Shown: in pieces, positions 1 through 64,000 of the stretch
How the letters are laid out: each line of letters starts with the position of its first letter
How positions within the stretch are numbered: position 1 is the first letter of the stretch
Assembly: GCA_026004875.1 (NCBI GenBank)
Contig: BPJZ01000006.1
Location: forward strand, 1 to 64,000
From: Candidatus Poribacteria bacterium
GTDB lineage: Bacteria; Poribacteria; WGA-4E; GCA-2687025
Length of the DNA stretch: 64,000 nt
Direction of reading: 5' to 3'
Translations under genes and position numbers: made by a program
Notes under the pieces: generated by a model
The model's input: the letters and a program-made list of their open reading frames with translations, nothing else
Databases searched by the model: none
Told to the model about the DNA's origin: nothing

Positions 1-150
1 GTGATCGCCGTTCCTAACCGGTACACCAAGACGCACGACTTTGACGACGCGACGGCGGTTTTGAGCACCGTAAAGGACGCACTCGTCTTCCTTCCAGAGG
101 CGGATCAGGACTCCGTGTCCGGCGGCGAAGGCGCTTCGGAACGCAGTTGA
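1..150 (+). CDS. 3' end of a HAD-like hydrolase (partial)
   Basis: An open frame runs from the window edge to TGA at 148-150, giving about 49 residues. They begin with PNRYTKTHDF, which resembles the segment after the last conserved Asp motif in phosphoglycolate-phosphatase-type HAD hydrolases, where 'PNxYTxxHDF' is common. The catalytic DxDGT motif lies outside the window, so substrate and start are unknown. The end overlaps the 3' end of the convergent tRNA nucleotidyltransferase gene by about 45 bp. The assignment rests on one motif. Confidence 0.55.
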   Translation: MIAVPNRYTKTHDFDDATAVLSTVKDALVFLPEADQDSVSGGEGASERS

Positions 151-1531
151 TCCAACCGGTCGGCGACCCATCGAAGCGCCTCCTGACGGGAGCGGACCTC
201 TCCGGCGATCTGGGCCTCTTCCAGGGCGCGAAGAATCCGTCCGATCTGCGGCCCTTCCGGCACTCCGAACCGCTCCATCAGGTCGTGACCGGTCAGAAGG
301 CGGGGACGTTCGCGGACGGGCAGGACCGCATGAAAGTAATAGTCGGCGATCCGCCGAAGCGTCCGAGCGGTTCGGGCAATCTGTTCTGGAGTTCGGGCGG
401 GCCCCCCGCGACGCCTGAAGGTCGGCCCAGATCAGAAGCAGCTCTCCGAGCCAGTGATCGCCGGTGTCTCGCAGGAACCGGTTCAACGCCCGGAGACTGG
501 CCCCCTCGTCCAACTGCATCGTCCGAAGGTGCTCCCGCACCAGGGTGACCACAGCCTCGGTGGCCTTCTTACCCAGGCGCAGGCGCCCGGCCACCGTCTC
601 AACGGTCTCCGCGCCTAGCTTCTCGTGGCCTAAGAACCGAACCCGTCCGTCCGGCTCGACGGAGCGGGTCGCCAGTTTGGCCACGTCATGGAAGAGGATC
701 GCAAACTTGATCAGCGCGCGATGAGAGACCCCGTGCGAGGAGCGGGCTTCCAGATAGGTCAAAATCTGGGCGCGATACGGCTCCAAAGCCGGCGGGATCG
801 GTTCCCGTTCGAATCGATCCAGGGCACAAAGCGTGTGCGCCCATACGTCCAGGTGGTGGTACTCGTTCTGCGGAACGCCTTGGGTGGCCGCCAGCTCCGG
901 GAAGAGAACGGCGATCAGCCCGCAGCCCTCAGCGCCCCGAAGGGCGCGGTAGCTCCATCGCCCTTCGAGCAACCGGAAGAACTCCTCGCGAATCCGTTCC
1001 GGCGCGACCTCCAGAATCCGGGGCGCCAGTTGAGCGGTCTCCCTTCGCACCGCCTCGGTGGGGGAACAGACCCAACTGTCCTACCAGCCGAAAGGCCCGA
1101 AGCAGTCGGAGCGGATCCTCCCTCGGGCTCTCCGGGGAGGCCCACGCCAGCCGCTTCGATTCTAGATCGAGCCGACCACCGCACGGGTCCACCCACTGCC
1201 AGGGCCGCTCCCCCAGCAGGCTCCAGAGCGGAACGGCAAGGGCGTTAACGGTGAAGTCGCGGGCTTGAAGGTCCTCCTCCAGGGAGGAACGACGCCAGGC
1301 GGTGAAGTCCCAGCACTCCCCGCCAGGGAAGGCTACCCGGACCGTTGGAATCGGCTCGTGAAGGGGGATCGGCGTCCCGCCGACGCGGGAAATCCAGCGT
1401 TCCAAGCGGGGAAGCGCTTCAGGTGGCAGAGTCCAATCCAGATCGGAGGGATTCCGTCCCAGGACGGCGTCACGGAGAGCGCCGCCGACCAGGGCGGTCC
1501 CTTCGGCCGCCTCCTCAAGCGCCTCCCGCAA
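105..1531 (-). CDS. cca: CCA-adding enzyme / tRNA nucleotidyltransferase (two frameshifts)
   Basis: This protein belongs to the class II tRNA nucleotidyltransferase / poly(A) polymerase family, which builds or repairs the tRNA 3' CCA end in the cytoplasm. The N-terminal nucleotidyltransferase motif GGALRD...DLDW is followed by RDFTVNALA and by DPLRLLRAFR. Next come an HD-type region (FHDVAKLA) and a C-terminal HDLMERFG segment. No single frame covers it. The frame changes at the G5 run 1060-1064 and the C6 run 402-407; removing one base from each gives a continuous protein of about 474 aa ending at TGA 105-107. The TTG start at 1531 is a best guess, since the frame stays open upstream to about 1624. 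Frameshifts at homopolymers in a housekeeping gene suggest sequencing errors. Confidence 0.85.
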
Positions 1532-1621
1532 CAGGAGGAGACGCGATCGAACCTCGTCTCCCCGGACAATCCGAGTCCGGAGGACGGACGGGCTCCCAAC
1601 AGAGGGTAGACACCGATCCGC

Positions 1622-2058
1622 TCATTCCTCCAGGGCGGGCACGCGCATTGTTCGCGCCCAGAGGGAGATCACCGCGTCCAGCATCTGGACGTACTGGTCC
1701 ATGTCCAACGGCTTTTCCAGATAGCCGTTGGTGTGCAGATCGTAGGCGGCGATCAGGTCCTCATCCCGCCGGGAGGAGGTGAGGACAATCACGGGGGATT
1801 CGTCGAAGGCGCGGGGTCCTCTTTCAGCCGCTTGAGGAGCTCCAACCCACCCATGCGGGGCAGGTTCAGGTCCAGCAGGATCAGGTCCGGCAGGGGCGTT
1901 TTGGCGTGCTCTCCTTTGTGCTGGAGCATCTCCCAGGCCTCAACACCGTCTTTGGCGACAAAAAGCTGAGTCGGAACGGTGACCTCTTTGAGCGCCTCCT
2001 GAACGATAAACACATCCGAGGGGTTGTCCTCGACGAGCAAAACGCGCGTGACCGGCAT
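1622..2058 (-). CDS. Rcp1-like single-domain response regulator (one frameshift)
   Basis: A stand-alone CheY-like receiver of about 144 aa. The N-terminus VLLVEDNPSD carries the acidic pocket. The phosphoacceptor Asp lies near residue 63 in LILLDLNLP, and LTSS and the EKPL lysine lie beyond the frame break. The frame breaks around 1815-1822; the second frame supplies VIVLTSS through TRMRVPALEE to TGA 1622-1624. The ATG at 2058 has a purine-rich ribosome site (GGAGGGAGAGG) just upstream. It follows the kinase gene by 23 bp, so it is probably that kinase's output. Regulators of this Rcp1 type usually have no DNA-binding domain and often pair with phytochrome-like or other kinases. Confidence 0.8.
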
Positions 2059-2081
2059 GGTTTCCTCTCCCTCCTTCACGT

Positions 2082-3284
2082 TCACTCCTCCTGCTTTGAC
2101 GGTCCCGGAAGAACAGGCTCCTTCGGCAGCGCGATGTAAAACGTCGAGCCCTTTCCCGGTTCCGACTCGACCCAGATTCGCCCGCGATGACGCTCAACGA
2201 TCCGCTTGCAGATGGCCAGTCCAGCCCCAAGACCCGGGTACTTCTCCCGATCGTGGAGACGCTGGAAGATTAAGAAAATCCGCTCCTGGTACTCCGGCTC
2301 GATGCCGATCCCGTTGTCCTGAACGGTGATGACAAATTCGTCCTTCTCCTCGCGGGCCGAGAGGTGAACGCGAGGGCGTCGGTCCGGGTCCCGGAACTTC
2401 ACCGCGTTGGTGATCAGGTTCTGGAGCACCTGTCGAAGCTGCACCCGATCGCCCCAGACGACCGGCAGCGGGTCGGCGGTCACCTCGACCTGGTGCTCTT
2501 CCAACAGAAGGGCCAGGTCTTGGAGCACGTCGCTGAGCACCTCGTTCAGGTCCACCGTCTCAAAGGGATTGCCTCGCGTGTCCACCCGCGAGTACTCCAG
2601 CAGCCGATCGATCAGGTCGTTGATGCGTCGGCCCCCCTCGATGATGAACTCAGCGATTCGGCGTTCGCGCTCGCCCAGGCGTCCCTCCAGGCTTCGAATG
2701 AGCAACTGGGCGTTAAGGACCACCATCCGCACCGGCTCTTTGAGGTCGTGCGCGGCGACATAGGCGAAGGTGGAAAGCTCCTCGTTGGAGCGGCGGAGTT
2801 GTTCGTTGAGCAGCTCCAGCTCTTGGGTGCGTTCCCGAACCCGTTCTTCCAGAAGCCGGTTGGTCTCTTCTAGGCGTCGGTAGAGCAAACGGACGTCCAA
2901 GAGGTTCCGGATGCGAGCGTAGAGCTCCGCCGGTTCGAACGGTTTTGAGATGAAGTCCTGGACCCCCAATCGTAAGGCGTTCAACCGGTTATCCCGGTCG
3001 GCGTAGGCGGTCATCATAATAATTGGAACGTAGGTGGTGGCCTCCGCACGGAGCGCCTGAACCACGTCGAAACCGTCCATTCCGGGCATCGCTAGGTCGG
3101 TGATCACCAGGTCGGGACGGATCGTGCGGAAGGTCTCCACCGCCCGGCGGGGGTCGTTGACGATATGGACGTTCTTGTAGCCGCCGGTGCGGAGCATCAT
3201 TGCGAGCACTTCGGTGATGTCGCGCTCATCGTCAATCAGGAGGATCGTAGCCGCGAAACGCTCTTCGTCGCTGACGATACTCAT
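2082..3284 (-). CDS. Receiver-domain histidine kinase (REC-coiled coil-HisKA-HATPase)
   Basis: A 400 aa cytoplasmic hybrid kinase with no membrane segment. A receiver occupies about residues 12-130 (DDE pocket, Asp63 in VITDLAMPG, KPF lysine). A coiled coil rich in E, R and L covers about 130-170. HisKA has the phosphoacceptor His near 179 in AAHDLKEP. The ATPase has its N box around 293, DNGIGI near 323 and GLGAGLA near 351. An input receiver fused to a kinase implies a phosphorelay, with an upstream kinase or regulator acting on Asp63. The likely downstream partner is the Rcp1-like regulator 23 bp later. AAGGAACGG precedes the ATG. Its C-terminal half closely resembles the partial kinase at the right edge of the window. 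Confidence 0.9.
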   Translation of the reverse strand: MSIVSDEERFAATILLIDDERDITEVLAMMLRTGGYKNVHIVNDPRRAVETFRTIRPDLVITDLAMPGMDGFDVVQALRAEATTYVPIIMMTAYADRDNRLNALRLGVQDFISKPFEPAELYARIRNLLDVRLLYRRLEETNRLLEERVRERTQELELLNEQLRRSNEELSTFAYVAAHDLKEPVRMVVLNAQLLIRSLEGRLGERERRIAEFIIEGGRRINDLIDRLLEYSRVDTRGNPFETVDLNEVLSDVLQDLALLLEEHQVEVTADPLPVVWGDRVQLRQVLQNLITNAVKFRDPDRRPRVHLSAREEKDEFVITVQDNGIGIEPEYQERIFLIFQRLHDREKYPGLGAGLAICKRIVERHRGRIWVESEPGKGSTFYIALPKEPVLPGPSKQEE

Positions 3285-3335
3285 AAGTTTCCGTTCCTTT
3301 CCCCATCGGGCCTTTTGGAGACGGGTATCTGTATT

Positions 3336-5585
3336 CTAGAAGGGTTCCCCGTCCGGGGAAAGCCGAAAGAGCCAGCCGGTCGTCTCGGCGGCCTGGAGCC
3401 GTCCTTCCCGATAGTAAGGGGTGGTCGTCCAGATGGAGAGCAGTCGGCGATCCTGAAGCCACTGAATCCCGGACACCGGGGCGGTGACGAGAGCGGCCAG
3501 CCGCCGCCGGTCGTGGAGGACGTTCCAGACCCAGAGCCGAAAGACCTCCGGGTCGTTGGGGGAGCGGTCGAGGTAGGCGAGTCGTTCGGCATCCACCCAG
3601 GCGGCGGCGACGGCCCGCGGCAGGCTCCGGGGCGGCTGCGATTGGTCCAGCCAATAAATATAGACGCGGCGGTCCAGCGGATCGGAGACACTGCCGCCCA
3701 CGTGCCCAGAGAGGATCGCCCCGACTTTGGTCCCGTCGGGGGACCACTCCAGCCAGTGGAACCGTTCGGCGGGGGTCTGCGTCGGCTTGGGTGTGGCCTC
3801 CGGCGCGACCGGAACGATCAGCAGTCGAGCCGCGTGGTCGGGGTAGAACCGAGCGTCGGCTCCGACGGCCAAATACTGAGCGCGCGGGTGCCAGGCCGCC
3901 GGCAGGTGGGGGCGATACTCGCCGCCGAGGTACCCAAGCAGCGGCAACTTGGCAATTCGAAACGGCTCCGTTCCGTTGCTGTTGATCCGCCACAGCTCTT
4001 CTCCCTCCTCGGTGGCGCGGTAGTACGCCAGATGATGGGCCGTTGGGGACCAACTGGGGGACATTCCCAGGCTGATCAGGAGGCGTTCTGAAGTGGCCAC
4101 GCTGATCAGTTGAACGGTGAACTCGGAGTCCTCCAAGACCTCCAGCCCTAACCAGACCCCGTCCAGCGACCAGGAGAGCCACGGGTTGTAGAAGCTTCCT
4201 TGGGCCAGGCGTTTCCCCTCGCCGTTGCGGGTGTCTAGCGTCCAGAGCTCCTGGGCAGACCAGTAGCGGCCTCCAAGCTGCAGCCGGCGGTAGAAGGCGA
4301 CCTGTCTGCCGTCCGGCGCCCAGCGGGGGTACTCCGCCCCTCGCGGAAGCTGCAGCGTCTGAACGGCCTCTACGAGCCTGCGGTCTACCCGGAAGGGCCA
4401 TCCCTCCTCCGGCTCCTGAAGTACGGCCCAGTCTCCCGGCGCTAGCCAACCCTCCCGGCCGTCGGGGAGTCGAACGCGGGCCCAACCGTCCTTTTCTTCC
4501 ATAACGGGCACCTGGGTCTGCTGGTTGAGAAGGGCGATCCGCTCCTCTGATCCCGGCTCTGGGCGAAGGGAGGCCTCCCAGGGAACGACCGTCGCTCGGG
4601 GGCGGTCCAGTTCTGAAGGCGCCGGCGGAGGAGCGCCCGACTTGAAAACGTACAGCGCCCCGTCCGTTGCGGCCAGGTATAGCCGGCCCTTAGCGATCGC
4701 CGGGGCGGCTCGGATCGGCGCGGGAAGCCGTTCGCTCCAAACAGGCGCCCCTGAACCGTCAAAGGCTCGGACCGATCCGTCCGTATAGGCCACGTAGGTA
4801 TACCCTCCAGCGCGGACGGGAGAGGCCTCAGCGTAGGGCAGCCCGTCGCCAGGAGGCACCGGCGCGGTCGCCGGCTGGGCAGGGGCCAACGAGCCCCGCC
4901 GCGAGACGTAAAGGACGCCCCCTAGCGTCGTTTGACGGCTGGCTTCGGTCATCTTGTGGCCCGTTCGGGGGTCCAGGCCAACGATCCGGTCGGGGTGGAC
5001 GCCCACCCAGATGAATCCCCCCGCAAAGACCGGGGGGGCGCTTGTCCAGCCGGGGAGTTGCGTCTTCCAAATCGGCTCCCCTGTCTCCGCGTTCAGGCCG
5101 TAAAGGTTGGCCCGGCGGTCCACGCAGACCAGGATTCCGTTGGCGTACACCGGTGTTAGGTCCAGTGGGGCCTGGGCCGCAAACCGCCATCGCTCCCCCC
5201 ACGACTCGGCCGGAAGGGCATAAAGGTGCTGATCGGTCGAAGCGAGATAGACCGTCTCGCCGACGACGATCGGGCTCGCTGAAAGGCTGCCACGTGTCTG
5301 AAAGCTCCACTCCAGATAAAGCGGGGGCTGAAGCTCGACCTGAGGGTTGACACCGCTGAAAACCAGGTCGTGAAGGTACATCGGCCAATCGGCTTCACTG
5401 GCCGGTCGTTCCGCCGGAAGCGAGGCCGGAACCGTTTGGCTGTCTGGAGCGTTCGCCTTGGCGTCGGCTGCTCTTGGCCGGGACGAAGGGGTCGCCGATC
5501 CCCTTTGAGGCGACGCCGTCGGTCGGTCTTGGCACCCCAGCAAGAGCGTCAGGAGAGCCGCCGCCAGCAGAAAAGCCGCGTTCAA
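3336..5585 (-). CDS. PQQ-propeller / SH3 / TolB-propeller lipoprotein
   Basis: A predicted lipoprotein of about 749 aa. The N-terminus is a hydrophobic signal with lipobox LLGC. About residues 60-300 look like PQQ/BamB-type propeller repeats (QHLYALPAES, LYGLNAETGEPIWK, VRAFDGSGAPVW). A bacterial SH3-like segment follows (LNQQTQVPVMEEKDGWARV). The rest resembles TolB/WD40-like blades (WAPDGRQVAFYR, WSLDGVWLGLE, WSPDGTKVGAI). I chose the TTG at 5585 because it overlaps the coaBC stop as TTGA and leaves a proper signal peptide; the frame also stays open further upstream. The function is unknown, but the architecture suggests an envelope scaffold or sensor. Confidence 0.75.
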   Translation of the reverse strand: MNAAFLLAAALLTLLLGCQDRPTASPQRGSATPSSRPRAADAKANAPDSQTVPASLPAERPASEADWPMYLHDLVFSGVNPQVELQPPLYLEWSFQTRGSLSASPIVVGETVYLASTDQHLYALPAESWGERWRFAAQAPLDLTPVYANGILVCVDRRANLYGLNAETGEPIWKTQLPGWTSAPPVFAGGFIWVGVHPDRIVGLDPRTGHKMTEASRQTTLGGVLYVSRRGSLAPAQPATAPVPPGDGLPYAEASPVRAGGYTYVAYTDGSVRAFDGSGAPVWSERLPAPIRAAPAIAKGRLYLAATDGALYVFKSGAPPPAPSELDRPRATVVPWEASLRPEPGSEERIALLNQQTQVPVMEEKDGWARVRLPDGREGWLAPGDWAVLQEPEEGWPFRVDRRLVEAVQTLQLPRGAEYPRWAPDGRQVAFYRRLQLGGRYWSAQELWTLDTRNGEGKRLAQGSFYNPWLSWSLDGVWLGLEVLEDSEFTVQLISVATSERLLISLGMSPSWSPTAHHLAYYRATEEGEELWRINSNGTEPFRIAKLPLLGYLGGEYRPHLPAAWHPRAQYLAVGADARFYPDHAARLLIVPVAPEATPKPTQTPAERFHWLEWSPDGTKVGAILSGHVGGSVSDPLDRRVYIYWLDQSQPPRSLPRAVAAAWVDAERLAYLDRSPNDPEVFRLWVWNVLHDRRRLAALVTAPVSGIQWLQDRRLLSIWTTTPYYREGRLQAAETTGWLFRLSPDGEPF

Positions 5586-6811
5586 CCGGCCACGGGCGAG
5601 CTGGAGACCAGTAGCCGGTCCCGCACGATGCTCAGCAGGCGCCGCGCGACCTCTCGTTTGTCCAGCAAGGGCCATTCTTCAACGGTTCCGTCTGGAAAGA
5701 TCAGAGTGACGCGGTTGGTGTCCACTTCAAAGCCGGCTCCAGGTTCGTTGACGCGATTCAGGACGATCAAATCCAACCGCTTTTCGGTCAGCTTCCGGCG
5801 GGCGTTGGCGATCGGGTCGTCGGTTTCCGCCGCGAACCCGATCAGGACCCGGTCCCCCTTCCGTTGACCAAGAGACGCGGCGATGTCGGGCGTCTTGCGT
5901 AGAGTCAGCGTCCAAGTTTCCGCCGTTCCCTTTTTGAGCTTGTGGGGCGAGACCTCCACGGGCGTGAAGTCGGCGACAGCGGCGGCTAGAAAGATCACCT
6001 GAGCCGACCCGGCCGTCTGCTCGACAGCACGGGCCATCTCCTCCGCGCTCTCCACCTGGATCCGGCGCACGTTTGGCGGGGAAGGGAGCTGAGTTGGGCC
6101 GGAAACGAGTACCACCTGCGCCCCGCGCAAGGCAGCCTCCTCAGCGATCGCATAGCCCATCTTGCCCGAAGAGCGGTTGCTCAAAAACCGCACCGGATCG
6201 ATCGGCTCCCGCGTAGGGCCGGCGGTGACCAGCACCGAAACCCCTTCCCAATCGCGTGGGGCCTCCAGACCTCGGGCGAGCTGGACGATCGTCTCGACCA
6301 GTCGTTCCACCTCTTGGAGCCGTCCTTGGCCTTCGTAACCGCAGGCCAGCATTCCTTCCTCCGGTTCGGCGATCTTTACTCCGCGAGCTCGGAGCCGCTC
6401 GAGGTTCTCCTGAACGGCCGGGTTCCGGTACATGTACACGTTCATCGCGGGAGCCACGAGGATCGGGCATCGGGCGGCCAGATAGAGCGTGGAGAGCAGA
6501 TCGTCGGCGATGCCGTGGGCGAACTTCGCAAGGATGTTGGCCGTCGCCGGGGCGACCACAAACAGGTCGGCGCGATCGGCCAACGCAGTGTGCTCCGGCT
6601 CCCACTGCGCGGGGGCGAACGGGTCCACGTGCACCGGGTTCCGTGAAATCGTTTCAAAGGTCAGGGGCGAGACGAATCGAGTCGCGTTCTGGGTCATCAC
6701 GACGTGGACCGACGCCCCCGCCTTTCGCAGGCGGCTGGCCAGCTCCACCGCCTTGTAGGCGGCGATGCTGCCGCTAACACCAAGTAGGACGGTTCTCCCC
6801 TCCAGCTCCAT
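5582..6811 (-). CDS. coaBC: CoaBC: phosphopantothenoylcysteine synthetase/decarboxylase
   Basis: A bifunctional 409 aa enzyme of coenzyme A synthesis: it joins 4'-phosphopantothenate to cysteine and then decarboxylates the product. The N-terminal flavoprotein half has GSIAAYK, the APAMNVYMY motif and the active-site Cys loop GMLACGYEGQGRL. The C-terminal ligase half has GPTREPIDPVRFLSNRSSG and KLKKG. ATG 6811 (MELEG) fits the family start; an in-frame extension upstream only shadows rpoZ. It begins 14 bp after the rpoZ stop, in the order gmk-rpoZ-coaBC that is common in bacteria. Confidence 0.95.
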   Translation of the reverse strand: MELEGRTVLLGVSGSIAAYKAVELASRLRKAGASVHVVMTQNATRFVSPLTFETISRNPVHVDPFAPAQWEPEHTALADRADLFVVAPATANILAKFAHGIADDLLSTLYLAARCPILVAPAMNVYMYRNPAVQENLERLRARGVKIAEPEEGMLACGYEGQGRLQEVERLVETIVQLARGLEAPRDWEGVSVLVTAGPTREPIDPVRFLSNRSSGKMGYAIAEEAALRGAQVVLVSGPTQLPSPPNVRRIQVESAEEMARAVEQTAGSAQVIFLAAAVADFTPVEVSPHKLKKGTAETWTLTLRKTPDIAASLGQRKGDRVLIGFAAETDDPIANARRKLTEKRLDLIVLNRVNEPGAGFEVDTNRVTLIFPDGTVEEWPLLDKREVARRLLSIVRDRLLVSSSPVAG

Positions 6812-6824
6812 GGGCCGGTTCCTG

Positions 6825-7265
6825 TCAATCGATGTCGAGCTCTTCGTCCTCGTAGGTGTCCTCAAAGAGGTCCTCTTCTTCGTCCTCCACGGCGACCTCT
6901 TCGGCCTCCTCACTGAGCAGTTCGTCCACCTCCTCGTCCACCGCTTCTTCATCCGGGAGCGCCTGAAACGGCAATGGGCGGGTGGCTGGCCGCTCGAAGG
7001 TCAGATGCCCTTCGATCAGCTCCAAAAGCGCCTGAGTGGTCGGTTTCTTGGCCACCTTTGCCGCCTCCCCAACCGGAAGCTCGAGCTCGTTCAGCTGGCG
7101 GGCCCGCTGAGCAGCGAGGTTGACGGCTAGGTACTTGTTGGGAACGTGTTCCAACACGTCCTCAATATAGATCTCCGGCTCGTACCAACCCACGCGGGAC
7201 CGACCGGTTGGAAGGCTCTTTCGGACCGGGGTCACGGCTGCGGACTCTTTTTCCTTTTCGCTCAT
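6825..7265 (-). CDS. rpoZ: RNA polymerase omega subunit with long acidic tail
   Basis: The 146 aa protein has the omega core at about residues 40-90, including NKYLAVNLAAQRARQLNE and a KKPTTQALLEL segment. Omega helps fold beta' and assemble RNA polymerase. The last 40 or so residues are almost entirely Glu and Asp, making the protein longer than a typical 70-100 aa omega. AAGGAGG lies just upstream of the ATG. It sits between gmk and coaBC on the same strand, a conserved neighbourhood that supports the call. Confidence 0.9.
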   Translation of the reverse strand: MSEKEKESAAVTPVRKSLPTGRSRVGWYEPEIYIEDVLEHVPNKYLAVNLAAQRARQLNELELPVGEAAKVAKKPTTQALLELIEGHLTFERPATRPLPFQALPDEEAVDEEVDELLSEEAEEVAVEDEEEDLFEDTYEDEELDID

Positions 7266-7306
7266 TCACACGGCCTCCTTCCTGGAACCGATGCTTCTAC
7301 GAACAC

Positions 7307-7936
7307 TTAAGAGAGCACCTTTCCGGCTCGAAAGTCGTTTGCCTCTCTGACTGTTAGACGCCATCGCTCGGCGACCAGGATCGCCTCGACCGTCGCAACG
7401 GTGAGTTCTAGGTTTCCCTCCTCGTTAACGACGCAGTAGTCGTACATTGCGGCGGCGCGGACCTCCTCACGGGCGCGGTCCAGGCGCTGTTGGAGGATTT
7501 CTGGCGGCTCCGCTCGCCGGCGTCGAAGCCGCGCCTCCAACGTCCTCCAGTCTGGAGGGAGCAAGAAGATTAAAACCGCCTCCGGAAAGCGGGCGCGAAT
7601 CTGAGCCCCTCCCTGGACCTCGATCGTTAAAAGCAGGTCTAATCCCTGGGCGCGCGCGCGTTCGACCTCTTCACGGGGTGTCCCGTACAGGTATCCGCCG
7701 TACTCGGCCCATTCGAGAAGTCGTCCCTCCTGGATCCATCGCTCAAACGTCTCCCGCTCCAGGAAGTAGTAATCCACGCCCTCCACCTCCCCGGGTCGAG
7801 GGGGTCGGGTGGTCGCCGAGACGGAGCGGGTCAACTGCCCCTTGCGTCGTTGAAGCAGGCGGCGGGCCGTTTCCGTCTTCCCCACGCCGGAGGGGCCGGA
7901 GAGCACCAGGATCAGCGAGCGACGACCCTGCCACAT
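7307..7936 (-). CDS. gmk: Guanylate kinase
   Basis: A 209 aa enzyme that phosphorylates GMP to GDP with ATP. The P-loop SGPSGVGKTE is at about residues 13-22. The GMP-binding segment SVSATTRPPRPGEVEGVDY follows, then YGGYLYGTP and the LTIEVQGG strand. The length is normal for the family. The ATG has GGAGAAGG upstream. It lies 21 bp after yicC and 41 bp before rpoZ, as in many genomes, and is probably read from the promoter in front of yicC. Confidence 0.96.
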   Translation of the reverse strand: MWQGRRSLILVLSGPSGVGKTETARRLLQRRKGQLTRSVSATTRPPRPGEVEGVDYYFLERETFERWIQEGRLLEWAEYGGYLYGTPREEVERARAQGLDLLLTIEVQGGAQIRARFPEAVLIFLLPPDWRTLEARLRRRRAEPPEILQQRLDRAREEVRAAAMYDYCVVNEEGNLELTVATVEAILVAERWRLTVREANDFRAGKVLS

Positions 7937-7957
7937 CGCGTCGGGCCTTCTCCTCCC

Positions 7958-8839
7958 CTACTCGACGTTTTGGACCTGCTCCCGCATTCGCTCGATCTCG
8001 GCCTTGAGGGCAACGCAGCGGGAGACGATCTCCGGATCGGCGGCCTTAGCCGCGATCGTGTTTGCCTCGCGGAACATCTCCTGGAGGAGAAAGTCCATCC
8101 GCCGCCCGGTGGCCTCCTGAGCGGAGAGCGCCTCTCGGAACTGATCGCAGTGGCTGGCCAGCCGGGCCAGCTCTTCGGAGATGTCCGCTCGGTCGGCCAG
8201 GATTCCAGCCTCCTGGACGATCCGAGCCTCGTCCACTTCGGCGATGCCTTGAAGGAGCTCTTCAAGCCGTTTTCTCAGCCGTTCTCTGTAGAAGGCGACC
8301 AGGTCGGGGGTGTGAGTCTGGATCTCCTCCCGCAGTCGACAGACGGTCTCCAACCGCTCCGCCAGCTCTCGACGGAGGGACTCCCCTTCAGCCTGTCGCA
8401 TCCGCTGAACCGCCTCCCAGGCCCCTGTTAGGCCTTGCTCCAGCAAGCACCAGCGCGCCTCGGCGTCCAGCTCGACAGGTGCGGTGATGACGACGCCAGG
8501 CTGAGTGAGCAGGTCGCGCATCGTCAGGGGTAGCTCCAACCCAAGCGCCCCTTGTAGTCGTAACGCTTCCTGGACCAGCGCCCGCGCTAAGGGGAGGTTC
8601 AATCGCACCTCTGGGACAAACGCGGAAGGCTCCGGCGTGAAGCTGGCCGTGACCTGAATCTGCCCGCGCGAAACCCGTTCTTTGATCCAAGCTCCAGCTG
8701 AAGGCTCAAACTCGGAAAACTCCGGCGGCAAACGAAGGGAGACGTGACAGTAACGATGGTTCACCGAGCGGATCTCTACAGCGAGCGTCCCAAGCTCCGA
8801 AGAGACCACGCACCGACCAAAGCCGGTCATGCTGTGCAT
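7958..8839 (-). CDS. yicC: YicC family endoribonuclease
   Basis: A 293 aa YicC-family protein. It starts MHSMTGFGRC, the family signature, and ends with the conserved REQVQNVE-like tail after KAADPEIVSRCVALKAEIE. The centre contains EEARIVQEAGILADRADISEE-type sequence (seen as DEARIVQEAGILADRADI). The family has been linked to RNA turnover and stationary-phase survival in other bacteria. It is the first gene of the run yicC-gmk-rpoZ-coaBC, with a good promoter 75-105 bp upstream. Confidence 0.93.
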   Translation of the reverse strand: MHSMTGFGRCVVSSELGTLAVEIRSVNHRYCHVSLRLPPEFSEFEPSAGAWIKERVSRGQIQVTASFTPEPSAFVPEVRLNLPLARALVQEALRLQGALGLELPLTMRDLLTQPGVVITAPVELDAEARWCLLEQGLTGAWEAVQRMRQAEGESLRRELAERLETVCRLREEIQTHTPDLVAFYRERLRKRLEELLQGIAEVDEARIVQEAGILADRADISEELARLASHCDQFREALSAQEATGRRMDFLLQEMFREANTIAAKAADPEIVSRCVALKAEIERMREQVQNVE

Positions 8840-8913
8840 ATGCGGCCAGCCCCCATGCCCAGGAGGGAAGCGCAGCGCCCGATCGCCCTCTCGTGATCAA
8901 AAAGCAACACTTA

Positions 8914-8942
8914 ACTGTATCCGCTTTCTGCCGACGCGTCAA
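8914..8942 (-). promoter_or_regulatory. Sigma-70-type promoter for yicC operon
   Basis: On the minus strand TTGACG (8937-8942) and TACAGT (8914-8919) are 17 bp apart. Transcription would start near 8907 and run into yicC. The spacing matches several other promoters in this window. Confidence 0.65.
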
Positions 8943-8972
8943 GTCCCCCAGAAGGTCCCCCAGATCAGGGGG
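8943..8972. repeat. Paired GTCCCCCAG repeat and near-palindrome
   Basis: GTCCCCCAG occurs at 8943-8951 and 8955-8963. The second copy forms part of CCCCCAGATCAGGGGG (8957-8972), a palindrome with one mismatched pair around GATC. It sits just upstream of the yicC -35 and about 30 bp from the tRNA-Gln promoter. It could be an operator, or simply GC-rich sequence. Confidence 0.4.
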
Positions 8973-9002
8973 CGTCGTGCCCCCGAAAAGCCCAAACTTC
9001 GG

Positions 9003-9031
9003 TTGACAGCGGTCGGATTCGGTGTTATTCT
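9003..9031 (+). promoter_or_regulatory. Promoter for tRNA-Gln
   Basis: A perfect TTGACA (9003-9008) is followed after 17 bp by TATTCT (9026-9031). The predicted start, around 9038, lies about 12 bp before the mature tRNA 5' end. Confidence 0.75.
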
Positions 9032-9049
9032 AATTACCGGTAGCTCGGT

Positions 9050-9123
9050 TGCCGGGTCGTCTAATGGTAGGACGCCAGGCTCTGGACCTGGTTGTGAGGG
9101 TTCGAGTCCTTCCCCGGCAACCA
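9050..9123 (+). tRNA. tRNA-Gln (anticodon CTG)
   Basis: A complete cloverleaf of 74 nt with CCA encoded. The acceptor stem TGCCGGG (9050-9056) pairs with CCCGGCA (9113-9119), followed by discriminator A and CCA (9121-9123). The anticodon stem CCAGG/CCTGG encloses CTCTGGA, placing CTG at 9082-9084. The T arm is GAGGGTTCGAGTCCTTC-like. U at position 1 paired to A72 is typical of tRNA-Gln. A run of T follows directly (9125-9130) and may end transcription. Confidence 0.95.
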
Positions 9124-9167
9124 GTTTTTTGTGCCCGTTTGGGACGCCTCCCACCGGACCGGTGCTC

Positions 9168-9173
9168 TATAAT
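9168..9173 (+). promoter_or_regulatory. Possible -10 element before aconitase
   Basis: A perfect TATAAT lies about 60 bp upstream of the aconitase start, but no good -35 is found at 16-19 bp. Aconitase could also be reached by read-through from the tRNA promoter. Confidence 0.35.
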
Positions 9174-9232
9174 GGAAGTAAGCAGTTCAACGCCTACCGC
9201 TTTGGTTGTGACGATGAGGGGAGACGGCCTCT

Positions 9233-11209
9233 ATGGGAATGAACCTGGTTCAGAAGATCATTGCCGACCATCTGGTCTGGGGGAAGATGGAGCCGGGCGA
9301 AAAGGTCGCCATCAAGATTGATCAGACGCTCCTTCAGGACGCCACCGGCACGATGGCCTTCTTGGAATTTGAGGCGATGGGCCTAGAGCGGGTCCAGACG
9401 GAGATCTCGGTCCAGTATGTAGACCACAACATGGCCCAGTTCGGCCCGGAGAACCACAACGACCATCTCTATCTGCAGTCGATCGCGGCCAAGACCGGTG
9501 TGTACTTCTCGCGGGCGGGAAACGGCATCTGCCACCAGGTGCACCTGGAGCGATTTGCCCGTCCCGGCGGGACGCTCCTGGGCTCCGACTCCCACACGCC
9601 CACCTGCGGCGGAATGGGGATGCTCGCGATCGGCGTGGGAGGGCTGGATGTCGCCTTGGCGATGGGCGGAGCCCCGTTTGTGATGGATTACCCCAAGGTG
9701 ATCGGCATCCGACTGACTGGCAAGCTGCAGCCCTGGGTCGCCGCCAAGGACATCATCTTTAAGGTCTTGGAGATCCTCACGACAAAAGGGAACGTCGGCT
9801 GTATCTTGGAGTACTTCGGTCCTGGCGTTCAGACGCTGAGCGTTCCGGAGCGGGCGACCATCACCAACATGGGCGCCGAGGTAGGGGTGACCACCTCGAT
9901 CTTTCCCTCCGACGAGCGCACGCGGGAGTACCTGGAGGCTCAGGACCGGGCAGAGGTCTGGAAGCCCCTAGCGCCAGACCCGGACGCTCAGTACGACCGG
10001 ATCATCGAGATCAATCTAGACGAGCTGGAGCCGCTGACGGCGGCGCCTTCTAGCCCGGACAACATCAAGCGCGTCCGGGACGTAGAGGGGATTGAGGTCC
10101 ATCAAGTCCTGGTCGGCTCCTGCACGAACAGCTCCTTGCGCGACCTGATGATCGTCGCTCGGATTCTGGAAGGTCGCCGGGTGCATCCGAACGTCCAGAT
10201 GGGGGTGACTCCCGGTTCTCGGCAGGTCTTTGAGATGATCGCCGCCAACGGCGCGCTGGCCACCTTCATCGCGGCTGGGTGTCGGATTCTGGAGTCGGCC
10301 TGCGGCCCCTGCATCGGTCAAGGCCTCTCCCCCGGAGACGGAAAGGTCAGTGTCCGTACCTTTAACCGGAACTTCAAGGGCCGGAGCGGCACAATGGACG
10401 ATTACGTCTATCTGGCCAGTCCGGAGACCGCCGCCGCTTGCGCCCTCACCGGGCGGATCACGGACCCGCGCGATCTGCCCCGGCTCTTTGGGATCGAATA
10501 TCCTCACTTCGAGTGGCCGCGCAAGTTCTGGATTGACGACTCGATGATCATCCCGCCGGCCGAGAACCCCGAGGAGGTGGAGATCATCCGTGGGCCGACC
10601 ATCGGGGCGCCGCCGGAGAACACCCCCATGCCCCAAACGATCAACGGCAAGGTGCTGATTAAGGTGGGCGATAAGATCACCACCGATCACATCATGCCCG
10701 CCGGGCCGTTCCTGAAGTACCGCTCGAACATCCCCGAGTACGCGAAGTACGTGTTTTACATCTTCAACGAGGCCGGGAAGCCGACCTTCGCAGAGCGGGC
10801 CCTGGAGTGGAAGAACCAAGGCGGACACGGGATCGTCGTCGGCGGCGAGAGCTACGGACAGGGCTCCTCGCGTGAACACGCGGCGATCTGCCCGATGTAC
10901 TTGGGAGTCAAGGCGAAGATCGCTAAGTCGTTTGAGCGGATTCATCGGCAGAACTTGATCAACTTTGGCATCGCGCCGCTGGTTTTTGCGGACCCCAGCG
11001 AGTACGACGCGATCGAGGAGGGGGACCTGCTCCGGATCGAAAACTTCCACGAACAGCTTCGGTCTGGACAGGTGACCGTCCACAACGTCACCAAGGACCG
11101 AAGCTTCGCCTGCACCCACGATCTGTCGGCCGACGACGTGGAGACGATCCTCCTTGGCGGAAAGTTGAACCAGGTGCGGGAGCAACGACGTAAGCAGATG
11201 CAGGGCTAG
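9233..11209 (+). CDS. Aconitate hydratase (Aquifex-type)
   Basis: A 658 aa [4Fe-4S] hydro-lyase that interconverts citrate and isocitrate in the TCA cycle. The large domain has GSDSHTPTCGGMG (about residue 120), the first cluster Cys in SCTNSS (about 297) and the other two in CGPC (about 356). The C-terminal swivel domain has GDKITTDHIMPAG and GGESYGQGSSREHAA. The length fits the shorter putative 'Aquifex-type' group rather than the roughly 900 aa AcnA/AcnB enzymes. GGGGAG lies upstream; ATG 9239 is an alternative start. A homoaconitase or isopropylmalate isomerase role is less likely, because both halves are fused. Confidence 0.9.
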   Translation: MGMNLVQKIIADHLVWGKMEPGEKVAIKIDQTLLQDATGTMAFLEFEAMGLERVQTEISVQYVDHNMAQFGPENHNDHLYLQSIAAKTGVYFSRAGNGICHQVHLERFARPGGTLLGSDSHTPTCGGMGMLAIGVGGLDVALAMGGAPFVMDYPKVIGIRLTGKLQPWVAAKDIIFKVLEILTTKGNVGCILEYFGPGVQTLSVPERATITNMGAEVGVTTSIFPSDERTREYLEAQDRAEVWKPLAPDPDAQYDRIIEINLDELEPLTAAPSSPDNIKRVRDVEGIEVHQVLVGSCTNSSLRDLMIVARILEGRRVHPNVQMGVTPGSRQVFEMIAANGALATFIAAGCRILESACGPCIGQGLSPGDGKVSVRTFNRNFKGRSGTMDDYVYLASPETAAACALTGRITDPRDLPRLFGIEYPHFEWPRKFWIDDSMIIPPAENPEEVEIIRGPTIGAPPENTPMPQTINGKVLIKVGDKITTDHIMPAGPFLKYRSNIPEYAKYVFYIFNEAGKPTFAERALEWKNQGGHGIVVGGESYGQGSSREHAAICPMYLGVKAKIAKSFERIHRQNLINFGIAPLVFADPSEYDAIEEGDLLRIENFHEQLRSGQVTVHNVTKDRSFACTHDLSADDVETILLGGKLNQVREQRRKQMQG

Positions 11210-11296
11210 GCTCTGCGGCGCGGTTGGGCCGATCTGTCCGGTCCAAAAGGCGCCCGTGAGTCTGGCGTGGATAGCCTTGGACCTCGTGACGTCACC

Positions 11297-11332
11297 GGGG
11301 CGAGACGCTTGTCTCTCGCCCCGTTGCTTTTT
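11297..11332 (+). terminator. Rho-independent terminator after aconitase
   Basis: A perfect 9 bp stem GGGGCGAGA/TCTCGCCCC with an 8 nt loop is followed a few bases later by five T (11328-11332). It separates the aconitase gene from accD. Confidence 0.8.
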
Positions 11333-11351
11333 CCTTGGGCTTCAGGTTCCC

Positions 11352-11381
11352 TTGAAAAGGCCGGGACGCTCCCGCTAGACT
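11352..11381 (+). promoter_or_regulatory. Promoter for accD-topA
   Basis: TTGAAA (11352-11357) and TAGACT (11376-11381) are 18 bp apart, between the aconitase terminator and accD. A strong AAGGAGGTG ribosome site follows just before the accD start. Confidence 0.5.
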
Positions 11382-11414
11382 TTCTCGGCGCCGGAGACAA
11401 GGAGGTGCTCCCTA

Positions 11415-12209
11415 ATGACCGAGACCGTCTCCTGTCAAGGATGTTCCCAGGCCGTTCCGAGGGCTCTTTTTGAGGAGCGGTGGAAGGTCTGTCCGAAGTG
11501 TGGCTATCACCATCCGCTGACGGCTCAGGAGCGGCTGGAGTTGCTGGTGGACCCGGGGAGCTTTGAGGAGTTCGACGCAGACCTTTATTCGGTGGATTTT
11601 TTGAACTTTCCCCGCTACCTGGAGCGTTTAGAGGCCTACCGGAAGGAGACGGGGCTCCCCTCGGAGATGTTGACCGGCTATGCCCAAGTGGGCGGCCATC
11701 GGTTGGTGATCGGGATCACCGACATGCGGTTCAACATGGGGAGCATGGGCTCGGTCGTTGGGGAGAAGATCACTCGCTGCTTTGAGCGGGCGATCGAAGG
11801 GCGACTGCCGGTGTTGATCGTCTCCGGCTCCGGGGCGGGTGCTCGGATGTACGAAGGGACTGTGGCGCTCATGCAGATGGCCAAGACTAGTGCGGCCGTT
11901 CGTCGTCATCATGAAGCGGGGCTGTTTTACATCAGCCTGATCACCCATCCGACGATGGGGGGGACGGCGGCCAGTTTCGTTTCGCTGGGCCATGTGATCC
12001 TCGCGGAGCCGGGGGCGATGATCGGCTTTGCTGGAGCCCGCGCCCGCGCCGCGATCGGCGAGCGAATGCCGCCGGAGCTCCAAACGGCGGAGTCGCTCCT
12101 CAAGCACGGGATGCTGGATGCGGTGATTCCCCGCGAACGGCTTCGGCCGGCGCTGATCTGGCTGCTTGGATTTCTCGCTGGAGAGCCGCCCACAACCGAC
12201 GGCAAGTGA
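11415..12209 (+). CDS. accD: Acetyl-CoA carboxylase carboxyltransferase beta subunit
   Basis: A 264 aa subunit that, with AccA, transfers carboxyl from biotin to acetyl-CoA to make malonyl-CoA for fatty acid synthesis. An N-terminal zinc ribbon uses Cys7, Cys10, Cys26 and Cys29 (CQGC, CPKC). The crotonase-fold core includes FNMGSMGSVVGEK, GARMYEG, THPTMGGTAASF and QTAESLLKHG. The length is slightly short but covers the whole domain. The start has AAGGAGGTG. The partner accA is not in the window; topA follows after 23 bp. Confidence 0.93.
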   Translation: MTETVSCQGCSQAVPRALFEERWKVCPKCGYHHPLTAQERLELLVDPGSFEEFDADLYSVDFLNFPRYLERLEAYRKETGLPSEMLTGYAQVGGHRLVIGITDMRFNMGSMGSVVGEKITRCFERAIEGRLPVLIVSGSGAGARMYEGTVALMQMAKTSAAVRRHHEAGLFYISLITHPTMGGTAASFVSLGHVILAEPGAMIGFAGARARAAIGERMPPELQTAESLLKHGMLDAVIPRERLRPALIWLLGFLAGEPPTTDGK

Positions 12210-12232
12210 GCGCAAGTTGCTGAGGAAGGTTC

Positions 12233-14514
12233 ATGCCCAGAGCTACCAAAAACCGGACCGGAACCAAACGCAAGGACACCACCCCTTCGAAGAGATCTCA
12301 GGAACCCCCCAAGGGCAACGGGGCGACGAGCAACGCCCGGCTGGTAATCGTTGAGAGCCCGGCCAAGGCGAAAACGATCAACCGGATCCTCGGTCAGGGC
12401 TACCTGGTGAAGGCCTCGATGGGACATATCCGGGACCTGCCCCCTTCGCGGGAGGCGGTGGACGTCGAGCACGACTTTCAACCGGAGTATGTGGTCATTG
12501 ACGGTAAAAAGAGGGTGCTCGCCGAGCTTAAGCGCGCAGCAAAGGGGGCCTCCGAGATTCTGCTCGCCGCCGACCCGGACCGCGAAGGAGAAGCAATCTG
12601 CTGGCACCTGGCCGACGAGCTTCGGACGGTGAAAAGGCCGATCCGACGCATCACCTTCAACGAGATCACCCCGGAGGCGGTGCGGCGGGCGCTGGAGCAT
12701 CCTCGCGAGATTGATCAGAACTTGGTGGACGCTCAACAGGCCCGGCGGGTGTTGGATCGGTTGGTCGGCTACCGAATCAGCCCGATCCTCTGGCGGAGCG
12801 TTCGCCCTGGCCTGAGCGCCGGTCGGGTTCAGTCGGTGGCGGTTCGCTTGATCTGCGAGCGGGAGGAGGAGATCCGCAACTTCCAGCCGGAGGAGTACTG
12901 GACGATCACCGCCCTACTGGAGACCGAGTCCGGCGAGCAGTTTTCGGCGCGGCTGTATCGGATCGGCGACGAGAAGCCTCAATACGGCACCTACGGCTTT
13001 GGGGTGGACGAGGCGCGAGCTCGGGAGATCGCCGCGGACGCCAAGGCTCAACCGTTCCGGGTCGAGTCGGTCGTTCGCCGGGAGCGGCGGCAGTCGCCGC
13101 GCCCGCCGTTCATCACGAGCACCCTCCAGCAAGAGGCCGCGCGAAAGCTGGGGTTCACCGCCCGAAGAACGATGTCGGTCGCTCAGAGCCTCTATGAGGG
13201 CGTCGAGGTCGGCGAGGAGACGGTCGGGCTGATCACCTATATGCGTACCGACTCGGTTCGGGTGGCCGAGGAGGCCCTTCAAGAGGTGCGCGGGTATATC
13301 GCTCAGACCTTCGGTGCGGACTATCGTCCGCTGCGCCCGCGTCGGTTTCGAGCCAGGCAAGGGGCTCAGGACGCTCACGAGGCGATTCGCCCCACCTCGG
13401 TCCTCCGGACGCCCGACTCGGTGCGCCCTTACCTGACTGAGGATCAGTACCCGGCTGTATCGGCTCATCTGGGAGCGGTTTGTCGCCAGTCAGATGGCCG
13501 ACGCCCTCTTTGATGTCACCACGGTTGAGGTGCGCGCGGGGAAGTACCTGTTCCGAGCTAGCGGATCTGTCGTGAAATTCCCCGGTTACTTGAGGCTTTA
13601 CACTGAAGCCCCTGAAGAGGAGTCCGGCGAAGAAGGCGACTCCTCCGGGACCCCGTTGCCGGAGGTGGCTCAGGGGGAACCGCTCCGGCCCTTAGAGATC
13701 ACGCCGCGGCAGCACTTCACGGAGCCTCCTCCTCGATATACCGAAGCCTCGCTGGTCAAGGCGCTTGAAGAGCTGGGGATCGGCAGGCCTAGCACCTACG
13801 CAACGATCATCTCCACCATTCAGGATCGGGGTTATGTTCGCAAGGTCGGCGGGCGCTTTCAGCCGACCGACGTGGGCGAGTTGGTGACCAAGCTGTTGAT
13901 CCGCAGCTTCCCGGAGATCCTTGATGTGGGTTTCACCGCCCGGATGGAATCGGAGTTGGACGAGATCGAGGAGGGGAAGCGCAACTGGGTCGCGATGCTC
14001 CGAGAGTTTTACGAACCGTTCTCCGCGCTTGAGAAGGCCTCCGATCGAATGTACGAAGAGCGGAAGCGGCTTGAGGAGGAGACCGAGATCCGTTGCGAAC
14101 AGTGCGGCCGACCAATGGTCGTTAAGTGGGGCCGATACGGCCGCTTTTTGGGTTGTAGCGGGTACCCCGAGTGTAAGAACACCCGACCTCTGGAAGGGGA
14201 TCGGCCTCGTCCCGAGCCGGTGGGGACCGGCGTTTCGTGTCCCAAATGTCAACGCGGGGAGCTGATGGAACGGCGCAGCCGTCGAGGGCGCACCTTCTAC
14301 GGGTGCTCGGAGTACCCTGACTGCGACTTTGTGATCTGGGACCCTCCCGTGCCGGACCTTCCCTGCCCGCGGTGTGGCGCGCCGTTTTTGACCCCTCCAT
14401 CGGACCAAGACTCGGCAGTACTATCAGTGCTACCGTCGGGAGGAGTGCGGCTATCGGTCGGAGCCGGAGCCGATCTCCGAGGACGAACCGTCCGTGGAGG
14501 CCGCCGAAGAGTAA
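12233..14514 (+). CDS. topA: DNA topoisomerase I (two frameshifts)
   Basis: A type IA topoisomerase that relaxes negative supercoils. The TOPRIM domain starts at about residue 38 with VIVESPAKAKTI, followed by DPDREGEAICWHL. The active-site Tyr is near 336 in ITYMRTDSVR. GRPSTYATIISTI marks the later core. Three C-terminal four-Cys zinc ribbons end the protein (CEQC...CSGYPEC, CPKC...CSEYPDC, CPRC...CYREEC). The frame breaks at C3 13450-13452 and C4 14392-14395; dropping one C from each gives about 759 aa ending at TAA 14512-14514. The N-terminal 35 or so residues are basic and low-complexity. The gene is essential in most bacteria, so the breaks are probably sequencing errors. Confidence 0.9.
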
Positions 14515-14644
14515 AGCCGGGTTCTCTAAGGGTTTCCCGGCCCCCCGTAAACGGGAGGGTTTGGCCAGGCGTTGGAGTTGGGGAGTTCTCACAAAGAGCT
14601 CACTGGCTTTTGGGTCTACCAGCGTAACGGCAAAGGTGAAGAAC

Positions 14645-15820
14645 ATGAGTCGGCGAGTGTGGCACTGGGCGATCTGGGCGGCGCTGGCGATCGGGGTTCC
14701 AACGATCGGCTGGTCGGCCGGTCGTCAGGGGGCGGTCATCTTGGAGCTCCCCCATCGCAGCGTTCGGGCGGCCGGCATGGGGGAGGTGTTCGCTGCCTAT
14801 GAGCAGGAAGTCAGCGCTCTGCTCTGGAACCCGGCGGCGATCGCCACGCTCTCTCGGCCGGAGATTCACAGCGCCTACAACTCTTTTGAGAAGGTCTTCG
14901 CCGAAGCCGGAGAGGGGCTCTTCTATTGGATGCTCGCCTGGGGAATGCCCCTGGGGAGTGCGGGAACCCTCGGCGCCTCTTTACAACTAAACGGAAAGGG
15001 TTCTATTGAGGTCACCACCGACTCCCCGGAAGTGGTGGCCGTTGAGGATCTGGGCACCGATTGGGTGCTCAGCTTGGCCTACGCCGATCGGCTAGGCTCC
15101 CATCTGCGCTTTGGGGTGGCCGCCAAGATCATCCGTTTGAACCTGGGAGTCGGATTTGAACAGGGCAGCTCGGCCACCTCCTACGCCCTGGACACCGGAG
15201 TTCAGTACGCCGGTCGCGCGGGGATCCCCTTTTCGCTGGGCCTCTCCGTCCTCAACGTCGGCACCCGCATTCAGTTCAAGGATGAGTACCAGAGCGATCC
15301 GCTGCCGCGAAAGTTTCGCGGCAGCTTGATCGTTCGTCCCTGGGACTCCAACGAGCTGCGGCTGTTGGTTGGAGCGGAGGTCGCTGCTGCGATTGATAAG
15401 CTGAGTCAGGATCGAAACGCCCCGGACTTCGTTCAGACAATTGAGGAACGCCTAGATGAGGCGGCTGAGTTGGGCGAGGAGTCTCCCTATTACGGGAAGA
15501 CCCGGAAGGAGCTAGAAGACGAGCTGATCCGGCAGCGAGGCGTTGGCATCTACGCCTTCTCGTGGGATCGGCTGGAGCGCTCGGTTGGGGCGGAGCTGTG
15601 GCTCTACGACCTGCTGGCGATCCGAGCGGGGTATAAGAAGTACGACGACATCGCCGAGCCGCCTGGGCTGGAACTGTTTGACCGGATCACCTTTGGGCTG
15701 AGCGTCAACGGGGCGCCGTTTGGGGTCCCGCTGGTCTTTGAGTACGCTAACGGCATCTGGGGCCCCGGTGGACCGACCAAGTCGCGGGTCAACAGCTTTG
15801 CGCTCTCCTTCGTCTTGTAG
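14645..15820 (+). CDS. PorV/UPF0164-like outer-membrane barrel protein
   Basis: A 391 aa exported protein with an N-terminal signal peptide (WAIWAALAIGVPTIGWSAG). The start of the mature part has RSVRAAGMGEVFAAYEQE...LLWNPAAIA, the typical opening of PorV/PorQ-like (UPF0164/DUF3308) barrels. Amphipathic strands follow, and the last residues NSFALSFVL have the aromatic/hydrophobic pattern of a final strand. Such proteins act in type IX secretion in Bacteroidetes but also occur in phyla without it, so no secretion role is claimed. The ATG at 14645 gives the signal peptide; the ribosome site is weak. DUF5683 follows after 25 bp. Confidence 0.75.
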   Translation: MSRRVWHWAIWAALAIGVPTIGWSAGRQGAVILELPHRSVRAAGMGEVFAAYEQEVSALLWNPAAIATLSRPEIHSAYNSFEKVFAEAGEGLFYWMLAWGMPLGSAGTLGASLQLNGKGSIEVTTDSPEVVAVEDLGTDWVLSLAYADRLGSHLRFGVAAKIIRLNLGVGFEQGSSATSYALDTGVQYAGRAGIPFSLGLSVLNVGTRIQFKDEYQSDPLPRKFRGSLIVRPWDSNELRLLVGAEVAAAIDKLSQDRNAPDFVQTIEERLDEAAELGEESPYYGKTRKELEDELIRQRGVGIYAFSWDRLERSVGAELWLYDLLAIRAGYKKYDDIAEPPGLELFDRITFGLSVNGAPFGVPLVFEYANGIWGPGGPTKSRVNSFALSFVL

Positions 15821-15845
15821 CCTTTCAGCAGAAAAGGAGGCCTCT

Positions 15846-16607
15846 TTGGCGTCGAGTCTCGCAACGGCCCTTCGTTGGTCGCTTTGGTCATTCCTTCTTG
15901 TGGCCTCCTGGAAGGTCTTGGCTCAGGAACCGTTCGATCTTCAGGCGGTTCGGGAGGAACTCCCCGCCTCGGATAGTGCCTATTTGGCCTCCTCTGGACC
16001 CAGTCCGGAGCTGGCCTTTTTGCTCTCTGCGGCGGTCCCCGGCGCTGGACAGCTTTACGCTGGGAAGAAACGGGGCTATCTCTACCTTCTGGCGGAGGGG
16101 GCGCTCTGGACGGGATATCTCCTCACCCGCCGGGACGCCCAAGAAAAGCGCGACGCCTATCTTCGGGAGGTTCGCGCCGGCGTCAACTTCGATGGGGTGG
16201 GCTCCTTTGAGACCTGGAACGAAGAGGACTACGAACACGCAACGCTCTACGACAACTGGCACAACGTCTACAACGATCAGGGCGGCGTCCCGGTCGAACG
16301 GGTCGGCAAGTGGTACTGGAAAGACCGCGAAGCCTTTAAGGATGCGGATCCGGAACTTGGGGAGGCGATTCCCCCTTCGACGCTTCGGCAGCGAGCCTTA
16401 CAGCTCCGCAACGAGAGCAACGATCGCTTCAAGACGGCCCGAACCGTCTTGGGGATCGTCGTCTTTCACCATCTCTTTAGCGCCATCGAGGCCCGAATTA
16501 CGACCAAGCGGTTGGCTCGCTCCCTAGCCGATTCCGGGCATTCGGTGCGCCTGGCCCTCGCGCCCGACTCGGCCCAGCTTCTCTGGAGCGTCTCCTTTGG
16601 GGAGTAG
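15846..16607 (+). CDS. DUF5683-type exported membrane protein
   Basis: A predicted protein of about 253 aa with an N-terminal signal (SLWSFLLVASWKVLAQ). The core resembles DUF5683: SAAVPGAGQLYAGKKRGYLYL followed by a hydrophobic helix, a variable middle and a second hydrophobic stretch LGIVVFHHLFSAIEA. The TTG at 15846 is preferred because AAAAGGAGG lies 7 bp upstream and the signal peptide begins there. It is probably co-transcribed with the PorV-like gene. The function is unknown; the family is often found near envelope proteins in diderm phyla. Confidence 0.7.
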   Translation: MASSLATALRWSLWSFLLVASWKVLAQEPFDLQAVREELPASDSAYLASSGPSPELAFLLSAAVPGAGQLYAGKKRGYLYLLAEGALWTGYLLTRRDAQEKRDAYLREVRAGVNFDGVGSFETWNEEDYEHATLYDNWHNVYNDQGGVPVERVGKWYWKDREAFKDADPELGEAIPPSTLRQRALQLRNESNDRFKTARTVLGIVVFHHLFSAIEARITTKRLARSLADSGHSVRLALAPDSAQLLWSVSFGE

Positions 16608-16711
16608 CCTTCCGGTTGTTCTTCCCTTCCTCGGTACCGTAATTACTAGCAAAGCCGAAGAGCGACTCTCGTTTTGGCCGGAGGCCATCTTCGACCTGAA
16701 GGGGGTGGGCA

Positions 16712-17260
16712 TTGCGCTGTAGGATCGGAGCGGTTGTGCTGTTAATGGGAGCGCTGTTCTGGGCCTGTGGGGAAGAGGGCGGTCCGGCTCGCTCTCAATC
16801 GCCGATGCCGGAGGACGCCCTCGAAGACACCCGGTTGGCAGCGCCCGACTTTACGTTAGAGCGCTGGGATGGGGGAAGCCTTTCGCTCTCCGACTATCGG
16901 GGACAGGTGGTGTTGGTGAACTTCTGGGCGACTTGGTGTGGCCCTTGTCGCGAGGAGATGCCCCTCTTTGAGGCACTCCGTCAGGAGTACCGCGGCGAGG
17001 GCTTCGAGGTGCTGGCGATCTCAGTGGACGAGGCGCCGGCCGAGGCCATTCCGGCCTATCTGGAGACGTTGGAGCGTCCGCTGAGCTATCCGCTGTTGAT
17101 CGGGACCGCGGAGGTGGCAGCCGAGTACGGCGTGCGGTTCCAGTTGCCGATGACGTTTCTCGTGGATCGGCAAGGGCGAATCGCTCACACGTTGGTCGGG
17201 GCCCAGCAACGGGAGACTTTGGAAGGGCTGGTTCGAAGCCTTTTGGAGGAGTCGGAATGA
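16712..17260 (+). CDS. TlpA/ResA-like thiol-disulfide oxidoreductase (lipoprotein)
   Basis: A 182 aa thioredoxin-fold protein. The N-terminal signal with Cys near residue 19 (ALFWACGE) suggests membrane anchoring as a lipoprotein. The AhpC/TSA-like fold has the redox motif WATWCGPCREEMP and the cis-Pro loop LPMTFLVD. Proteins of this kind reduce or shuffle disulfides on the periplasmic side, for example in cytochrome c maturation. The TTG start has GAAGGGGG upstream. Its stop overlaps the next lipoprotein start as ATGA. Confidence 0.85.
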   Translation: MRCRIGAVVLLMGALFWACGEEGGPARSQSPMPEDALEDTRLAAPDFTLERWDGGSLSLSDYRGQVVLVNFWATWCGPCREEMPLFEALRQEYRGEGFEVLAISVDEAPAEAIPAYLETLERPLSYPLLIGTAEVAAEYGVRFQLPMTFLVDRQGRIAHTLVGAQQRETLEGLVRSLLEESE

Positions 17261-17601
17261 GACGAGCTCTCCTAGCGGTTGGAGCGGTGCTGGCGTTTGG
17301 TCTGCTGGGCTGTGGGTCGATTCGCTGGACGGAGGAGGGGAGCCTCCAGATTCGTTGGGATCGTCCGACAGCGACCGTCGGTCCCCAAGAGCTGCGCGGG
17401 GTAGCTGCGGTTGGGCTGGGCCTTTCCCGCACGGCGGCGCCTTCCCGTTCGACACCCTCCGAGGGGACCGGTACGCTAGAGGGGCTCCTGCGCCGGTACG
17501 CGGCCCATCGGACGGAAGGCGCAGCTCTTTCTTCCGGCGGCCAGGACCCTACCGAACGGAGCGGCTCCTCCTGTGCCAACGGTGTGTGCACGATCTTTTA
17601 G
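17257..17601 (+). CDS. Small lipoprotein with C-terminal Cys pair
   Basis: A 114 aa protein with a clear lipoprotein signal (VLAFGLLGCGS). No known domain was recognised. It ends SSCANGVCTIF, so two Cys spaced C-x4-C lie six and eleven residues from the C-terminus; they could be a substrate of the overlapping TlpA-like protein. It starts within the TlpA stop (ATGA), and its end overlaps the start of the next gene, so the three are probably translated together. Confidence 0.65.
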   Translation: MRRALLAVGAVLAFGLLGCGSIRWTEEGSLQIRWDRPTATVGPQELRGVAAVGLGLSRTAAPSRSTPSEGTGTLEGLLRRYAAHRTEGAALSSGGQDPTERSGSSCANGVCTIF

Positions 17602-18810
17602 TCCTTTCTTGGCGATCGTTCTTCTTCTGGAGCTTGGGAGTCTCTGCGCCCAGGAACAGGAGCCTTCCCTTCTGCTTTGGAACCGGGGGAGCTACAACAA
17701 TCACCTGGAGCTAGGGTTAAGCCTGGACCCGAACACGACAGCGGTCGAGCGGGCCGACCCGCAGTTGAGCGGATGGGTTTGGGCGGTTGGAGGACGGTGG
17801 CGCTGGGCTCGACCGACTCCGTTGGGGACGGTGGGGGTGGGGCTAGCGCCTTCTCTGGAGCGCTACCGCGGGAGCGATCCGTTGATCGGGAACTTCAATG
17901 GTGGGACGCTGCCGGTTGAGCTAAGCTGGCGGCTTTCCGCCGAGTGGGGACCGCCGTTTGAACTTCGACTGTTTGGAGTGCGGCGGTCGCGGCGTGCCTC
18001 CGTCTACAACGGTTGGGAAAGCGGGATGGAGTTGGCTCTGGGTCGGGCGGTGCGCTATCGAGTTCGCCGGCTCCGCTTTGATGACGCCCGTTCCTCTCGG
18101 AGGGATTATCTCTTCATCGGTTCGTTGCGTCAGGAGCTCTCCGTCGAGGCCGATCTTTTTGTTGACGGTCCAATGGCCGCGCAGCTTCGGCTGAGGCAGC
18201 CAGCGGGAGCAGTTACGACCCGGTCCGAGACCGCCTCTTAGCTTTGGCGATCCAACAACCGCGGGGATTTCGTCGGTTGGACTGGCGGCAGCGAGGGGAA
18301 GCGATCGGGTTTTACCAACTGGCGCCGGCGCTTCTTCTTTCGTTGGGGGTTCAGCTCCGCTGGAACGACTCCAACGCGGCCTTTTATGACTTCTGGCTTT
18401 TGGAGCTTTGGGGAGGGGTCTTCTGGTCCGACTCTGAGGGTCGGTCGCTCCTTTTGGAGATTGGGGGAGGAGCGGTCCAGTTTCGTGGGCGCCCGATCAC
18501 TCCGGAGGGCCATCGCCGCGATCGTTCTTGGCGGTTGTTGGCGAGCGCTGAGCTCCCGCTTGGGGTCGGATGGAGTGTTCATCCTCGCCTTCGCTGGGTC
18601 CGGAACCGGACGAACGAGTCGCGAACGGCGTTGGAATTCCTTAACTTCGACCAGACGATCGTCGAGCTTCAGATCGAATGGCGCTGGGGAGCGGCCGAGA
18701 AGTCCCCGGAGGGTCGATCCCTGAGAGAAGGGCTGAGGGCGTTCGTCTTTCCAGAGGGAGAAGGGAAGGGTACCATACAAGCCGAACGAAGAGAGCAGCT
18801 TCGGCGCTAA
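17573..18810 (+). CDS. Outer-membrane beta-barrel protein (one frameshift)
   Basis: A signal peptide (LAIVLLLELGSLCAQ) is followed by alternating polar/hydrophobic strands rich in W, R and Y (GGRWRWARP, ELRLFGVRRSRRA, IVELQIEWRWG), as in a roughly 400 aa barrel. The first frame stops at 18239-18241. A second frame, open from about 18166, continues with SSYDPVRDRLLALAIQQPRG and more strands to 18810, with no ribosome site of its own. I read both as one gene of about 412 aa with a one-base loss between 18166 and 18235. GTG 17573 or 17582 could be the start. No family was identified. Confidence 0.6.
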
Positions 18811-18834
18811 AATTCATCGGGAAACTGGAGTGCG

Positions 18835-20297
18835 ATGGATTCGTCTATGGAGCGTCCTAAGTCCGCGGAACCGCAGTCGACCGAGCTGGCTCCCACCGAA
18901 CTGACCCTGGGGGAGCTGTTTGCGCCAATTCGTCGCTGGTGGGCGATGCTGAGCGCCGGGTTGGTGCTTGGCGTCGTAGTTGCGTTTCTCCTGGCCAAGT
19001 TTGTCGCCACGGAAGTCTATCGCGCTCAAGCCTCGCTCTATCCGGTGGAGGAGTCGGGCGACTCAGCGGGCTGCTCAGCAGTCTCGGCGGCGCTGGGAGC
19101 TTGTTGGGCTTGGGTTCCTTGGGCACCACAAGCAACGCGGACCGCTTGACGGCAGTCCTCAAGAGCGATCGCCTCCACCGGGAGGTCTTCCAGGAGCTGG
19201 CCATCGCTTCGGCGCTGACCCAGCGAGAATGGGAAAAGGCCCGTCAGAAGCGGCCGACCTACTCGATTCAGGACCTGGATCGGGTCGCCTTGGAGCTGGT
19301 ACACGCCTATCCGGAGCTGGTCGTCGGCGTGGACGAGGAGAATCCGGAGCGGGGCATCCTTTCCCTCTCGGACGAGGCGCTCCAGCGCCGCCTAAATGCC
19401 CTAGAGGGCCTCACCACAGGAGAGGCGACCCCGGCCGAGCTGGAGACTGTCCGCGAGGAGTGGTATCGCAAGCTCAGCGAGACGTTTCAGGAGTTCAAGG
19501 AGTTAATGTTCTTCGACCAGACGCTTGAGGGCACACTGGTCGTCGAAGCGCGCTTTCCTGAAGATCCCCAGATGGCCGCTGCGATCGCCAACCGGTTTGT
19601 TGCCCGCCTGAAGGCTTATCTCGATGAGAACAGCTTCTCCCAAGCCCACCGGGTACCGACTCTTTTTGGAGGACTATATTCAGGACTACGAGGAGAAGCT
19701 ACGCCGCTCTGAGGAGCAGCTCGCCGCCTTCCAGCGGGAGCACGCCCTCTTTGATCCCAAGAGCCAAGTTGGCGATCTGCTGACCAGACGGCCGAAAGCC
19801 TCCGCTCGGAGATTGAGGGGAAACGGGCCATCCGGGACGCGCTCTTGCAGGCCTCCCTTTCGCCCCAGAGCCCTCGCGTGCGGATGATGAACGCGGAGAT
19901 CGAAGCCCTCGAGGCGGCGCTCAACCGGCTGCTGAACGGCGAGACGTTGGCCGAGTTAAACTATAAGCTTCGCGCCCTCCCCGACCTGGGAACCGAATAC
20001 CTCCGTCTGCTTCGAGAGAAGACGAAGTACGAAACGATCTACCAGACGCTCACCCAGGAGCTGGAGGTCGCCCGCCTGACTGAAAATCAGGAGCGAGTGG
20101 ACTTCAACCGGTTGGACGTCGCCCAGCCGGACCTCGAACCGGTCAGCCCTCGCAAGCCGCTCTGGGCGTCGGTTGGTGGTCTGCTGGGGTTAATCTTTGG
20201 GGGACTGCTCGGCTGGATCGGGGACTCCCTCCGCGCCCGGAGCCCCGCCTCCCAGCTTGCGGCAGAAGTGGGTCTCCCCGCCGACGATGACGATTGA
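18835..20297 (+). CDS. Wzz/chain-length-determinant-like protein (three frameshifts)
   Basis: A polysaccharide co-polymerase-type inner-membrane protein. An N-terminal transmembrane helix (MLSAGLVLGVVVAFLLAKF) is followed by the Wzz opening VYRAQASLYPVEE. A long periplasmic coiled coil comes next (DYEEKLRRSEEQLAAFQREH). The C-terminal PRKPLWASVGGLLGLIFGG helix follows the usual Pro-rich segment. The frame changes near 19056-19058 (one G missing), 19639-19641 (one C extra) and 19784-19785 (one C missing). The corrected total is exactly 488 codons, which supports the repair. It has no Wzc-like kinase domain. It probably sets the length of an exported polysaccharide, though no polymerase is in the window. 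Confidence 0.75.
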
Positions 20298-20299
20298 GA

Positions 20300-20656
20300 T
20301 CAGTCCTCAAAGAGCCGCTGAATCGCTTCAGTGGGTCGGCCTAAGACTGCTCGGTCGCCCCTCAGGACGATGGGACGTTGGATTAGAATCGGGTGCTGAA
20401 CCATCGCCTCGATGACCTCCTCTTCCGAGAGGTCGGGACGATCCAGCCCAAGCGCCCGGTACTCTTTCTCGTTGGTGCGGAGCAACTCCCGCGCCGAGAT
20501 GCCCAATCGACGCAGTAGCTCTCGGAGGGTTGCCGCGTCCGGTGGCGTCTTAAGATACTCCACCACCCTGGGCTGAACTCCTCGCTCTTGAAGATACTTC
20601 AGAGCTGCCCGGGACTTACTGCATCGGGGATTGTGGTAGATCACCCATTCGCTCAT
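20300..20656 (-). CDS. ArsC/Spx-family thioredoxin-fold protein
   Basis: A 118 aa protein of the arsenate reductase (ArsC)/YffB/Spx superfamily. It starts MSEWVIYHNPRCSKSRAAL, with the catalytic Cys in NPRCSKSR. It keeps the three Arg positions expected in this fold, including PILIQRPIV. The ArsC group reduces arsenate with glutaredoxin; the NPRCSKS context fits ArsC/YfgD better than Spx. There are no other arsenic genes nearby. It converges on wzz with a 2 bp gap. The ATG at 20656 fits the family start. Confidence 0.85.
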   Translation of the reverse strand: MSEWVIYHNPRCSKSRAALKYLQERGVQPRVVEYLKTPPDAATLRELLRRLGISARELLRTNEKEYRALGLDRPDLSEEEVIEAMVQHPILIQRPIVLRGDRAVLGRPTEAIQRLFED

Positions 20657-20814
20657 TGCTTTGCCTTTTCGTTGGGAAACGGAATGCTCCCTCGGAGAGC
20701 TCACTTGGGAAAAGTATAACCTCTCTGGAGAACCGTTTGCGCTTTGTCCGGTCCGGACGATCCGGCTACCCTCTCCTGGGGCCTGGTCGTTTGCGAGAGG
20801 AGAGATCGTCTCCA

Positions 20815-21933
20815 GTGGAGATTGTTGGTCCGATTCCCTTGCTCACTACCACGCGTCGGGTGGGGGTCAACCCGGGCGATACATTCATCGGCGTTGGTCT
20901 TCAGTGCCTCTTTGAAGGGGTGCTGGGGCCTCAACGCTGGGTGTTGGTGGATCGATTCGGGCCAGAAGGGTTCCGGGAGCATCGGGAGCTGATCCAGCAT
21001 GCTCCTTTTTTGGTCTACGGGGGGATGCCCCAGTACAACAATTTCGATCGCTGGCGATTCTGGTACGATGATGCGCTTTGGCGGCGGTACGTCTTGCCCT
21101 GGGGGTTGCGGGTCTTCACGATGGCCGGGGGAGCCGGCTCCCGCGGACCGGTCGGCGTCGAGGAGTGGGTTGCCGACTGCCTTTCCAGCCGTCGGACTCG
21201 GGAGCTGATTCGGCTGCGCGTTGGGCCGAGCCTTGCGATCACCGTCCGCGACCCGTATGCCCATCGGCTCTTGGAGGCGTTGGAGGTCCCGCACGAATGT
21301 CTGCCCTGCTCGGCTACTTGGGCGGCCCGGATGTGGGGAATCGAGCCGGCCGAGCGCCGAGAGCGGGTGCTGCTCGTTCCCTCAGCCCCAAGGTATGCGC
21401 GAACTCGACATTCCAGGAACCCTTTCCGGAGGAAAAGGGGAACGGCCGAGTTTTCTCAACGCTGGGGAGAGTTGTACCGGGCCCTCCGCGCCGAGGGGTT
21501 CCCCGTCAAGGTGCTCTGCCACCAGGAGGCGGAGTACTGGGCGCTTCGAGGGATCGTCCCCGATCAGGACCTCTGGTTTCAGGGGGACGCCTACACCCTG
21601 CTTCGGGAGTACGCCTTTGCCGACGTGGTCGTTTCGGCGCGGCTGCACGGGAGCCTTCCAGCGTTTGGAATCCCTGGCACTCGCGTCGTGAACCTGTCGG
21701 TAGACGTCCGCGGGTCGGCGGTCGGCTTCTTCCCGAAGATTCAAAACCTCTCCTGGTCTGAGGCCAACCCCCAACGTGTCCTCGAAGCGATCCAGCAGGC
21801 AGAGCCGTCCTCTGAGGAGGACCTAAGACCCTACGAGGACGCTTACCACCGCGTCATTCGGGAGGGAATTAAGCGCTTAGAAGCGGAAGGCCCACCGTCG
21901 GGACAACGAACACGGACCCCTAAAGATCGGTGA
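20815..21933 (+). CDS. Polysaccharide pyruvyl transferase-like protein
   Basis: About 372 aa. The sequence starts near [17 protein letters not shown], like the 'GDxxI' opening of the CsaB/WcaK pyruvyl-transferase superfamily. It has [16 protein letters not shown] in the middle and [18 protein letters not shown], matching the family's conserved RLHG segment. Members move pyruvate from PEP to sugars on capsules or secondary wall polymers, or act as glycosyltransferase relatives. GTG 20815 is chosen because GAGAGGAGAG lies 10 bp upstream. It lies near the Wzz-like gene but on its own; its 3' end overlaps the convergent sigma-54 activator by 14 bp. Confidence 0.7.
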
Positions 21934-23494
21934 TCCCCAACTCGCGAATCAGCCGGGAAAGGTAGGTTCGTTGGATACCCAGCGCTTTAGCGGCTTCGGT
22001 GCGGTTACCGCCGTGGCGTTGGAGGATGCGACGGACGTGCTCCCGTCGGAAGATTCGCTGCGCCTCCTCAAGGGAGTCCGGGATCTCCTCCGACTTGGAG
22101 TTCACACCTGCGACGTCCACGGCCGATTCGCTCGCCAGCTTCTGAAAGGCGATCGGGAGATCGCTAGGGAGCACCTCCGGCGTCGTTGAGAGCACGACGG
22201 CGTGCTCGATGGCGTTTTGCAGCTCGCGGATGTTCCCCGGCCAGCGGTGGGCCAGCAGGAGCCGTTGTGTTTCCGGATGCAGCGCTCGGGGCCCTCGCCC
22301 CAATCGCCGTCGGCTCTCTTCTAAGAAGTGCTCAGCCAGAGGGAGCACGTCCTCCGGTCGCTCGCGGAGCGGGGGAAGCTCGATCGCGATGACGTTTAGT
22401 CGATAGTAGAGGTCTTCGCGGAATCGGCCTTCTTGGATTAACTGCTCTAAGTCTTGGTGAGTCGCTGCGAGGATGCGCACGTCCGCTTCGATCGGCTCGT
22501 TTCCTCCCAGCCGTTCAAAGCGCCGCTCCTGCAGCACCCGCAACAGTTTGGCCTGAAGGGGCAGCGGCATGTCGCCGATCTCGTCCAAAAAGAGGGTGCC
22601 CCCCTTCGCCAGCTCAAAGCGGCCGATTCGGCGGGCCGTCGCGCCGGTAAAGGCTCCGCGCTCGTGGCCAAACAGTTCGCTCTCCAGGAGGCTCTCCGGG
22701 ATGCTTGCGCAGTTGATCGCGATGAACGGCCCCTGAGAGCGCGGACTCAACGAGTGGATGAGTTGAGCGATCACCTCCTTGCCGGTTCCGCTCTCCCCAC
22801 GGATCAAGACGGTGCTATCGCTAGCGGCCACCCGTTCTACGATCCGGAGCACCTGCTGCATCTTGGGGCTCCGGGCGACGACCCTTTCCAAGGTGACTCG
22901 CTGGTGGCCGAGCTCCTCCCGGAGGTATCGGTTCTCTTCTTGAACCTGGGTGAACACATGGGCGTTTTCGATCGCCAGGCCGACCAGGTTGGCAAACAAG
23001 GAAAGCTGAACCGAGTCGTAGTCGGTGAACGGTTCGTCTACCCATTTGTTAATCACCTCGATGGCGCCGATCACCCGCCCCCTGGAGTGCATCGGTACGC
23101 AGAGAAGGGTATGGCACTCATAGCCGACCGTCTCGGCGATTTCAGAGGCGTGGTGTTCGTCTTGGCTGGCTTCGTTCGTCACGTAGACGCGATCGTGCTG
23201 GACGGTCCAGCCGACGATCCCCTGGTCCCAGGGCATGCGGAAGCCGACGATCTCCGCGCCCTTTTCGCCGGTAGCAGCGGCGCAATAAAGCTCCTGTCGG
23301 TTCTCATCGAGGAGCCAGATCGAGCTGGCGTCGGCCCGAACCAGCTCGGCAAGCATCTCCAAGGATTGGTGAAGAACGGCGTTCAGCTCCAGAGAGGAGT
23401 TGATCCGCTCGCTGATCTCTAAGAGCGCTTTCCACTCTCGCGTTGAGATTTGGGAGACCGCCGTCCGCGAGGAAGAGCTCCGACGCCGTTTCAT
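21920..23494 (-). CDS. GAF-domain sigma-54-dependent transcription activator
   Basis: A 524 aa bacterial enhancer-binding protein. A GAF domain (about 30-185) could sense a small ligand. The AAA+ domain has Walker A GESGTGKE (233-240), the sigma-54 contact loop GAFTGA (280-285), Walker B LFLDEIGD and the R-finger region. The C-terminal Fis-type helix-turn-helix ends [20 protein letters not shown]. It should activate sigma-54 promoters by ATP hydrolysis. No -24/-12 promoter was recognised near it. It is divergent from the fatty acyl reductase operon, and the two promoters overlap. Confidence 0.93.
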
Positions 23495-23532
23495 CGTGAC
23501 CCGTCCCTGAATCGTTCCAAGGCTTTTCTCGT

Positions 23533-23561
23533 ATCTTACCGGAGGCCGCTTGTCTTGACAA
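23533..23561 (-). promoter_or_regulatory. Promoter for the sigma-54 activator
   Basis: Minus-strand TTGTCA (23556-23561) and TAAGAT (23533-23538) with a 17 bp spacer. Its -35 overlaps the -35 of the divergent promoter by five bases. Confidence 0.55.
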
Positions 23562-23583
23562 TGAGGCGAAGGGGTGATACGGT
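23555..23583 (+). promoter_or_regulatory. Promoter for the fatty acyl reductase operon
   Basis: Plus-strand TTGACA (23555-23560) and TACGGT (23578-23583) with a 17 bp spacer. The predicted start, near 23590, leaves a leader of about 70 nt before the reductase. Confidence 0.6.
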
Positions 23584-23659
23584 ATCGGGCGGTTTGCGCC
23601 GCCTTGAGAGGGACAACCCGCTGTAGCCTTATCTGTGGCGAACCGCACTCGGCTGGGGA

Positions 23660-25330
23660 ATGAGGCAGGTGGCCGATCGAGTACAGCAGTTTCTACGCGG
23701 TCGCAATATCCTGGTCACCGGGGTGACCGGCTTCTTAGGGAAGCCACTCCTGGAGAAGCTTCTTCGAGCCGTCCCGGAACTGGGAAGGGTCTACCTGCTC
23801 ATCCGCTCGCAAAAGGGGGGCACCGGTCGGCCGGTGCCGGCTCAAGAGCGCTTTGAGCGCGAGGTGCTCGCCGCGGGCGCCTTCGATCGCCTTCGAGAGG
23901 AGTGGAAGGGCGACTTTGAACGCCGCGTCCGGGAGAAGGTCTGCGTCTTGAACGGGGATATCGGCCTGCCCGCCTTCGGCCTGAGCCCAGCGGAGTACCG
24001 CCGCCTTACCGAGACGGTTAGCGTGGTTGTCAACAGCGCCGCCGTCGTCGTTTTTGACGAGCGGTTGGACTACTCCCTGCAGTTGAACGCGGAGGCTCCT
24101 CGCCGGCTGATCCAGTTCGCCCGGGAGTGTCGCGAGGGGTACCTGCTGCACGTCTCGACGGCCTACGTCAACGGCCCGAACCCCGACCCGGCGCCGGAGC
24201 GATTGATCCCGCGCCGGTCGGAGCGGCCTGAGGGGTGGCGTGGCCCTCTTTTGCCGGACGATGTGGAGGCGGAGATTCAACAGCTTCTGGAGCGCTGCCG
24301 ACAGATCGAGGCGCACGCTGAAGAGCCGGCGGTTCGTCGGCAGATTCACATTCAGGCCCGACGGCTCCGCCGAATGCGTCCGGCGCTCTCCCCAAGTGAG
24401 GCGGTCGTGGCGGCCCGGGAACGTTGGCTCCGAGAACAACTGATTCAGCTGGGGATGGCCGTCGCCAAGTCGCGAGGCTGGAACGACACCTACACCTACA
24501 CCAAGGCGCTTGGGGAACAGGTTCTCGCCGAAAACCGTGGAGCCGTTCCAGTCGCCATTGTCCGGCCCTCGATCATCGAAAGCAGCTTCGAAGAACCAGA
24601 CGCTGGCTGGATCGACGGCCTGCGCATGGCCGACCCGATCATCATCGCCTATGGGAAGGGCCGGTTGCCCGAGTTTCCGGCCGTTCCTTCGATCCAGCTC
24701 GATTTAATTCCGGTGGACTTTGTTGTCAACGCGATGCTGGTGGCCCTCGCAGAACTGGGTCGGACCGGCGGGCTCCAGGTCTATCAGGTTGCCTCTGGCG
24801 AGGAGAATCCGGTAACCTTCCGGGAGCTGTACGACCACACACGGGCTCACTTTCAGCGAGACCCGATGCTGGATCGCAACGGTCGTCCGGTTCCCCTGCC
24901 CACGTGGAGCTTTCCGCCTCTGGAGCAGTTTCAGCGCCGGTTTTTGTGGACCCGGCTCCGACCGCTTCGGGCCGCTCAGGCGTTGGTGGAGCGCCTGCCG
25001 GGGCGCCGATGGCGCGAGCTTCGCTCCCGAATCGCCAGCCTGGCGAGCGCCTCCGAGCGACTCTATTATTACACCGTCATCTATGGGCCGTACATCACGC
25101 GTTCTTATCACTTTGAATCCCGGCGCACCCGAGCGCTCTTCGAAAAGCTCACGCCGGAGGAGCGAGCGCGCTGGAACTTCGACGTGCGCCGGATCGATTG
25201 GGGGCGGTACATTCAGGAGGTGCACATCCCCGGGCTTAAGCGGAACGTCTTGAAGATGGACCCCCGACGCGTTCGACCCCGGATCGCCGAAGAGGAGCTT
25301 CTGGCCGCCGAGGAGGACGAGGAGGCATGA
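23660..25330 (+). CDS. Fatty acyl-CoA/ACP reductase, alcohol-forming (FAR family)
   Basis: A 556 aa extended SDR of the fatty acyl reductase family. The N-terminal Rossmann motif [17 protein letters not shown] is followed by [13 protein letters not shown]. The catalytic Tyr-Lys pair is in [11 protein letters not shown] (about 276-286), and the loop RPSIIESS follows. The C-terminal FAR-like segment has [19 protein letters not shown]. Eukaryotic and marine-bacterial FARs reduce fatty acyl thioesters with NADPH to fatty alcohols for waxes or ether lipids. The start has a short GGGGA immediately before it; the stop overlaps the next start as ATGA. It is the first gene of the operon. Confidence 0.85.
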
Positions 25331-27951
25331 GCCGCTCTCCGCTCCAGGAGGACCGCTGTCTGCAAGAGCAGCCTGGGACGATCACCCAGCTACTGGCCCG
25401 TACCGCTGCGGAGCACCCCGCGCGACCGGCGCTGCAGATGTGGCGGGGCGATCGCTGGGAGTCGTGGACCTATCGACAGCTCCTGCAGACGAGTCAACGG
25501 TTAGCCGCCCTGCTCTTGGAAGAAGGGTTGGAGCCAGGGGACCGCGTCATCCTCCTGGCGGAGAGCCAGCCGGCGTGGGTGATCGCTTACCTGAGCGCCT
25601 CGGCCGCTGGTCTGACCGTTGTTCCCATGGATCCGCAGACGCGGCCTCAAGAGGTAATCGCAGCGGCAGAGTTCACCGAGGCTCGCCGAATCTTTGTCTC
25701 CAACTGGACGGCGGAGGCCCTCGAAGCGGCACTCCCCCGAGAGGGGCGACCCCCCCTTGTTCGAATCGAGCGGTGGGCCGCTGACGCCCCCGACGCGGCG
25801 CCGGCGCCTCTGTTGGACCGTGCCGATCCGGATCGGCCTGCCTCCATCGTCTTCACCGCTGGGATGCTGGTCGAGCCGCGCGCAGCAGTGCTGACCCATC
25901 GAAACCTCCTCTCCAACGTCTATGCGGTCTCGCAGGTGCTCCCTCCCTCGCCCGAGGATCGGGTGCTCTCGGTGCTCCCGCTGAACCACGTCTTTGAGTT
26001 TACGACGGGGCTTCTAGGTCCGATGAGCGCCGGAGCCACGATCACCTACAGCGGATCGCTCAATCCGCGAACGATCTCTTCGCTTCTGGCGCGGACGAAG
26101 GCCACCGTCCTGTTGGGGATGCCTCGGCTGTTTCAAATGTTCTACGAGCTCGCCTGTCGACGGGCCGAGAAGGGGGATGGACGATTTGAGCCGCTGCTTC
26201 GGGAGATGTGGGGGGCTTCGCTTCGCCTGCTGGTCAGCGGCGGGGCGGCTCTGGACCCGGAGGTGTACGATGCTTACCGGGCGATCGGCCTGCCGATTCA
26301 CGAGGGGTACGGACTGACCGAGGCTGGGCCGGTGCTGACGGTCAACCCCCCGGGCGCCTCCCGCCGCGGTTCCGTGGGGCGGCCGATCCCAGGCGTCGAG
26401 GTGCAGATTGACCGGCCCGATCCCAGCGGGGTGGGGGAGATTATCGCCCGCGGGCCAAACATCATGCTCGGCTACTACAAGAACCCAGAGGCGACCCGTC
26501 GTGTCCTCCGGGACGGGTGGCTCCACACCGGCGACCTAGGCCGCTTCGATCAGGACGGCTACCTCTACATCACCGGTCGAATTAAGAATATCATTGTTAC
26601 CAGCGCCGGGAAGAACGTCTACCCGGAAGAGGTCGAGCGGCTCTACGCCGGCCTACCTGGCGTTCGAGAGCTGTGCGTGGTGGGCGTCGCCGACGATCAC
26701 CGCCGGGAAGAGGTGCACGGCGTGATCGTCCTGGATTTGGCGACGGAGGAGACGATCAGGCGGGTTCAAGCGGCGATGCAGCAAGTGAGCTCGGAGCTCC
26801 CCTCTTATCAGCGAGTCCAGCGCGTGCACTTCCAGGACCGCCCGCTGCCTAAGCGGCCCGACGGCTCGGTGGATCGGGAAGCGGTCGCCGCTCAAGTGCG
26901 CGCCGGCATGGTTGAAGAACCTCTCTCGCCGAGCACGCCGGAACCGGGAGCTGCCGGCTGGCAGCCGACTCGGTGGCAACAGGAGCTCATCGAGGAGATC
27001 GCTCGGTTGGTCCAGGTGGAGCCGGAGCGCATCCGTCCCCGGACCAGCTTCGATCACGATCTCCAACTGGACTCCCTGATGAAAGTGGAGCTGATCGCAC
27101 TTCTGGAGTCCCGCTTTAACCTTGTGCTGCCCGACTACATCGCCTTGAAGTTTGAAACCGTTCAGGACGTCTTCGATTACTTGGCCCCCTATTTGGAGAG
27201 CCGGGCCAAGCCTCAGGAGCGTCTTCTTCCTCAGGAGAACGCCTATCGAGCTTTGCAGCGCGAGCGGTGCGTTCGGCGCTATCTCCAGAAGACACGCGCC
27301 CAGCGGATTGCTGCGGCAGCCTTTCGTGGGGTGCTGCGATGGGTCTACCGGCTGGGCTTCAGGCTTCGGGGGGAGGGGATGGAGCACCTCCCGGAGAAGG
27401 GGCCGTTCATCATCGCCGCCAATCACACCAGCCATCTGGACAGCGGTGCGCTGCTCTCCCTGCTAGGTCGGCGGGCGCGGGATGTCCATGTAGTGGGAGC
27501 TAAGGACTACTTCTTTAACTCCGACCTGAAGGGCTGGTTCGTCAGCACCTTTTTAAACGTGCTGCCCTTTGACCGTCAGGACGACTTTTTGCAGAGCCTT
27601 CAGCTTTCGGAGGACGCCGTTCGCTTGGGCCGCTCGCTGATCATCTTTCCAGAGGGCACCCGTTCCCTGAGCGGTCGGATGGCGCCGTTTAAGCCCGGTT
27701 TAGGTCTGTTGGCGTTGGAGCTTGGCGTTCCGATCGTTCCGGCCTATATTGAGGGCACCTTTGAGGCGCTTCCCAAGGGACGATCCCTGCCTCGATTCCG
27801 ACCGATCACCGTTCGGTTTGGCCCGCCGATCGATGTTTCGGAGTACCTGGCGCGCGCCGCCGGGGAGCCTCGTTATCTGCTCTACCGAGAGATTGCCCGT
27901 CGCGTTCAGGCGGCGGTCGAGGCGCTTTCGGCTTCCAGTTCTCGACGATGA
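25327..27951 (+). CDS. Acyl-adenylate ligase / ACP / PlsC acyltransferase fusion
   Basis: An 874 aa three-domain protein. An AMP-ligase (about 20-520) shows HEGYGLTEAGP and the LHTGDLGRFDQDGYLYITGR loop. An acyl carrier domain (about 540-630) has a phosphopantetheine Ser near 582 in LQLDSLMKVEL. A PlsC-type acyltransferase (about 680-870) has NHTSHLD near 698 and FPEGTRS near 774. The expected order is activation of a fatty acid, loading on the ACP and transfer to a glycerol-phosphate-type acceptor. The A3 loop reads FTAGMLVEPRAAVLTH, and the A10 Lys position reads PDGSVDR, both unlike the family consensus. It is coupled to its neighbours by ATGA overlaps. Confidence 0.85.
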   Translation: MSRSPLQEDRCLQEQPGTITQLLARTAAEHPARPALQMWRGDRWESWTYRQLLQTSQRLAALLLEEGLEPGDRVILLAESQPAWVIAYLSASAAGLTVVPMDPQTRPQEVIAAAEFTEARRIFVSNWTAEALEAALPREGRPPLVRIERWAADAPDAAPAPLLDRADPDRPASIVFTAGMLVEPRAAVLTHRNLLSNVYAVSQVLPPSPEDRVLSVLPLNHVFEFTTGLLGPMSAGATITYSGSLNPRTISSLLARTKATVLLGMPRLFQMFYELACRRAEKGDGRFEPLLREMWGASLRLLVSGGAALDPEVYDAYRAIGLPIHEGYGLTEAGPVLTVNPPGASRRGSVGRPIPGVEVQIDRPDPSGVGEIIARGPNIMLGYYKNPEATRRVLRDGWLHTGDLGRFDQDGYLYITGRIKNIIVTSAGKNVYPEEVERLYAGLPGVRELCVVGVADDHRREEVHGVIVLDLATEETIRRVQAAMQQVSSELPSYQRVQRVHFQDRPLPKRPDGSVDREAVAAQVRAGMVEEPLSPSTPEPGAAGWQPTRWQQELIEEIARLVQVEPERIRPRTSFDHDLQLDSLMKVELIALLESRFNLVLPDYIALKFETVQDVFDYLAPYLESRAKPQERLLPQENAYRALQRERCVRRYLQKTRAQRIAAAAFRGVLRWVYRLGFRLRGEGMEHLPEKGPFIIAANHTSHLDSGALLSLLGRRARDVHVVGAKDYFFNSDLKGWFVSTFLNVLPFDRQDDFLQSLQLSEDAVRLGRSLIIFPEGTRSLSGRMAPFKPGLGLLALELGVPIVPAYIEGTFEALPKGRSLPRFRPITVRFGPPIDVSEYLARAAGEPRYLLYREIARRVQAAVEALSASSSRR

Positions 27952-28628
27952 TCGCTTCAGCTTTGGTGGCCGCCTTTTTCGACATGGACGGGACGCTGTT
28001 CCGCTCTACGATTTTGCACCATTATGCTCTGGTGGCCACCTACCGGATGCCCTCCTGGAGGCGGGCGCTGTGGACGGGGGCCTTTCTGCCGTGGGTGCCG
28101 TACTTCTGGCTGCTGGACCGGCTGGACCGCGGGCGGATGAACCGGGCCTTTTATCGGCGATATCGGGGGAGGGGCGTTGGGCCGGCGCGGAGGGCCGTTC
28201 GTGAGGCTTGGGGGAGCTTCTGGGCGCCTCGACTCGTTGGTCCGTCGGTCCGACGACTTCAGGAGCACCAAGCGGCGGGGCACCGAACCGTTCTGGTGAC
28301 CGGTTCTCCGGAGTTTGTTGCCCAAGCGGTAGCCGAGCGCCTGGAGATTGGGACGGTTTTGGCCGCTCGATTGGAGGAACACGGAGGGCGCTTTACGGGT
28401 CGACTCCTGGGGTCGCCGCTGAGCGGGGAGGCCAAGGCCCAGGCGGTCTGGCAACTCGCCCGTCAAGAAGGGATCGATCTCTCCCGGAGCTACGCCTACG
28501 GCGACAGCGTCGCCGATCTGGCGATGTTGGAGCTGGTCGGACATCCGGTGGCGGTCTCTCCGTCTCGCCGGCTTCGGAAGATCGCTCAGGTCCGAGGCTG
28601 GCCCATCTTGGAGGCGAACGGGGAATGA
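27948..28628 (+). CDS. HAD-IB family phosphatase (SerB-like)
   Basis: A 226 aa HAD subfamily IB protein. The nucleophile motif FFDMDGTLFRS is at about residues 10-20. Motif II VLVTGSPEFVAQAVAE and motif IV YGDSVADLAMLELVG follow. Relatives of the SerB/CicA type are often encoded beside or fused to PlsC acyltransferases and are thought to dephosphorylate lipid or serine phosphates. A hydrophobic segment around residues 35-55 (ALWTGAFLPWVPYFWLL) may lie on the membrane. Start and stop both overlap neighbours as ATGA, so it belongs to the lipid operon. Confidence 0.85.
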   Translation: MIASALVAAFFDMDGTLFRSTILHHYALVATYRMPSWRRALWTGAFLPWVPYFWLLDRLDRGRMNRAFYRRYRGRGVGPARRAVREAWGSFWAPRLVGPSVRRLQEHQAAGHRTVLVTGSPEFVAQAVAERLEIGTVLAARLEEHGGRFTGRLLGSPLSGEAKAQAVWQLARQEGIDLSRSYAYGDSVADLAMLELVGHPVAVSPSRRLRKIAQVRGWPILEANGE

Positions 28629-29614
28629 CGCTTCCCAAGGATCAGCTCCTCTGCGGTGATGTGTTGGAGCTTCTTCCCCAGCTTCCGGACCGCTCGGTTC
28701 AGTTAGTGATCACTTCCCCTCCCTACTACCGACAGCGGAACTACGCCGCCGGCCCGCAGGAGATCGGAAACGAGCCGACGGTACAGGAGTATCTCAGTCG
28801 TCTGCTGGCCGTCTTCCGCGAGTGCTGCCGGGTGGTGCGGAACGACGGGAGTCTTGTTTTTAATCTCGGCGATAAATACCAAGATGGGGGCCTTCTGTTG
28901 ATCCCCTATCGGTTTGCACAGGCAGTCCTCGAGGAGGGGCTGGCCTTCTTGGTGAACGTGATCACCTGGGTCAAGCGAAATCCGACTCCGCGGCAGTTCC
29001 GGCGTCGGTTGGTTCCGGCGACGGAGCCGTTCTTTCATTTTGCCAAGACCAAACGGTATTACTATAATCTGGACGAGTTCCAGACCGGGCGCGGGGCTGG
29101 TTCGTCGCAGCGGGCGGGGAGCCGAGTTGGCCAGCGGTACTTCACTCTGATCGAGCGTTCCGATCTCAGCGCCGAACAGAAGGCCGCCGCTCGAGAGGCT
29201 CTGCAGCAGGCGATCGAAGAGGTGCGCTCCGGGCGGATCGCCGGGTTCCGGATGAAGATCCGCGGGATCCATGCGGAGCCCTTCGGGGGACAGAGCGGGG
29301 GACGGCAGTACCACCTAGAGCGCAACGGCTTTACGATCATCCGGATTCACGGGCGGCCCATCAAGCGGGATGTGATCGAAACGCCCGTCGAGACGCTCCC
29401 TGGGACGGGACATCCGGCGGTCTATCCGGTCCGCGTGGTCGAGGAGTTCCTTCGGCTGCTGACCCGTCCGGGGGACCTGGTGTTGGACCCCTTTGTTGGC
29501 TCCGGGACGACGGCGGTGGCCTGTCGCCGTACCGGCCGCCACTTCATCGGGATCGATCTGAGCTCGGAGTTCCTGGAGATTGCTCGGAGGCGGCTCCAGG
29601 AGGTGAGACGATGA
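28625..29614 (+). CDS. DNA methyltransferase (beta-class, SPPY motif)
   Basis: A 329 aa site-specific DNA methyltransferase. It opens LLCGDVLELLPQLPDRSVQ followed by the catalytic TSPPYY, and ends with the SAM-binding motif DPFVGSGTTAVACRRTG and FIGIDLS. The order catalytic motif then SAM motif is that of the beta class. SPPY is most common in N4-cytosine enzymes but also occurs in some N6-adenine enzymes. No endonuclease is next to it. ATG 28625 overlaps the HAD stop and its own stop overlaps the ADH start, so it is embedded in the lipid operon. The recognition site cannot be read from sequence. Confidence 0.88.
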   Translation: MTLPKDQLLCGDVLELLPQLPDRSVQLVITSPPYYRQRNYAAGPQEIGNEPTVQEYLSRLLAVFRECCRVVRNDGSLVFNLGDKYQDGGLLLIPYRFAQAVLEEGLAFLVNVITWVKRNPTPRQFRRRLVPATEPFFHFAKTKRYYYNLDEFQTGRGAGSSQRAGSRVGQRYFTLIERSDLSAEQKAAAREALQQAIEEVRSGRIAGFRMKIRGIHAEPFGGQSGGRQYHLERNGFTIIRIHGRPIKRDVIETPVETLPGTGHPAVYPVRVVEEFLRLLTRPGDLVLDPFVGSGTTAVACRRTGRHFIGIDLSSEFLEIARRRLQEVRR

Positions 29615-30834
29615 AGGCCGTTCAGTATCGAAAGAGCGTTCCTCGGTATCTGCTCGTGCGGCTTTTGGGGCGACGGTTTCGCAGGCTTCCGACCGGACCG
29701 TTAGGGTTGGCCCGTCTCCGCGAGGTTCCTCAGCCCCGGCTGCCCGGGCCCGAATGGGTCCGAGTGCGCCCCCGACTCAGCGGTATCTGCGGCTCCGACC
29801 TTGCCACGCTCTTTGCCAAGGGAAGCCCCTACTTCTCTCCCTTGGTCTCCACGCCGTTTGTCTTAGGGCACGAGGTGGTCGGGGTCGTCGAGGAGGTCCA
29901 CGAGGAGTGCGGGCTCCAAGCGGGGGATCGGGTCGTCTTGGAACCGGCGCTCTCCTGTCGAGTTCGTGGCCTTGAACCGGCCTGCGATCGGTGCGCCGAG
30001 GGGCGAAGCCATCTCTGTACCAACGTCGTCCGCGGGGCGATCTCCGCAGGGGTGCAAACGGGCTACTGCCGGGACACCGGCGGCGGCTGGAGCGAGTCGT
30101 TTGTGGCCCATCCCGTTCAGTTGCATCGCGTTCCGGAGGAGCTCAGCGACGAGGCGGCGGTTCTGATCGAGCCGCTGGCCTGTTGTGTTCACGGAGTGCT
30201 CCAGCGCCCTCCCCGTCCGGAGGAGACGGTACTTGTCCTCGGTTGCGGGACGATCGGCCTGTTGACGATTGCCGCGCTTCGGGCGTTGGGGTTCCCAGGA
30301 CGGCTGTTGGCTTTGGCGAAGTACCCTCATCAAGGGCGCTGGGCGCAGCGGCTGGGCGCCGACGGGCTTCTGCCGGTAGGGAAGCAACTGTACGCGGCGG
30401 TCTGCGAGGAGACCGGGGCCACCCTCCTACAGCCGGAGCTGGGAGGACCGGTCCTGCTGGGTGGAGTGGATCGCGTCTACGACTGTGTCGGCTCCTCCAG
30501 CTCCATTGACGCCGCGGTTCGGTTGACTCGAAGTGGTGGGTCGGTCATCCTGATCGGGATGCCGGCAATCCTCCGGAACGTGGACTGGACCCACATCTGG
30601 CATAAGGAGCTTGAGTTGGTGGGCGCCTACGCCTACAGCGAGGAAACCGTCGAGGGGGCCCGCTGGCGCACCTTTTCGTTGGCGATGGAGCTGATCGGCA
30701 AGCATCCTCAGTGGGCCGAGCTGGTTACCCACCGCTTCCCTCTGGAGCGGTACTCCGAGGCGATCCAAACGGCGGCCCGCGTCGGGAAGTCCCGGGCGAT
30801 CAAGGTCGTCTTTCAGATCGAGTCGGGCCTGTGA
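29611..30834 (+). CDS. Zinc-dependent alcohol dehydrogenase
   Basis: A 407 aa medium-chain dehydrogenase. The catalytic zinc site shows SGICGSDLATLF and LGHEVVGVVEE. A structural zinc lobe has Cys in LSCRVRGLEPACDRCAEGRSHLC. The Rossmann motif is LGCGTIGLLTIAALRALG. It would oxidise or reduce an alcohol/aldehyde with NAD(P). The substrate is unknown; next to a fatty alcohol-forming reductase it could act on fatty alcohols, aldehydes or a glycerol/hydroxy-acid intermediate. It starts within the methyltransferase stop (ATGA) and precedes the LarA-like gene by 24 bp. Confidence 0.88.
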   Translation: MKAVQYRKSVPRYLLVRLLGRRFRRLPTGPLGLARLREVPQPRLPGPEWVRVRPRLSGICGSDLATLFAKGSPYFSPLVSTPFVLGHEVVGVVEEVHEECGLQAGDRVVLEPALSCRVRGLEPACDRCAEGRSHLCTNVVRGAISAGVQTGYCRDTGGGWSESFVAHPVQLHRVPEELSDEAAVLIEPLACCVHGVLQRPPRPEETVLVLGCGTIGLLTIAALRALGFPGRLLALAKYPHQGRWAQRLGADGLLPVGKQLYAAVCEETGATLLQPELGGPVLLGGVDRVYDCVGSSSSIDAAVRLTRSGGSVILIGMPAILRNVDWTHIWHKELELVGAYAYSEETVEGARWRTFSLAMELIGKHPQWAELVTHRFPLERYSEAIQTAARVGKSRAIKVVFQIESGL

Positions 30835-30858
30835 GCTGGCGAGGAAGGAGATGAAACG

Positions 30859-32481
30859 ATGGCGGAAGAGGCGGCCCTGTACGACGTGCCAGACCGTTCC
30901 CATCTAGTTCAGTACGTCCAGGATGAGCGCCGGCGTTATCTGATGTTTTACGGTGAGGGATGGCTTTATGAGTCGCTCCCTAAGGGGAGCCGGGTGATCT
31001 ACGGGCCGGAGCCGCTTCCCGGCGTTCCGGACGTGCGCGCCGCCGTCGAGCAGGCGATCGAGAACCCCATCGAGACCGAGCCGCTCTCCGCTCAGCTGCG
31101 TCCCGGTATGAAGGTGACGATCGTCTTTGACGACCTGTCGTTAACGCTGCCGCCGATGCGCCGGCCCGACTTCCGACAGGTGGCCATTGAGCTGCTCTTG
31201 GAGAAGTTGGACCGCGCCGGAGTGGAGGATGTCCACCTGATCGCCGCTCTGGGAATCCACCGCCGAATGACCCCCCGGGAGCTGCGGGGAATTCTGGGTC
31301 GTCGCATCTTCGATCGGTTCTATCCCCAGGGGCGGCTCTACAATCACGATGCCGAGGACCCCGATAACTTGGTCCTCCTGGGTAAGACAGAGGCAGGGGA
31401 GCACGTCGAGCTCAACCGGCGCGCCGTCGAGTCGGACCTGGTCATCTACGTGAACCTCTGCCTGACGGCGATGGACGGCGGCCATAAGTCGCTTAACACC
31501 GGCATCACCTCTTACCGAAGTCTCTACCACCATCACAATCCTCAGACGTTACTTCACGCTCGGTCCCTGATGGACCCGCGTCGCTCGGCGCTCCACGCTT
31601 CCCTGGAACGGATGGGCCGCCTGGTAAACGAGAAGCTGAACGTCTTTCACATCGAAAGCACCTATAACACCGCGACCTTTCCGAGCGCCTTTTCCTTCCT
31701 TACCAAGCGAGAGGAGGACTGGTCCGCGCTGGACAAGCTCCTGTTTCGAATCAACAAGGCGGCTACAGAGACCCTCCCTCGCCCGGTGATTCGAAGGGTC
31801 TTCCACAGCATTAAAGCGCCCTACGGGGTGACCAGCGTCCAAGCGGGGAAAACCGACCCGGTACACGCGATCACCCTCAAAAACATCTATCGTCAGCAGC
31901 TGGTACCGGTGGAGGGACAGGCCGACGTTCTGATCGCCGGAACGCCCTACCTGGGCCCCTATAACGTCTATTCGATTTTGAACCCGCTTTTGGTGCACTG
32001 CCTGATGCTGGGATATATGTTCAACATGTATCTTGGGAAGCCGCTGGTCCGGGAGGGGGGCGTTCTGATTCTGGCCCACCCGATGAGCTACGAGTTTCAT
32101 GAGGAGCATCATCCCTCCTACATTCGCTTTTTTGAGGAGGTGCTCCCTCAGACACGCGACCCGGAGGAGATCTTCCAGAAGTACGAACGGGCCTATGCGG
32201 AGGACCCGGAGTTTCGCCGAAGGTTCCGGGAGGGCTACGCCTTCCACGGTGCACACGCGATGTACATGTGGTATTGGGGCACCCATGCGCTGCACCATTT
32301 GGGGAAGGTGATCGTCCTCAAGCCGGAGAACGATCGGGCCCGGGAGGCCTGCCGGCGGATGGGCTACGACACGGCCGATTCGCTGCCGGAGGCGTTGGAA
32401 AAGGCGCAGGAGGTCGTCGGCGCCGATCCTCAGATCACCCTCTACCACTGGCCCCCGATCTTCCTCTGTCAAGTGAGCTAG
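30859..32481 (+). CDS. LarA-like (DUF2088) lactate-racemase-family protein
   Basis: A 540 aa protein with a LarA/DUF2088 domain. Recognisable parts are VTIVFDDLSLTLPP, AALGIHRRMTPREL (His near 134) and AMDGGHKSLNTGI (Lys near 210). The last two match the places where LarA has an active-site His and the Lys that holds the nickel-pincer cofactor. Lactobacillus LarA is about 425 aa, so this one has about 115 extra residues, mostly C-terminal and rich in His and aromatics. Its GGAAGGAG site is strong. No cofactor-maturation genes (larB, larC, larE) are in the window. It may racemise or epimerise another 2-hydroxy acid in the lipid pathway. Confidence 0.75.
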   Translation: MAEEAALYDVPDRSHLVQYVQDERRRYLMFYGEGWLYESLPKGSRVIYGPEPLPGVPDVRAAVEQAIENPIETEPLSAQLRPGMKVTIVFDDLSLTLPPMRRPDFRQVAIELLLEKLDRAGVEDVHLIAALGIHRRMTPRELRGILGRRIFDRFYPQGRLYNHDAEDPDNLVLLGKTEAGEHVELNRRAVESDLVIYVNLCLTAMDGGHKSLNTGITSYRSLYHHHNPQTLLHARSLMDPRRSALHASLERMGRLVNEKLNVFHIESTYNTATFPSAFSFLTKREEDWSALDKLLFRINKAATETLPRPVIRRVFHSIKAPYGVTSVQAGKTDPVHAITLKNIYRQQLVPVEGQADVLIAGTPYLGPYNVYSILNPLLVHCLMLGYMFNMYLGKPLVREGGVLILAHPMSYEFHEEHHPSYIRFFEEVLPQTRDPEEIFQKYERAYAEDPEFRRRFREGYAFHGAHAMYMWYWGTHALHHLGKVIVLKPENDRAREACRRMGYDTADSLPEALEKAQEVVGADPQITLYHWPPIFLCQVS

Positions 32482-32506
32482 TCCAGCGGATGAGGAGCGC
32501 GGGCGC

Positions 32507-33412
32507 GTGCCGATACCGCTCCTGATCAACCCTCACAGCGGCGGAGGGCGCGGCCGTCGAGTCGGCCAAGTGGCCGTCGAACGACTTCGTGCGCTGGGGC
32601 ACGCCGTCGCTGCGGAGGTGGTCGAGGGGGCCGAGCGGCTCCAAGAACGGGTCCGAAGCCTTCGAGAGGGGGGAACGGAGCTGCTCCTTCTCTGCGGAGG
32701 GGACGGAACGGTTCACCGTGCCTTGCCGGAGCTGGTGGGCGGCCCGACGGCGCTCGGAGTGGTGCCCGCCGGACGTGGAAACGATCTGGCTCAGGCGTTG
32801 GGCTTCCCCACCCGTTTGGATCGAGCGATCCGAGCGCTTTCCAAGGCGATGGAGTGGCAAACAGTTCGGGTGGTTGACCTAGGACGTGTGAACGGGCGCT
32901 ATTTTGCCACAGCGGCCACCTGCGGCCTCGACAGCCGTGTTGCCGAATGGGCGCGACGAACCTCTCGCGGGCCGCTCCCCTCGTGGGCCTATCTCCTGGG
33001 AACGATCCGGGTCCTCCTCTCCGATCCTCCTCGTCGCATTCGCCTCGTCGCCGACGGAAGGGCGATCCACGACGATCTGGCGCTGATGTGTCCTGCCCTG
33101 AACGTGCCCCGTTACGGCGGGCGGTTCCAGATGGCGCCTTTGGCCCAAATGGACGACGGACTGCTGAACTACTGCTGGGTCGAACGGCTCCCCCCCTGCC
33201 GGGCAGCGCTCCTGATCCCTCGCGCGCTCCGCGGAACCCATCTGGATCATCCAGCGGTGCATCCGGGAACTGCTCGCGCTCTCCTCCTGGAGAGCGATCC
33301 TCCAGAGGCGATCTATGCCGACGGCGAGCCGGTCGCGACGACGCCCTGTCGCGTCGAGGTGGTGCCCCAGGCGCTGCGCGTTCTTGTTTTCCCGCCGGCC
33401 CTCGCAGTATAG
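32507..33412 (+). CDS. Diacylglycerol kinase family lipid kinase (DagK/YegS-like)
   Basis: A 301 aa soluble lipid kinase. It opens LLINPHSGGGRG, with the ATP-binding CGGDGTVHRAL near residue 65, VPAGRGNDLAQALGF, and the C-terminal IYADGEPV...VEVVPQALRV. Members phosphorylate diacylglycerol, sphingoid bases or similar lipid alcohols. The GTG start has GGAG about 12 bp upstream. It follows the LarA-like gene by 25 bp and is probably the last gene of the lipid operon. It could phosphorylate the product of the pathway or recycle diacylglycerol. Confidence 0.88.
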   Translation: MPIPLLINPHSGGGRGRRVGQVAVERLRALGHAVAAEVVEGAERLQERVRSLREGGTELLLLCGGDGTVHRALPELVGGPTALGVVPAGRGNDLAQALGFPTRLDRAIRALSKAMEWQTVRVVDLGRVNGRYFATAATCGLDSRVAEWARRTSRGPLPSWAYLLGTIRVLLSDPPRRIRLVADGRAIHDDLALMCPALNVPRYGGRFQMAPLAQMDDGLLNYCWVERLPPCRAALLIPRALRGTHLDHPAVHPGTARALLLESDPPEAIYADGEPVATTPCRVEVVPQALRVLVFPPALAV

Positions 33413-33413
33413 A
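33384..33413 (+). promoter_or_regulatory. Possible promoter for cstA
   Basis: TTGTTT (33384-33389) and TATAGA (33408-33413) are 18 bp apart at the very end of the lipid kinase gene, about 48 bp before cstA. Confidence 0.4.
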
Positions 33414-33460
33414 ATTTAACGTTAAGTCCATTTCAAAAAGGGAAGGGGGAGGAGCTGGCG

Positions 33461-35251
33461 ATGAGCTCGATCTTCGTGGCGCTGCTGGCCTTTGTCGGTT
33501 TCATTGTGGCCTACCACACCTACGGCCGATTCCTCGCCGATAAGCTGTTTGGCGTGGACCCCAACCGCAAAACTCCCGCCGTCGAGGTGAACGACGGGGT
33601 GGATTACGTTCCGACCAAAAAGGAGGTGCTCCTTGGGCACCACTTCACTTCGATCGCTGGGACAGGGCCCATCGTCGGACCGGCCATCGCGATCATTTGG
33701 GGATGGGTTCCGGCGCTGTTGTGGGTGGTCTTTGGCTCGATCTTTATCGGCGCCGTCCACGACTTAGGGGCGCTGATCCTCTCGGTTCGCAACCGGGGCT
33801 CTTCCATCGGCGACCTTTCCGAAAAGGTCGTCAGCCGGCGGGTCAAGCGGGTTTTCCTCTATATCATTCTCCTAGCGCTGTTCATCGTCCTTGCCGTTTT
33901 TGCGCTGGTGATCGCGACGATCTTCTCCCTCTATCCCGAGTCGGTGCTGGCCGTCTGGCTGGAGATTCCAATTGCGCTGTGGGCCGGCTACATGATCTAC
34001 AAGCGAGGGGCCTCGCTCTGGAAGGTCGGCCTGATCGCCGTTGTGCTGATGTACGCGACCGTAATCCTGGGGGCCTACGTTCCAATCCGGCTGCCGGACA
34101 ACCTCCCGTTGGGGATGAACTCGGTGGTGGCTTGGTCGCTTCTACTGTTCCTTTATGCGTACATCGCTTCAGTCCTGCCGGTCCATCGGCTGTTGCAGCC
34201 GCGTGACTACATTAACGGCCATGAGCTCTACATTGTCATGGCGTTGCTCGTGATCGGGATTCTCGTGGCCCACCCGGTGATGGTCGCACCGGGCTTCAAC
34301 TTCCAGGTTCCCAGCCCCTCGGAGGTGGGATGGGGCGGATGGGTTCACGCGTTGATCACAGCAGGCGGCGTCGGGATTCAAGGGGCGCCGGCTTTCATCC
34401 CCTTCCTGTTCATCACGATCGCCTGCGGGGCGATCTCTGGCTTTCACTGCATGGTCTCCTCCGGGACGACTTCTAAGCAGTTGGCCTCGGAGAAGGACGC
34501 CCGCCTGGTCGGTTACGGGGCGATGCTGTTGGAGGGCGCCTTGGCCACGCTGGTGATCATCGCCTGCGGCGCAGCGATCGGCCTGAAGCCGGGGGCGAAC
34601 GGTCTGCCGTTAGGAGCGGCGGCCTTTGCGGAACACTACTCCTCCTGGGCCTCTGCGGGTGGCTTGAAGGCCACGCTGGGCGCCTTTGTGGACGGCTCTG
34701 CCCAGCTGATCATGGCGCTGGGGATCCCTCGGAACATCGCCGTCGCGATCATGGGCGTCATGGTGGCCTCCTTCGCGGCCACGACGCTGGACACGGCAAC
34801 TCGGATTCAGCGGTACGTCATCACTGAGATCGGGAGCGATCTGGGGATCGCTTCGCTGCAGAACCGCCACGCAGCGACGCTGCTGGCCGTCGGCTCGGCG
34901 GCGATTTTGGCCCTCCAGAAGGGCGGCACTGGCGGGCTGACCCTTTGGCCGCTCTTTGGAGCGACCAACCAGCTCTTGGGCGCGCTGACGCTGCTGGTCC
35001 TGACCGTTTGGCTGGCAAAGCAGCAGAAGGCCATGCGCTATACGGCGGTGCCGATGGTCTTTATGCTCACGATGACCGCCTGGGCGCTGGGGGCCAACCT
35101 GGTGGACTTCTTTGCCAGAGGCCAGTGGCACCTGTTCGTCATCGGGGCGATCGTCACCGTCCTTGAGGTCTGGATGGTGGCCGAAAGTCTCGTCCATCTG
35201 GGAGCGGCGCGGCGACGGCTCGCCACCGAAGGAATCGGCGCCGGAGGATGA
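33461..35251 (+). CDS. cstA: Carbon starvation protein A (peptide/pyruvate transporter)
   Basis: A 596 aa inner-membrane transporter with many hydrophobic helices. It has the family hallmarks YGRFLADKLFGVD, TSIAGTGPIVGPAIAIIWGW, and SGFHCMVSSGTTSKQL. CstA/YjiY relatives import peptides or pyruvate, often when carbon is short. The start has GGGGGAGGAG. There is a likely promoter at the end of the preceding gene. Length and motifs are complete. Confidence 0.93.
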   Translation: MSSIFVALLAFVGFIVAYHTYGRFLADKLFGVDPNRKTPAVEVNDGVDYVPTKKEVLLGHHFTSIAGTGPIVGPAIAIIWGWVPALLWVVFGSIFIGAVHDLGALILSVRNRGSSIGDLSEKVVSRRVKRVFLYIILLALFIVLAVFALVIATIFSLYPESVLAVWLEIPIALWAGYMIYKRGASLWKVGLIAVVLMYATVILGAYVPIRLPDNLPLGMNSVVAWSLLLFLYAYIASVLPVHRLLQPRDYINGHELYIVMALLVIGILVAHPVMVAPGFNFQVPSPSEVGWGGWVHALITAGGVGIQGAPAFIPFLFITIACGAISGFHCMVSSGTTSKQLASEKDARLVGYGAMLLEGALATLVIIACGAAIGLKPGANGLPLGAAAFAEHYSSWASAGGLKATLGAFVDGSAQLIMALGIPRNIAVAIMGVMVASFAATTLDTATRIQRYVITEIGSDLGIASLQNRHAATLLAVGSAAILALQKGGTGGLTLWPLFGATNQLLGALTLLVLTVWLAKQQKAMRYTAVPMVFMLTMTAWALGANLVDFFARGQWHLFVIGAIVTVLEVWMVAESLVHLGAARRRLATEGIGAGG

Positions 35252-35419
35252 TTCCACACGCTATTCCCACCACCGCCGCGAGCGCTTGAAGGCTCCGCCC
35301 GCCTTCCTCTGCCGAAGGTGGGTTGCGCTCTCTTGAATACAAGGGTCGTTGTCTTCGCCCCCCAAAACGGGCATGATAGCTCCAAAGAGTCGGCTCGTTC
35401 TCACTGAGGAAAGGCGGCG

Positions 35420-36967
35420 ATGGCGTACCTGATCGGAGTGGATGTCGGCACAACCGGCGCCAAGACCTTGCTTGTAGACGAGAAGGGCCAGAAGATCGCT
35501 AGCGCTCTGGTGGAGTACCCCCTTGCGACGCCGCGGCCCAAGTGGTCCGAACAGAATCCCGAGGACTGGGTGCAGGCCACCTTCCAGACGATCCGGCAGG
35601 TCCTGACCCAGTCCGGCGTTGACCCGGCTGAGGTGAAGGGGATCGGTCTCTCCGGACAGATGCACGGTCTGGTTCTCCTGGATGCCGAGAAGCGCGTTCT
35701 CCGACCGGCGATCCTCTGGAACGACGTCCGGACGACGGAACAGTGTCGGCAGATCACCGAACAGGTCGGCCGGAAGACGCTGATCGCCGAGACTTGCAAC
35801 CCGGCGCTGGAAGGGTTCACCGCCCCGAAGATCCTCTGGGTCCGCCAGCATGAACCGGAGGTCTACCAGAAGGCTCGGTGGGTGCTCCTTCCCAAAGACT
35901 ACGTCCGGTATCGACTAACCGGCGAGATCGCCATGGAGGTCTCCGACGCCGCCGGGACGCTGCTGTTCAACGTGCGCGAGCGCCGTTGGTCCTCGGTCGT
36001 CCTGGAGCGGCTGGAGATCCCCAAGGAGTGGATGCCCCCCGTCTACGAATCGGTGGACATCTGCGGCCGGATCACCTCTCAAGTGGCCAAAGCGACCGGC
36101 CTGCAGGCCGGAACACCGGTGGTCGGCGGCGGAGCGGACAACGCCTGCAGTGCTGTTGGAAACGGAATCGTCTACGAAGGACGTGTCAGCGCTAGCTTGG
36201 GCACCTCCGGCGTCGTCTTGGCCCATACCGATTCGGTCCTGGTGGACCCCGGCCTGAGGGCTCATACCTTCTGCCATGCCGTCCCGAACAAGTGGTACAC
36301 AATGGGGGTAATGCTCTCTGCTGGTGGGGCGTTCCGGTGGTTCCGAGATGTGCTCGGCGAGGCGGAGATCGCCGAAGCCAGGAGACAGGGAAGGGATCCC
36401 TACGAGCTGCTTACCGAGCGAGCGGCGCGCGCGCCGGTCGGAAGCGAAGGGCTGATCTTTTTGCCGTACCTCACCGGGGAGCGGACTCCTCACGCCGATG
36501 CGAACGCCCGAGCGGTCTACTTTGGCCTGACGCTCCGTCACAACAAGGACGCGATCGTCCGCGCGACAATGGAAGGGATCACCTACGGCATGCGGGACAG
36601 TCTGGAGATCATTCGGGAGCTGGGCGTTCAGGTGCACGCGATTACCGCCACCGGCGGCGGCGCCCGAAGTTCTCTTTGGCGACAGATTCAGGCGGACGTG
36701 TACAACGTCCCCGTTCGGACGATCTCTCAGGAGGAGGGGCCGGCCTTTGGGGCGGCCATCCTCGCGGGAGTGGGCGCGGGGGTCTTCGAGTCCTGCGAAG
36801 CCGCCGCCGACGCGCTGGTTCATTATAGCTCCGAGACCCGGCCCGATCCGGAGCGCGTCGCCATCTACGACGCCTACTACCAGGTTTACCGGGCGCTTTA
36901 TCCAGCGCTCAAGCCCCAGTTTGACGCGGTCAGCGAACTGGTGGAACGGTTCCACAGCGGCGCATGA
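35420..36967 (+). CDS. xylB: Xylulokinase (FGGY family)
   Basis: A 515 aa sugar kinase that phosphorylates D-xylulose with ATP. It opens LIGVDVGTTGAKTLLVDEKG. GLSGQMHGLVLLD and LRPAILWNDVRT fit xylulokinase rather than glycerol kinase. TGGGARSSLWRQIQADV and EEGPAFGAAILAGVG complete the FGGY signatures. AGGAAAGG lies upstream. No xylose isomerase or transporter is in the window. The 168 bp gap before it (35252-35419) holds no gene and no clear promoter, though TTGTCT followed by TGATAG is a weak candidate. It overlaps the next gene as ATGA. Confidence 0.9.
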   Translation: MAYLIGVDVGTTGAKTLLVDEKGQKIASALVEYPLATPRPKWSEQNPEDWVQATFQTIRQVLTQSGVDPAEVKGIGLSGQMHGLVLLDAEKRVLRPAILWNDVRTTEQCRQITEQVGRKTLIAETCNPALEGFTAPKILWVRQHEPEVYQKARWVLLPKDYVRYRLTGEIAMEVSDAAGTLLFNVRERRWSSVVLERLEIPKEWMPPVYESVDICGRITSQVAKATGLQAGTPVVGGGADNACSAVGNGIVYEGRVSASLGTSGVVLAHTDSVLVDPGLRAHTFCHAVPNKWYTMGVMLSAGGAFRWFRDVLGEAEIAEARRQGRDPYELLTERAARAPVGSEGLIFLPYLTGERTPHADANARAVYFGLTLRHNKDAIVRATMEGITYGMRDSLEIIRELGVQVHAITATGGGARSSLWRQIQADVYNVPVRTISQEEGPAFGAAILAGVGAGVFESCEAAADALVHYSSETRPDPERVAIYDAYYQVYRALYPALKPQFDAVSELVERFHSGA

Positions 36968-37815
36968 CCCCCTCGCTGCGACTGCTCGGCCTGGACATCG
37001 ACGGGACGCTCCTGGATCCTACGGGGCGCCTCCGGGAGCGCGTCCGGGAGCAGTTGGTTCGGTTTCATCGGGCAGGGGGAACGATCGTCCTGGTGACCGG
37101 CAGGCGCTTTGAGAGCGCTGTTCGGTACGGATGCCAGTTGCCCGTTCCGGCGCTGATCGGGGCGCACAACGGCGCGGTCCTCCGGGAGGTCTCCGGCGCG
37201 GTTCTCGATGTGCAGCCGATGGAGGAGAGATCGGTCGCCCAGACGGTTGCGGCGGCCCGATCGCTCGGCGCGGTAGCCTGGGTTTATCAACACAACCCCT
37301 CCGGTCCAACTTGGATCTACGCCGACCCGCCGGAGCGCGTTCCGATCTCCCTTCGGGAGTTTGCTCACCGCTATCTGGAGATGACCCGAGCGGTGGTCCG
37401 CTGGCTCTCCCAAGCGGACGATCCTCCCACGGCGAACGTCCTGGAGGTGATGGTGAGCGTTCGGGAGGAAGAAGCCGCCCGAGTGGAAGAGGGGCTCCGG
37501 ACGCAACTGGGAGGGACCGTTCGGCTGATTCCAGAGCGCTCCGGCGGTCGAGTTCACTTTGGAGTTGTTCACCACGACGTTTCCAAGGCGCGGCCGTTAC
37601 AATTCCTCTGCCGAGCGTGGGGAATTGACCGGACAGAGGTCCTCGCGATGGGCGACAATCTCAACGACGTGGAGATGCTCGAGTTTGCCGGACACGCCTA
37701 CGCAATGGCGAACGGCCATCCGTTGCTGCTGGCGCGTGGTTACCCGCAAGCGCCCTCCAACGCCGAAGACGGCGTCGCCGTCGTGCTCGAACGGTACCTA
37801 AGACAAGGGGGATGA
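36964..37815 (+). CDS. Cof-type HAD-IIB sugar-phosphatase-like hydrolase
   Basis: A 283 aa HAD subfamily IIB protein. Motif I is LLGLDIDGTLLDPTG, motif II IVLVTGRRF, and motif IV VLAMGDNLNDVEMLEFAG, with a Cof-type cap between. Such enzymes dephosphorylate sugar phosphates and similar metabolites. It overlaps xylB and leuB by ATGA on both sides, so translation is coupled. The substrate is unknown; a link to the xylulokinase is possible. Confidence 0.88.
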   Translation: MTPSLRLLGLDIDGTLLDPTGRLRERVREQLVRFHRAGGTIVLVTGRRFESAVRYGCQLPVPALIGAHNGAVLREVSGAVLDVQPMEERSVAQTVAAARSLGAVAWVYQHNPSGPTWIYADPPERVPISLREFAHRYLEMTRAVVRWLSQADDPPTANVLEVMVSVREEEAARVEEGLRTQLGGTVRLIPERSGGRVHFGVVHHDVSKARPLQFLCRAWGIDRTEVLAMGDNLNDVEMLEFAGHAYAMANGHPLLLARGYPQAPSNAEDGVAVVLERYLRQGG

Positions 37816-38909
37816 AGCTCATGGACGGACGGATCGCTGTCCTGCCGGGGGATGGAATTGGACCGGAGGTGATCGAGGCTGCGGTTGAAGTCCTGGAGGC
37901 CGTGGCGAGACGGTGGGGGCACCGCTTCCATCTGGAGACCGGCTTTCTGGGCGGCTGTGCCTACGACCGGTTTGGGACTCCACTCCCGGAGGAGACGCTG
38001 GAGCTGTGCCGCCGTTCCGACGCGGTGCTCTTTGGGGCCTCCGGCGGTCCAAAATGGGACCATCTGACCGGCGAGGATCGTCCAGAACGGGCCTTAGCGC
38101 GGCTCCGCAAGGAGTTTGATCTGTTCGTCAACCTTCGGCCCATCCGGGCGCGAAGGTGCCTGGCGCCGGTCCTTCCTGTCAAGGAGCGGATCATCGGAGA
38201 AGGGCTGGATTTTCTGATCCTCCGAGAGCTGACCGGAGGTGTCTACTATGGGCAACCGCGAGGGATCGTCTTGGAGAGGGGCCAGCGGCGCGGTTTTGAC
38301 ACGATGTCTTACACCGAAGAGGAGGTCCGGCGAATCGTTCGGGAGGCGTTCCGGCTGGCCCAAAGACGACGAAAGAAGGTGACCTCGATTGATAAGATGA
38401 ACATGCTGGAGAGCTCCCGGCTCTGGTACGATGTGGCCCGGGAGGTCGCTGCGGAGTTCCCCGACGTGGAGTTGGATCACCTGCTGGTAGACGCGGCGGC
38501 CATGGTGATCGTCCAGAACCCGGCCCGGTTCGACGTGATCGTTACGACCAACATCTTTGGGGACATCCTTTCCGACGAGGCGGCGGTCTTGGTCGGCTCG
38601 CTGGGGATGCTCCCTTCGGCTAGCTACGGAAGCGAGCGGTTTGGGCTTTACGAACCGGTTCACGGGACGGCGCCGGATATTGCTGGAAAAGGAGTGGCCA
38701 ACCCGATTGCGGCGATCCTTTCCGTAGCCCTGATGCTCCGCCACACCTTCGGGCTGGAACGAGAGGCTCAAGCGGTCGAAGCCGCTGTGGATGCGGTCCT
38801 GGAGGCCGGCTTCCGAACGCCGGACATTCGGCAGGAGGGGTGCCAGACGGTCGGGACGCGGGCGATGACCCAGGCGATCCTAGAAGCGCTCTCGGACCAG
38901 GCCAACTGA
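37812..38909 (+). CDS. leuB: 3-isopropylmalate dehydrogenase
   Basis: A 365 aa NAD-dependent decarboxylating dehydrogenase of leucine synthesis. It has [20 protein letters not shown], the [13 protein letters not shown] loop typical of LeuB, the Lys in SIDKMNML, and [47 protein letters not shown] binds NAD. Length is normal. leuA, leuC and leuD are absent from the window. It overlaps the HAD hydrolase by ATGA and precedes DUF1802 by 19 bp. Confidence 0.94.
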
Positions 38910-38928
38910 GGAAGGAGGCCCAAAGCCG

Positions 38929-39630
38929 ATGGCTCAGCCACAGCAGGAGCGAGAGGGTTTCCTCGGGCTTAAAGAGTGGCAAATTGCCGTAGAGGCGGTG
39001 CTCCGAGGAGAGGTGGGGTTTTTGCTCCGTAAGGGCGGCATTCACGAGCCCGGAAACCGCTTTTTGATCCGTGCGGCCCGGTTCTGGTTGTTCCCCACCT
39101 ATGAGCATCAGGCGGAGGCGGCTCGAGAGGAGACGCCCCAGCTTCGGGAGCCGTGGTGGTCCCGACTGCTTCAACGCGCCGAGCCGCTGCGCTCGGCTCA
39201 GGAAGCCGAACGGCTGGGGATTGGCCCTTATACGCCGGAGAAGGTGCCGATCGAAGGCTTTGTGGAGCTCCGACGCGCTGTAGAGCTCTGGTCCGAAGAG
39301 GCGTTGCGGCGGTTGCTTCCCTGGGGTCTCTGGACTGAGGCGTTCGCCCGGAGCCGGCTTCGCTGGAAGCCGCGTCAGCCGCTGTTGGTCTTTTTGCTGA
39401 ACGCGTACCGCACGGAGCGATGGACCGTCCCCGCCGATCGTGTTTCCCGACGCTGTTATAGTTGGTTGGAGCTGCCCCGCTCCTGGGAGGAGTTCGCGGG
39501 AGAACCGGTCCGGTTTTCCCAAGCGGCGGCGTTGGACCACTTGTTGGACGAACTTTCCGACCTGCCGGAGGAGCGGGCTGCCCGTCGGGCCGGGCGCGTC
39601 GCTCTGAGCGCGGAGCGGGCGGCTCACTGA
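38929..39630 (+). CDS. DUF1802 family protein
   Basis: A 233 aa protein of unknown function. LKEWQIAVEAVLRGEVGFLLRKGGI and FWLFPTYEHQ are the DUF1802 signatures. The first resembles the start of a Nudix or nuclease-like fold, but no catalytic motif is evident. AAGGAGG lies upstream. It sits in a coupled run of metabolic and DNA-repair genes. Confidence 0.8.
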   Translation: MAQPQQEREGFLGLKEWQIAVEAVLRGEVGFLLRKGGIHEPGNRFLIRAARFWLFPTYEHQAEAAREETPQLREPWWSRLLQRAEPLRSAQEAERLGIGPYTPEKVPIEGFVELRRAVELWSEEALRRLLPWGLWTEAFARSRLRWKPRQPLLVFLLNAYRTERWTVPADRVSRRCYSWLELPRSWEEFAGEPVRFSQAAALDHLLDELSDLPEERAARRAGRVALSAERAAH

Positions 39631-39660
39631 TCAGTTTGTTGAGGAGAAGGAGACGCGTCG

Positions 39661-40455
39661 TTGAAGATCCTGTTTATCGGGGACATCGTCGGTCGGCCCG
39701 GCCGTCGGGCGGTTCGGGAGGGGCTCCCTCTCCTTCAGGAGCGGTACGGCCCTTTTGACCTGGTGCTGGCCAACGCCGAAAACGCCGCCGGCGGTAACGG
39801 TCTGACCGCTGCGTTGGCCAAAGAACTGACCGGCTACGGTGTGGATTTCATGACGACGGGAAACCACGTTTGGGATCAGAAGGAGTTTGTCGAAGAGATC
39901 GCTCAAGTGGAAAACGTCCTTCGGCCGCTCAACCTGCCTCCGGGGACGCCGGGACGCGGCTGGGCGCTGGTCCCCGCCCGGAATGGACTCTCTGTGGGTC
40001 TTCTGAACGCCGGGGGAAAGATCTTCATGCCGTACGACAATCCGTTTTTGATCGTCGAGGAGACGGTCGAGCGGCTGCGTGAGCAGACTCCGATCATCGT
40101 GGTGGACTTCCACGCTGAGGCCACTTCCGAGAAGTTGGCGATGGGATGGTTCCTTGACGGGCGAGCCACGTTGGTCGTCGGGACGCATACGCACGTTCAG
40201 ACCGCCGACGAGACGATCCTTCCTAACGGGACGGCCTATATCACCGACGTAGGAATGACTGGCCCCCACGACAGCGTCATCGGCGTGGACAAAGAAGGGG
40301 TGCTCCGCCGGTTCCTCACTCAGATGCCCGCTAAGCTGGACGTGGCTTCCGGGGACGTGCGGCTTTGTGCTGTAGCCGTCCAAGCCGACCCTGAGACTGG
40401 GCGGGCGCTGTCTATCGAGCGCCTCTGTCTCCGTCTTCCGGACTCAAGCGGATGA
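39661..40455 (+). CDS. ymdB: YmdB-like metallophosphoesterase
   Basis: A 264 aa binuclear-metal phosphoesterase of the YmdB family. It opens ILFIGDIVGRPGR, then VLANAENAAGG, FMTTGNHVWDQKE, VDFHAEATSEK and VGTHTHVQTADE. In Bacillus the relative hydrolyses 2',3'-cyclic nucleotides and affects biofilm formation. The TTG start has GAGGAGAAGGAG upstream. The stop overlaps xseA as ATGA. Confidence 0.92.
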   Translation: MKILFIGDIVGRPGRRAVREGLPLLQERYGPFDLVLANAENAAGGNGLTAALAKELTGYGVDFMTTGNHVWDQKEFVEEIAQVENVLRPLNLPPGTPGRGWALVPARNGLSVGLLNAGGKIFMPYDNPFLIVEETVERLREQTPIIVVDFHAEATSEKLAMGWFLDGRATLVVGTHTHVQTADETILPNGTAYITDVGMTGPHDSVIGVDKEGVLRRFLTQMPAKLDVASGDVRLCAVAVQADPETGRALSIERLCLRLPDSSG

Positions 40456-41675
40456 ATCGCCTAGACGATCCGGTCTACAGCGTCTCCGCGATCACCAGCG
40501 CCCTGCAGGAGCTGCTGGAGGGGGCGATTCCGCCCCTGTGGGTGGAGGGGGAGGTTTCCGACTTTCGGATCTCCCAGACCGGTCACTGGTACTTTACGTT
40601 GAAAGACGAGTTTTCTCAGCTTCCCTGTGTGATGTTTCGCAACGTTACCTTTGGCCATCGGGGCTTGGAGCTTCAGGACGGCAAACTGATCCGCGCATTT
40701 GGGACGATTACCATCTACCCACGTGGTGGGGTCTATCAGATGAAGGTTCTCCGGCTGCTGCCTGTGGGTCGAGGGGACCTCTCGCTGGCCTTCGAGCGGC
40801 TCCGCGAACGGCTCCAGGCCGAAGGGTTGTTCGACGCGGAACGGAAGCGTCCGCTGCCGCCCTTTCCCCGCCGGATCGGGGTGATCACCTCCCCGACCGG
40901 CGCTGCGATTCGGGACATCCTTCACGTGCTTCGTCGGCGCTATCCGCTGGCCGAGGTGGTGTTGTATCCGACGCTGGTTCAGGGGGAGGAGGCTCCAGCC
41001 AGCATCGTTCGGGCGCTTTCGATCGCCAATCGGCTGGCCGAGGTGGACGTGTTGATCCTGGGCCGCGGCGGAGGATCGGCAGAGGATCTCTGGGCCTTTA
41101 ACGATGAACAGGTCGTTCGGGCGGTGGCCGCCTCGCGCATTCCGGTTGTCTCGGCAGTGGGCCACGAGATTGACTACACACTTGCCGACTTTGCCGCCGA
41201 CGTGCGGGCTCCGACCCCTTCCGCCGCTGCGGCGCTGGTCGTGCCCGATCGGGCGGAGCTGCTCCAGCGACTCCGGCGGCTGGAGCGCTCTCTCCAGGAG
41301 GCCCTGCTCCGTCGGCTCTCCCGGGCGAGGGATCGGCTCTCTCAGGCGGAGCGGGCCCTGTCGCCACGCCGACGGTTGGACGCGATCCAGCAGCGGATGC
41401 AGTACCTCGACGAGCTGGAAGGACGGCTCGACCGCGCGATACAATCGCGCTTGAGAACGACTCGTTCCGCTCTGGAGCGGCTTTCCGGAACGTTGAACGC
41501 CCTGAGCCCGTTGGCAACGCTTGCGCGAGGGTATAGTATTTGCACAGACGCGAAAGGACGGGTCGTTCGTTCGGCGGATGCGGTGGCCATCGGGGAGCCG
41601 ATCGCTGTGCGGCTTCGCCGCGGAGTGCTTCATGCGTGCGTCACCGGACGATCGGAAGGGGCGCAGGACCCATGA
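40452..41675 (+). CDS. xseA: Exodeoxyribonuclease VII large subunit
   Basis: A 407 aa subunit of exonuclease VII, which degrades single-stranded DNA. The N-terminal OB fold has VEGEVSDFRISQTGHWYF-type sequence (seen as GEVSDFRISQTGHWYFTL). The catalytic region has IGVITSPTGAAIRDI, ILGRGGGSAEDLWAFND and PVVSAVGHEIDYTLADF. The C-terminal coiled coil is rich in Arg and Leu and ends near LATLARGYSI. It overlaps both ymdB and xseB by ATGA. Confidence 0.95.
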   Translation: MNRLDDPVYSVSAITSALQELLEGAIPPLWVEGEVSDFRISQTGHWYFTLKDEFSQLPCVMFRNVTFGHRGLELQDGKLIRAFGTITIYPRGGVYQMKVLRLLPVGRGDLSLAFERLRERLQAEGLFDAERKRPLPPFPRRIGVITSPTGAAIRDILHVLRRRYPLAEVVLYPTLVQGEEAPASIVRALSIANRLAEVDVLILGRGGGSAEDLWAFNDEQVVRAVAASRIPVVSAVGHEIDYTLADFAADVRAPTPSAAAALVVPDRAELLQRLRRLERSLQEALLRRLSRARDRLSQAERALSPRRRLDAIQQRMQYLDELEGRLDRAIQSRLRTTRSALERLSGTLNALSPLATLARGYSICTDAKGRVVRSADAVAIGEPIAVRLRRGVLHACVTGRSEGAQDP

Positions 41676-41938
41676 AGGAGCCGCTCGCCGAACAGCCGGA
41701 CTTCGAGACGGCACTTTCTGAGCTGGAGCAGATCGTCGAGCGGTTGGAGGGCGAGGAGCTTCGGCTTGAGGAGGCGCTGGAGCTGTTCGAGCGAGGCATT
41801 CGGTTGGTACGGTACTGCTCGCAGCTTTTGGAGAGCATGGAGTTGCGCGTCCGCCAGGTCACCGTAACGGAGGACGGAGAGGTTCAGGAAGAGGCGTTCC
41901 TCTCCGACGAGAACGCTAGCGAAGAGACGACGGGATGA
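41672..41938 (+). CDS. xseB: Exodeoxyribonuclease VII small subunit
   Basis: An 88 aa helical partner of XseA. DFETALSELEQIVERLE, LRLEEALELFERGIRLVRYC and the short acidic tail fit the family. ATG 41672 overlaps the xseA stop. The prenyl synthase follows 10 bp later, in the order xseA-xseB-prenyl synthase that is common in bacteria. Confidence 0.93.
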   Translation: MKEPLAEQPDFETALSELEQIVERLEGEELRLEEALELFERGIRLVRYCSQLLESMELRVRQVTVTEDGEVQEEAFLSDENASEETTG

Positions 41939-41948
41939 GAGAGCTCTC

Positions 41949-43031
41949 ATGACTCAAGAAGAGTTTCTCGCCGCGCTGCAAGAGCGCAAGGAGAAGGTCT
42001 ACAGCTTTTTGCATCGGGAGGAGTTTCACGCCCGATTTCAACCGGAGCATATCCACGACGCGATCTACTCCTACATGAAGGGCGGCGGGAAGTCGCTCCG
42101 TCCGGCGGTGTTGCTCTTTTCCTGTGGGGCGGTCGGCGGCGAGGAGGAGCGGGCCGTTCCAGCAGCGGCGGCGGTGGAGATCTTTCACACCTGGACGCTC
42201 ATCCACGACGACATCATCGATCGGGACGACCGTCGGCGAGGGGGCCCGACCGTCCACGAGGAGTTCCGTCAACGGGCCATCTCGGAGCTGGGCTATGAGC
42301 CGGAGGAGGCGATCCACTACGGCCTCTCAATCGCTATCTTAGCCGGAGACATGCAACAGGGCTGGTCGGTGGCGATCCTGGCCACCCTGGCCGACTACGG
42401 CGTGGACCCGCGCTTGGCGCTCCACTTGATCTACGATGCCGGCATGCGCGTGCTCAGTCTGCTGGTGGACGGGGAGCTGCGCGACGTGCAGTTCTCTCGC
42501 TGGGAGATCGAAGCCCTGAACGAAGACCTCGTCTTGGAGATGCTCACCAAGAAGACGGGCATCCTCTACGAGTACGCCGGCAAAGCCGGCGCGCTGATCG
42601 GCCTGAACACTCTCGACGAGTCCCACCCGTACGTTCGAGCGATCTCTCAGTTCACCCGGCTCTGTGGGACGGCCTTCCAGCTTCAAGACGACATCCTCGG
42701 AATCGTCGGGGACGAGACCGCCTTAGGCAAGCCGGTCGGCTCGGACATCCGGGAGGGCAAGCGGACCACCATCGTCTTGCATGCCTATCGGCAGGCTCAA
42801 GAGGCCCAGCGGAGGTTCCTCCAAAGCGTGTTGGGGAACCCCGCGGCTAGCCGTGAGGAGATTCAGGAGACGGTTCGACTTCTGCGCGAGCTAGGAGGGA
42901 TCGAGTACACCGCCGGGCTGGCCCGGAAGTTCGTCTCGGAGGCCCTCGAGCACCTGGACCAGCTTCCGGAATCTTACTATCGCGAGTTACTTCGCTTCTG
43001 GGCGGAGTTTATGATCCAGCGGGAGTTCTAA
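41949..43031 (+). CDS. Polyprenyl (GGPP/FPP-type) synthase
   Basis: A 360 aa trans-prenyltransferase that makes the C15-C20 or longer isoprenoid diphosphate. GGGKSLRPAV precedes the first Asp-rich motif IHDDIIDRDDRRRGGPT. The second motif is LQDDILGIVGDE (DDxxG in place of DDxxD, as in some IdsA-type enzymes). GSDIREGKRTTIV follows. Product length is uncertain. In most bacteria it lies beside xseB and dxs; dxs is not here. Confidence 0.88.
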   Translation: MTQEEFLAALQERKEKVYSFLHREEFHARFQPEHIHDAIYSYMKGGGKSLRPAVLLFSCGAVGGEEERAVPAAAAVEIFHTWTLIHDDIIDRDDRRRGGPTVHEEFRQRAISELGYEPEEAIHYGLSIAILAGDMQQGWSVAILATLADYGVDPRLALHLIYDAGMRVLSLLVDGELRDVQFSRWEIEALNEDLVLEMLTKKTGILYEYAGKAGALIGLNTLDESHPYVRAISQFTRLCGTAFQLQDDILGIVGDETALGKPVGSDIREGKRTTIVLHAYRQAQEAQRRFLQSVLGNPAASREEIQETVRLLRELGGIEYTAGLARKFVSEALEHLDQLPESYYRELLRFWAEFMIQREF

Positions 43032-43060
43032 AGCGGGGTGACGGGATCAAGGAGGGTCGG

Positions 43061-43990
43061 ATGCGGGGCTGGATTTTCGTTCTTTTGCTCCTTGGGGGGG
43101 TTGTTGGCGGCGGATTCGGGCAAGAGGGGATCCCCGGGCCGCTGGGGGACGGCAGACTGGACGCCCTGATCGCCCAGGCGGAGCGGGACCCGGAGCTGGC
43201 CCCTTACCCTCACTTTCGCGAGCACATCGTCACCGTGCTCCGACGGAAGGCACTGGAGACACGACCGCTTCAGGTGAACCCCTACGTTGCCGAGCTCCTA
43301 GGCGGGAACGGCCAACCCGCGGTGGAGATGCACCGGGAGGACGTTGTGGAGTTCTTCCGGGCCTGTGCTGAAGACGGCCTCACCATCATTCGAGCGATCG
43401 GGCTGGTTGGGCGCACTGTCGCGCAGACCGGCGTTTTGATCTACCTGGACGGCCGCCACGCCGTCTATGCGGTTGAGAGCCTGGGGTTAAATCTAGGTCT
43501 GGCCATGCCCCTTGAGGGACTGGAACTTTTCGCCTATCTGCCCCTTCCCGATCGAAAGCCCGCCTCTGACGTTCAGTCTGGGTTTCTGGCCGTTTATCGC
43601 TATCCCTATGAGCATCGCTTTCCCAAGGAGATTCTCAACGCCACGCTCAAGATCGGAACCGGCCGCAGCGCTCCGTATTTAAGTCCCTGGGATCCGGACG
43701 ACTCCCTCCGGATCGTCTATCTGGTGGAAGGAAAGCTGATCTACGGGCGCTCAGGGGTGGGATTTGTCGATGTCGAGGGAATCGGCGGAAGAAAAGGGGG
43801 ACTGCTGGGCACTCTCCAGAAGATCTTCTTTTTTCTTCCCGATGCGATTGATGCCATGGTCGTCCGGGACGGAGCGCTCCACGTGCAGGCGATCGTCAGT
43901 CAGCGGGTGGCCAACTTCGAATCGCTGCCGGTTTATGCGGTGCACTACGAAGAAGGGGTGTGGACCAATCTGCCCGCCTCTCGTCCCTGA
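43061..43990 (+). CDS. Secreted protein of unknown function
   Basis: A 309 aa protein with a signal peptide (WIFVLLLLGGVVGGGFGQ). No domain was recognised. The mature part has short strand-like blocks (GVLIYLDGRHAVYAVE, SLRIVYLVEGKLIYGR) and one FFFLPDAID hydrophobic stretch. The ATG is preceded by GGAGG. It follows the prenyl synthase by 29 bp and may be the last gene of the run. The convergent HU terminator begins 22 bp after its stop. Confidence 0.6.
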   Translation: MRGWIFVLLLLGGVVGGGFGQEGIPGPLGDGRLDALIAQAERDPELAPYPHFREHIVTVLRRKALETRPLQVNPYVAELLGGNGQPAVEMHREDVVEFFRACAEDGLTIIRAIGLVGRTVAQTGVLIYLDGRHAVYAVESLGLNLGLAMPLEGLELFAYLPLPDRKPASDVQSGFLAVYRYPYEHRFPKEILNATLKIGTGRSAPYLSPWDPDDSLRIVYLVEGKLIYGRSGVGFVDVEGIGGRKGGLLGTLQKIFFFLPDAIDAMVVRDGALHVQAIVSQRVANFESLPVYAVHYEEGVWTNLPASRP

Positions 43991-44011
43991 GGGTGGTCCG
44001 GAGCCGCTTGG

Positions 44012-44053
44012 AAAAAGAGAGAAGGCGAAGACTCAAAGAGGGAGCCTTCGCCT
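44012..44053 (-). terminator. Rho-independent terminator of the HU gene
   Basis: AGGCGAAG (44023-44030) and CTTCGCCT (44046-44053) form an 8 bp stem. Read on the minus strand it is followed by a T-rich tract with five T (44012-44016). Confidence 0.7.
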
Positions 44054-44081
44054 CGCGAGAGGGGATGAGTGCGAATCCCGA

Positions 44082-44354
44082 TTAGCCAACCCGATCCCGG
44101 AGCGCCTTGCCGGGCCGGAAGGCGGGAACCTTCCGAGCCGGGATCTGAATCTTCGCGCCGGTTTGCGGGTTGCGGCCCTCTCGGGCCGAGCGTTCACGCA
44201 CCTCAAAGGTGCCGAATCCGATCAGGCTGACCTTCTCGCCGCTGGCGAGCGCGTCGCTGATCGCCTCGATGACGCTGTCCACCACAGCGGCGGTCTGCTT
44301 CTTGGACAGGCCCGTGCTCGAGGCCACCTTGTCCACGAGGTCCTGTTTCGTCAT
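44082..44354 (-). CDS. hup: HU-family DNA-binding protein
   Basis: A 90 aa HU protein, a nucleoid protein that bends DNA. It opens [40 protein letters not shown] is the beta-arm entrance and [12 protein letters not shown] the C-terminus. AGGAGG lies upstream, and a promoter with both elements well matched lies about 85 bp away. Two inverted repeats sit in the leader. Confidence 0.96.
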
Positions 44355-44377
44355 GGACCTAACCTCCTTCGTCTGAA

Positions 44378-44425
44378 AAGCTCACGATGAGCTTCCTGGA
44401 AGTCCCCGTACGGGAAAGTTCCCGT
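44378..44425. promoter_or_regulatory. Two inverted repeats in the HU leader
   Basis: AAGCTCA-cga-TGAGCTT (44378-44394) and ACGGGAA-ag-TTCCCGT (44410-44425) are both perfect 7 bp inverted repeats. They lie between the predicted start (about 44430) and the ribosome site, so they could be operators or RNA hairpins. Confidence 0.55.
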
Positions 44426-44436
44426 AACAGCGCCAT

Positions 44437-44465
44437 ATTATAAGGCTTGGGAAGGCTCTCGTCAA
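44437..44465 (-). promoter_or_regulatory. Strong promoter for HU
   Basis: Minus-strand TTGACG (44460-44465), a 17 bp spacer and a perfect TATAAT (44437-44442). Confidence 0.8.
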
Positions 44466-44507
44466 GCGAAAATCGCTCCAATTCCGCTTCAGAAGCGGAT
44501 TTTCCCT

Positions 44508-47429
44508 TTATCTACCCTCTGGAGCGCTCATCTGTTTCAAAATTTTCGCAAGTTGATCCATCGCCTGGCCGTATTCGATCCAGTTTTCTTGGATCAGAGC
44601 GTCCCGGGCCCGTTGGTACCAATGGTAGGCCTGCTCTCCCAGTGGGGTGGCCTCCTGCCACTGCTGCTGTTCCCTCGAGATCGGAGCGCCGTCCCCGGCG
44701 GCCAGCGCCGCCGCTCCAGGCGCCCCAAGGAACAACTCCCGCAACGCCCCCTGAAGGTCCGGTCCCATCTCCGATCGAATCCGGCCCACCTCGGTGGTAT
44801 AGGTCACATATCCGGCCATCACCTGACGGAGCATCGGAATCGGCGCCGCTGGCGAGCGTAGATAGATCGGCTCTACGGCTAACACCCCTTCCTCAAACGG
44901 AAACAGCAACAGATTCCCTCGCAGCACGTCGGCGCTCTGAACCTTCTTCCAGTTGGAAAACTCTTCGTTCGCCAAAAACTCCGACTCCCATTGTTCCGGC
45001 CCGAACATCTGGGACCCCTTTGGAAAGCGGTAGATCATGATCTGCCCATACTGGGGCCCCTCCCCGTCGGGGCGGTAGTCGCAGCGTGCCGCCATCCAAG
45101 CGCTCATCACCAGCTTGTCATGGGGAGCAAATGGGTAGATCAACAAAAACTCCGGTTGCCGGTCCCCCTCCCCAGGAAGGGTCATCGTCACGTAGTACGG
45201 CTCGACCGGTTGGGGCTGCTCTTCGTAAATCTCAAAGGTCAGGTCCCATAGGTCCTCTTCCAGATAAAACGTGTCCGGATCGGTCATGTGGTAGGCCCGA
45301 AGCTGCATCGCCTGAAGCCAAAAGAGCGTTCGGGGGTAACGGATGTGCTTTTTGAGCTCCTCCGGCATCTCTGTGAAGGGCCGAAACAGCGTTGGGAAGA
45401 TCCGCGCGTAGCACTCCAAAAGTGGATCGTCCAGCTTCAGCGTTGGGTCCTGGTCCAATCGGTAGAAGTGAACGGAGCCGTCGTAGGCGTCCACCACCAC
45501 TTTGACCGAGTTGCGGACGTAGTTCCCCCAAGGGACACCGCGCGGCAACACCCGAGTCGCCGCCCCTTTGCCCCGCGTCTGGAGGATGAACGTCCGGTAG
45601 GCGTCCTCTAGCGGCTTGGAGTACGGGTACCGATAAGAGGTCATGTAAGCGTCCACCATCCAGTAGAGCCGACCGTTGGTCACAACGAGATACGGGTCCG
45701 GATCGTACTTCAAAAACGGCGCTACGCGCTCGACGCGCTCCAGTACCTGTCGATGGTACTGAATTCGTCCGCCGGGACGGATCTCCCGCGTCAGGAGGAT
45801 GTTGTACTCCCCAAAGCGAAGCGCGTAGGTCAGACGGCGCAGCAGCGAATCCACGCGCACGCCGCCCTTCCCCTGATAGGTGTACCGGGCGAACTCCGCC
45901 CCTTCGATCGGATAATCGAACTCTACCGGCGTTGGACTGTTCGGGTTGACGATCACGTATCCGCTGGTCCGTTCGCCGTAATAGATACGCGGTCCCGGCT
46001 CTGAGCTGAGCCGATGCTTCCACTCCGGCGTGTAGACCAGTGGAATGTCTTTAACGTAGTAGATCGGCTTCCCCTCCTCGACCTCGCTGACCGGACTGAT
46101 CACGACTCCATAACCGTGGGTAAAGTTGAAGGTGCGGTTGACCCAGGTTTGGGCGCCTCGGGTCAGTTGTTGGGTGTCCACCTCCCGCGCGGCAATGGCC
46201 ACCTGCCGAATCAGCCCGTCCAGCTCATACCGGTCTACGTCTACATCCACAAAGTCGTACTGGGGACGGAGCTCCTGCGCCTGTTGATAGACCTCCATCA
46301 GAGGCCGGGGGTCCCAAAGACGAACGTTGTGCATGATCTCCGGCCGGGCGACGTGCTCCAACCGGAGGCGGCTTCCTGTCGTGTCGTAAGGCCGAACCGT
46401 AATCCGGTCCAGGCCGAAGGCGGCACGAGTCATCCGGATGTTATGAGCGATATACTCCCGTTGCAGGTTCTGCTCGTTCGGCTTGACCCGAAACTGCGAG
46501 ACAAACTGAGGATAGAAGGTCCCTCCAAGGATCAGGACCAGCAGATACAGCGCCGCCACCAGAAAGGCCGGACCCAGCCGCCGACGCAGTACCCCAACGA
46601 AGAAGACTACCGTGGCGACCACACACAGCACCACAAGAATCCAAAGGACGGGAAGCTTTGCGTGCACCTCAACGTAGCCGGCGCCGTAAAACTTCTCGTG
46701 ATCGGTGAAGAGTAGCTCGTACATGCTCAGCCGATGGCGCCAGCCCAACACTAAGAAGGTCAGTCCATAAAGAACTCCCAGGTGAACAGCTACCGGACGG
46801 GGGATGTTCAACCGGTTTCGAGCGTCGTAAATTGCTCCGTAGAGAAAGTAAACGATCGTTCCCACGATTGTGATCGGCAGGAGGACGGCCAACAACCAAC
46901 CGTTTAGGAACTGGTAAAACGGAAGGTGAAACATGTAAAAGGCAACGTTCTTCCCAAACAACGGGTCGTTGATCGGCGTGCCAACGGCGTCCTGGAACTG
47001 GATCCCCTCCGCATTCCACCAGCGGAGGATGACCTCCCACTGGGCCGTTGCCGAGTATCCCAGCGCCAGACTGAACAGAATCGCTCCGCCGTAGAGCACC
47101 CGTTTTGCGTATCGGCGTAGGTCCTCTTCGGCGGCGTCCCAGGTCATCGCCGTTCGGAGGGTCCGATGCAGCGAGGCCGGTGCCAGACGATGGATGAGCC
47201 AGACGTTCAGCAGACTGACCGCTAGGAGAAACCCGATCAGCAATAGTCCGATGGCCAGCTTGGTCAGCAAAATCTTCGTGTAGACAGGGGTGTAAGCCTG
47301 GTCGCTGGCCTCCGAGAGCGCCTGAAACCACCACAGCTCCGGCATGATTGCCGTCCAGAGCCGATAGAGGACCCAGAGCGCTAAGAGGACCGCCGCCCAG
47401 CGCACCGTGCGATGAAAACGATCGCTCAT
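44508..47429 (-). CDS. UPF0182 family membrane protein
   Basis: A 973 aa protein of unknown function. About seven transmembrane helices fill the first 300 residues. The family segments QFRVKPNEQNLQREYIAHNI and FTDHEKFYGAGYVEVHA follow, then a long extracytoplasmic part with YSYRYPYSKP-like and FNFTHGYGVVISPVSEV blocks. Length matches UPF0182. It follows the peptidase-like barrel gene by 21 bp, so it may share its transcript. Members are widespread but uncharacterised. Confidence 0.9.
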   Translation of the reverse strand: MSDRFHRTVRWAAVLLALWVLYRLWTAIMPELWWFQALSEASDQAYTPVYTKILLTKLAIGLLLIGFLLAVSLLNVWLIHRLAPASLHRTLRTAMTWDAAEEDLRRYAKRVLYGGAILFSLALGYSATAQWEVILRWWNAEGIQFQDAVGTPINDPLFGKNVAFYMFHLPFYQFLNGWLLAVLLPITIVGTIVYFLYGAIYDARNRLNIPRPVAVHLGVLYGLTFLVLGWRHRLSMYELLFTDHEKFYGAGYVEVHAKLPVLWILVVLCVVATVVFFVGVLRRRLGPAFLVAALYLLVLILGGTFYPQFVSQFRVKPNEQNLQREYIAHNIRMTRAAFGLDRITVRPYDTTGSRLRLEHVARPEIMHNVRLWDPRPLMEVYQQAQELRPQYDFVDVDVDRYELDGLIRQVAIAAREVDTQQLTRGAQTWVNRTFNFTHGYGVVISPVSEVEEGKPIYYVKDIPLVYTPEWKHRLSSEPGPRIYYGERTSGYVIVNPNSPTPVEFDYPIEGAEFARYTYQGKGGVRVDSLLRRLTYALRFGEYNILLTREIRPGGRIQYHRQVLERVERVAPFLKYDPDPYLVVTNGRLYWMVDAYMTSYRYPYSKPLEDAYRTFILQTRGKGAATRVLPRGVPWGNYVRNSVKVVVDAYDGSVHFYRLDQDPTLKLDDPLLECYARIFPTLFRPFTEMPEELKKHIRYPRTLFWLQAMQLRAYHMTDPDTFYLEEDLWDLTFEIYEEQPQPVEPYYVTMTLPGEGDRQPEFLLIYPFAPHDKLVMSAWMAARCDYRPDGEGPQYGQIMIYRFPKGSQMFGPEQWESEFLANEEFSNWKKVQSADVLRGNLLLFPFEEGVLAVEPIYLRSPAAPIPMLRQVMAGYVTYTTEVGRIRSEMGPDLQGALRELFLGAPGAAALAAGDGAPISREQQQWQEATPLGEQAYHWYQRARDALIQENWIEYGQAMDQLAKILKQMSAPEGR

Positions 47430-47450
47430 CGGAACTCCCTCTCGTTCTCC

Positions 47451-50192
47451 TCAGTCGTCCTCTCCCAAACGGAGCAAAGCTGTCCAGGAGGTGGTCCGGT
47501 TCAGGTCATAACCGATCGAAAGGTCCCAGCGCAGCGGCACACCCCAGGGTTGCCAGCGAAGCCCAAATCCCATCCGCCAAAGCGGGCGCTCCAGAACGCG
47601 CCCGGCGTCCGTCTGGCGCGTCCGGAAGAACTGTTCTCCAGCGTCCCAGACGCCGGCCCATTCGGAGAAAAGCACCCCCCGGACCGAGTGAATCGAAGCT
47701 CGCACCGGCCAGGAGAGGATCAGCTCCGAAATCAGCGGCAGCCGAAGCTCCACCGAAAGCACCGCTAACCGGGTGCCGCTCTCCGTTTCAAACGGCACGC
47801 CCCGAAGCATCCGATGCCCGCCCAACCAGAACCGACGAGGGACCGGCCCGCCGCTTCCTGCGCCGACCGCTCGAACCGCTAGCGTCGTGCGCGTTCCCAA
47901 CGCCAGGTATCGACGCCACTCCCCTCGAACGCTCCAGCCCCATCCCTCCGAGGGGAGAAGGTGAGGCCCCGCCTCCAAGAGCCAACGGGAGCCGGCCAAC
48001 GGCCCGTACGCCGGCGAAACGACAACTCTATCTTGCCGGAGCTGAACCCGCCCCGCAACCGTCCACTCACGGGCGGGATCCTCCCCTTCAAACGGCACGA
48101 CAGCAAAACGGTACGGCGTGGGAATCTGCTCCGCTTGGACCTCAAGGTCGAGCCGTCGGCCGGCCCCCAGCGCGCGCCCGAGGCGAAACGTCCCGTACGG
48201 AACGGTAACGGGTTCCAACCTCAGGAAACCGGACGTGCGCTTCCGAACCGCCGTCAACGGACGATGGTAGTCCAGACGTAAGCCACCGGTTCCGGCGATG
48301 GTCCAAGGGCCCAAGGGAGCCTTCACGCTCACCGCCCCTCCTGGCGAGGAGCGCGGTCCCCAGATCAGCCGGAGCTCCGTGCTGAATCCTCGGCCCCAGC
48401 TTCGCCATTCGCCGGCCAGCTCCGTCCGTAACTCTCCGTCCTCCGGCGTCTCAAGCCGCAGCCCTCCGCCGAGGAAGTCGAGTTTCCAATCCGCCCTTTT
48501 GGTAGAGACCTCCCCTTTTGGAGCGGCCGCCATCCGCCCGTATTCTTGCTGGGGCACCGCCACCGGCTCGCGATTTGCCCGATGGAGCGAAAGGAGGAAA
48601 ACGACGTGCCGCTTTCCGGGCTGTCCGACGGTAAAGGCGAGCTCCCTTTCGTCTGGTGAAACGGCGATCGTCTCGACGCTCACCAGAAAGCCGGCTAATC
48701 GGACGACGCTGTCCTCTTCCAAAAGGTAAAGGTCGCGTGTCGTCTCCCAATCGGCGGTGAAGAGCAGCCGACCTCCGCTCAATGGGACCACCGCATAAAC
48801 CTTCGCGTCCACCTCCGAAACGGACTCAATTTGACCCGTCCAAACCCGCCAGCGCCAGAGCGTCAACGCGCCGTTCTCCTCCTGGAGGAAGAGGAGCTCG
48901 TTTGCGTCCGGACCGGCAACCAGCAGCGGTTTGGGGTTCCCGTCTTGGGTGATCGGGGTCCAGGGCTCTTGACCTCTCCGGACGTAGAGGTCGGTGCGAC
49001 CGTTCCGCCGCCCGATGACGGCAGCGATCTCCCCCCGGCGTACTGGCGACCAGGCCGCTTCGAAGGGCAGCGGCTCTCGAACGACTCTCCGAGCGGTGAT
49101 CACATCGGCAACCGTCCAGTAGGGCCGTCCGTCGCGCACTTCGATCCAGAGAATCCGGTCCGGGTTTTCGGTCCAGAAGAGGGGAGCGCCTCGCGTCTCT
49201 AAGGAGCTTCCGGCGGCGCGATCGAGGCGGGCCACCTCCTGGAGCCGAGCGCCGTTCTTTGCGCCGATCAGCCAGACCGCGTCCGCCGTGTTCGTCCGCA
49301 CCAGGCAGGCAAGCACCTCTCCGCTGGGGGACCACGCAAGGCCATATACCGCCTGAACGCCCTCCAGTTCCAGGGGCTTGGCCAGCTCCTCGGGTGGGCT
49401 CTTGCTCTCGATCAGCGGCCAGTACCGGCGTCGAATGGCCCGCCCCCATCGGCGCTGCCAGTCCTTCAAGGAGATCCCCAGCACCCGTTGGAACGATTGG
49501 GAAAAGGCGAGCGGGTCGGAGATCGTCGCTTGAAGGAGCTCGGTCAACTTGGCTTCAGAGTGCTCATCGACCAGGAACTGGATTGCGTTGGCCGCTTCTG
49601 CGCGGGCGAGGGACGGGTTGCTCGCACGCTCAAGGTCGGCCAGCTGATCCAGGGGGATCAGCCGGTTGTCCAAGCTCGCTCCTCGCAGCAGCACCTCGTC
49701 TTCGTGGGGGAGGGGGCCGGCAAAGTAGACGACAACCCCTTCTAGGAACCAGTCGGGGACGCGCTGAGAGGGCTTCCAGAGACTCGGCCAGGTCGGACGA
49801 AGAAGCTCCTCCAGCAGCCGCCGCGCCACGCTCCGCCGCACCTGGACGCGAAGCGCCTCCTCGCTCCCCAGAGGGGCTGACAGTTGAGGCGTCGCTCGGA
49901 ACCAGGCCGCCCAAGGCCAGCGGGGCCAAGAGGCCGAAACGTCCCCTGACTCCGGAAGAAAGACCCACTCCAGACGGCCACTCCAGGAGACCCCAAACCG
50001 CTCCTGAAACTCGACAACCGCCTCATCCGCCCAGCGAACGACCTGCTCTGCTCGCTCCCGGTAGGCTTCAGAGGCGATCAACCGCACCGATCGGCCCTCA
50101 ACGGCCAGCCACTCCCCCCAGGCCGGCAACAACAGGCCGCCAAAGCATCCGATCGTTCCTATCCACACCAGCAGAGGACTTCGATAACTCAT
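47451..50192 (-). CDS. Peptidase-MA-like / TolB-propeller / BamA-like barrel protein
   Basis: A 913 aa exported protein. After the signal peptide (GTIGCFGGLLLPAWG), residues about 30-270 resemble gluzincin peptidase MA-like domains, with VPDWFLEGVVVYFAG matching the downstream Glu motif. The usual HExxH place reads ARRLLEELL, so the metal site appears lost. A TolB-like propeller follows (YGLAWSPSGEVLACLV, VSPDERELAFTV). The last 300 or so residues form strands with GHRMLRGVPFETESG, like the C-terminal barrel of surface-antigen/BamA proteins. The start overlaps the upstream lipoprotein stop. Confidence 0.75.
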   Translation of the reverse strand: MSYRSPLLVWIGTIGCFGGLLLPAWGEWLAVEGRSVRLIASEAYRERAEQVVRWADEAVVEFQERFGVSWSGRLEWVFLPESGDVSASWPRWPWAAWFRATPQLSAPLGSEEALRVQVRRSVARRLLEELLRPTWPSLWKPSQRVPDWFLEGVVVYFAGPLPHEDEVLLRGASLDNRLIPLDQLADLERASNPSLARAEAANAIQFLVDEHSEAKLTELLQATISDPLAFSQSFQRVLGISLKDWQRRWGRAIRRRYWPLIESKSPPEELAKPLELEGVQAVYGLAWSPSGEVLACLVRTNTADAVWLIGAKNGARLQEVARLDRAAGSSLETRGAPLFWTENPDRILWIEVRDGRPYWTVADVITARRVVREPLPFEAAWSPVRRGEIAAVIGRRNGRTDLYVRRGQEPWTPITQDGNPKPLLVAGPDANELLFLQEENGALTLWRWRVWTGQIESVSEVDAKVYAVVPLSGGRLLFTADWETTRDLYLLEEDSVVRLAGFLVSVETIAVSPDERELAFTVGQPGKRHVVFLLSLHRANREPVAVPQQEYGRMAAAPKGEVSTKRADWKLDFLGGGLRLETPEDGELRTELAGEWRSWGRGFSTELRLIWGPRSSPGGAVSVKAPLGPWTIAGTGGLRLDYHRPLTAVRKRTSGFLRLEPVTVPYGTFRLGRALGAGRRLDLEVQAEQIPTPYRFAVVPFEGEDPAREWTVAGRVQLRQDRVVVSPAYGPLAGSRWLLEAGPHLLPSEGWGWSVRGEWRRYLALGTRTTLAVRAVGAGSGGPVPRRFWLGGHRMLRGVPFETESGTRLAVLSVELRLPLISELILSWPVRASIHSVRGVLFSEWAGVWDAGEQFFRTRQTDAGRVLERPLWRMGFGLRWQPWGVPLRWDLSIGYDLNRTTSWTALLRLGEDD

Positions 50193-50893
50193 CGTGCTAA
50201 AAACCGCTGTTCGTACTCGTAGTGAGGGGTCAGTCTCCGGACGAAGGTCCGGATCGGTTGCTGGGCTAGTTCGTAGAGCACTTCTTCAGTCCCGGTCACT
50301 TCGGTCCAGACGGCTCCCAGCGCGCTTTGAGGCTCGTCGTACCGGTTGGTGAGCGTGTCCCGGTAGAGCACCTCTCCGGTCTTCGCGTCGTAGACGATCA
50401 GCTCCAGAGACAAGTAATACGAGCGATAAAAGACGGTCTCCACCTCGCGGACGTAACGTTGAAGCTCATAGGAGTAGCGGTCTACGTAGCGTTGCTGGGG
50501 CTGAAGGAGCGTGTAGTAGTGAACGATCCCCGCGATCAGAGCGGAGGCCTCAAGGAGCGATCCCCAGCTTTGGATCGCCTCACGGCTCTCGAGCTCTTTC
50601 AAGCCGATCGTCTCGTCCCGGAGTCGGCTCCTCGTGACCCCTTCGCCCAGAACGATGAACCCCTCCATCCGTTCTAAGCGAAGGCGAAGCATTTGGGTTA
50701 GCGCGTGCCGAACTTCAGGATCGAGCTCCTCTTCGGCCGAGACGAAGGGGAGCACCGCCAGGCGTGGGTAGCGGTTGGGGTCCAAAGCGCCAGGAACGGC
50801 CACCCGGATCGGCACCGCAACCGGCTCCGCGCACCCGGTCAGAAGCCATCCGACCAGGAGAACCGGCAGCAACAGAGCGGCTCGTCGCTTCAC
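50189..50893 (-). CDS. CsgG/LpoB-like lipoprotein
   Basis: A 234 aa lipoprotein with signal VLLVGWLLTGCAEP. The mature part has RLAVLPFVSAEEE, ERMEGFIVLGEGVTRSRL and ASALIAGIVHYYT. These recall the Rossmann-like fold of CsgG/LpoB-type envelope lipoproteins, but the match is by pattern only. GTG 50893 overlaps the stop of the upstream TPR gene as GTGA. It lies between the TPR lipoprotein and the barrel protein, suggesting a shared envelope role. Confidence 0.65.
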   Translation of the reverse strand: MKRRAALLLPVLLVGWLLTGCAEPVAVPIRVAVPGALDPNRYPRLAVLPFVSAEEELDPEVRHALTQMLRLRLERMEGFIVLGEGVTRSRLRDETIGLKELESREAIQSWGSLLEASALIAGIVHYYTLLQPQQRYVDRYSYELQRYVREVETVFYRSYYLSLELIVYDAKTGEVLYRDTLTNRYDEPQSALGAVWTEVTGTEEVLYELAQQPIRTFVRRLTPHYEYEQRFLAR

Positions 50894-51273
50894 TCCGACT
50901 CCTCGGCGTTCGCATCTGGAAGGGGCAGCTCTTGCACTTCGGCCTTGCGCTCCAACTGGCGCTCGCAACGGATCAGGTTCCTTCGAAACTCGCGCCGATC
51001 CGGGTCTAGGGCGACGGCCCGCCGGTAGGCCTCCAAAGCCTTCTCCAGCTGCCCTTGGGCTTCATAGGCTACGGCCAAGTTGTTCCAAAAGCGGGGGTCC
51101 TCGGGAGCCAGCTCAAGCGCTTGCTGCCAGCGCAGCGCCGCCTCCTTCCACAGCTCCAACTGGGCCGCTCGGATCGCGTAGACGTTATAGGCGTCCACGC
51201 GGGAGGCTGCTCCACAACCCCCCAGGAACGCCAGCACCGTCACTAGCAGTCCAAGCGCCTTTGAGCTCCCCAT
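50890..51273 (-). CDS. TPR-repeat lipoprotein
   Basis: A 127 aa lipoprotein (signal TVLAFLGGCGAAS) with about two tetratricopeptide repeats: AALRWQQALELAPEDPRFW and AYRRAVALDPDRREFRRN. It is likely periplasmic and protein-binding. ATG 51273 has GGAGAAGAG upstream. It is the first gene of the group TPR-CsgG-like-barrel-UPF0182. No clear promoter was identified in the 285 bp upstream. Confidence 0.75.
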   Translation of the reverse strand: MGSSKALGLLVTVLAFLGGCGAASRVDAYNVYAIRAAQLELWKEAALRWQQALELAPEDPRFWNNLAVAYEAQGQLEKALEAYRRAVALDPDRREFRRNLIRCERQLERKAEVQELPLPDANAEESE

Positions 51274-51479
51274 GGCTCTTCTCCACCCTGGCCGCACACT
51301 GGAAGTGTAACGAAGCGAGTCCTCTCTGCACAATGGCGCTCTAGGCTTGTGTGCGATTTAACATTCTTTTTATGGATCGCTGACCACTCTGAAAAAGAGC
51401 TCCGCCATACTATCAATAGACTTTTCTCGTCTCGTGACTTACCTCCCTGAAGAGAACAGTCTTAACCTCCTTATCCTGA

Positions 51480-51507
51480 GGCTGCCCGTCCCCCGGCAGC
51501 CTTTTTT
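51480..51507 (+). terminator. Orphan plus-strand Rho-independent terminator
   Basis: GGCTGCC (51480-51486) and GGCAGCC (51495-51501) with an 8 nt loop are followed by six T (51502-51507). No plus-strand gene precedes it: everything from 44082 to 57699 is on the minus strand. The intergenic stretch 51274-51558 shows no coding potential. A short plus-strand RNA ending here is possible. Confidence 0.6.
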
Positions 51508-51558
51508 GTGCTCGTCGCCGGTAGAAAGAACGGTAGCGTCCATCTTGTGGCCGGCGCC

Positions 51559-52080
51559 CTACTGGTCGTATCGGATCAACGAGTAGATCTCATAGCCTTG
51601 GAGCTTCTCGCGCCCGTGGAGGTAGTTCAGTTCGATCAGAGCGGCGATCCCGACGACCTCTCCGCCCAGCTTTTCGATTAACTTGGCCGAGGCGGCCAGC
51701 GTTCCGCCGGTGGCGATCACGTCGTCCACCAGGAGGACCCGTCTTCCCGCGCGGAGCGCGTCCTCATGGACGGCGACGGCGTCTCTGCCGTACTCCAGTT
51801 CGTACTCCACCTCGACCGTCTTGTAGGGTAGTTTTCCCCGCTTACGAATAGGGATGAGGCTCTTTCCGAGTCGGTAGGCGAGCGCTCCGCCGAAGATGAA
51901 CCCTCGCGCGTCCACCGCCGCGATCACCTCAAAGGGCCGGTCGGAGAAGTGGTCGGCGAAGGCGTCGACCACGCCCCGGAACGCCGCCGGCTCCTGAAGC
52001 AGCGGCGTAATGTCCTTGAACTGAACGCCCGGTTCGGGGAAGTCGGGAATGTTGCGGATGTACTGAGAAAAGTCCAGCAT
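51559..52080 (-). CDS. apt: Adenine phosphoribosyltransferase
   Basis: A 173 aa purine salvage enzyme that joins adenine and PRPP to AMP. It opens YIRNIPDFPEPGVQFKDITP, has AVDARGFIFGGALAYRL, and the PRPP-binding VLLVDDVIATGGTLAA. Length is normal. It follows tlyA by 19 bp on the same strand, with GGAGGC upstream. Confidence 0.95.
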   Translation of the reverse strand: MLDFSQYIRNIPDFPEPGVQFKDITPLLQEPAAFRGVVDAFADHFSDRPFEVIAAVDARGFIFGGALAYRLGKSLIPIRKRGKLPYKTVEVEYELEYGRDAVAVHEDALRAGRRVLLVDDVIATGGTLAASAKLIEKLGGEVVGIAALIELNYLHGREKLQGYEIYSLIRYDQ

Positions 52081-52099
52081 GGCAGCCTCCTTGTATGGT

Positions 52100-52921
52100 T
52101 CAGGGCTTCAGCGTCCGATGGGCCTCCTGAACGGTCTCTTCGATCTGAGAGCGCAGCGGCTCGGCAAGCGCTTTTTCCTCTGTCGCCTCCTTCCGGAAGA
52201 GGAGGAAGAACTCAAGGTTTCCTGCCGGCCCCCGGAGCGGCGAATAGGTGGCGGCCAGTGGAACCAAGCCCACCTCCAGGCCCCGCTGAGCGACCTTCAG
52301 GAGCACCTGGCGGTGCACCTCCGGACGGGTGACCACTCCACCCCGTTCGACGAACTCCCGCCCGGCCTCAAACTGAGGCTTGATCAGAGGGAAGAACAGA
52401 CCCCCCTCCGGGAGCAACCGGGCGAAGACCGGCATCACCAGAGATAGCCCAATAAAGGCCAGATCAGCAGTGGCCATCTCCGGCGGCGGATCGAACATCC
52501 CCAGCGTCACGTGGCGGATGTTGGTTCGCTCAATGGGACGAACACGGGGGTCCTGGCGCAGCTTCCAAGCTAACTGGCCGTATCCGACGTCCACGGCGTA
52601 GACCAGGCGCGCTCCGTGCTGGATCAAGCAGTCGGTGAACCCGCCGGTGGAGGCTCCTGCGTCCAACACAACCCGATCGCGCACGTCCAGCCGGAAGACC
52701 TCCAGCGCTCGTTCGAGCTTGTATCCTCCCCGGCTGACGTATCGCTCCGGTTTGCCGGTTAGCTCTACAGTCGCGTCGTCCGGCACCTGAGTGCCGGGTT
52801 TGGCGATCGTCCTCCCGTCAACTCGTACCTCTCCGGCCAGGATTCGCCGTTTGGCGCTCTCGCGGGAGTCGACCAACCCCCGCTCGACCAGGAGCAGGTC
52901 CAGCCGGCGCTTCTTTCTCAT
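52100..52921 (-). CDS. tlyA: TlyA family 2'-O-methyltransferase (rRNA)
   Basis: A 273 aa TlyA-type methyltransferase. An N-terminal S4 RNA-binding domain (RLDLLLVERGLVDSRESAKR) precedes the Rossmann core: VSRGGYKLERALE, VLDAGASTGGFTDCLI, and IKPQFEAGRE. Family members methylate ribose in 16S and 23S rRNA; some are annotated as haemolysins. The start overlaps the aldolase stop as ATGA. Confidence 0.9.
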   Translation of the reverse strand: MRKKRRLDLLLVERGLVDSRESAKRRILAGEVRVDGRTIAKPGTQVPDDATVELTGKPERYVSRGGYKLERALEVFRLDVRDRVVLDAGASTGGFTDCLIQHGARLVYAVDVGYGQLAWKLRQDPRVRPIERTNIRHVTLGMFDPPPEMATADLAFIGLSLVMPVFARLLPEGGLFFPLIKPQFEAGREFVERGGVVTRPEVHRQVLLKVAQRGLEVGLVPLAATYSPLRGPAGNLEFFLLFRKEATEEKALAEPLRSQIEETVQEAHRTLKP

Positions 52922-53667
52922 GGCTCCGGAGAGAGCTCTTCAAGCTGCTGTCGGGCGAAGGTCTGCATGAACCGCGCGTCGGAGCCGATTGCCAAGAAGC
53001 GGAACCCTTCTTGGATGCGCCGTCGGGCCTCACTGCCAGAGTAAGTGTGAATTCCCACCGGCTTTCCGGTTCGTTTTCCCGCCTCCAAGACGCGCTGAAC
53101 GGCGGCCTCGTGCTCCGGCGACCCGGGAGCGGCCCCCATGGACCAGGCCAGGTCGTTGGGGCCGATGAATCCGGCATCCACGCCGGGGACGGAGAGAATT
53201 GCCTCCGCCCGCTCCACCGCCTCGATGTGCTCGATCTGAGCGATCACCAGGAGCGACTCGTTGGCCCGCTCCCGATAGTCGCTCCCGTAAAGGGTGCACC
53301 GCGCCCCCGAGACGGAGCGGTGCCCGACCGGCGGGTACTTAGCCGCGTCCACCGCCCGTTGAGCCTCCTCGGCGCTCATGATCATCGGAACGACGATCCC
53401 CATCGCGCCGACGTCGAGGATCTGCTTGATCAACGTCGGATCGTTGTCCGCAACGCGGGCCATCGGTGTGGTCGGCGTGGTTGCGATCGCTTGAAAGCAG
53501 CAACAGACGGTCTCCAGACCGATCGGGCTATGCTCGGTGTCCACCACCAGCCAGTCGAACCCGACGTGAGCGAGAAACTCGGCGGCCAGGGGGGAGGCCA
53601 GCGTCAGCCAGCTCCCCACCGTCGGCTGGCCTTTTCGGAGCTTTTGTAAGGGGATGTTCTCGCGCAT
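52918..53667 (-). CDS. HpcH/HpaI family aldolase
   Basis: A 249 aa metal-dependent class II aldolase-fold protein. FDWLVVDTEHSPIG, AMGIVVPMIMSAEEA, IAQIEHIEAVERAEAI and FIGPNDLAWSMG carry the family's conserved acidic and Arg positions. Members cleave or form bonds to pyruvate, such as 2-keto-3-deoxy or 4-hydroxy-2-oxo acids. The substrate is unknown. It lies 28 bp after the MoaD-like gene and overlaps tlyA. Residues 54-56 are CCC (TVCCCFQ), which is uncommon. Confidence 0.88.
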   Translation of the reverse strand: MRENIPLQKLRKGQPTVGSWLTLASPLAAEFLAHVGFDWLVVDTEHSPIGLETVCCCFQAIATTPTTPMARVADNDPTLIKQILDVGAMGIVVPMIMSAEEAQRAVDAAKYPPVGHRSVSGARCTLYGSDYRERANESLLVIAQIEHIEAVERAEAILSVPGVDAGFIGPNDLAWSMGAAPGSPEHEAAVQRVLEAGKRTGKPVGIHTYSGSEARRRIQEGFRFLAIGSDARFMQTFARQQLEELSPEP

Positions 53668-53694
53668 CGTTTGCTCCTCTGGATCGCCCTCCGG

Positions 53695-53962
53695 CTAAAG
53701 GCCGCCGCTGAGGGCCGGAATGAAGTGTACTTCGTCGTCGGGCCCCGACCGGCTCCAAGAGGCCCATTAGGGCCTGCTCGCCGTTGATTGCGGCGGCCAC
53801 GCCGGGACGCAACCGATCCCCTTCGACCAGCCAGCGCTTGGTCCCCGGAAACCGGGCCTCCAGCCCTTCGACGATCTCCCGAAGGGTTCTCCCCTCGATC
53901 TGTACCGACTCGACGCCGCCGGTGTACTTCTGCATCATCGGGGGGATGAACACGATCGCCAT
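53695..53962 (-). CDS. MoaD/ThiS-like ubiquitin-fold protein (one frameshift)
   Basis: About 88 aa. The start MAIVFIPPMMQKYTGGVESV and LREIVEGLEARFPG fit the MoaD-like fold, and the end reads FIPALSGGL in the repaired frame. MoaD-type proteins carry sulfur on a C-terminal GG for molybdopterin synthesis; here one Leu follows GG, so it may need trimming or belong to another sulfur-carrier group. The frame breaks at the C4 run 53743-53746; dropping one base restores it to TAG 53695-53697. GGGAGGAG lies upstream. It is downstream of the molybdenum hydroxylase genes. Confidence 0.75.
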
Positions 53963-53993
53963 CGTCGAACTCCTCCCGTTGGTCCAGAGAGCA

Positions 53994-54021
53994 AAGGGCG
54001 ACCCAAGACGGCGTCGCCCTT
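53994..54021 (-). terminator. Hairpin between hydroxylase and MoaD-like genes
   Basis: AAGGGCGAC/GTCGCCCTT is a perfect 9 bp stem with a 10 nt loop in the 91 bp gap. The following T tract is weak, so it may end or attenuate the hydroxylase transcript. Confidence 0.4.
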
Positions 54022-54053
54022 GCTGAAGACTCCTTACCCCTTAGCTCGGTGAC

Positions 54054-56342
54054 TCAGGAGGTCAAACCGGCTTTGATCAGCTCCTCCAAGACGTACGACG
54101 GCTTCATCGGAAGCCGAGTCAGACGAATGCCTACGGCGTCGTAGATCGCGTTGGCGATCGCTCCCGCCGGCGGGACGATGGGAGTCTCCCCGACCCCCCG
54201 AACGCCCAACGGGTGGTTCGGGTTGGGCACCTCGACGAGGATCGTCTCGATCAGGGGCAGATCCAGCGCCGTCGGCATCCGGTAGTCCAGCAAGCTGGAG
54301 TTGAGCAGGTGCCCCTTCTCGTCATAGTAGTATTCCTCTGTCAGCGCCCATCCTGCACCCTGGGCAACGCCGCCTTCGATCTGTCCCTCGACGTAGGCCG
54401 GATGGATCGCCCGCCCCACGTCCTGGACGGCGGTGTAACGGAGGATGTCCACCTTGCCGGTTTCGATGTCCACCTCCACGTCCACGATGTGAGTTCCAAA
54501 GCCGGGGCCGGCGCCTCCGGCGTTGATCGTCCCTTTGCCCTCGATCGGGCCGCCGGTTCGGTTCATCTGGGCGGCGATCTCTTTGAAGGTGGTCTTCTTG
54601 CTCGGGTCGCTCTTACAGGTCAGCGTTCCGTCGTCGTGGTACTCCACCTCCGCCGGCTCCACACTCCAAAGAAGGGCCGCGCGGCGGATCACTTCCTCGC
54701 GCACCTCTTGAGCGGCTAGATAGGAGGCCCAGCCGGTCTTGTGGGTGACGCTGCTGCCTCCGGTGACGCTCGTGTAACCGATCGAGTCGGTGTCCACCAC
54801 GTGCGGATGGACGTCCTCGGCGGGGAGCCCGAGCACCTCCGCGACGATCATCGCGCAGGAGGCCCGCGTGCCGCCGATGTCGGTGGAGCCTTCGATCAGG
54901 TCCACCGTGCCGTCCTCGTTAACCTTGACGAGCACCGAGGAAGGTCCGCCGCCGTTGAACCAAAATCCAGAAGCAACGCCGCGTCCGCGCCGTTTGGTTG
55001 GATCGGGGGAGGGCTCCAGGGGTGTCTTGTAGTGATCCGACTCCATCGCCGCCCGGACCGTCTCTAGGTAGCCAACGCGCGGCAGTCGGGGTCCGTCGGC
55101 TCGACGGTCGCCTTCCTTGACGCCGTTTTTCAGCCGGAACTCCAATGGGTCCATTCCACAGAGCCGGGCCAGCTCGTCCACTACCGATTCGGCGGCAAAA
55201 GCCGCGTTCGTCCCTCCGGGGGCCCGATAGGCGCCGGTCTTGGGCTTATTGACCAGTACGTCGTAGCCGTCAATCTGGACGTTGGGCAACCGATAAGGGG
55301 CAAAGATCACCCCTGCCCCCGCGCCGACCGGCGAGCCGGGGAAGGCCCCCGCCTCGTAGATCAAAGTCGCCTGGGCGGCGGTCAGGGTACCGTCCTTCTT
55401 GCAGCCCATCTTCACCCGGATCACCGATCCGGAGGTGGGACCGGTCGCCTGAAGGACCTCCGCGCGGTTCATCCACATTTTGACCGGGCGACCGGTCTTC
55501 TTGGAGAGGAGGACGGCCAACGGCTCCAGATAGACGACCGTCTTTCCTCCAAAGCCGCCCCCGATCTCCATCGGAACGACTTTGATCTTGGAGACGGGAA
55601 TCTTGCAGAGCTGGGCCACCTGGCTTCGAACTGCAAACGCCCCCTGGGTGCTGCACCAGATGGTGACCGAACCGTCCGGACGGACGTAGGCGGTGGCGTT
55701 TTGGGGCTCGATGTAGCCCTGATGAACCATCGTCGTTCGGAACTCCCGCTCGACGACGTAATCGGCCTCGGCGAAGCCCTTCTCGACATCCCCGTGTTTG
55801 TTCTGGAAATGCTGGGCGATGTTGCTGGGCTTCCCGTCCTCCTCCCCGATCCCTCGCGTCCGGAGGTTGGGGTTCAGAAGCGGAGCGTCCGGCTTCATCG
55901 CTTCCAGCACGTCGAGGACCGGCTCCAGGACTTCGTACTCCACCTCGATCAGTTTGAGCGCCTCTTCAGCGACATGGGGGCTGACGGCGGCCACCGCAGC
56001 GACGGCGTGTCCGTGGTAGAGCACCTTGCCGGTCGCTAAGACGTTGTGGCTCTCGTCTCGGATGTTAGTGACCTGTTCTCCCAGCTCCTCCAGCCGATCG
56101 GCCACTTCGGGAAGGTCCCGGCCCGTGATCACCGCCATGACGCCCGGAAGCGCCTCGGCCTTCGAGGTATCGATCCGCTTGATCACCGCGTGGGCGTGGG
56201 GGCTCCGAAGCACCTTTCCGTAAAGCATTCCCGATAGGTGAATATCGGCCCCGTAGCGGGCGTAGCCGGTCACCTTGTCCGTTCCGTCGTGCCGGATGGG
56301 ACGCGTGCCGATTACGCGAAACTGCTTCTTTTCCTCCGCCAT
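54054..56342 (-). CDS. Molybdenum hydroxylase large subunit (XdhA/CoxL-like)
   Basis: A 762 aa molybdopterin-binding subunit of the xanthine dehydrogenase family. The N-terminal part has DKVTGYARYGADI and PHAHAVIKRIDTSKAEALPG. Mo-cofactor loops GGGFGGKTV and AYRAPGGTNAAFAAES follow, and the active-site Glu is in VRGVGETP (near 719). The AYRAPGG loop differs from the CoxL CO-dehydrogenase loop (AYRCSFR), so CO is unlikely; an aromatic heterocycle or aldehyde substrate is more likely. It is followed by MoaD-like and preceded by the FeS and FAD subunits. Confidence 0.92.
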   Translation of the reverse strand: MAEEKKQFRVIGTRPIRHDGTDKVTGYARYGADIHLSGMLYGKVLRSPHAHAVIKRIDTSKAEALPGVMAVITGRDLPEVADRLEELGEQVTNIRDESHNVLATGKVLYHGHAVAAVAAVSPHVAEEALKLIEVEYEVLEPVLDVLEAMKPDAPLLNPNLRTRGIGEEDGKPSNIAQHFQNKHGDVEKGFAEADYVVEREFRTTMVHQGYIEPQNATAYVRPDGSVTIWCSTQGAFAVRSQVAQLCKIPVSKIKVVPMEIGGGFGGKTVVYLEPLAVLLSKKTGRPVKMWMNRAEVLQATGPTSGSVIRVKMGCKKDGTLTAAQATLIYEAGAFPGSPVGAGAGVIFAPYRLPNVQIDGYDVLVNKPKTGAYRAPGGTNAAFAAESVVDELARLCGMDPLEFRLKNGVKEGDRRADGPRLPRVGYLETVRAAMESDHYKTPLEPSPDPTKRRGRGVASGFWFNGGGPSSVLVKVNEDGTVDLIEGSTDIGGTRASCAMIVAEVLGLPAEDVHPHVVDTDSIGYTSVTGGSSVTHKTGWASYLAAQEVREEVIRRAALLWSVEPAEVEYHDDGTLTCKSDPSKKTTFKEIAAQMNRTGGPIEGKGTINAGGAGPGFGTHIVDVEVDIETGKVDILRYTAVQDVGRAIHPAYVEGQIEGGVAQGAGWALTEEYYYDEKGHLLNSSLLDYRMPTALDLPLIETILVEVPNPNHPLGVRGVGETPIVPPAGAIANAIYDAVGIRLTRLPMKPSYVLEELIKAGLTS

Positions 56343-56344
56343 GG

Positions 56345-56827
56345 CTAAACCCCTTCCTGCATCATCGCTGCGGCCTTTTGAACGGCGAGCACGATCTTGT
56401 GATAGCCGGTGCAGCGGCAGAGGTTGCCCGCCAAGAAGCGACGGATCTCCTCTTCGGTCGGGTTAGGGTTCTGGTCCAACAGAGCCTTCGAGGCGACGAT
56501 GAACCCCGGCGTGCAGACGCCGCACTGCAGCGCCGCCTCTTCCAAGAAGGCCCGCTGTGCCGGATGCAGCCGGTCCGGCCGAGCAATCCCCTCGACGGTG
56601 GTGATCGTCTTTCCGTCGGCCTCCACCGCCAACACCAGGCAGGAGTTGACTAACCGCCCGTCAAAGATCACCGAACAGGCCCCACAGTTGCCGTTGTTGC
56701 AACCCTCTTTGGCGCCGGTGAGCTCAAGCTTCTCTCGAAGTACTTCTAGCAAACTTTCGCGGGCTTCGACCAACAACTCCACGTCTTCGCCGTTGACCGT
56801 CATTCGAATGATCTGTTTGGTCGCCAT
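56345..56827 (-). CDS. Molybdenum hydroxylase [2Fe-2S] subunit
   Basis: A 160 aa subunit with two [2Fe-2S] clusters. The plant-type cluster is CNNGNCGACSVIFDGRLVNSC. The second is in QCGVCTPGF and GNLCRCTGYHKI. It passes electrons from molybdenum to the FAD subunit. It lies between the FAD and Mo subunits with gaps of only a few bp. Confidence 0.95.
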   Translation of the reverse strand: MATKQIIRMTVNGEDVELLVEARESLLEVLREKLELTGAKEGCNNGNCGACSVIFDGRLVNSCLVLAVEADGKTITTVEGIARPDRLHPAQRAFLEEAALQCGVCTPGFIVASKALLDQNPNPTEEEIRRFLAGNLCRCTGYHKIVLAVQKAAAMMQEGV

Positions 56828-56829
56828 GC

Positions 56830-57699
56830 TTACGCCTCCTGAGCTCGCTGAATGGCGCCGCGGAGCGCCCGTCGGGTCAGCACCGCCGAGAGATGCTTAC
56901 GCTGTTCTGCGGTGCCGCGCATGTCGGTGATTGGGCGAGCAGCGGCTTTGGCCAGCTCGCCGGCCTGACGGATCACCTCGTCGGTGATCTCCTTTCCGGC
57001 CAGATACTCCCCTACCTCCGGAACAAACAGCGGCGTCGGGGCTACCGCTGAGAGGGCCACTCGGGCCGAAGCGATCCGCTCGCCGTTCAGCCGCACGTAG
57101 GCCGCGGAGCCGGCCACTGCGATGTCCATCTCGTTCCGAGGAGTGAACCGAAGGTAGTGCGCTTGAGCGTGTCGCTCCGGCGGCGGGAAGTGGATCCAAA
57201 CCAGCAACTCCCCGGGACCTAAGACCGTCTGCCCCGGTCCGGTGCAGAACTCCTCCACCGGAACCACCCGGGAGCCCTGCGGGCCGTAAATGTGACAGAC
57301 TCCTCGATAAACGATCATCGGTGGGATCGAGTCGGCGGCCGGAGAGGCGTTGCAGAGGTTCCCTCCAACCGTTGCCCGCCCTTGAATCTGAACGCTGCCG
57401 ATCATCGCTACGGCGTCGATCAGCCCCGGGTAGGCCTTTGCGACCGCCGGATTTCCGTAAATCCGATAGCAGGGCACCGCGGCGCCCAAAGTTAACCCAT
57501 GCTCGGGGTCGTATTCCAACCGGTTGGTTTCCGGAATGTTTTTGATGTCCACAAACAGGTCTACGTCGCGGCGATTCTCCCGAACCTGAACGATCAGATC
57601 GGTGCCGCCCGCCAGGACTCGGGCGCGTTCTCCCCCCTGACGGAGCAAAAGAACGGCCTCGTCCAGCGTCCTTGCGCGAACATAGTCAATCGGCTTCAA
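56830..57699 (-). CDS. Molybdenum hydroxylase FAD subunit
   Basis: A 289 aa FAD-binding subunit. The flavin loops are VLAGGTDLIVQVRE and IQGRATVGGNLCNASPAADS. The C-terminal CO-dehydrogenase-flavoprotein-like domain ends ADMRGTAEQRKHL-like (seen as TDMRGTAEQRKHLSAVL). It starts the operon FAD-FeS-Mo-(MoaD-like). No clear promoter was found in the 238 bp before it. Confidence 0.93.
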   Translation of the reverse strand: MKPIDYVRARTLDEAVLLLRQGGERARVLAGGTDLIVQVRENRRDVDLFVDIKNIPETNRLEYDPEHGLTLGAAVPCYRIYGNPAVAKAYPGLIDAVAMIGSVQIQGRATVGGNLCNASPAADSIPPMIVYRGVCHIYGPQGSRVVPVEEFCTGPGQTVLGPGELLVWIHFPPPERHAQAHYLRFTPRNEMDIAVAGSAAYVRLNGERIASARVALSAVAPTPLFVPEVGEYLAGKEITDEVIRQAGELAKAAARPITDMRGTAEQRKHLSAVLTRRALRGAIQRAQEA

Positions 57700-57866
57700 G
57701 GCCTTGCTCCTTATCGTCTTACGATCCTTTAGCCTGAGATAGTGAACCGTTCCGCTAGAAAGCTAGGGTAACTCCAGCTCCCACGCGGCGCAAGGCCCTA
57801 GACCGGAGACGCCTGCGCCTTTGGGAGCTCTCCTCTCTGTTGTCGGAGTCCCTCTTGATGTTGGAA

Positions 57867-57895
57867 TTGCGCTGGCCAATCCACCTTCCTACAAT
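57867..57895 (+). promoter_or_regulatory. Promoter for the PhyH pair
   Basis: TTGCGC (57867-57872), a 17 bp spacer and TACAAT (57890-57895), about 43 bp before the first PhyH gene. The rest of 57700-57866 holds nothing I recognise. Confidence 0.6.
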
Positions 57896-57937
57896 CTCTC
57901 TACGCCCAAAGGTGCTGACCGGTGAGGGAGACCGCCG

Positions 57938-58678
57938 ATGACGGAGCACGAACGGTACTTCTTCGACGTGAACGGCTACCTTGTCCTACGAGGGGTCCTC
58001 GATCGGCAGGAGGCCGAGCGGCTTAACACCGTTGTGGACGCCCAAAACTTGCCTGTTCCCACCGACGACATCCATTCCCAGCGGTTTGGAGGCTTTTTCC
58101 TCTGGGACGAGGGCTTTCGGAAGATGATCGATCACCCGCGAGTTCTGGACGTGCTGGTCGAGTTGCTGGGTCCAAAGCTCCGGTTGGACCACGCCTACGG
58201 GATCGTCATGACTCGCGGGAACGTCGGATTGAACCTTCACGGCGGGGGCACCCCTTACGATCCTGCGCAGTATTACGTCTTTCGCAACGGGCAGATGTAC
58301 AACGGTCTGACCGTTGCCCTCTGGACGCTGGTAGACGTGGGTCCCGAGGACGGGGGGTTCTGCTGCATTCCTGGTAGCCATAAGGCGAACTTTCCTCTGC
58401 CCCGCGACGTGCGGAGCTACGAGGCCTGCTTGGATTGGATTCATCAGCCAACGCTCCAAGCGGGCGACGTGCTGATCTTCACCGAGGCGCTCACCCATGG
58501 GACTCTTCCTTGGAAGGCCCCCCACGACCGCCGGGCGGTCCTCTTGAAGTACGCGCCCGGTCATGAGGCCTGGGGTCGGGTGCGCCCGATTCCGCCAGAG
58601 CTGGAGGAGAAGCTGACCGAACGACAAAAAAGGCTTTTCGAGCCGCCGTATGTGTGGCAACGTAACCCCGTCGCCTGA
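57938..58678 (+). CDS. PhyH-family Fe(II)/2OG oxygenase-like protein with HGG motif
   Basis: A 246 aa phytanoyl-CoA dioxygenase-like protein. FFDVNGYLVLRGVLDRQEAERL is the family opening (first 20 residues or so), GGFCCIPGSHKANFPLP the core strand and loop, and THGTLPW the distal His. Where the family has HxD for iron, this has LNLHGGGTPYDP, so the Asp is Gly. Aligned to its neighbour at IPGSHK/VPGSHK, HGG falls at that protein's HQD. It could be inactive, use another acid, or be halogenase-like. GAGGGAG lies upstream. Confidence 0.8.
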   Translation: MTEHERYFFDVNGYLVLRGVLDRQEAERLNTVVDAQNLPVPTDDIHSQRFGGFFLWDEGFRKMIDHPRVLDVLVELLGPKLRLDHAYGIVMTRGNVGLNLHGGGTPYDPAQYYVFRNGQMYNGLTVALWTLVDVGPEDGGFCCIPGSHKANFPLPRDVRSYEACLDWIHQPTLQAGDVLIFTEALTHGTLPWKAPHDRRAVLLKYAPGHEAWGRVRPIPPELEEKLTERQKRLFEPPYVWQRNPVA

Positions 58679-58714
58679 GCGAGGGGAAATCCAAACGGAA
58701 GGGAGTTACGGCCC

Positions 58715-59554
58715 ATGATTACGCCGGAGAAACAGTACAGCCTGAGCCCAGAACAGATCGAGTTCTACCATGAGAACGGCTACTTGCTGGTCGAGGGGGT
58801 CTTCACGCCGGAGGAGGCCGCCTACCTGCGCGACGAGGCTCACGCGCTGATCATGCGCCTGATGAAGTACCGGCCGGAGGGAACTAAGTTTGGGGGATGG
58901 GGAAGCGTCAAGGAGGTCACCAACCTGCCGACCGAGCTGCTCCACTGCCACAACGTGCAGTTCCACAGCGCTGCCTTCTCACGGCTGATTGTGGATCCGC
59001 GGCTGACCGATCGAGTGGCCGACCTCATCGGGCCGAACGTCCAGCTGCACCACACCAAGCTGTTCATCAAGCCGCCGGAGAAGGGAGCGCCCTTCCCGAT
59101 GCATCAGGATCACCCATACTTCCCCCACGAGAAGCACACGATGATGGCAGCGATCGTTCACTTTGACGACGCTCCCATCGAGAAAGGCTGTGTGCGTGTG
59201 GTGCCGGGAAGCCACAAGCTGGGGCCGCTCCCTCACATTCCCGAGGGAGGGCACCACCTGCCGGTGGACCAGTACCCCATCGAGGAGGCGGTTCCGCTCC
59301 CGGCCAAGGCGGGCGATGTGCTGTTCTTCTCCTACTTAACGATTCACGGCTCCGGCATCAACACCAGCAACGAGCCGCGCACCACGCTGCTGGTGCAGAT
59401 GCGCGATCCGTTGGATCGGCCGACGGTGGCGACGCACCTTTCGCGGGGTCAAGGGATGATGCTTCGGGGGATTGATCCACTCGCCGACGCAGATGCGCAC
59501 GTCCCCTCCGAGTCGCGACATCTGCGCTCGATGGGGGCCAAAACCCCCCAATAG
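58715..59554 (+). CDS. PhyH-family Fe(II)/2OG dioxygenase
   Basis: A 279 aa phytanoyl-CoA dioxygenase-like enzyme. Its opening FYHENGYLLVEGVFTPEEA, the iron motif PMHQDHPYF, the VVPGSHKLGPLPH loop, the distal His in LTIHGSGINTS and Arg in EPRTTLLVQMR are all present. It should hydroxylate a small substrate with O2 and 2-oxoglutarate. Substrate unknown. AAGGGAG precedes the start; it lies 36 bp after the HGG paralogue. Confidence 0.9.
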   Translation: MITPEKQYSLSPEQIEFYHENGYLLVEGVFTPEEAAYLRDEAHALIMRLMKYRPEGTKFGGWGSVKEVTNLPTELLHCHNVQFHSAAFSRLIVDPRLTDRVADLIGPNVQLHHTKLFIKPPEKGAPFPMHQDHPYFPHEKHTMMAAIVHFDDAPIEKGCVRVVPGSHKLGPLPHIPEGGHHLPVDQYPIEEAVPLPAKAGDVLFFSYLTIHGSGINTSNEPRTTLLVQMRDPLDRPTVATHLSRGQGMMLRGIDPLADADAHVPSESRHLRSMGAKTPQ

Positions 59555-59588
59555 CCTGATGGAGACCGTCGCTGCGATGAAGATCTTC

Positions 59589-59616
59589 GACGCCCTCCCT
59601 CCTCTGGGAGGGCGTC
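59589..59616 (+). terminator. Strong Rho-independent terminator after PhyH pair
   Basis: A perfect 11 bp stem GACGCCCTCCC/GGGAGGGCGTC with a 6 nt loop, followed by CTTTTGCTTT. It reaches the stop of the convergent esterase-like gene. Confidence 0.8.
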
Positions 59617-61585
59617 AACTCTTTTGCTTTCCGTCCTGGAGCCAGGCAAGAAGCTGAGCGGTCGTTGCCGGTCCGGATTGAACGCTCAGGCGTTCGGTGG
59701 CTCCGTAGGCCTGGTAGGCAGCCTCGACCGGCGTCAGGTCCAGCCCTGCAGCGACGTTGTAGAGCCGCAACGGTCGCGGGGCGCTGAGAACTCCTGCGGT
59801 GACCACGTCTCCAGCCCGTCGGATTCCCGGCAAATAGTGGAGCGGGTCCAGGTAGGTGCCGTCTTCGTGAAGGGGTAGCTCCGCTAGGTCTGCGATAAAG
59901 ACGCCCTCCTCTTCCCAGTAGGGCCGAGCCCAGAGCGCCCAAAGGCCCGCTTCCTCCGTCCCCAAAACGTGCGTTCGCTCACTGCGAGACCGAAGGTAGG
60001 CGAGAACGGTCAACAGGTCCTGAACCCGGCAGGCTGCGTCGGAAGGGTTGAAGGTCTCAAAGTGCTTTCCGGAACGGTCGCGGGGCACCTTGGCCGCCTC
60101 CCCGATCTGAAACGGGTCGAAGCTCAGCACTCCGTATCCGGCTTCCAAGAGCGCAGCGGTCAGTCGCTCCTCTGGTTCGAACCGCCCCATGCCCTCGGAG
60201 GAGAGGAGCACGATCCACTCCTGCGGACGTTTCTCGTCCTGAGGGAGATACTCCCGGCAGGGAATCCAGTCGCCGACCCCCTCGCGACGGAGAAAGAACC
60301 TCTGACCGTTCCCGTCCTCCTCGGTCTGCTCATAGCGCCGGACCGACTCGGTCGGGGGGACCACAGCGTTCAGCGTATGGGCGTAGAGCCCCCAGAGCAC
60401 CGGCCGGGACTGCTCCAGCTCGGGGCGGTTGACCGCGTAGAGCGCCTCCAGCTGGGTTTGCGCCCGATGTACAGCCTCCTGGACGATCTGGGCGCGAGTC
60501 TTTGCCGTCGCCGGGAGCTTGCCGGAGGGGAAGACCCGCCGCACCTCCTCACGGGGTAGGTGATAGGGACGCTCGTAGGCCCCCTCCTGGACGGGACGGC
60601 CGGCAAGCCACCGTTCGAACCAACGGTAGACCGCCTCCCGACTCTCCCGATTGTAGTTGTGGGGGGCGTCCACGTGAACGTTCCCAATCCGATCTTCAAG
60701 GCCGTAGAGCCGGTAGATCGAGCGGATCGCCGGGTACTCCAGCTCCGGCGTCGAGTGGGTCCAGTCGCCGGTTGCCGAGACCAGCAGCTGCGGACGGGGC
60801 GCCGCCATCGCCGCAATCTCAACGTTGTTGGTATCTAGCCGGAGGTTGGGGGCGTTCTCACAGAGACATCCGCCCTGCATGCGGGCGGAAACCATCACCA
60901 CCGGCGCCGAAACCCGTACTCGATCGTCTACTGCCGTCAGGAGAAAGGTCTGGGTGCCACCGCCAGAGGCACCTGTACAGCCCAGCCGTTTGGAGTCCAC
61001 CTCCTCCAGGCTCTCCAGAAAGTCGAGCACTCGAATGCTGTTCCACAGCTGCAAGCCCAACAGCGAAAGCCCCCAGAGCGACTCCCGTTCGCCCCGAAAG
61101 TCATGGGGGAGCTGTAAGCTATCGTTATAGCCGATCATGTCGTATGAAAAGACAACATACCCCAGACGAGCCAGCGTGACGCATCGGGCCGGGACGGAGA
61201 AGTTCTCAGTGTCCTCAAAACGCCCGCGGCGCGCATGCCCGTGCGGACAGGCAACGCCGGGGACCGGCTCCTCAATGCGCTTGGGCCGATATAGGTTGCC
61301 GGTGACGTAAAAGCCAGGAAGCGACTCAAAATAAACATTCTCGATGAGAAAATCTTCCCCCTCCCAGCGACCTGTGACTTGGGGGCGCAGCGGACACCGA
61401 TCCGGAAGGGGGAAGAGCCCGGCGGAAACGAGAAGGTGCAGCCGCAGCTCCGCGCGACGCTGCTCCCAGGCCTCACGAGAAGAGTACTCCCGGATCGGGG
61501 GGTCAAAGACAGTATCCGTGTGTCTGAGGCATTGGGTCCGTCGGTCCACGGGCTCCCAGGCCGAGGGGGACGAACGTTCGGCCAT
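59615..61585 (-). CDS. Acetylxylan-esterase-like protein with two alpha/beta-hydrolase parts
   Basis: A 656 aa protein without an obvious signal peptide. The first half resembles AXE1/dienelactone-hydrolase folds: GVACPHGHARRG, the nucleophile elbow GCTGASGGGTQTFLL, and the likely catalytic His in HVDAPHNYNRESRE. The second half again looks like an alpha/beta hydrolase (IVLLSSEGMGRF, GYGVLSFDPF), but the elbow reads LGTEEAGLWAL, lacking Ser. Similar large esterase-like proteins are common in polysaccharide-degrading phyla. GGAGAGGAG lies upstream. It is followed on the other strand by the PhyH terminator. Confidence 0.75.
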   Translation of the reverse strand: MAERSSPSAWEPVDRRTQCLRHTDTVFDPPIREYSSREAWEQRRAELRLHLLVSAGLFPLPDRCPLRPQVTGRWEGEDFLIENVYFESLPGFYVTGNLYRPKRIEEPVPGVACPHGHARRGRFEDTENFSVPARCVTLARLGYVVFSYDMIGYNDSLQLPHDFRGERESLWGLSLLGLQLWNSIRVLDFLESLEEVDSKRLGCTGASGGGTQTFLLTAVDDRVRVSAPVVMVSARMQGGCLCENAPNLRLDTNNVEIAAMAAPRPQLLVSATGDWTHSTPELEYPAIRSIYRLYGLEDRIGNVHVDAPHNYNRESREAVYRWFERWLAGRPVQEGAYERPYHLPREEVRRVFPSGKLPATAKTRAQIVQEAVHRAQTQLEALYAVNRPELEQSRPVLWGLYAHTLNAVVPPTESVRRYEQTEEDGNGQRFFLRREGVGDWIPCREYLPQDEKRPQEWIVLLSSEGMGRFEPEERLTAALLEAGYGVLSFDPFQIGEAAKVPRDRSGKHFETFNPSDAACRVQDLLTVLAYLRSRSERTHVLGTEEAGLWALWARPYWEEEGVFIADLAELPLHEDGTYLDPLHYLPGIRRAGDVVTAGVLSAPRPLRLYNVAAGLDLTPVEAAYQAYGATERLSVQSGPATTAQLLAWLQDGKQKS

Positions 61586-61718
61586 GATCGGTGGCTCCTC
61601 TCCGGCTCAGATTGATCAACGCCCCGATCTTACGGCATCGGCTTGGACAGGTCAACGAGAACCGCTCCGCCGTTCGCCCTCGGCCCAAACAGGATCGGTT
61701 TTGAAAACCTTTTGCTTT

Positions 61719-62426
61719 CTAGAAGCCCTTGAGATCCGCCCATCGGAGGGCCAGCTTGCCCCGCGGGCTCACCGGTCGGAGGTCCGGTGCAAACTGGGTT
61801 ACGCCTTCTCCCTCCACCCGAAAGTTATCGAAATAGACCGGTGCGGCGATGTCCATTCCCCCTAGACCGATCAGGCCGGGGTCTTCGAACTTCCGATCCG
61901 GATCGCCCAGGCGCATTCGGAGCTCGCCGTTGTAATAGATGAACGCGAACTGCCCTTCCACCTCGACGGTGATCTCCATCGGCCGGTCGGCTTCCATGAT
62001 GTCCACCGCGTCCCCGCGGATGTACACAAAGGTTCCCCCCTCCAGCCGTCCCAGGTCGATGTGCTTTTCGTTGCCCCGGATGCGGATCGCGTAGCCGTTC
62101 AGCTCGTCCTTCATCCGAAAGAGGATGAGCGGCCGTTCGATGCCGTCTGAGGACTCGTCGTAGGCGACCACGACGGAGATCGTCCCGTCGGCGATCTTCC
62201 AAGGGCTGGCCAAGAGCGCCACCGCCGCCGAGTCGCCCCGCTCCGCGCCTCGCTCAAGGACGTACCTTCCCTCTTGGATCGTCCAGGTCCCCTGGATCGG
62301 ATTCCAGCCGTTGGCGACGCCGTCCTCGAACTCGTCCAGGAAGACGCCGCCAACGGCGTGGAGGGCCGTTAGAAAGCCGGCTCCAAGAGAAAGGACCAAC
62401 AGCAGAAGGTGCTGGCGGTCGCTCAT
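61719..62426 (-). CDS. Secreted LamG/DUF1080-like protein
   Basis: A 235 aa secreted protein (signal LLLLVLSLGAGFLTALHA). The mature part, with FEDGVANGWNPIQGTWTIQEG, YAIRIRGNEKHIDLGRLEGG and IGLGGMDIAAPVYFDNFRV, resembles jelly-roll LamG/3-keto-disaccharide-hydrolase-like (DUF1080) domains that bind or cleave sugars. It ends VSPRGKLALRWADLKGF, like the end of the next-upstream protein. Its start overlaps that gene's stop as ATGA. Catalytic residues were not identified. Confidence 0.7.
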   Translation of the reverse strand: MSDRQHLLLLVLSLGAGFLTALHAVGGVFLDEFEDGVANGWNPIQGTWTIQEGRYVLERGAERGDSAAVALLASPWKIADGTISVVVAYDESSDGIERPLILFRMKDELNGYAIRIRGNEKHIDLGRLEGGTFVYIRGDAVDIMEADRPMEITVEVEGQFAFIYYNGELRMRLGDPDRKFEDPGLIGLGGMDIAAPVYFDNFRVEGEGVTQFAPDLRPVSPRGKLALRWADLKGF

Positions 62427-63283
62427 CGGGTCTCATCTCCCTGGGTTCCGATGCGACCGACCTTGATCGCTCCCCAGTAGATGGGCAGCTTGCCTTTGGG
62501 ATCCACCGCTAGGAAGGCGCTGACAAACTCCAGCTCACCGAAGACGCTGGTGTTCTGCCAGGACTGATCGGCTACGTCCTTCACGCTCCAGATCAGCTTG
62601 TGGTCCCGCTCGCCGCCGTCGTCGTCGTCGTTCAGGTGCGTGTTGAAGCCGATCCTGAGGCCGTCCGCCGGTCGAATATCCCACCGTCCCGGCAGGTCCA
62701 GGGGAACGGCAGCTTCGACGATCCAGCCCTTCTCCCACTCGACAACGGCGGCGCGTGTTCCGCTCCCGGCCCCGTCGCCCGTTCCGGCCAGCTGGGGTGC
62801 CTCCGGGTCACCACCGATGTTGATCGCCCCGATGGTGATCTGAGAGTCCCAAGTGCCGTTCCCGGTCTCGTAGGAGGCCGTCTTTCCGTTGTTCGGGTCG
62901 ATGTAGATCTCTACCGAGTCGTCCTTCCATACGTCGCCACCCAGGTTCTCGCCGGTCCGAATCTCGTCGTCCCAGACCTGAAAGGCGACGTACAACCAGT
63001 CGTTGTCGGCCACCGCCGCGAACTGATAAGAGGCGTCATCTGGGTCCGGGGCGGGCGCCGTGCCGGTCCGGTTGTCCACGTAGTGCCACGGCGCGTGCAC
63101 CCAGGCCAGATCGTCCAGCTTCCCGTCCAGAACGACGGTGTTCTGCGGGTGAAAGCCGCACTGATACACTTCGCCGAAGACGCCGCCGGGAATGTCTCCC
63201 CGGATCACCTCGTTGGCCAGCGTCCCGGCGCTCAGGACCACCAAACCCACGACCACCGCATAAGCTGTCGCCTTGAGACGCAT
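62423..63283 (-). CDS. Secreted CBM9-like carbohydrate-binding protein
   Basis: A 286 aa secreted protein (signal VVVGLVVLSAGTLA). NTVVLDGKLDDLAWVHAP opens a CBM9/DOMON-like domain, with DNDWLYVAFQVWDDEI, KDDSVEIYIDPNNGK and WIVEAAVPLDL in the usual order. Such domains bind the ends of glucan or xylan chains. The C-terminus has AVDPKGKLPIYWGAIK. ATG 63283 with GGAGGG gives the signal peptide. The gene is coupled to the LamG-like gene and has its own promoter. Confidence 0.8.
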   Translation of the reverse strand: MRLKATAYAVVVGLVVLSAGTLANEVIRGDIPGGVFGEVYQCGFHPQNTVVLDGKLDDLAWVHAPWHYVDNRTGTAPAPDPDDASYQFAAVADNDWLYVAFQVWDDEIRTGENLGGDVWKDDSVEIYIDPNNGKTASYETGNGTWDSQITIGAINIGGDPEAPQLAGTGDGAGSGTRAAVVEWEKGWIVEAAVPLDLPGRWDIRPADGLRIGFNTHLNDDDDGGERDHKLIWSVKDVADQSWQNTSVFGELEFVSAFLAVDPKGKLPIYWGAIKVGRIGTQGDETR

Positions 63284-63354
63284 TCGATCCCTCCTTCTCT
63301 CGTTGCTTCGGGCTCCAAACGAAGGACACCCGTTGTGCAACAAATCCAATAGAA

Positions 63355-63383
63355 TTTATAACGATTTGGAATCAATACTGCAA
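63355..63383 (-). promoter_or_regulatory. Promoter for the secreted-protein pair
   Basis: Minus-strand TTGCAG (63378-63383), a 17 bp spacer and TATAAA (63355-63360), about 72 bp upstream of the CBM9-like start. Confidence 0.65.
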
Positions 63384-63420
63384 CAGTCCCGTCAGACCGG
63401 CCCGGACGGCGCTCGTCCTC

Positions 63421-64000
63421 TTAGGGGAACGTGGGAATTGGTTCCGCAAGGGTGGAGGGGGCGCTCTTTTTGGGAAGAGCAAAGTAGAACGTCGCGCCCT
63501 CTCCCGGCGAGGACTCCACCCAGATACGGCCCTCGTGGCGCTCGACGACGCGTCGACAGATGGCTAGCCCCATCCCCGTTCCGGGGACCTCCGACTCAGG
63601 ATGAAGCCGTCGGAAGAGCCGGAAGATTTCCTCCTGAAACTCCGGGGCGATCCCCTGGCCGTTGTCTCGCACAAAGAAGATATACTCGGTCGCCTCTTCG
63701 CAGTGGCCAATCTCAACCCGGGGCGGTTCGTTCGGCTTCCGATACTTAACGGCGTTGCTGATCAGGTTGATCCAGAGGCTCCGGAGCTGGGACGGCTCTC
63801 CGATCAGCGCGGGCATCTCCTCCGCTCGGACGAGGACCTGTGCCTGCGCCTCTTCCAGAAGCGGCTTCAAGTCTTCCAGCGCCTCCTGGACGAGAGTTCC
63901 CATGTTCACCAGTTGGTGGGGACGGGCGCGCGTTTCGATCCTGGAGAAAACCAGCAACGAATCGATCAAGCGGGCCATCCGGTCGGTTTCCGGCGATCGC
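63421..64000 (-). CDS. Histidine kinase, C-terminal part (runs off window)
   Basis: The visible 192 or so residues are the end of HisKA and a full HATPase domain: N box LISNAVKYRKP, VRDNGQGIAPEF, GTGMGLAICRRVVERH, and IWVESSPGEGATF. The His box and any sensor domain lie beyond 64000. It closely resembles the C-terminal half of the REC-kinase at 2082-3284, suggesting duplication or the same subfamily. The stop is TAA 63421-63423. Confidence 0.9.
   Translation of the reverse strand, partial: RSPETDRMARLIDSLLVFSRIETRARPHQLVNMGTLVQEALEDLKPLLEEAQAQVLVRAEEMPALIGEPSQLRSLWINLISNAVKYRKPNEPPRVEIGHCEEATEYIFFVRDNGQGIAPEFQEEIFRLFRRLHPESEVPGTGMGLAICRRVVERHEGRIWVESSPGEGATFYFALPKKSAPSTLAEPIPTFP

Follow-up and report, generated by a model that had tools for sequence, protein, structure and literature searches.

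Among the closest described systems is the elb operon of Myxococcus xanthus (elbA-E; Lorenzen 2014, as reviewed in PMC9131029), whose main route to ether lipids is independent of alkyl-DHAP synthase. Its published gene order is elbB-elbC-elbD-elbE, with ElbC described as of "unknown function"; ElbD is built in the order FAR-ACS-ACP-AT, and most alkyl and vinyl ether lipids disappear when elbD is mutated (PMC9131029). Acyl adenylation has been shown for M. xanthus ElbD. ElbD-like clusters are also reported from sponge Poribacteria and Acidobacteriota (PMC9426513), with a single NRPS-like ElbD core gene flanked by genes for hydrolases and oxidoreductases; the portion of that report considered here mentions neither a LarA-like gene nor decay of the ligase. 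Two further comparisons concern individual genes. LarAH groups 14-17 (NF052592; PMC7583248, PMC12611868) conserve the lysine that binds the nickel-pincer nucleotide (NPN) and the nickel histidine but lack one catalytic histidine, and the two single-histidine members whose structures have been solved are associated with sugar genes. PDB entry 7eoz is an alcohol-forming fatty acyl-CoA reductase of the FAR1 type, with NAD_binding_4 and Sterile domains and a YxxxK motif.

The locus studied here lies in a 64,000-nucleotide stretch (G000:C6:1-64000, the window) of a 2.84-Mb assembly that is 64% complete; G, L, and f numbers below denote genomes, loci, and families. The window probably comes from the same phylum as the sponge Poribacteria clusters. 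Judged by sequence comparison, the following genes probably form an Elb-type ether-lipid operon with ElbD divided between two genes and a zinc-type alcohol dehydrogenase (ADH) gene standing in for elbE, a reading to which we give a probability of roughly 0.72.

23660..25330, + strand: fatty acyl reductase of the alcohol-forming FAR family (PF07993 NAD_binding_4, E 1e-65; PF03015 Sterile), corresponding to the FAR domain at the N terminus of ElbD
25327..27951, + strand: AMP-ligase-like/ACP/PlsC fusion (PF00501, PF00550, PF01553), equivalent to the rest of ElbD, with a degenerate ligase active site
27948..28628, + strand: HAD-IB phosphatase, counterpart of ElbB (TIGR01490, above cut-off), with an ATGA overlap with the ligase gene
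28625..29614, + strand: N4/N6 DNA methyltransferase (PF01555, E 9e-45), start ATG at 28625, almost certainly a passenger
29611..30834, + strand: zinc-type MDR ADH (PF08240, PF00107)
30859..32481, + strand: LarA-like NPN enzyme of the LarAH14/15/16 family (NF052592, 785.9 bits against a cut-off of 740; Lar_N protein), counterpart of ElbC
32507..33412, + strand: DagK/YegS-type lipid kinase (PF00781 DagK_cat, PF19279 YegS_C)

By their ORF coordinates, the seven genes are co-directional, with four ATGA overlaps joining the first five and gaps of 24 and 25 bp before the last two, as the initial annotation had described. Each gene identity that it named is confirmed by Pfam or NCBIfam profiles, although its count of seven is correct only with the DNA methyltransferase, which its title omitted. 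The order of FAR, ligase, ACP, and PlsC is the same as in M. xanthus, as are the neighboring HAD gene (ElbB) and the presence of a LarA-like gene at the elbC position. However, the window's ElbD is two genes, unlike both the M. xanthus protein and the single core gene of the sponge clusters; the gene order differs, an MDR ADH takes the place of the ElbE-type SDR, a lipid kinase lies downstream, and a DNA methyltransferase gene is inserted.

The first two genes are ElbD cut in two. By Pfam, the domain set FAR-ACS-ACP-acyltransferase is spread in ElbD order over the two overlapping genes. In most relatives within the class the same parts form one fused protein of 1,410-1,510 aa with the FAR at its N terminus, which matches the window's FAR and ligase genes end to end and is mostly followed by the HAD gene. 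An earlier suggestion that the operon is a distributed version of ElbD thus holds, with the HAD gene matching elbB and the LarA-like gene in the place of elbC. The FAR keeps its TGxxGFLGK and YxxxK motifs and both its NAD_binding_4 and Sterile domains, and its best PDB match is 7eoz (E 2e-88); it differs from that enzyme in being bacterial, in its elb-type operon, and in having a substrate that is only predicted. The split form occurs in family f1 (the window, G001, G002, G004, and G005) and in two genomes of family f2 (G023 and G053; L043 and L044), so the split arose, or was reversed, more than once. A named Candidatus Poribacteria locus (L045, genome G059) nests within family f2 of the window's class in both FAR and LarA trees, and on these two gene trees the class very probably belongs to Poribacteria.

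In the ANL enzyme superfamily, adenylation is carried by the P-loop and A10 lysine motifs. The window's ligase has FTAGMLVEPRAAV and LPKRPDGS at the positions where ElbDs with intact ligase motifs (type A) have TSGTTGxPKG (P-loop) and LPRTATRK (A10 lysine). In window-type ElbDs (type B; Poribacteria and some Acidobacteriota), every P-loop examined is eroded and most of the proteins have lost the A10 lysine, whereas both are intact in type A, a pattern that suggests a lineage-wide pseudo-ligase. Because these motifs are degenerate, activation of acyl chains by the fusion protein, proposed in the initial annotation, is doubtful and probably does not occur. The domain probably serves a structural or binding role, in which case acyl groups would come from acyl-ACP or acyl-CoA made elsewhere. 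The ACP motif LDSLM and the PlsC motifs NHTSHLD and FPEGTRS are kept in the fusion protein.

The gene order is not confined to this assembly, so that the refuting condition set in the initial annotation, an order seen nowhere else, does not hold; the module also occurs in Myxococcota and Acidobacteriota. Two members of the window's own family (G004 and G005) have FAR-LIG-HAD-ADH-LarA-DagK-CstA without the methyltransferase. In Acidobacteriota, one genome has DagK-ElbD-HAD-ADH-LarA (G370, L271), those with type A ElbD have HAD-LarA-ElbD-SDR (L275-L278, L282, L283), and three have HAD-LarA-FAR-SDR-DagK with the FAR standing alone, the cluster being without ligase, ACP, and acyltransferase (G317, G353, G410; L279-L281). 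In Myxococcota, an example is HAD-LarA-ElbD-SDR-DagK (G121, L212; SDR and DagK assigned by Pfam). As G004 and G005 keep the order without the methyltransferase and the same set turns up in two further phyla, the arrangement is not a matter of chance. The HAD gene follows ElbD in the window's class and stands ahead of LarA-ElbD in Myxococcota, and DagK genes adjoin elb loci in all three phyla. Since the FAR-only clusters keep them, HAD, LarA, SDR, and DagK, together with FAR, look like a core of five.

It is also important to weigh whether the row is really one pathway. It might be two independent modules lying side by side, FAR-LIG-HAD for a lipid and ADH-LarA-DagK for, e.g., hydroxy-acid or sugar-acid metabolism. 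The FAR-LIG-HAD and LarA-DagK parts are indeed on different contigs in G001 and G002, known LarA enzymes use hydroxy acids, carbohydrate genes accompany other single-histidine LarAHs (PMC12611868), and a xylulokinase gene lies downstream of the operon in the window. We nevertheless consider this very improbable, as all the genes stand in one row in G370 and G121, in Myxococcota and Acidobacteriota the LarA-like gene has HAD on one side and ElbD on the other, and co-occurrence of ElbD and LarA is complete in the Myxococcota sample described next.

Across 141 evenly sampled Myxococcota genomes, the LarA-like gene was present in 45/45 with a FAR-containing ElbD and in 0/96 others (Fisher p = 6e-38, uncorrected for relatedness); a few of these 45 genomes give an incomplete ElbD match, at a contig end or in a broken frame. 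Of the 34 pairs that share a contig, 33 are <5 kb apart. Among 199 Acidobacteriota genomes, all 15 with a type A ElbD have the LarA-like gene (counts again uncorrected for relatedness), and the other three above the LarA family cut-off carry the FAR-only cluster. For 26 named genomes with an ElbD-like ligase, it was found in 6/6 with a FAR at the locus (one of a divergent type) versus 1/20 without. FAR and LarA distance matrices are correlated (r = 0.88 across 32 loci, 0.94 for Myxococcota alone; 0 of 2,000 permutations as high), and the FAR and the LarA trees both place one Myxococcota genome (G130, L211) with Acidobacteriota, which together suggest joint inheritance. Co-occurrence and linkage strongly indicate that the LarA-like gene has a part in the Elb pathway.

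Many, but not all, genomes with type B ElbD carry the LarA-like gene. One genome of the same class (G030) and seven Acidobacteriota with type B ElbD have no close LarA-like gene, and a named genome (G081, L236) lacks FAR at its HAD-LarA-SDR-DagK locus. A divergent LarA, sharing 36-38% identity with that of the window, is found in families f2, f7, and, apart from G010, f6. As a rule it stands away from ElbD, but in G370 the two are linked. The divergent LarA of f2 (L225, L229, L235) adjoins genes for an AAA+ ATPase, a chlorite dismutase-like protein, an ABC-2 permease, a MetE-like protein, and ATP sulfurylase.

Because the Myxococcota order HAD-LarA-ElbD-SDR equals the published order elbB-elbC-elbD-elbE, we infer, from gene order and not from the M. 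xanthus sequence itself, that elbC encodes a LarA-type nickel-cofactor enzyme. No paper connecting ElbC or ElbD with the LarA family was found in the literature searched. We regard this link as the valuable point of the analysis; the earlier interpretation is partly supported, being largely right but in need of the corrections given here.

The active site of the LarA-like protein bears on what it might do. Residues H134, K210, H225/H226, and D91/D92 are conserved in >=97% of 54 elb-type LarA-like sequences, and the NPN-linking K210, the nickel ligand H225/H226, and the first catalytic histidine H134 were matched to 9q2u. For the second catalytic histidine (H174 of L. plantarum LarA), the aligned loop is deleted in elb-type members, with N199 nearby. 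The window's protein thus resembles LarAH groups 14-17, although it is linked to ether-lipid rather than sugar genes. The initial annotation had the ADH and the LarA-like protein acting on alcohols or hydroxy acids; to this must be added that the latter is missing one of the two racemase histidines. One alternative is that it is a true 2-hydroxyacid racemase or epimerase of the pathway, its part being just to provide a hydroxy-fatty acid or C3 precursor with the correct stereochemistry, as its superfamily and the conserved NPN lysine, nickel histidine, and first catalytic histidine would allow. This seems rather doubtful given the loop deletion, and Desguin et al. proposed that such LarAH groups may not invert a stereocenter and could carry out another hydride reaction (PMC7583248). 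As the second racemase histidine is absent, the enzyme probably performs non-racemizing hydride chemistry. An AlphaFold model of the protein, built from four sequences, had a mean pLDDT of 52 and was set aside. LarC, which is needed for NPN synthesis, was found in 43/45 ElbC-bearing Myxococcota genomes versus 57/96 others. In the window's class, it was not found in G000 (64% complete) and G003, the two least complete genomes, but was present in all 57 others searched.

No clear ortholog of the ElbE-type SDR was found in the class, the SDR matches in G000, G003, and G011 being unlinked and of 30-32% identity. The ADH is present wherever ElbD and LarA are in this class, with few exceptions, and lies between HAD and LarA in G004, G005, and the acidobacterial G370. 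It probably fills the role of ElbE as a keto or aldehyde reductase. With an MDR ADH instead of the ElbE-type SDR, the operon is better said to work like Elb than to belong fully to the elb operon type. As for elbA, no SDR was recognized among the genes beside the Myxococcota clusters.

The course of the pathway that we infer would be as follows. By family and motifs, the FAR would turn a fatty acyl thioester into a fatty alcohol by reduction, and this would then be joined to a three-carbon unit without alkyl-DHAP synthase. The LarA-like NPN enzyme most likely takes part in this second step; its reaction, reversible removal of a hydride, is a guess. The ADH (elsewhere the SDR ElbE) would reduce a keto or aldehyde intermediate, the HAD phosphatase and DagK-type kinase would remove and restore phosphate to give a 1-O-alkyl-glycerol phosphate, and the ACP/PlsC part would add the second chain. 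The LarA-like enzyme, dehydrogenase, HAD, and kinase would thus all act on the C3 or headgroup side. Consistent with the earlier remark that no alkyl-DHAP synthase was visible, none was found in the genome either (64% complete). The one candidate examined there, the sole FAD-oxidase_C locus of G000, is GlcD/GlcE-like and frameshifted, and was rejected.

A different fatty-alcohol product, such as a wax ester, an alkyl glycoside, or another neutral lipid, would also account for an alcohol-forming FAR. The three Acidobacteriota FAR-only clusters indicate that the core product could be something other than an acylated phospholipid, and Pontiella has ElbD homologues although ether lipids were not detected in it (PMC11868695). 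On the other hand, the domain set and neighbors match the elb operon, whose mutants lose ether lipids, and the PlsC domain and DagK-type kinase point to a glycerolipid, which together make such a product unlikely. For the latter reason, the wax route offered in the initial annotation is set aside; Pfam also found no wax synthase (WS/DGAT) domain in the operon.

Within the ether-lipid reading, ElbC/LarA could itself be the ether synthase of the ElbD pathway, an idea that we offer tentatively and think more likely wrong than right by a good distance. The NPN enzyme would transiently oxidize a carbinol of a C3-phosphate, phosphate would leave, the fatty alcohol would add, and the hydride would return, a logic that can be likened to that of S-adenosylhomocysteine hydrolase. 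If true, biology would have one more means of forming ether bonds in lipids, and the NPN cofactor would serve in something other than a racemase. More generally, the link between ElbC and LarA joins two problems, ether bonds made without alkyl-DHAP synthase and the substrates of a nickel-cofactor family. FAR, HAD, LarA, dehydrogenase, and DagK may also serve as a marker set for ether-lipid makers, probably better than ElbD homology alone, since the latter picks up many ligases without FAR.

The DNA methyltransferase is almost certainly a passenger outside the lipid module. It adjoins HAD only in the window and in G003 (L233 4750-5817), being absent from G004 and G005 and not seen in other elb-type loci, and was rejected as a working part of the operon on this ground. 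No restriction enzyme was recognized beside it in the window or G003 loci. In G003, a 381-aa ORF without a Pfam match adjoins the methyltransferase, and ADH and LarA are separated by a PhyH (phytanoyl-CoA dioxygenase-like) gene (L233 1582-2337).

Several features surround the operon. A divergently oriented gene for a GAF-type sigma-54 activator of the NtrC type lies upstream (21920-23494, - strand); no sigma-54 promoter motif was found in the 165-bp gap between it and the operon, and counts of the motif in the window were not above chance. A CstA carbon-starvation transporter gene (33461-35251) begins 48 bp past DagK, and as it also directly follows DagK in G002, G004, and G005, it may belong to the operon transcript. 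Farther upstream, a DNA topoisomerase I gene (12233-14627) appears to be broken across the overlapping ORFs 12233-13513 and 13494-14627, perhaps by an assembly frameshift.
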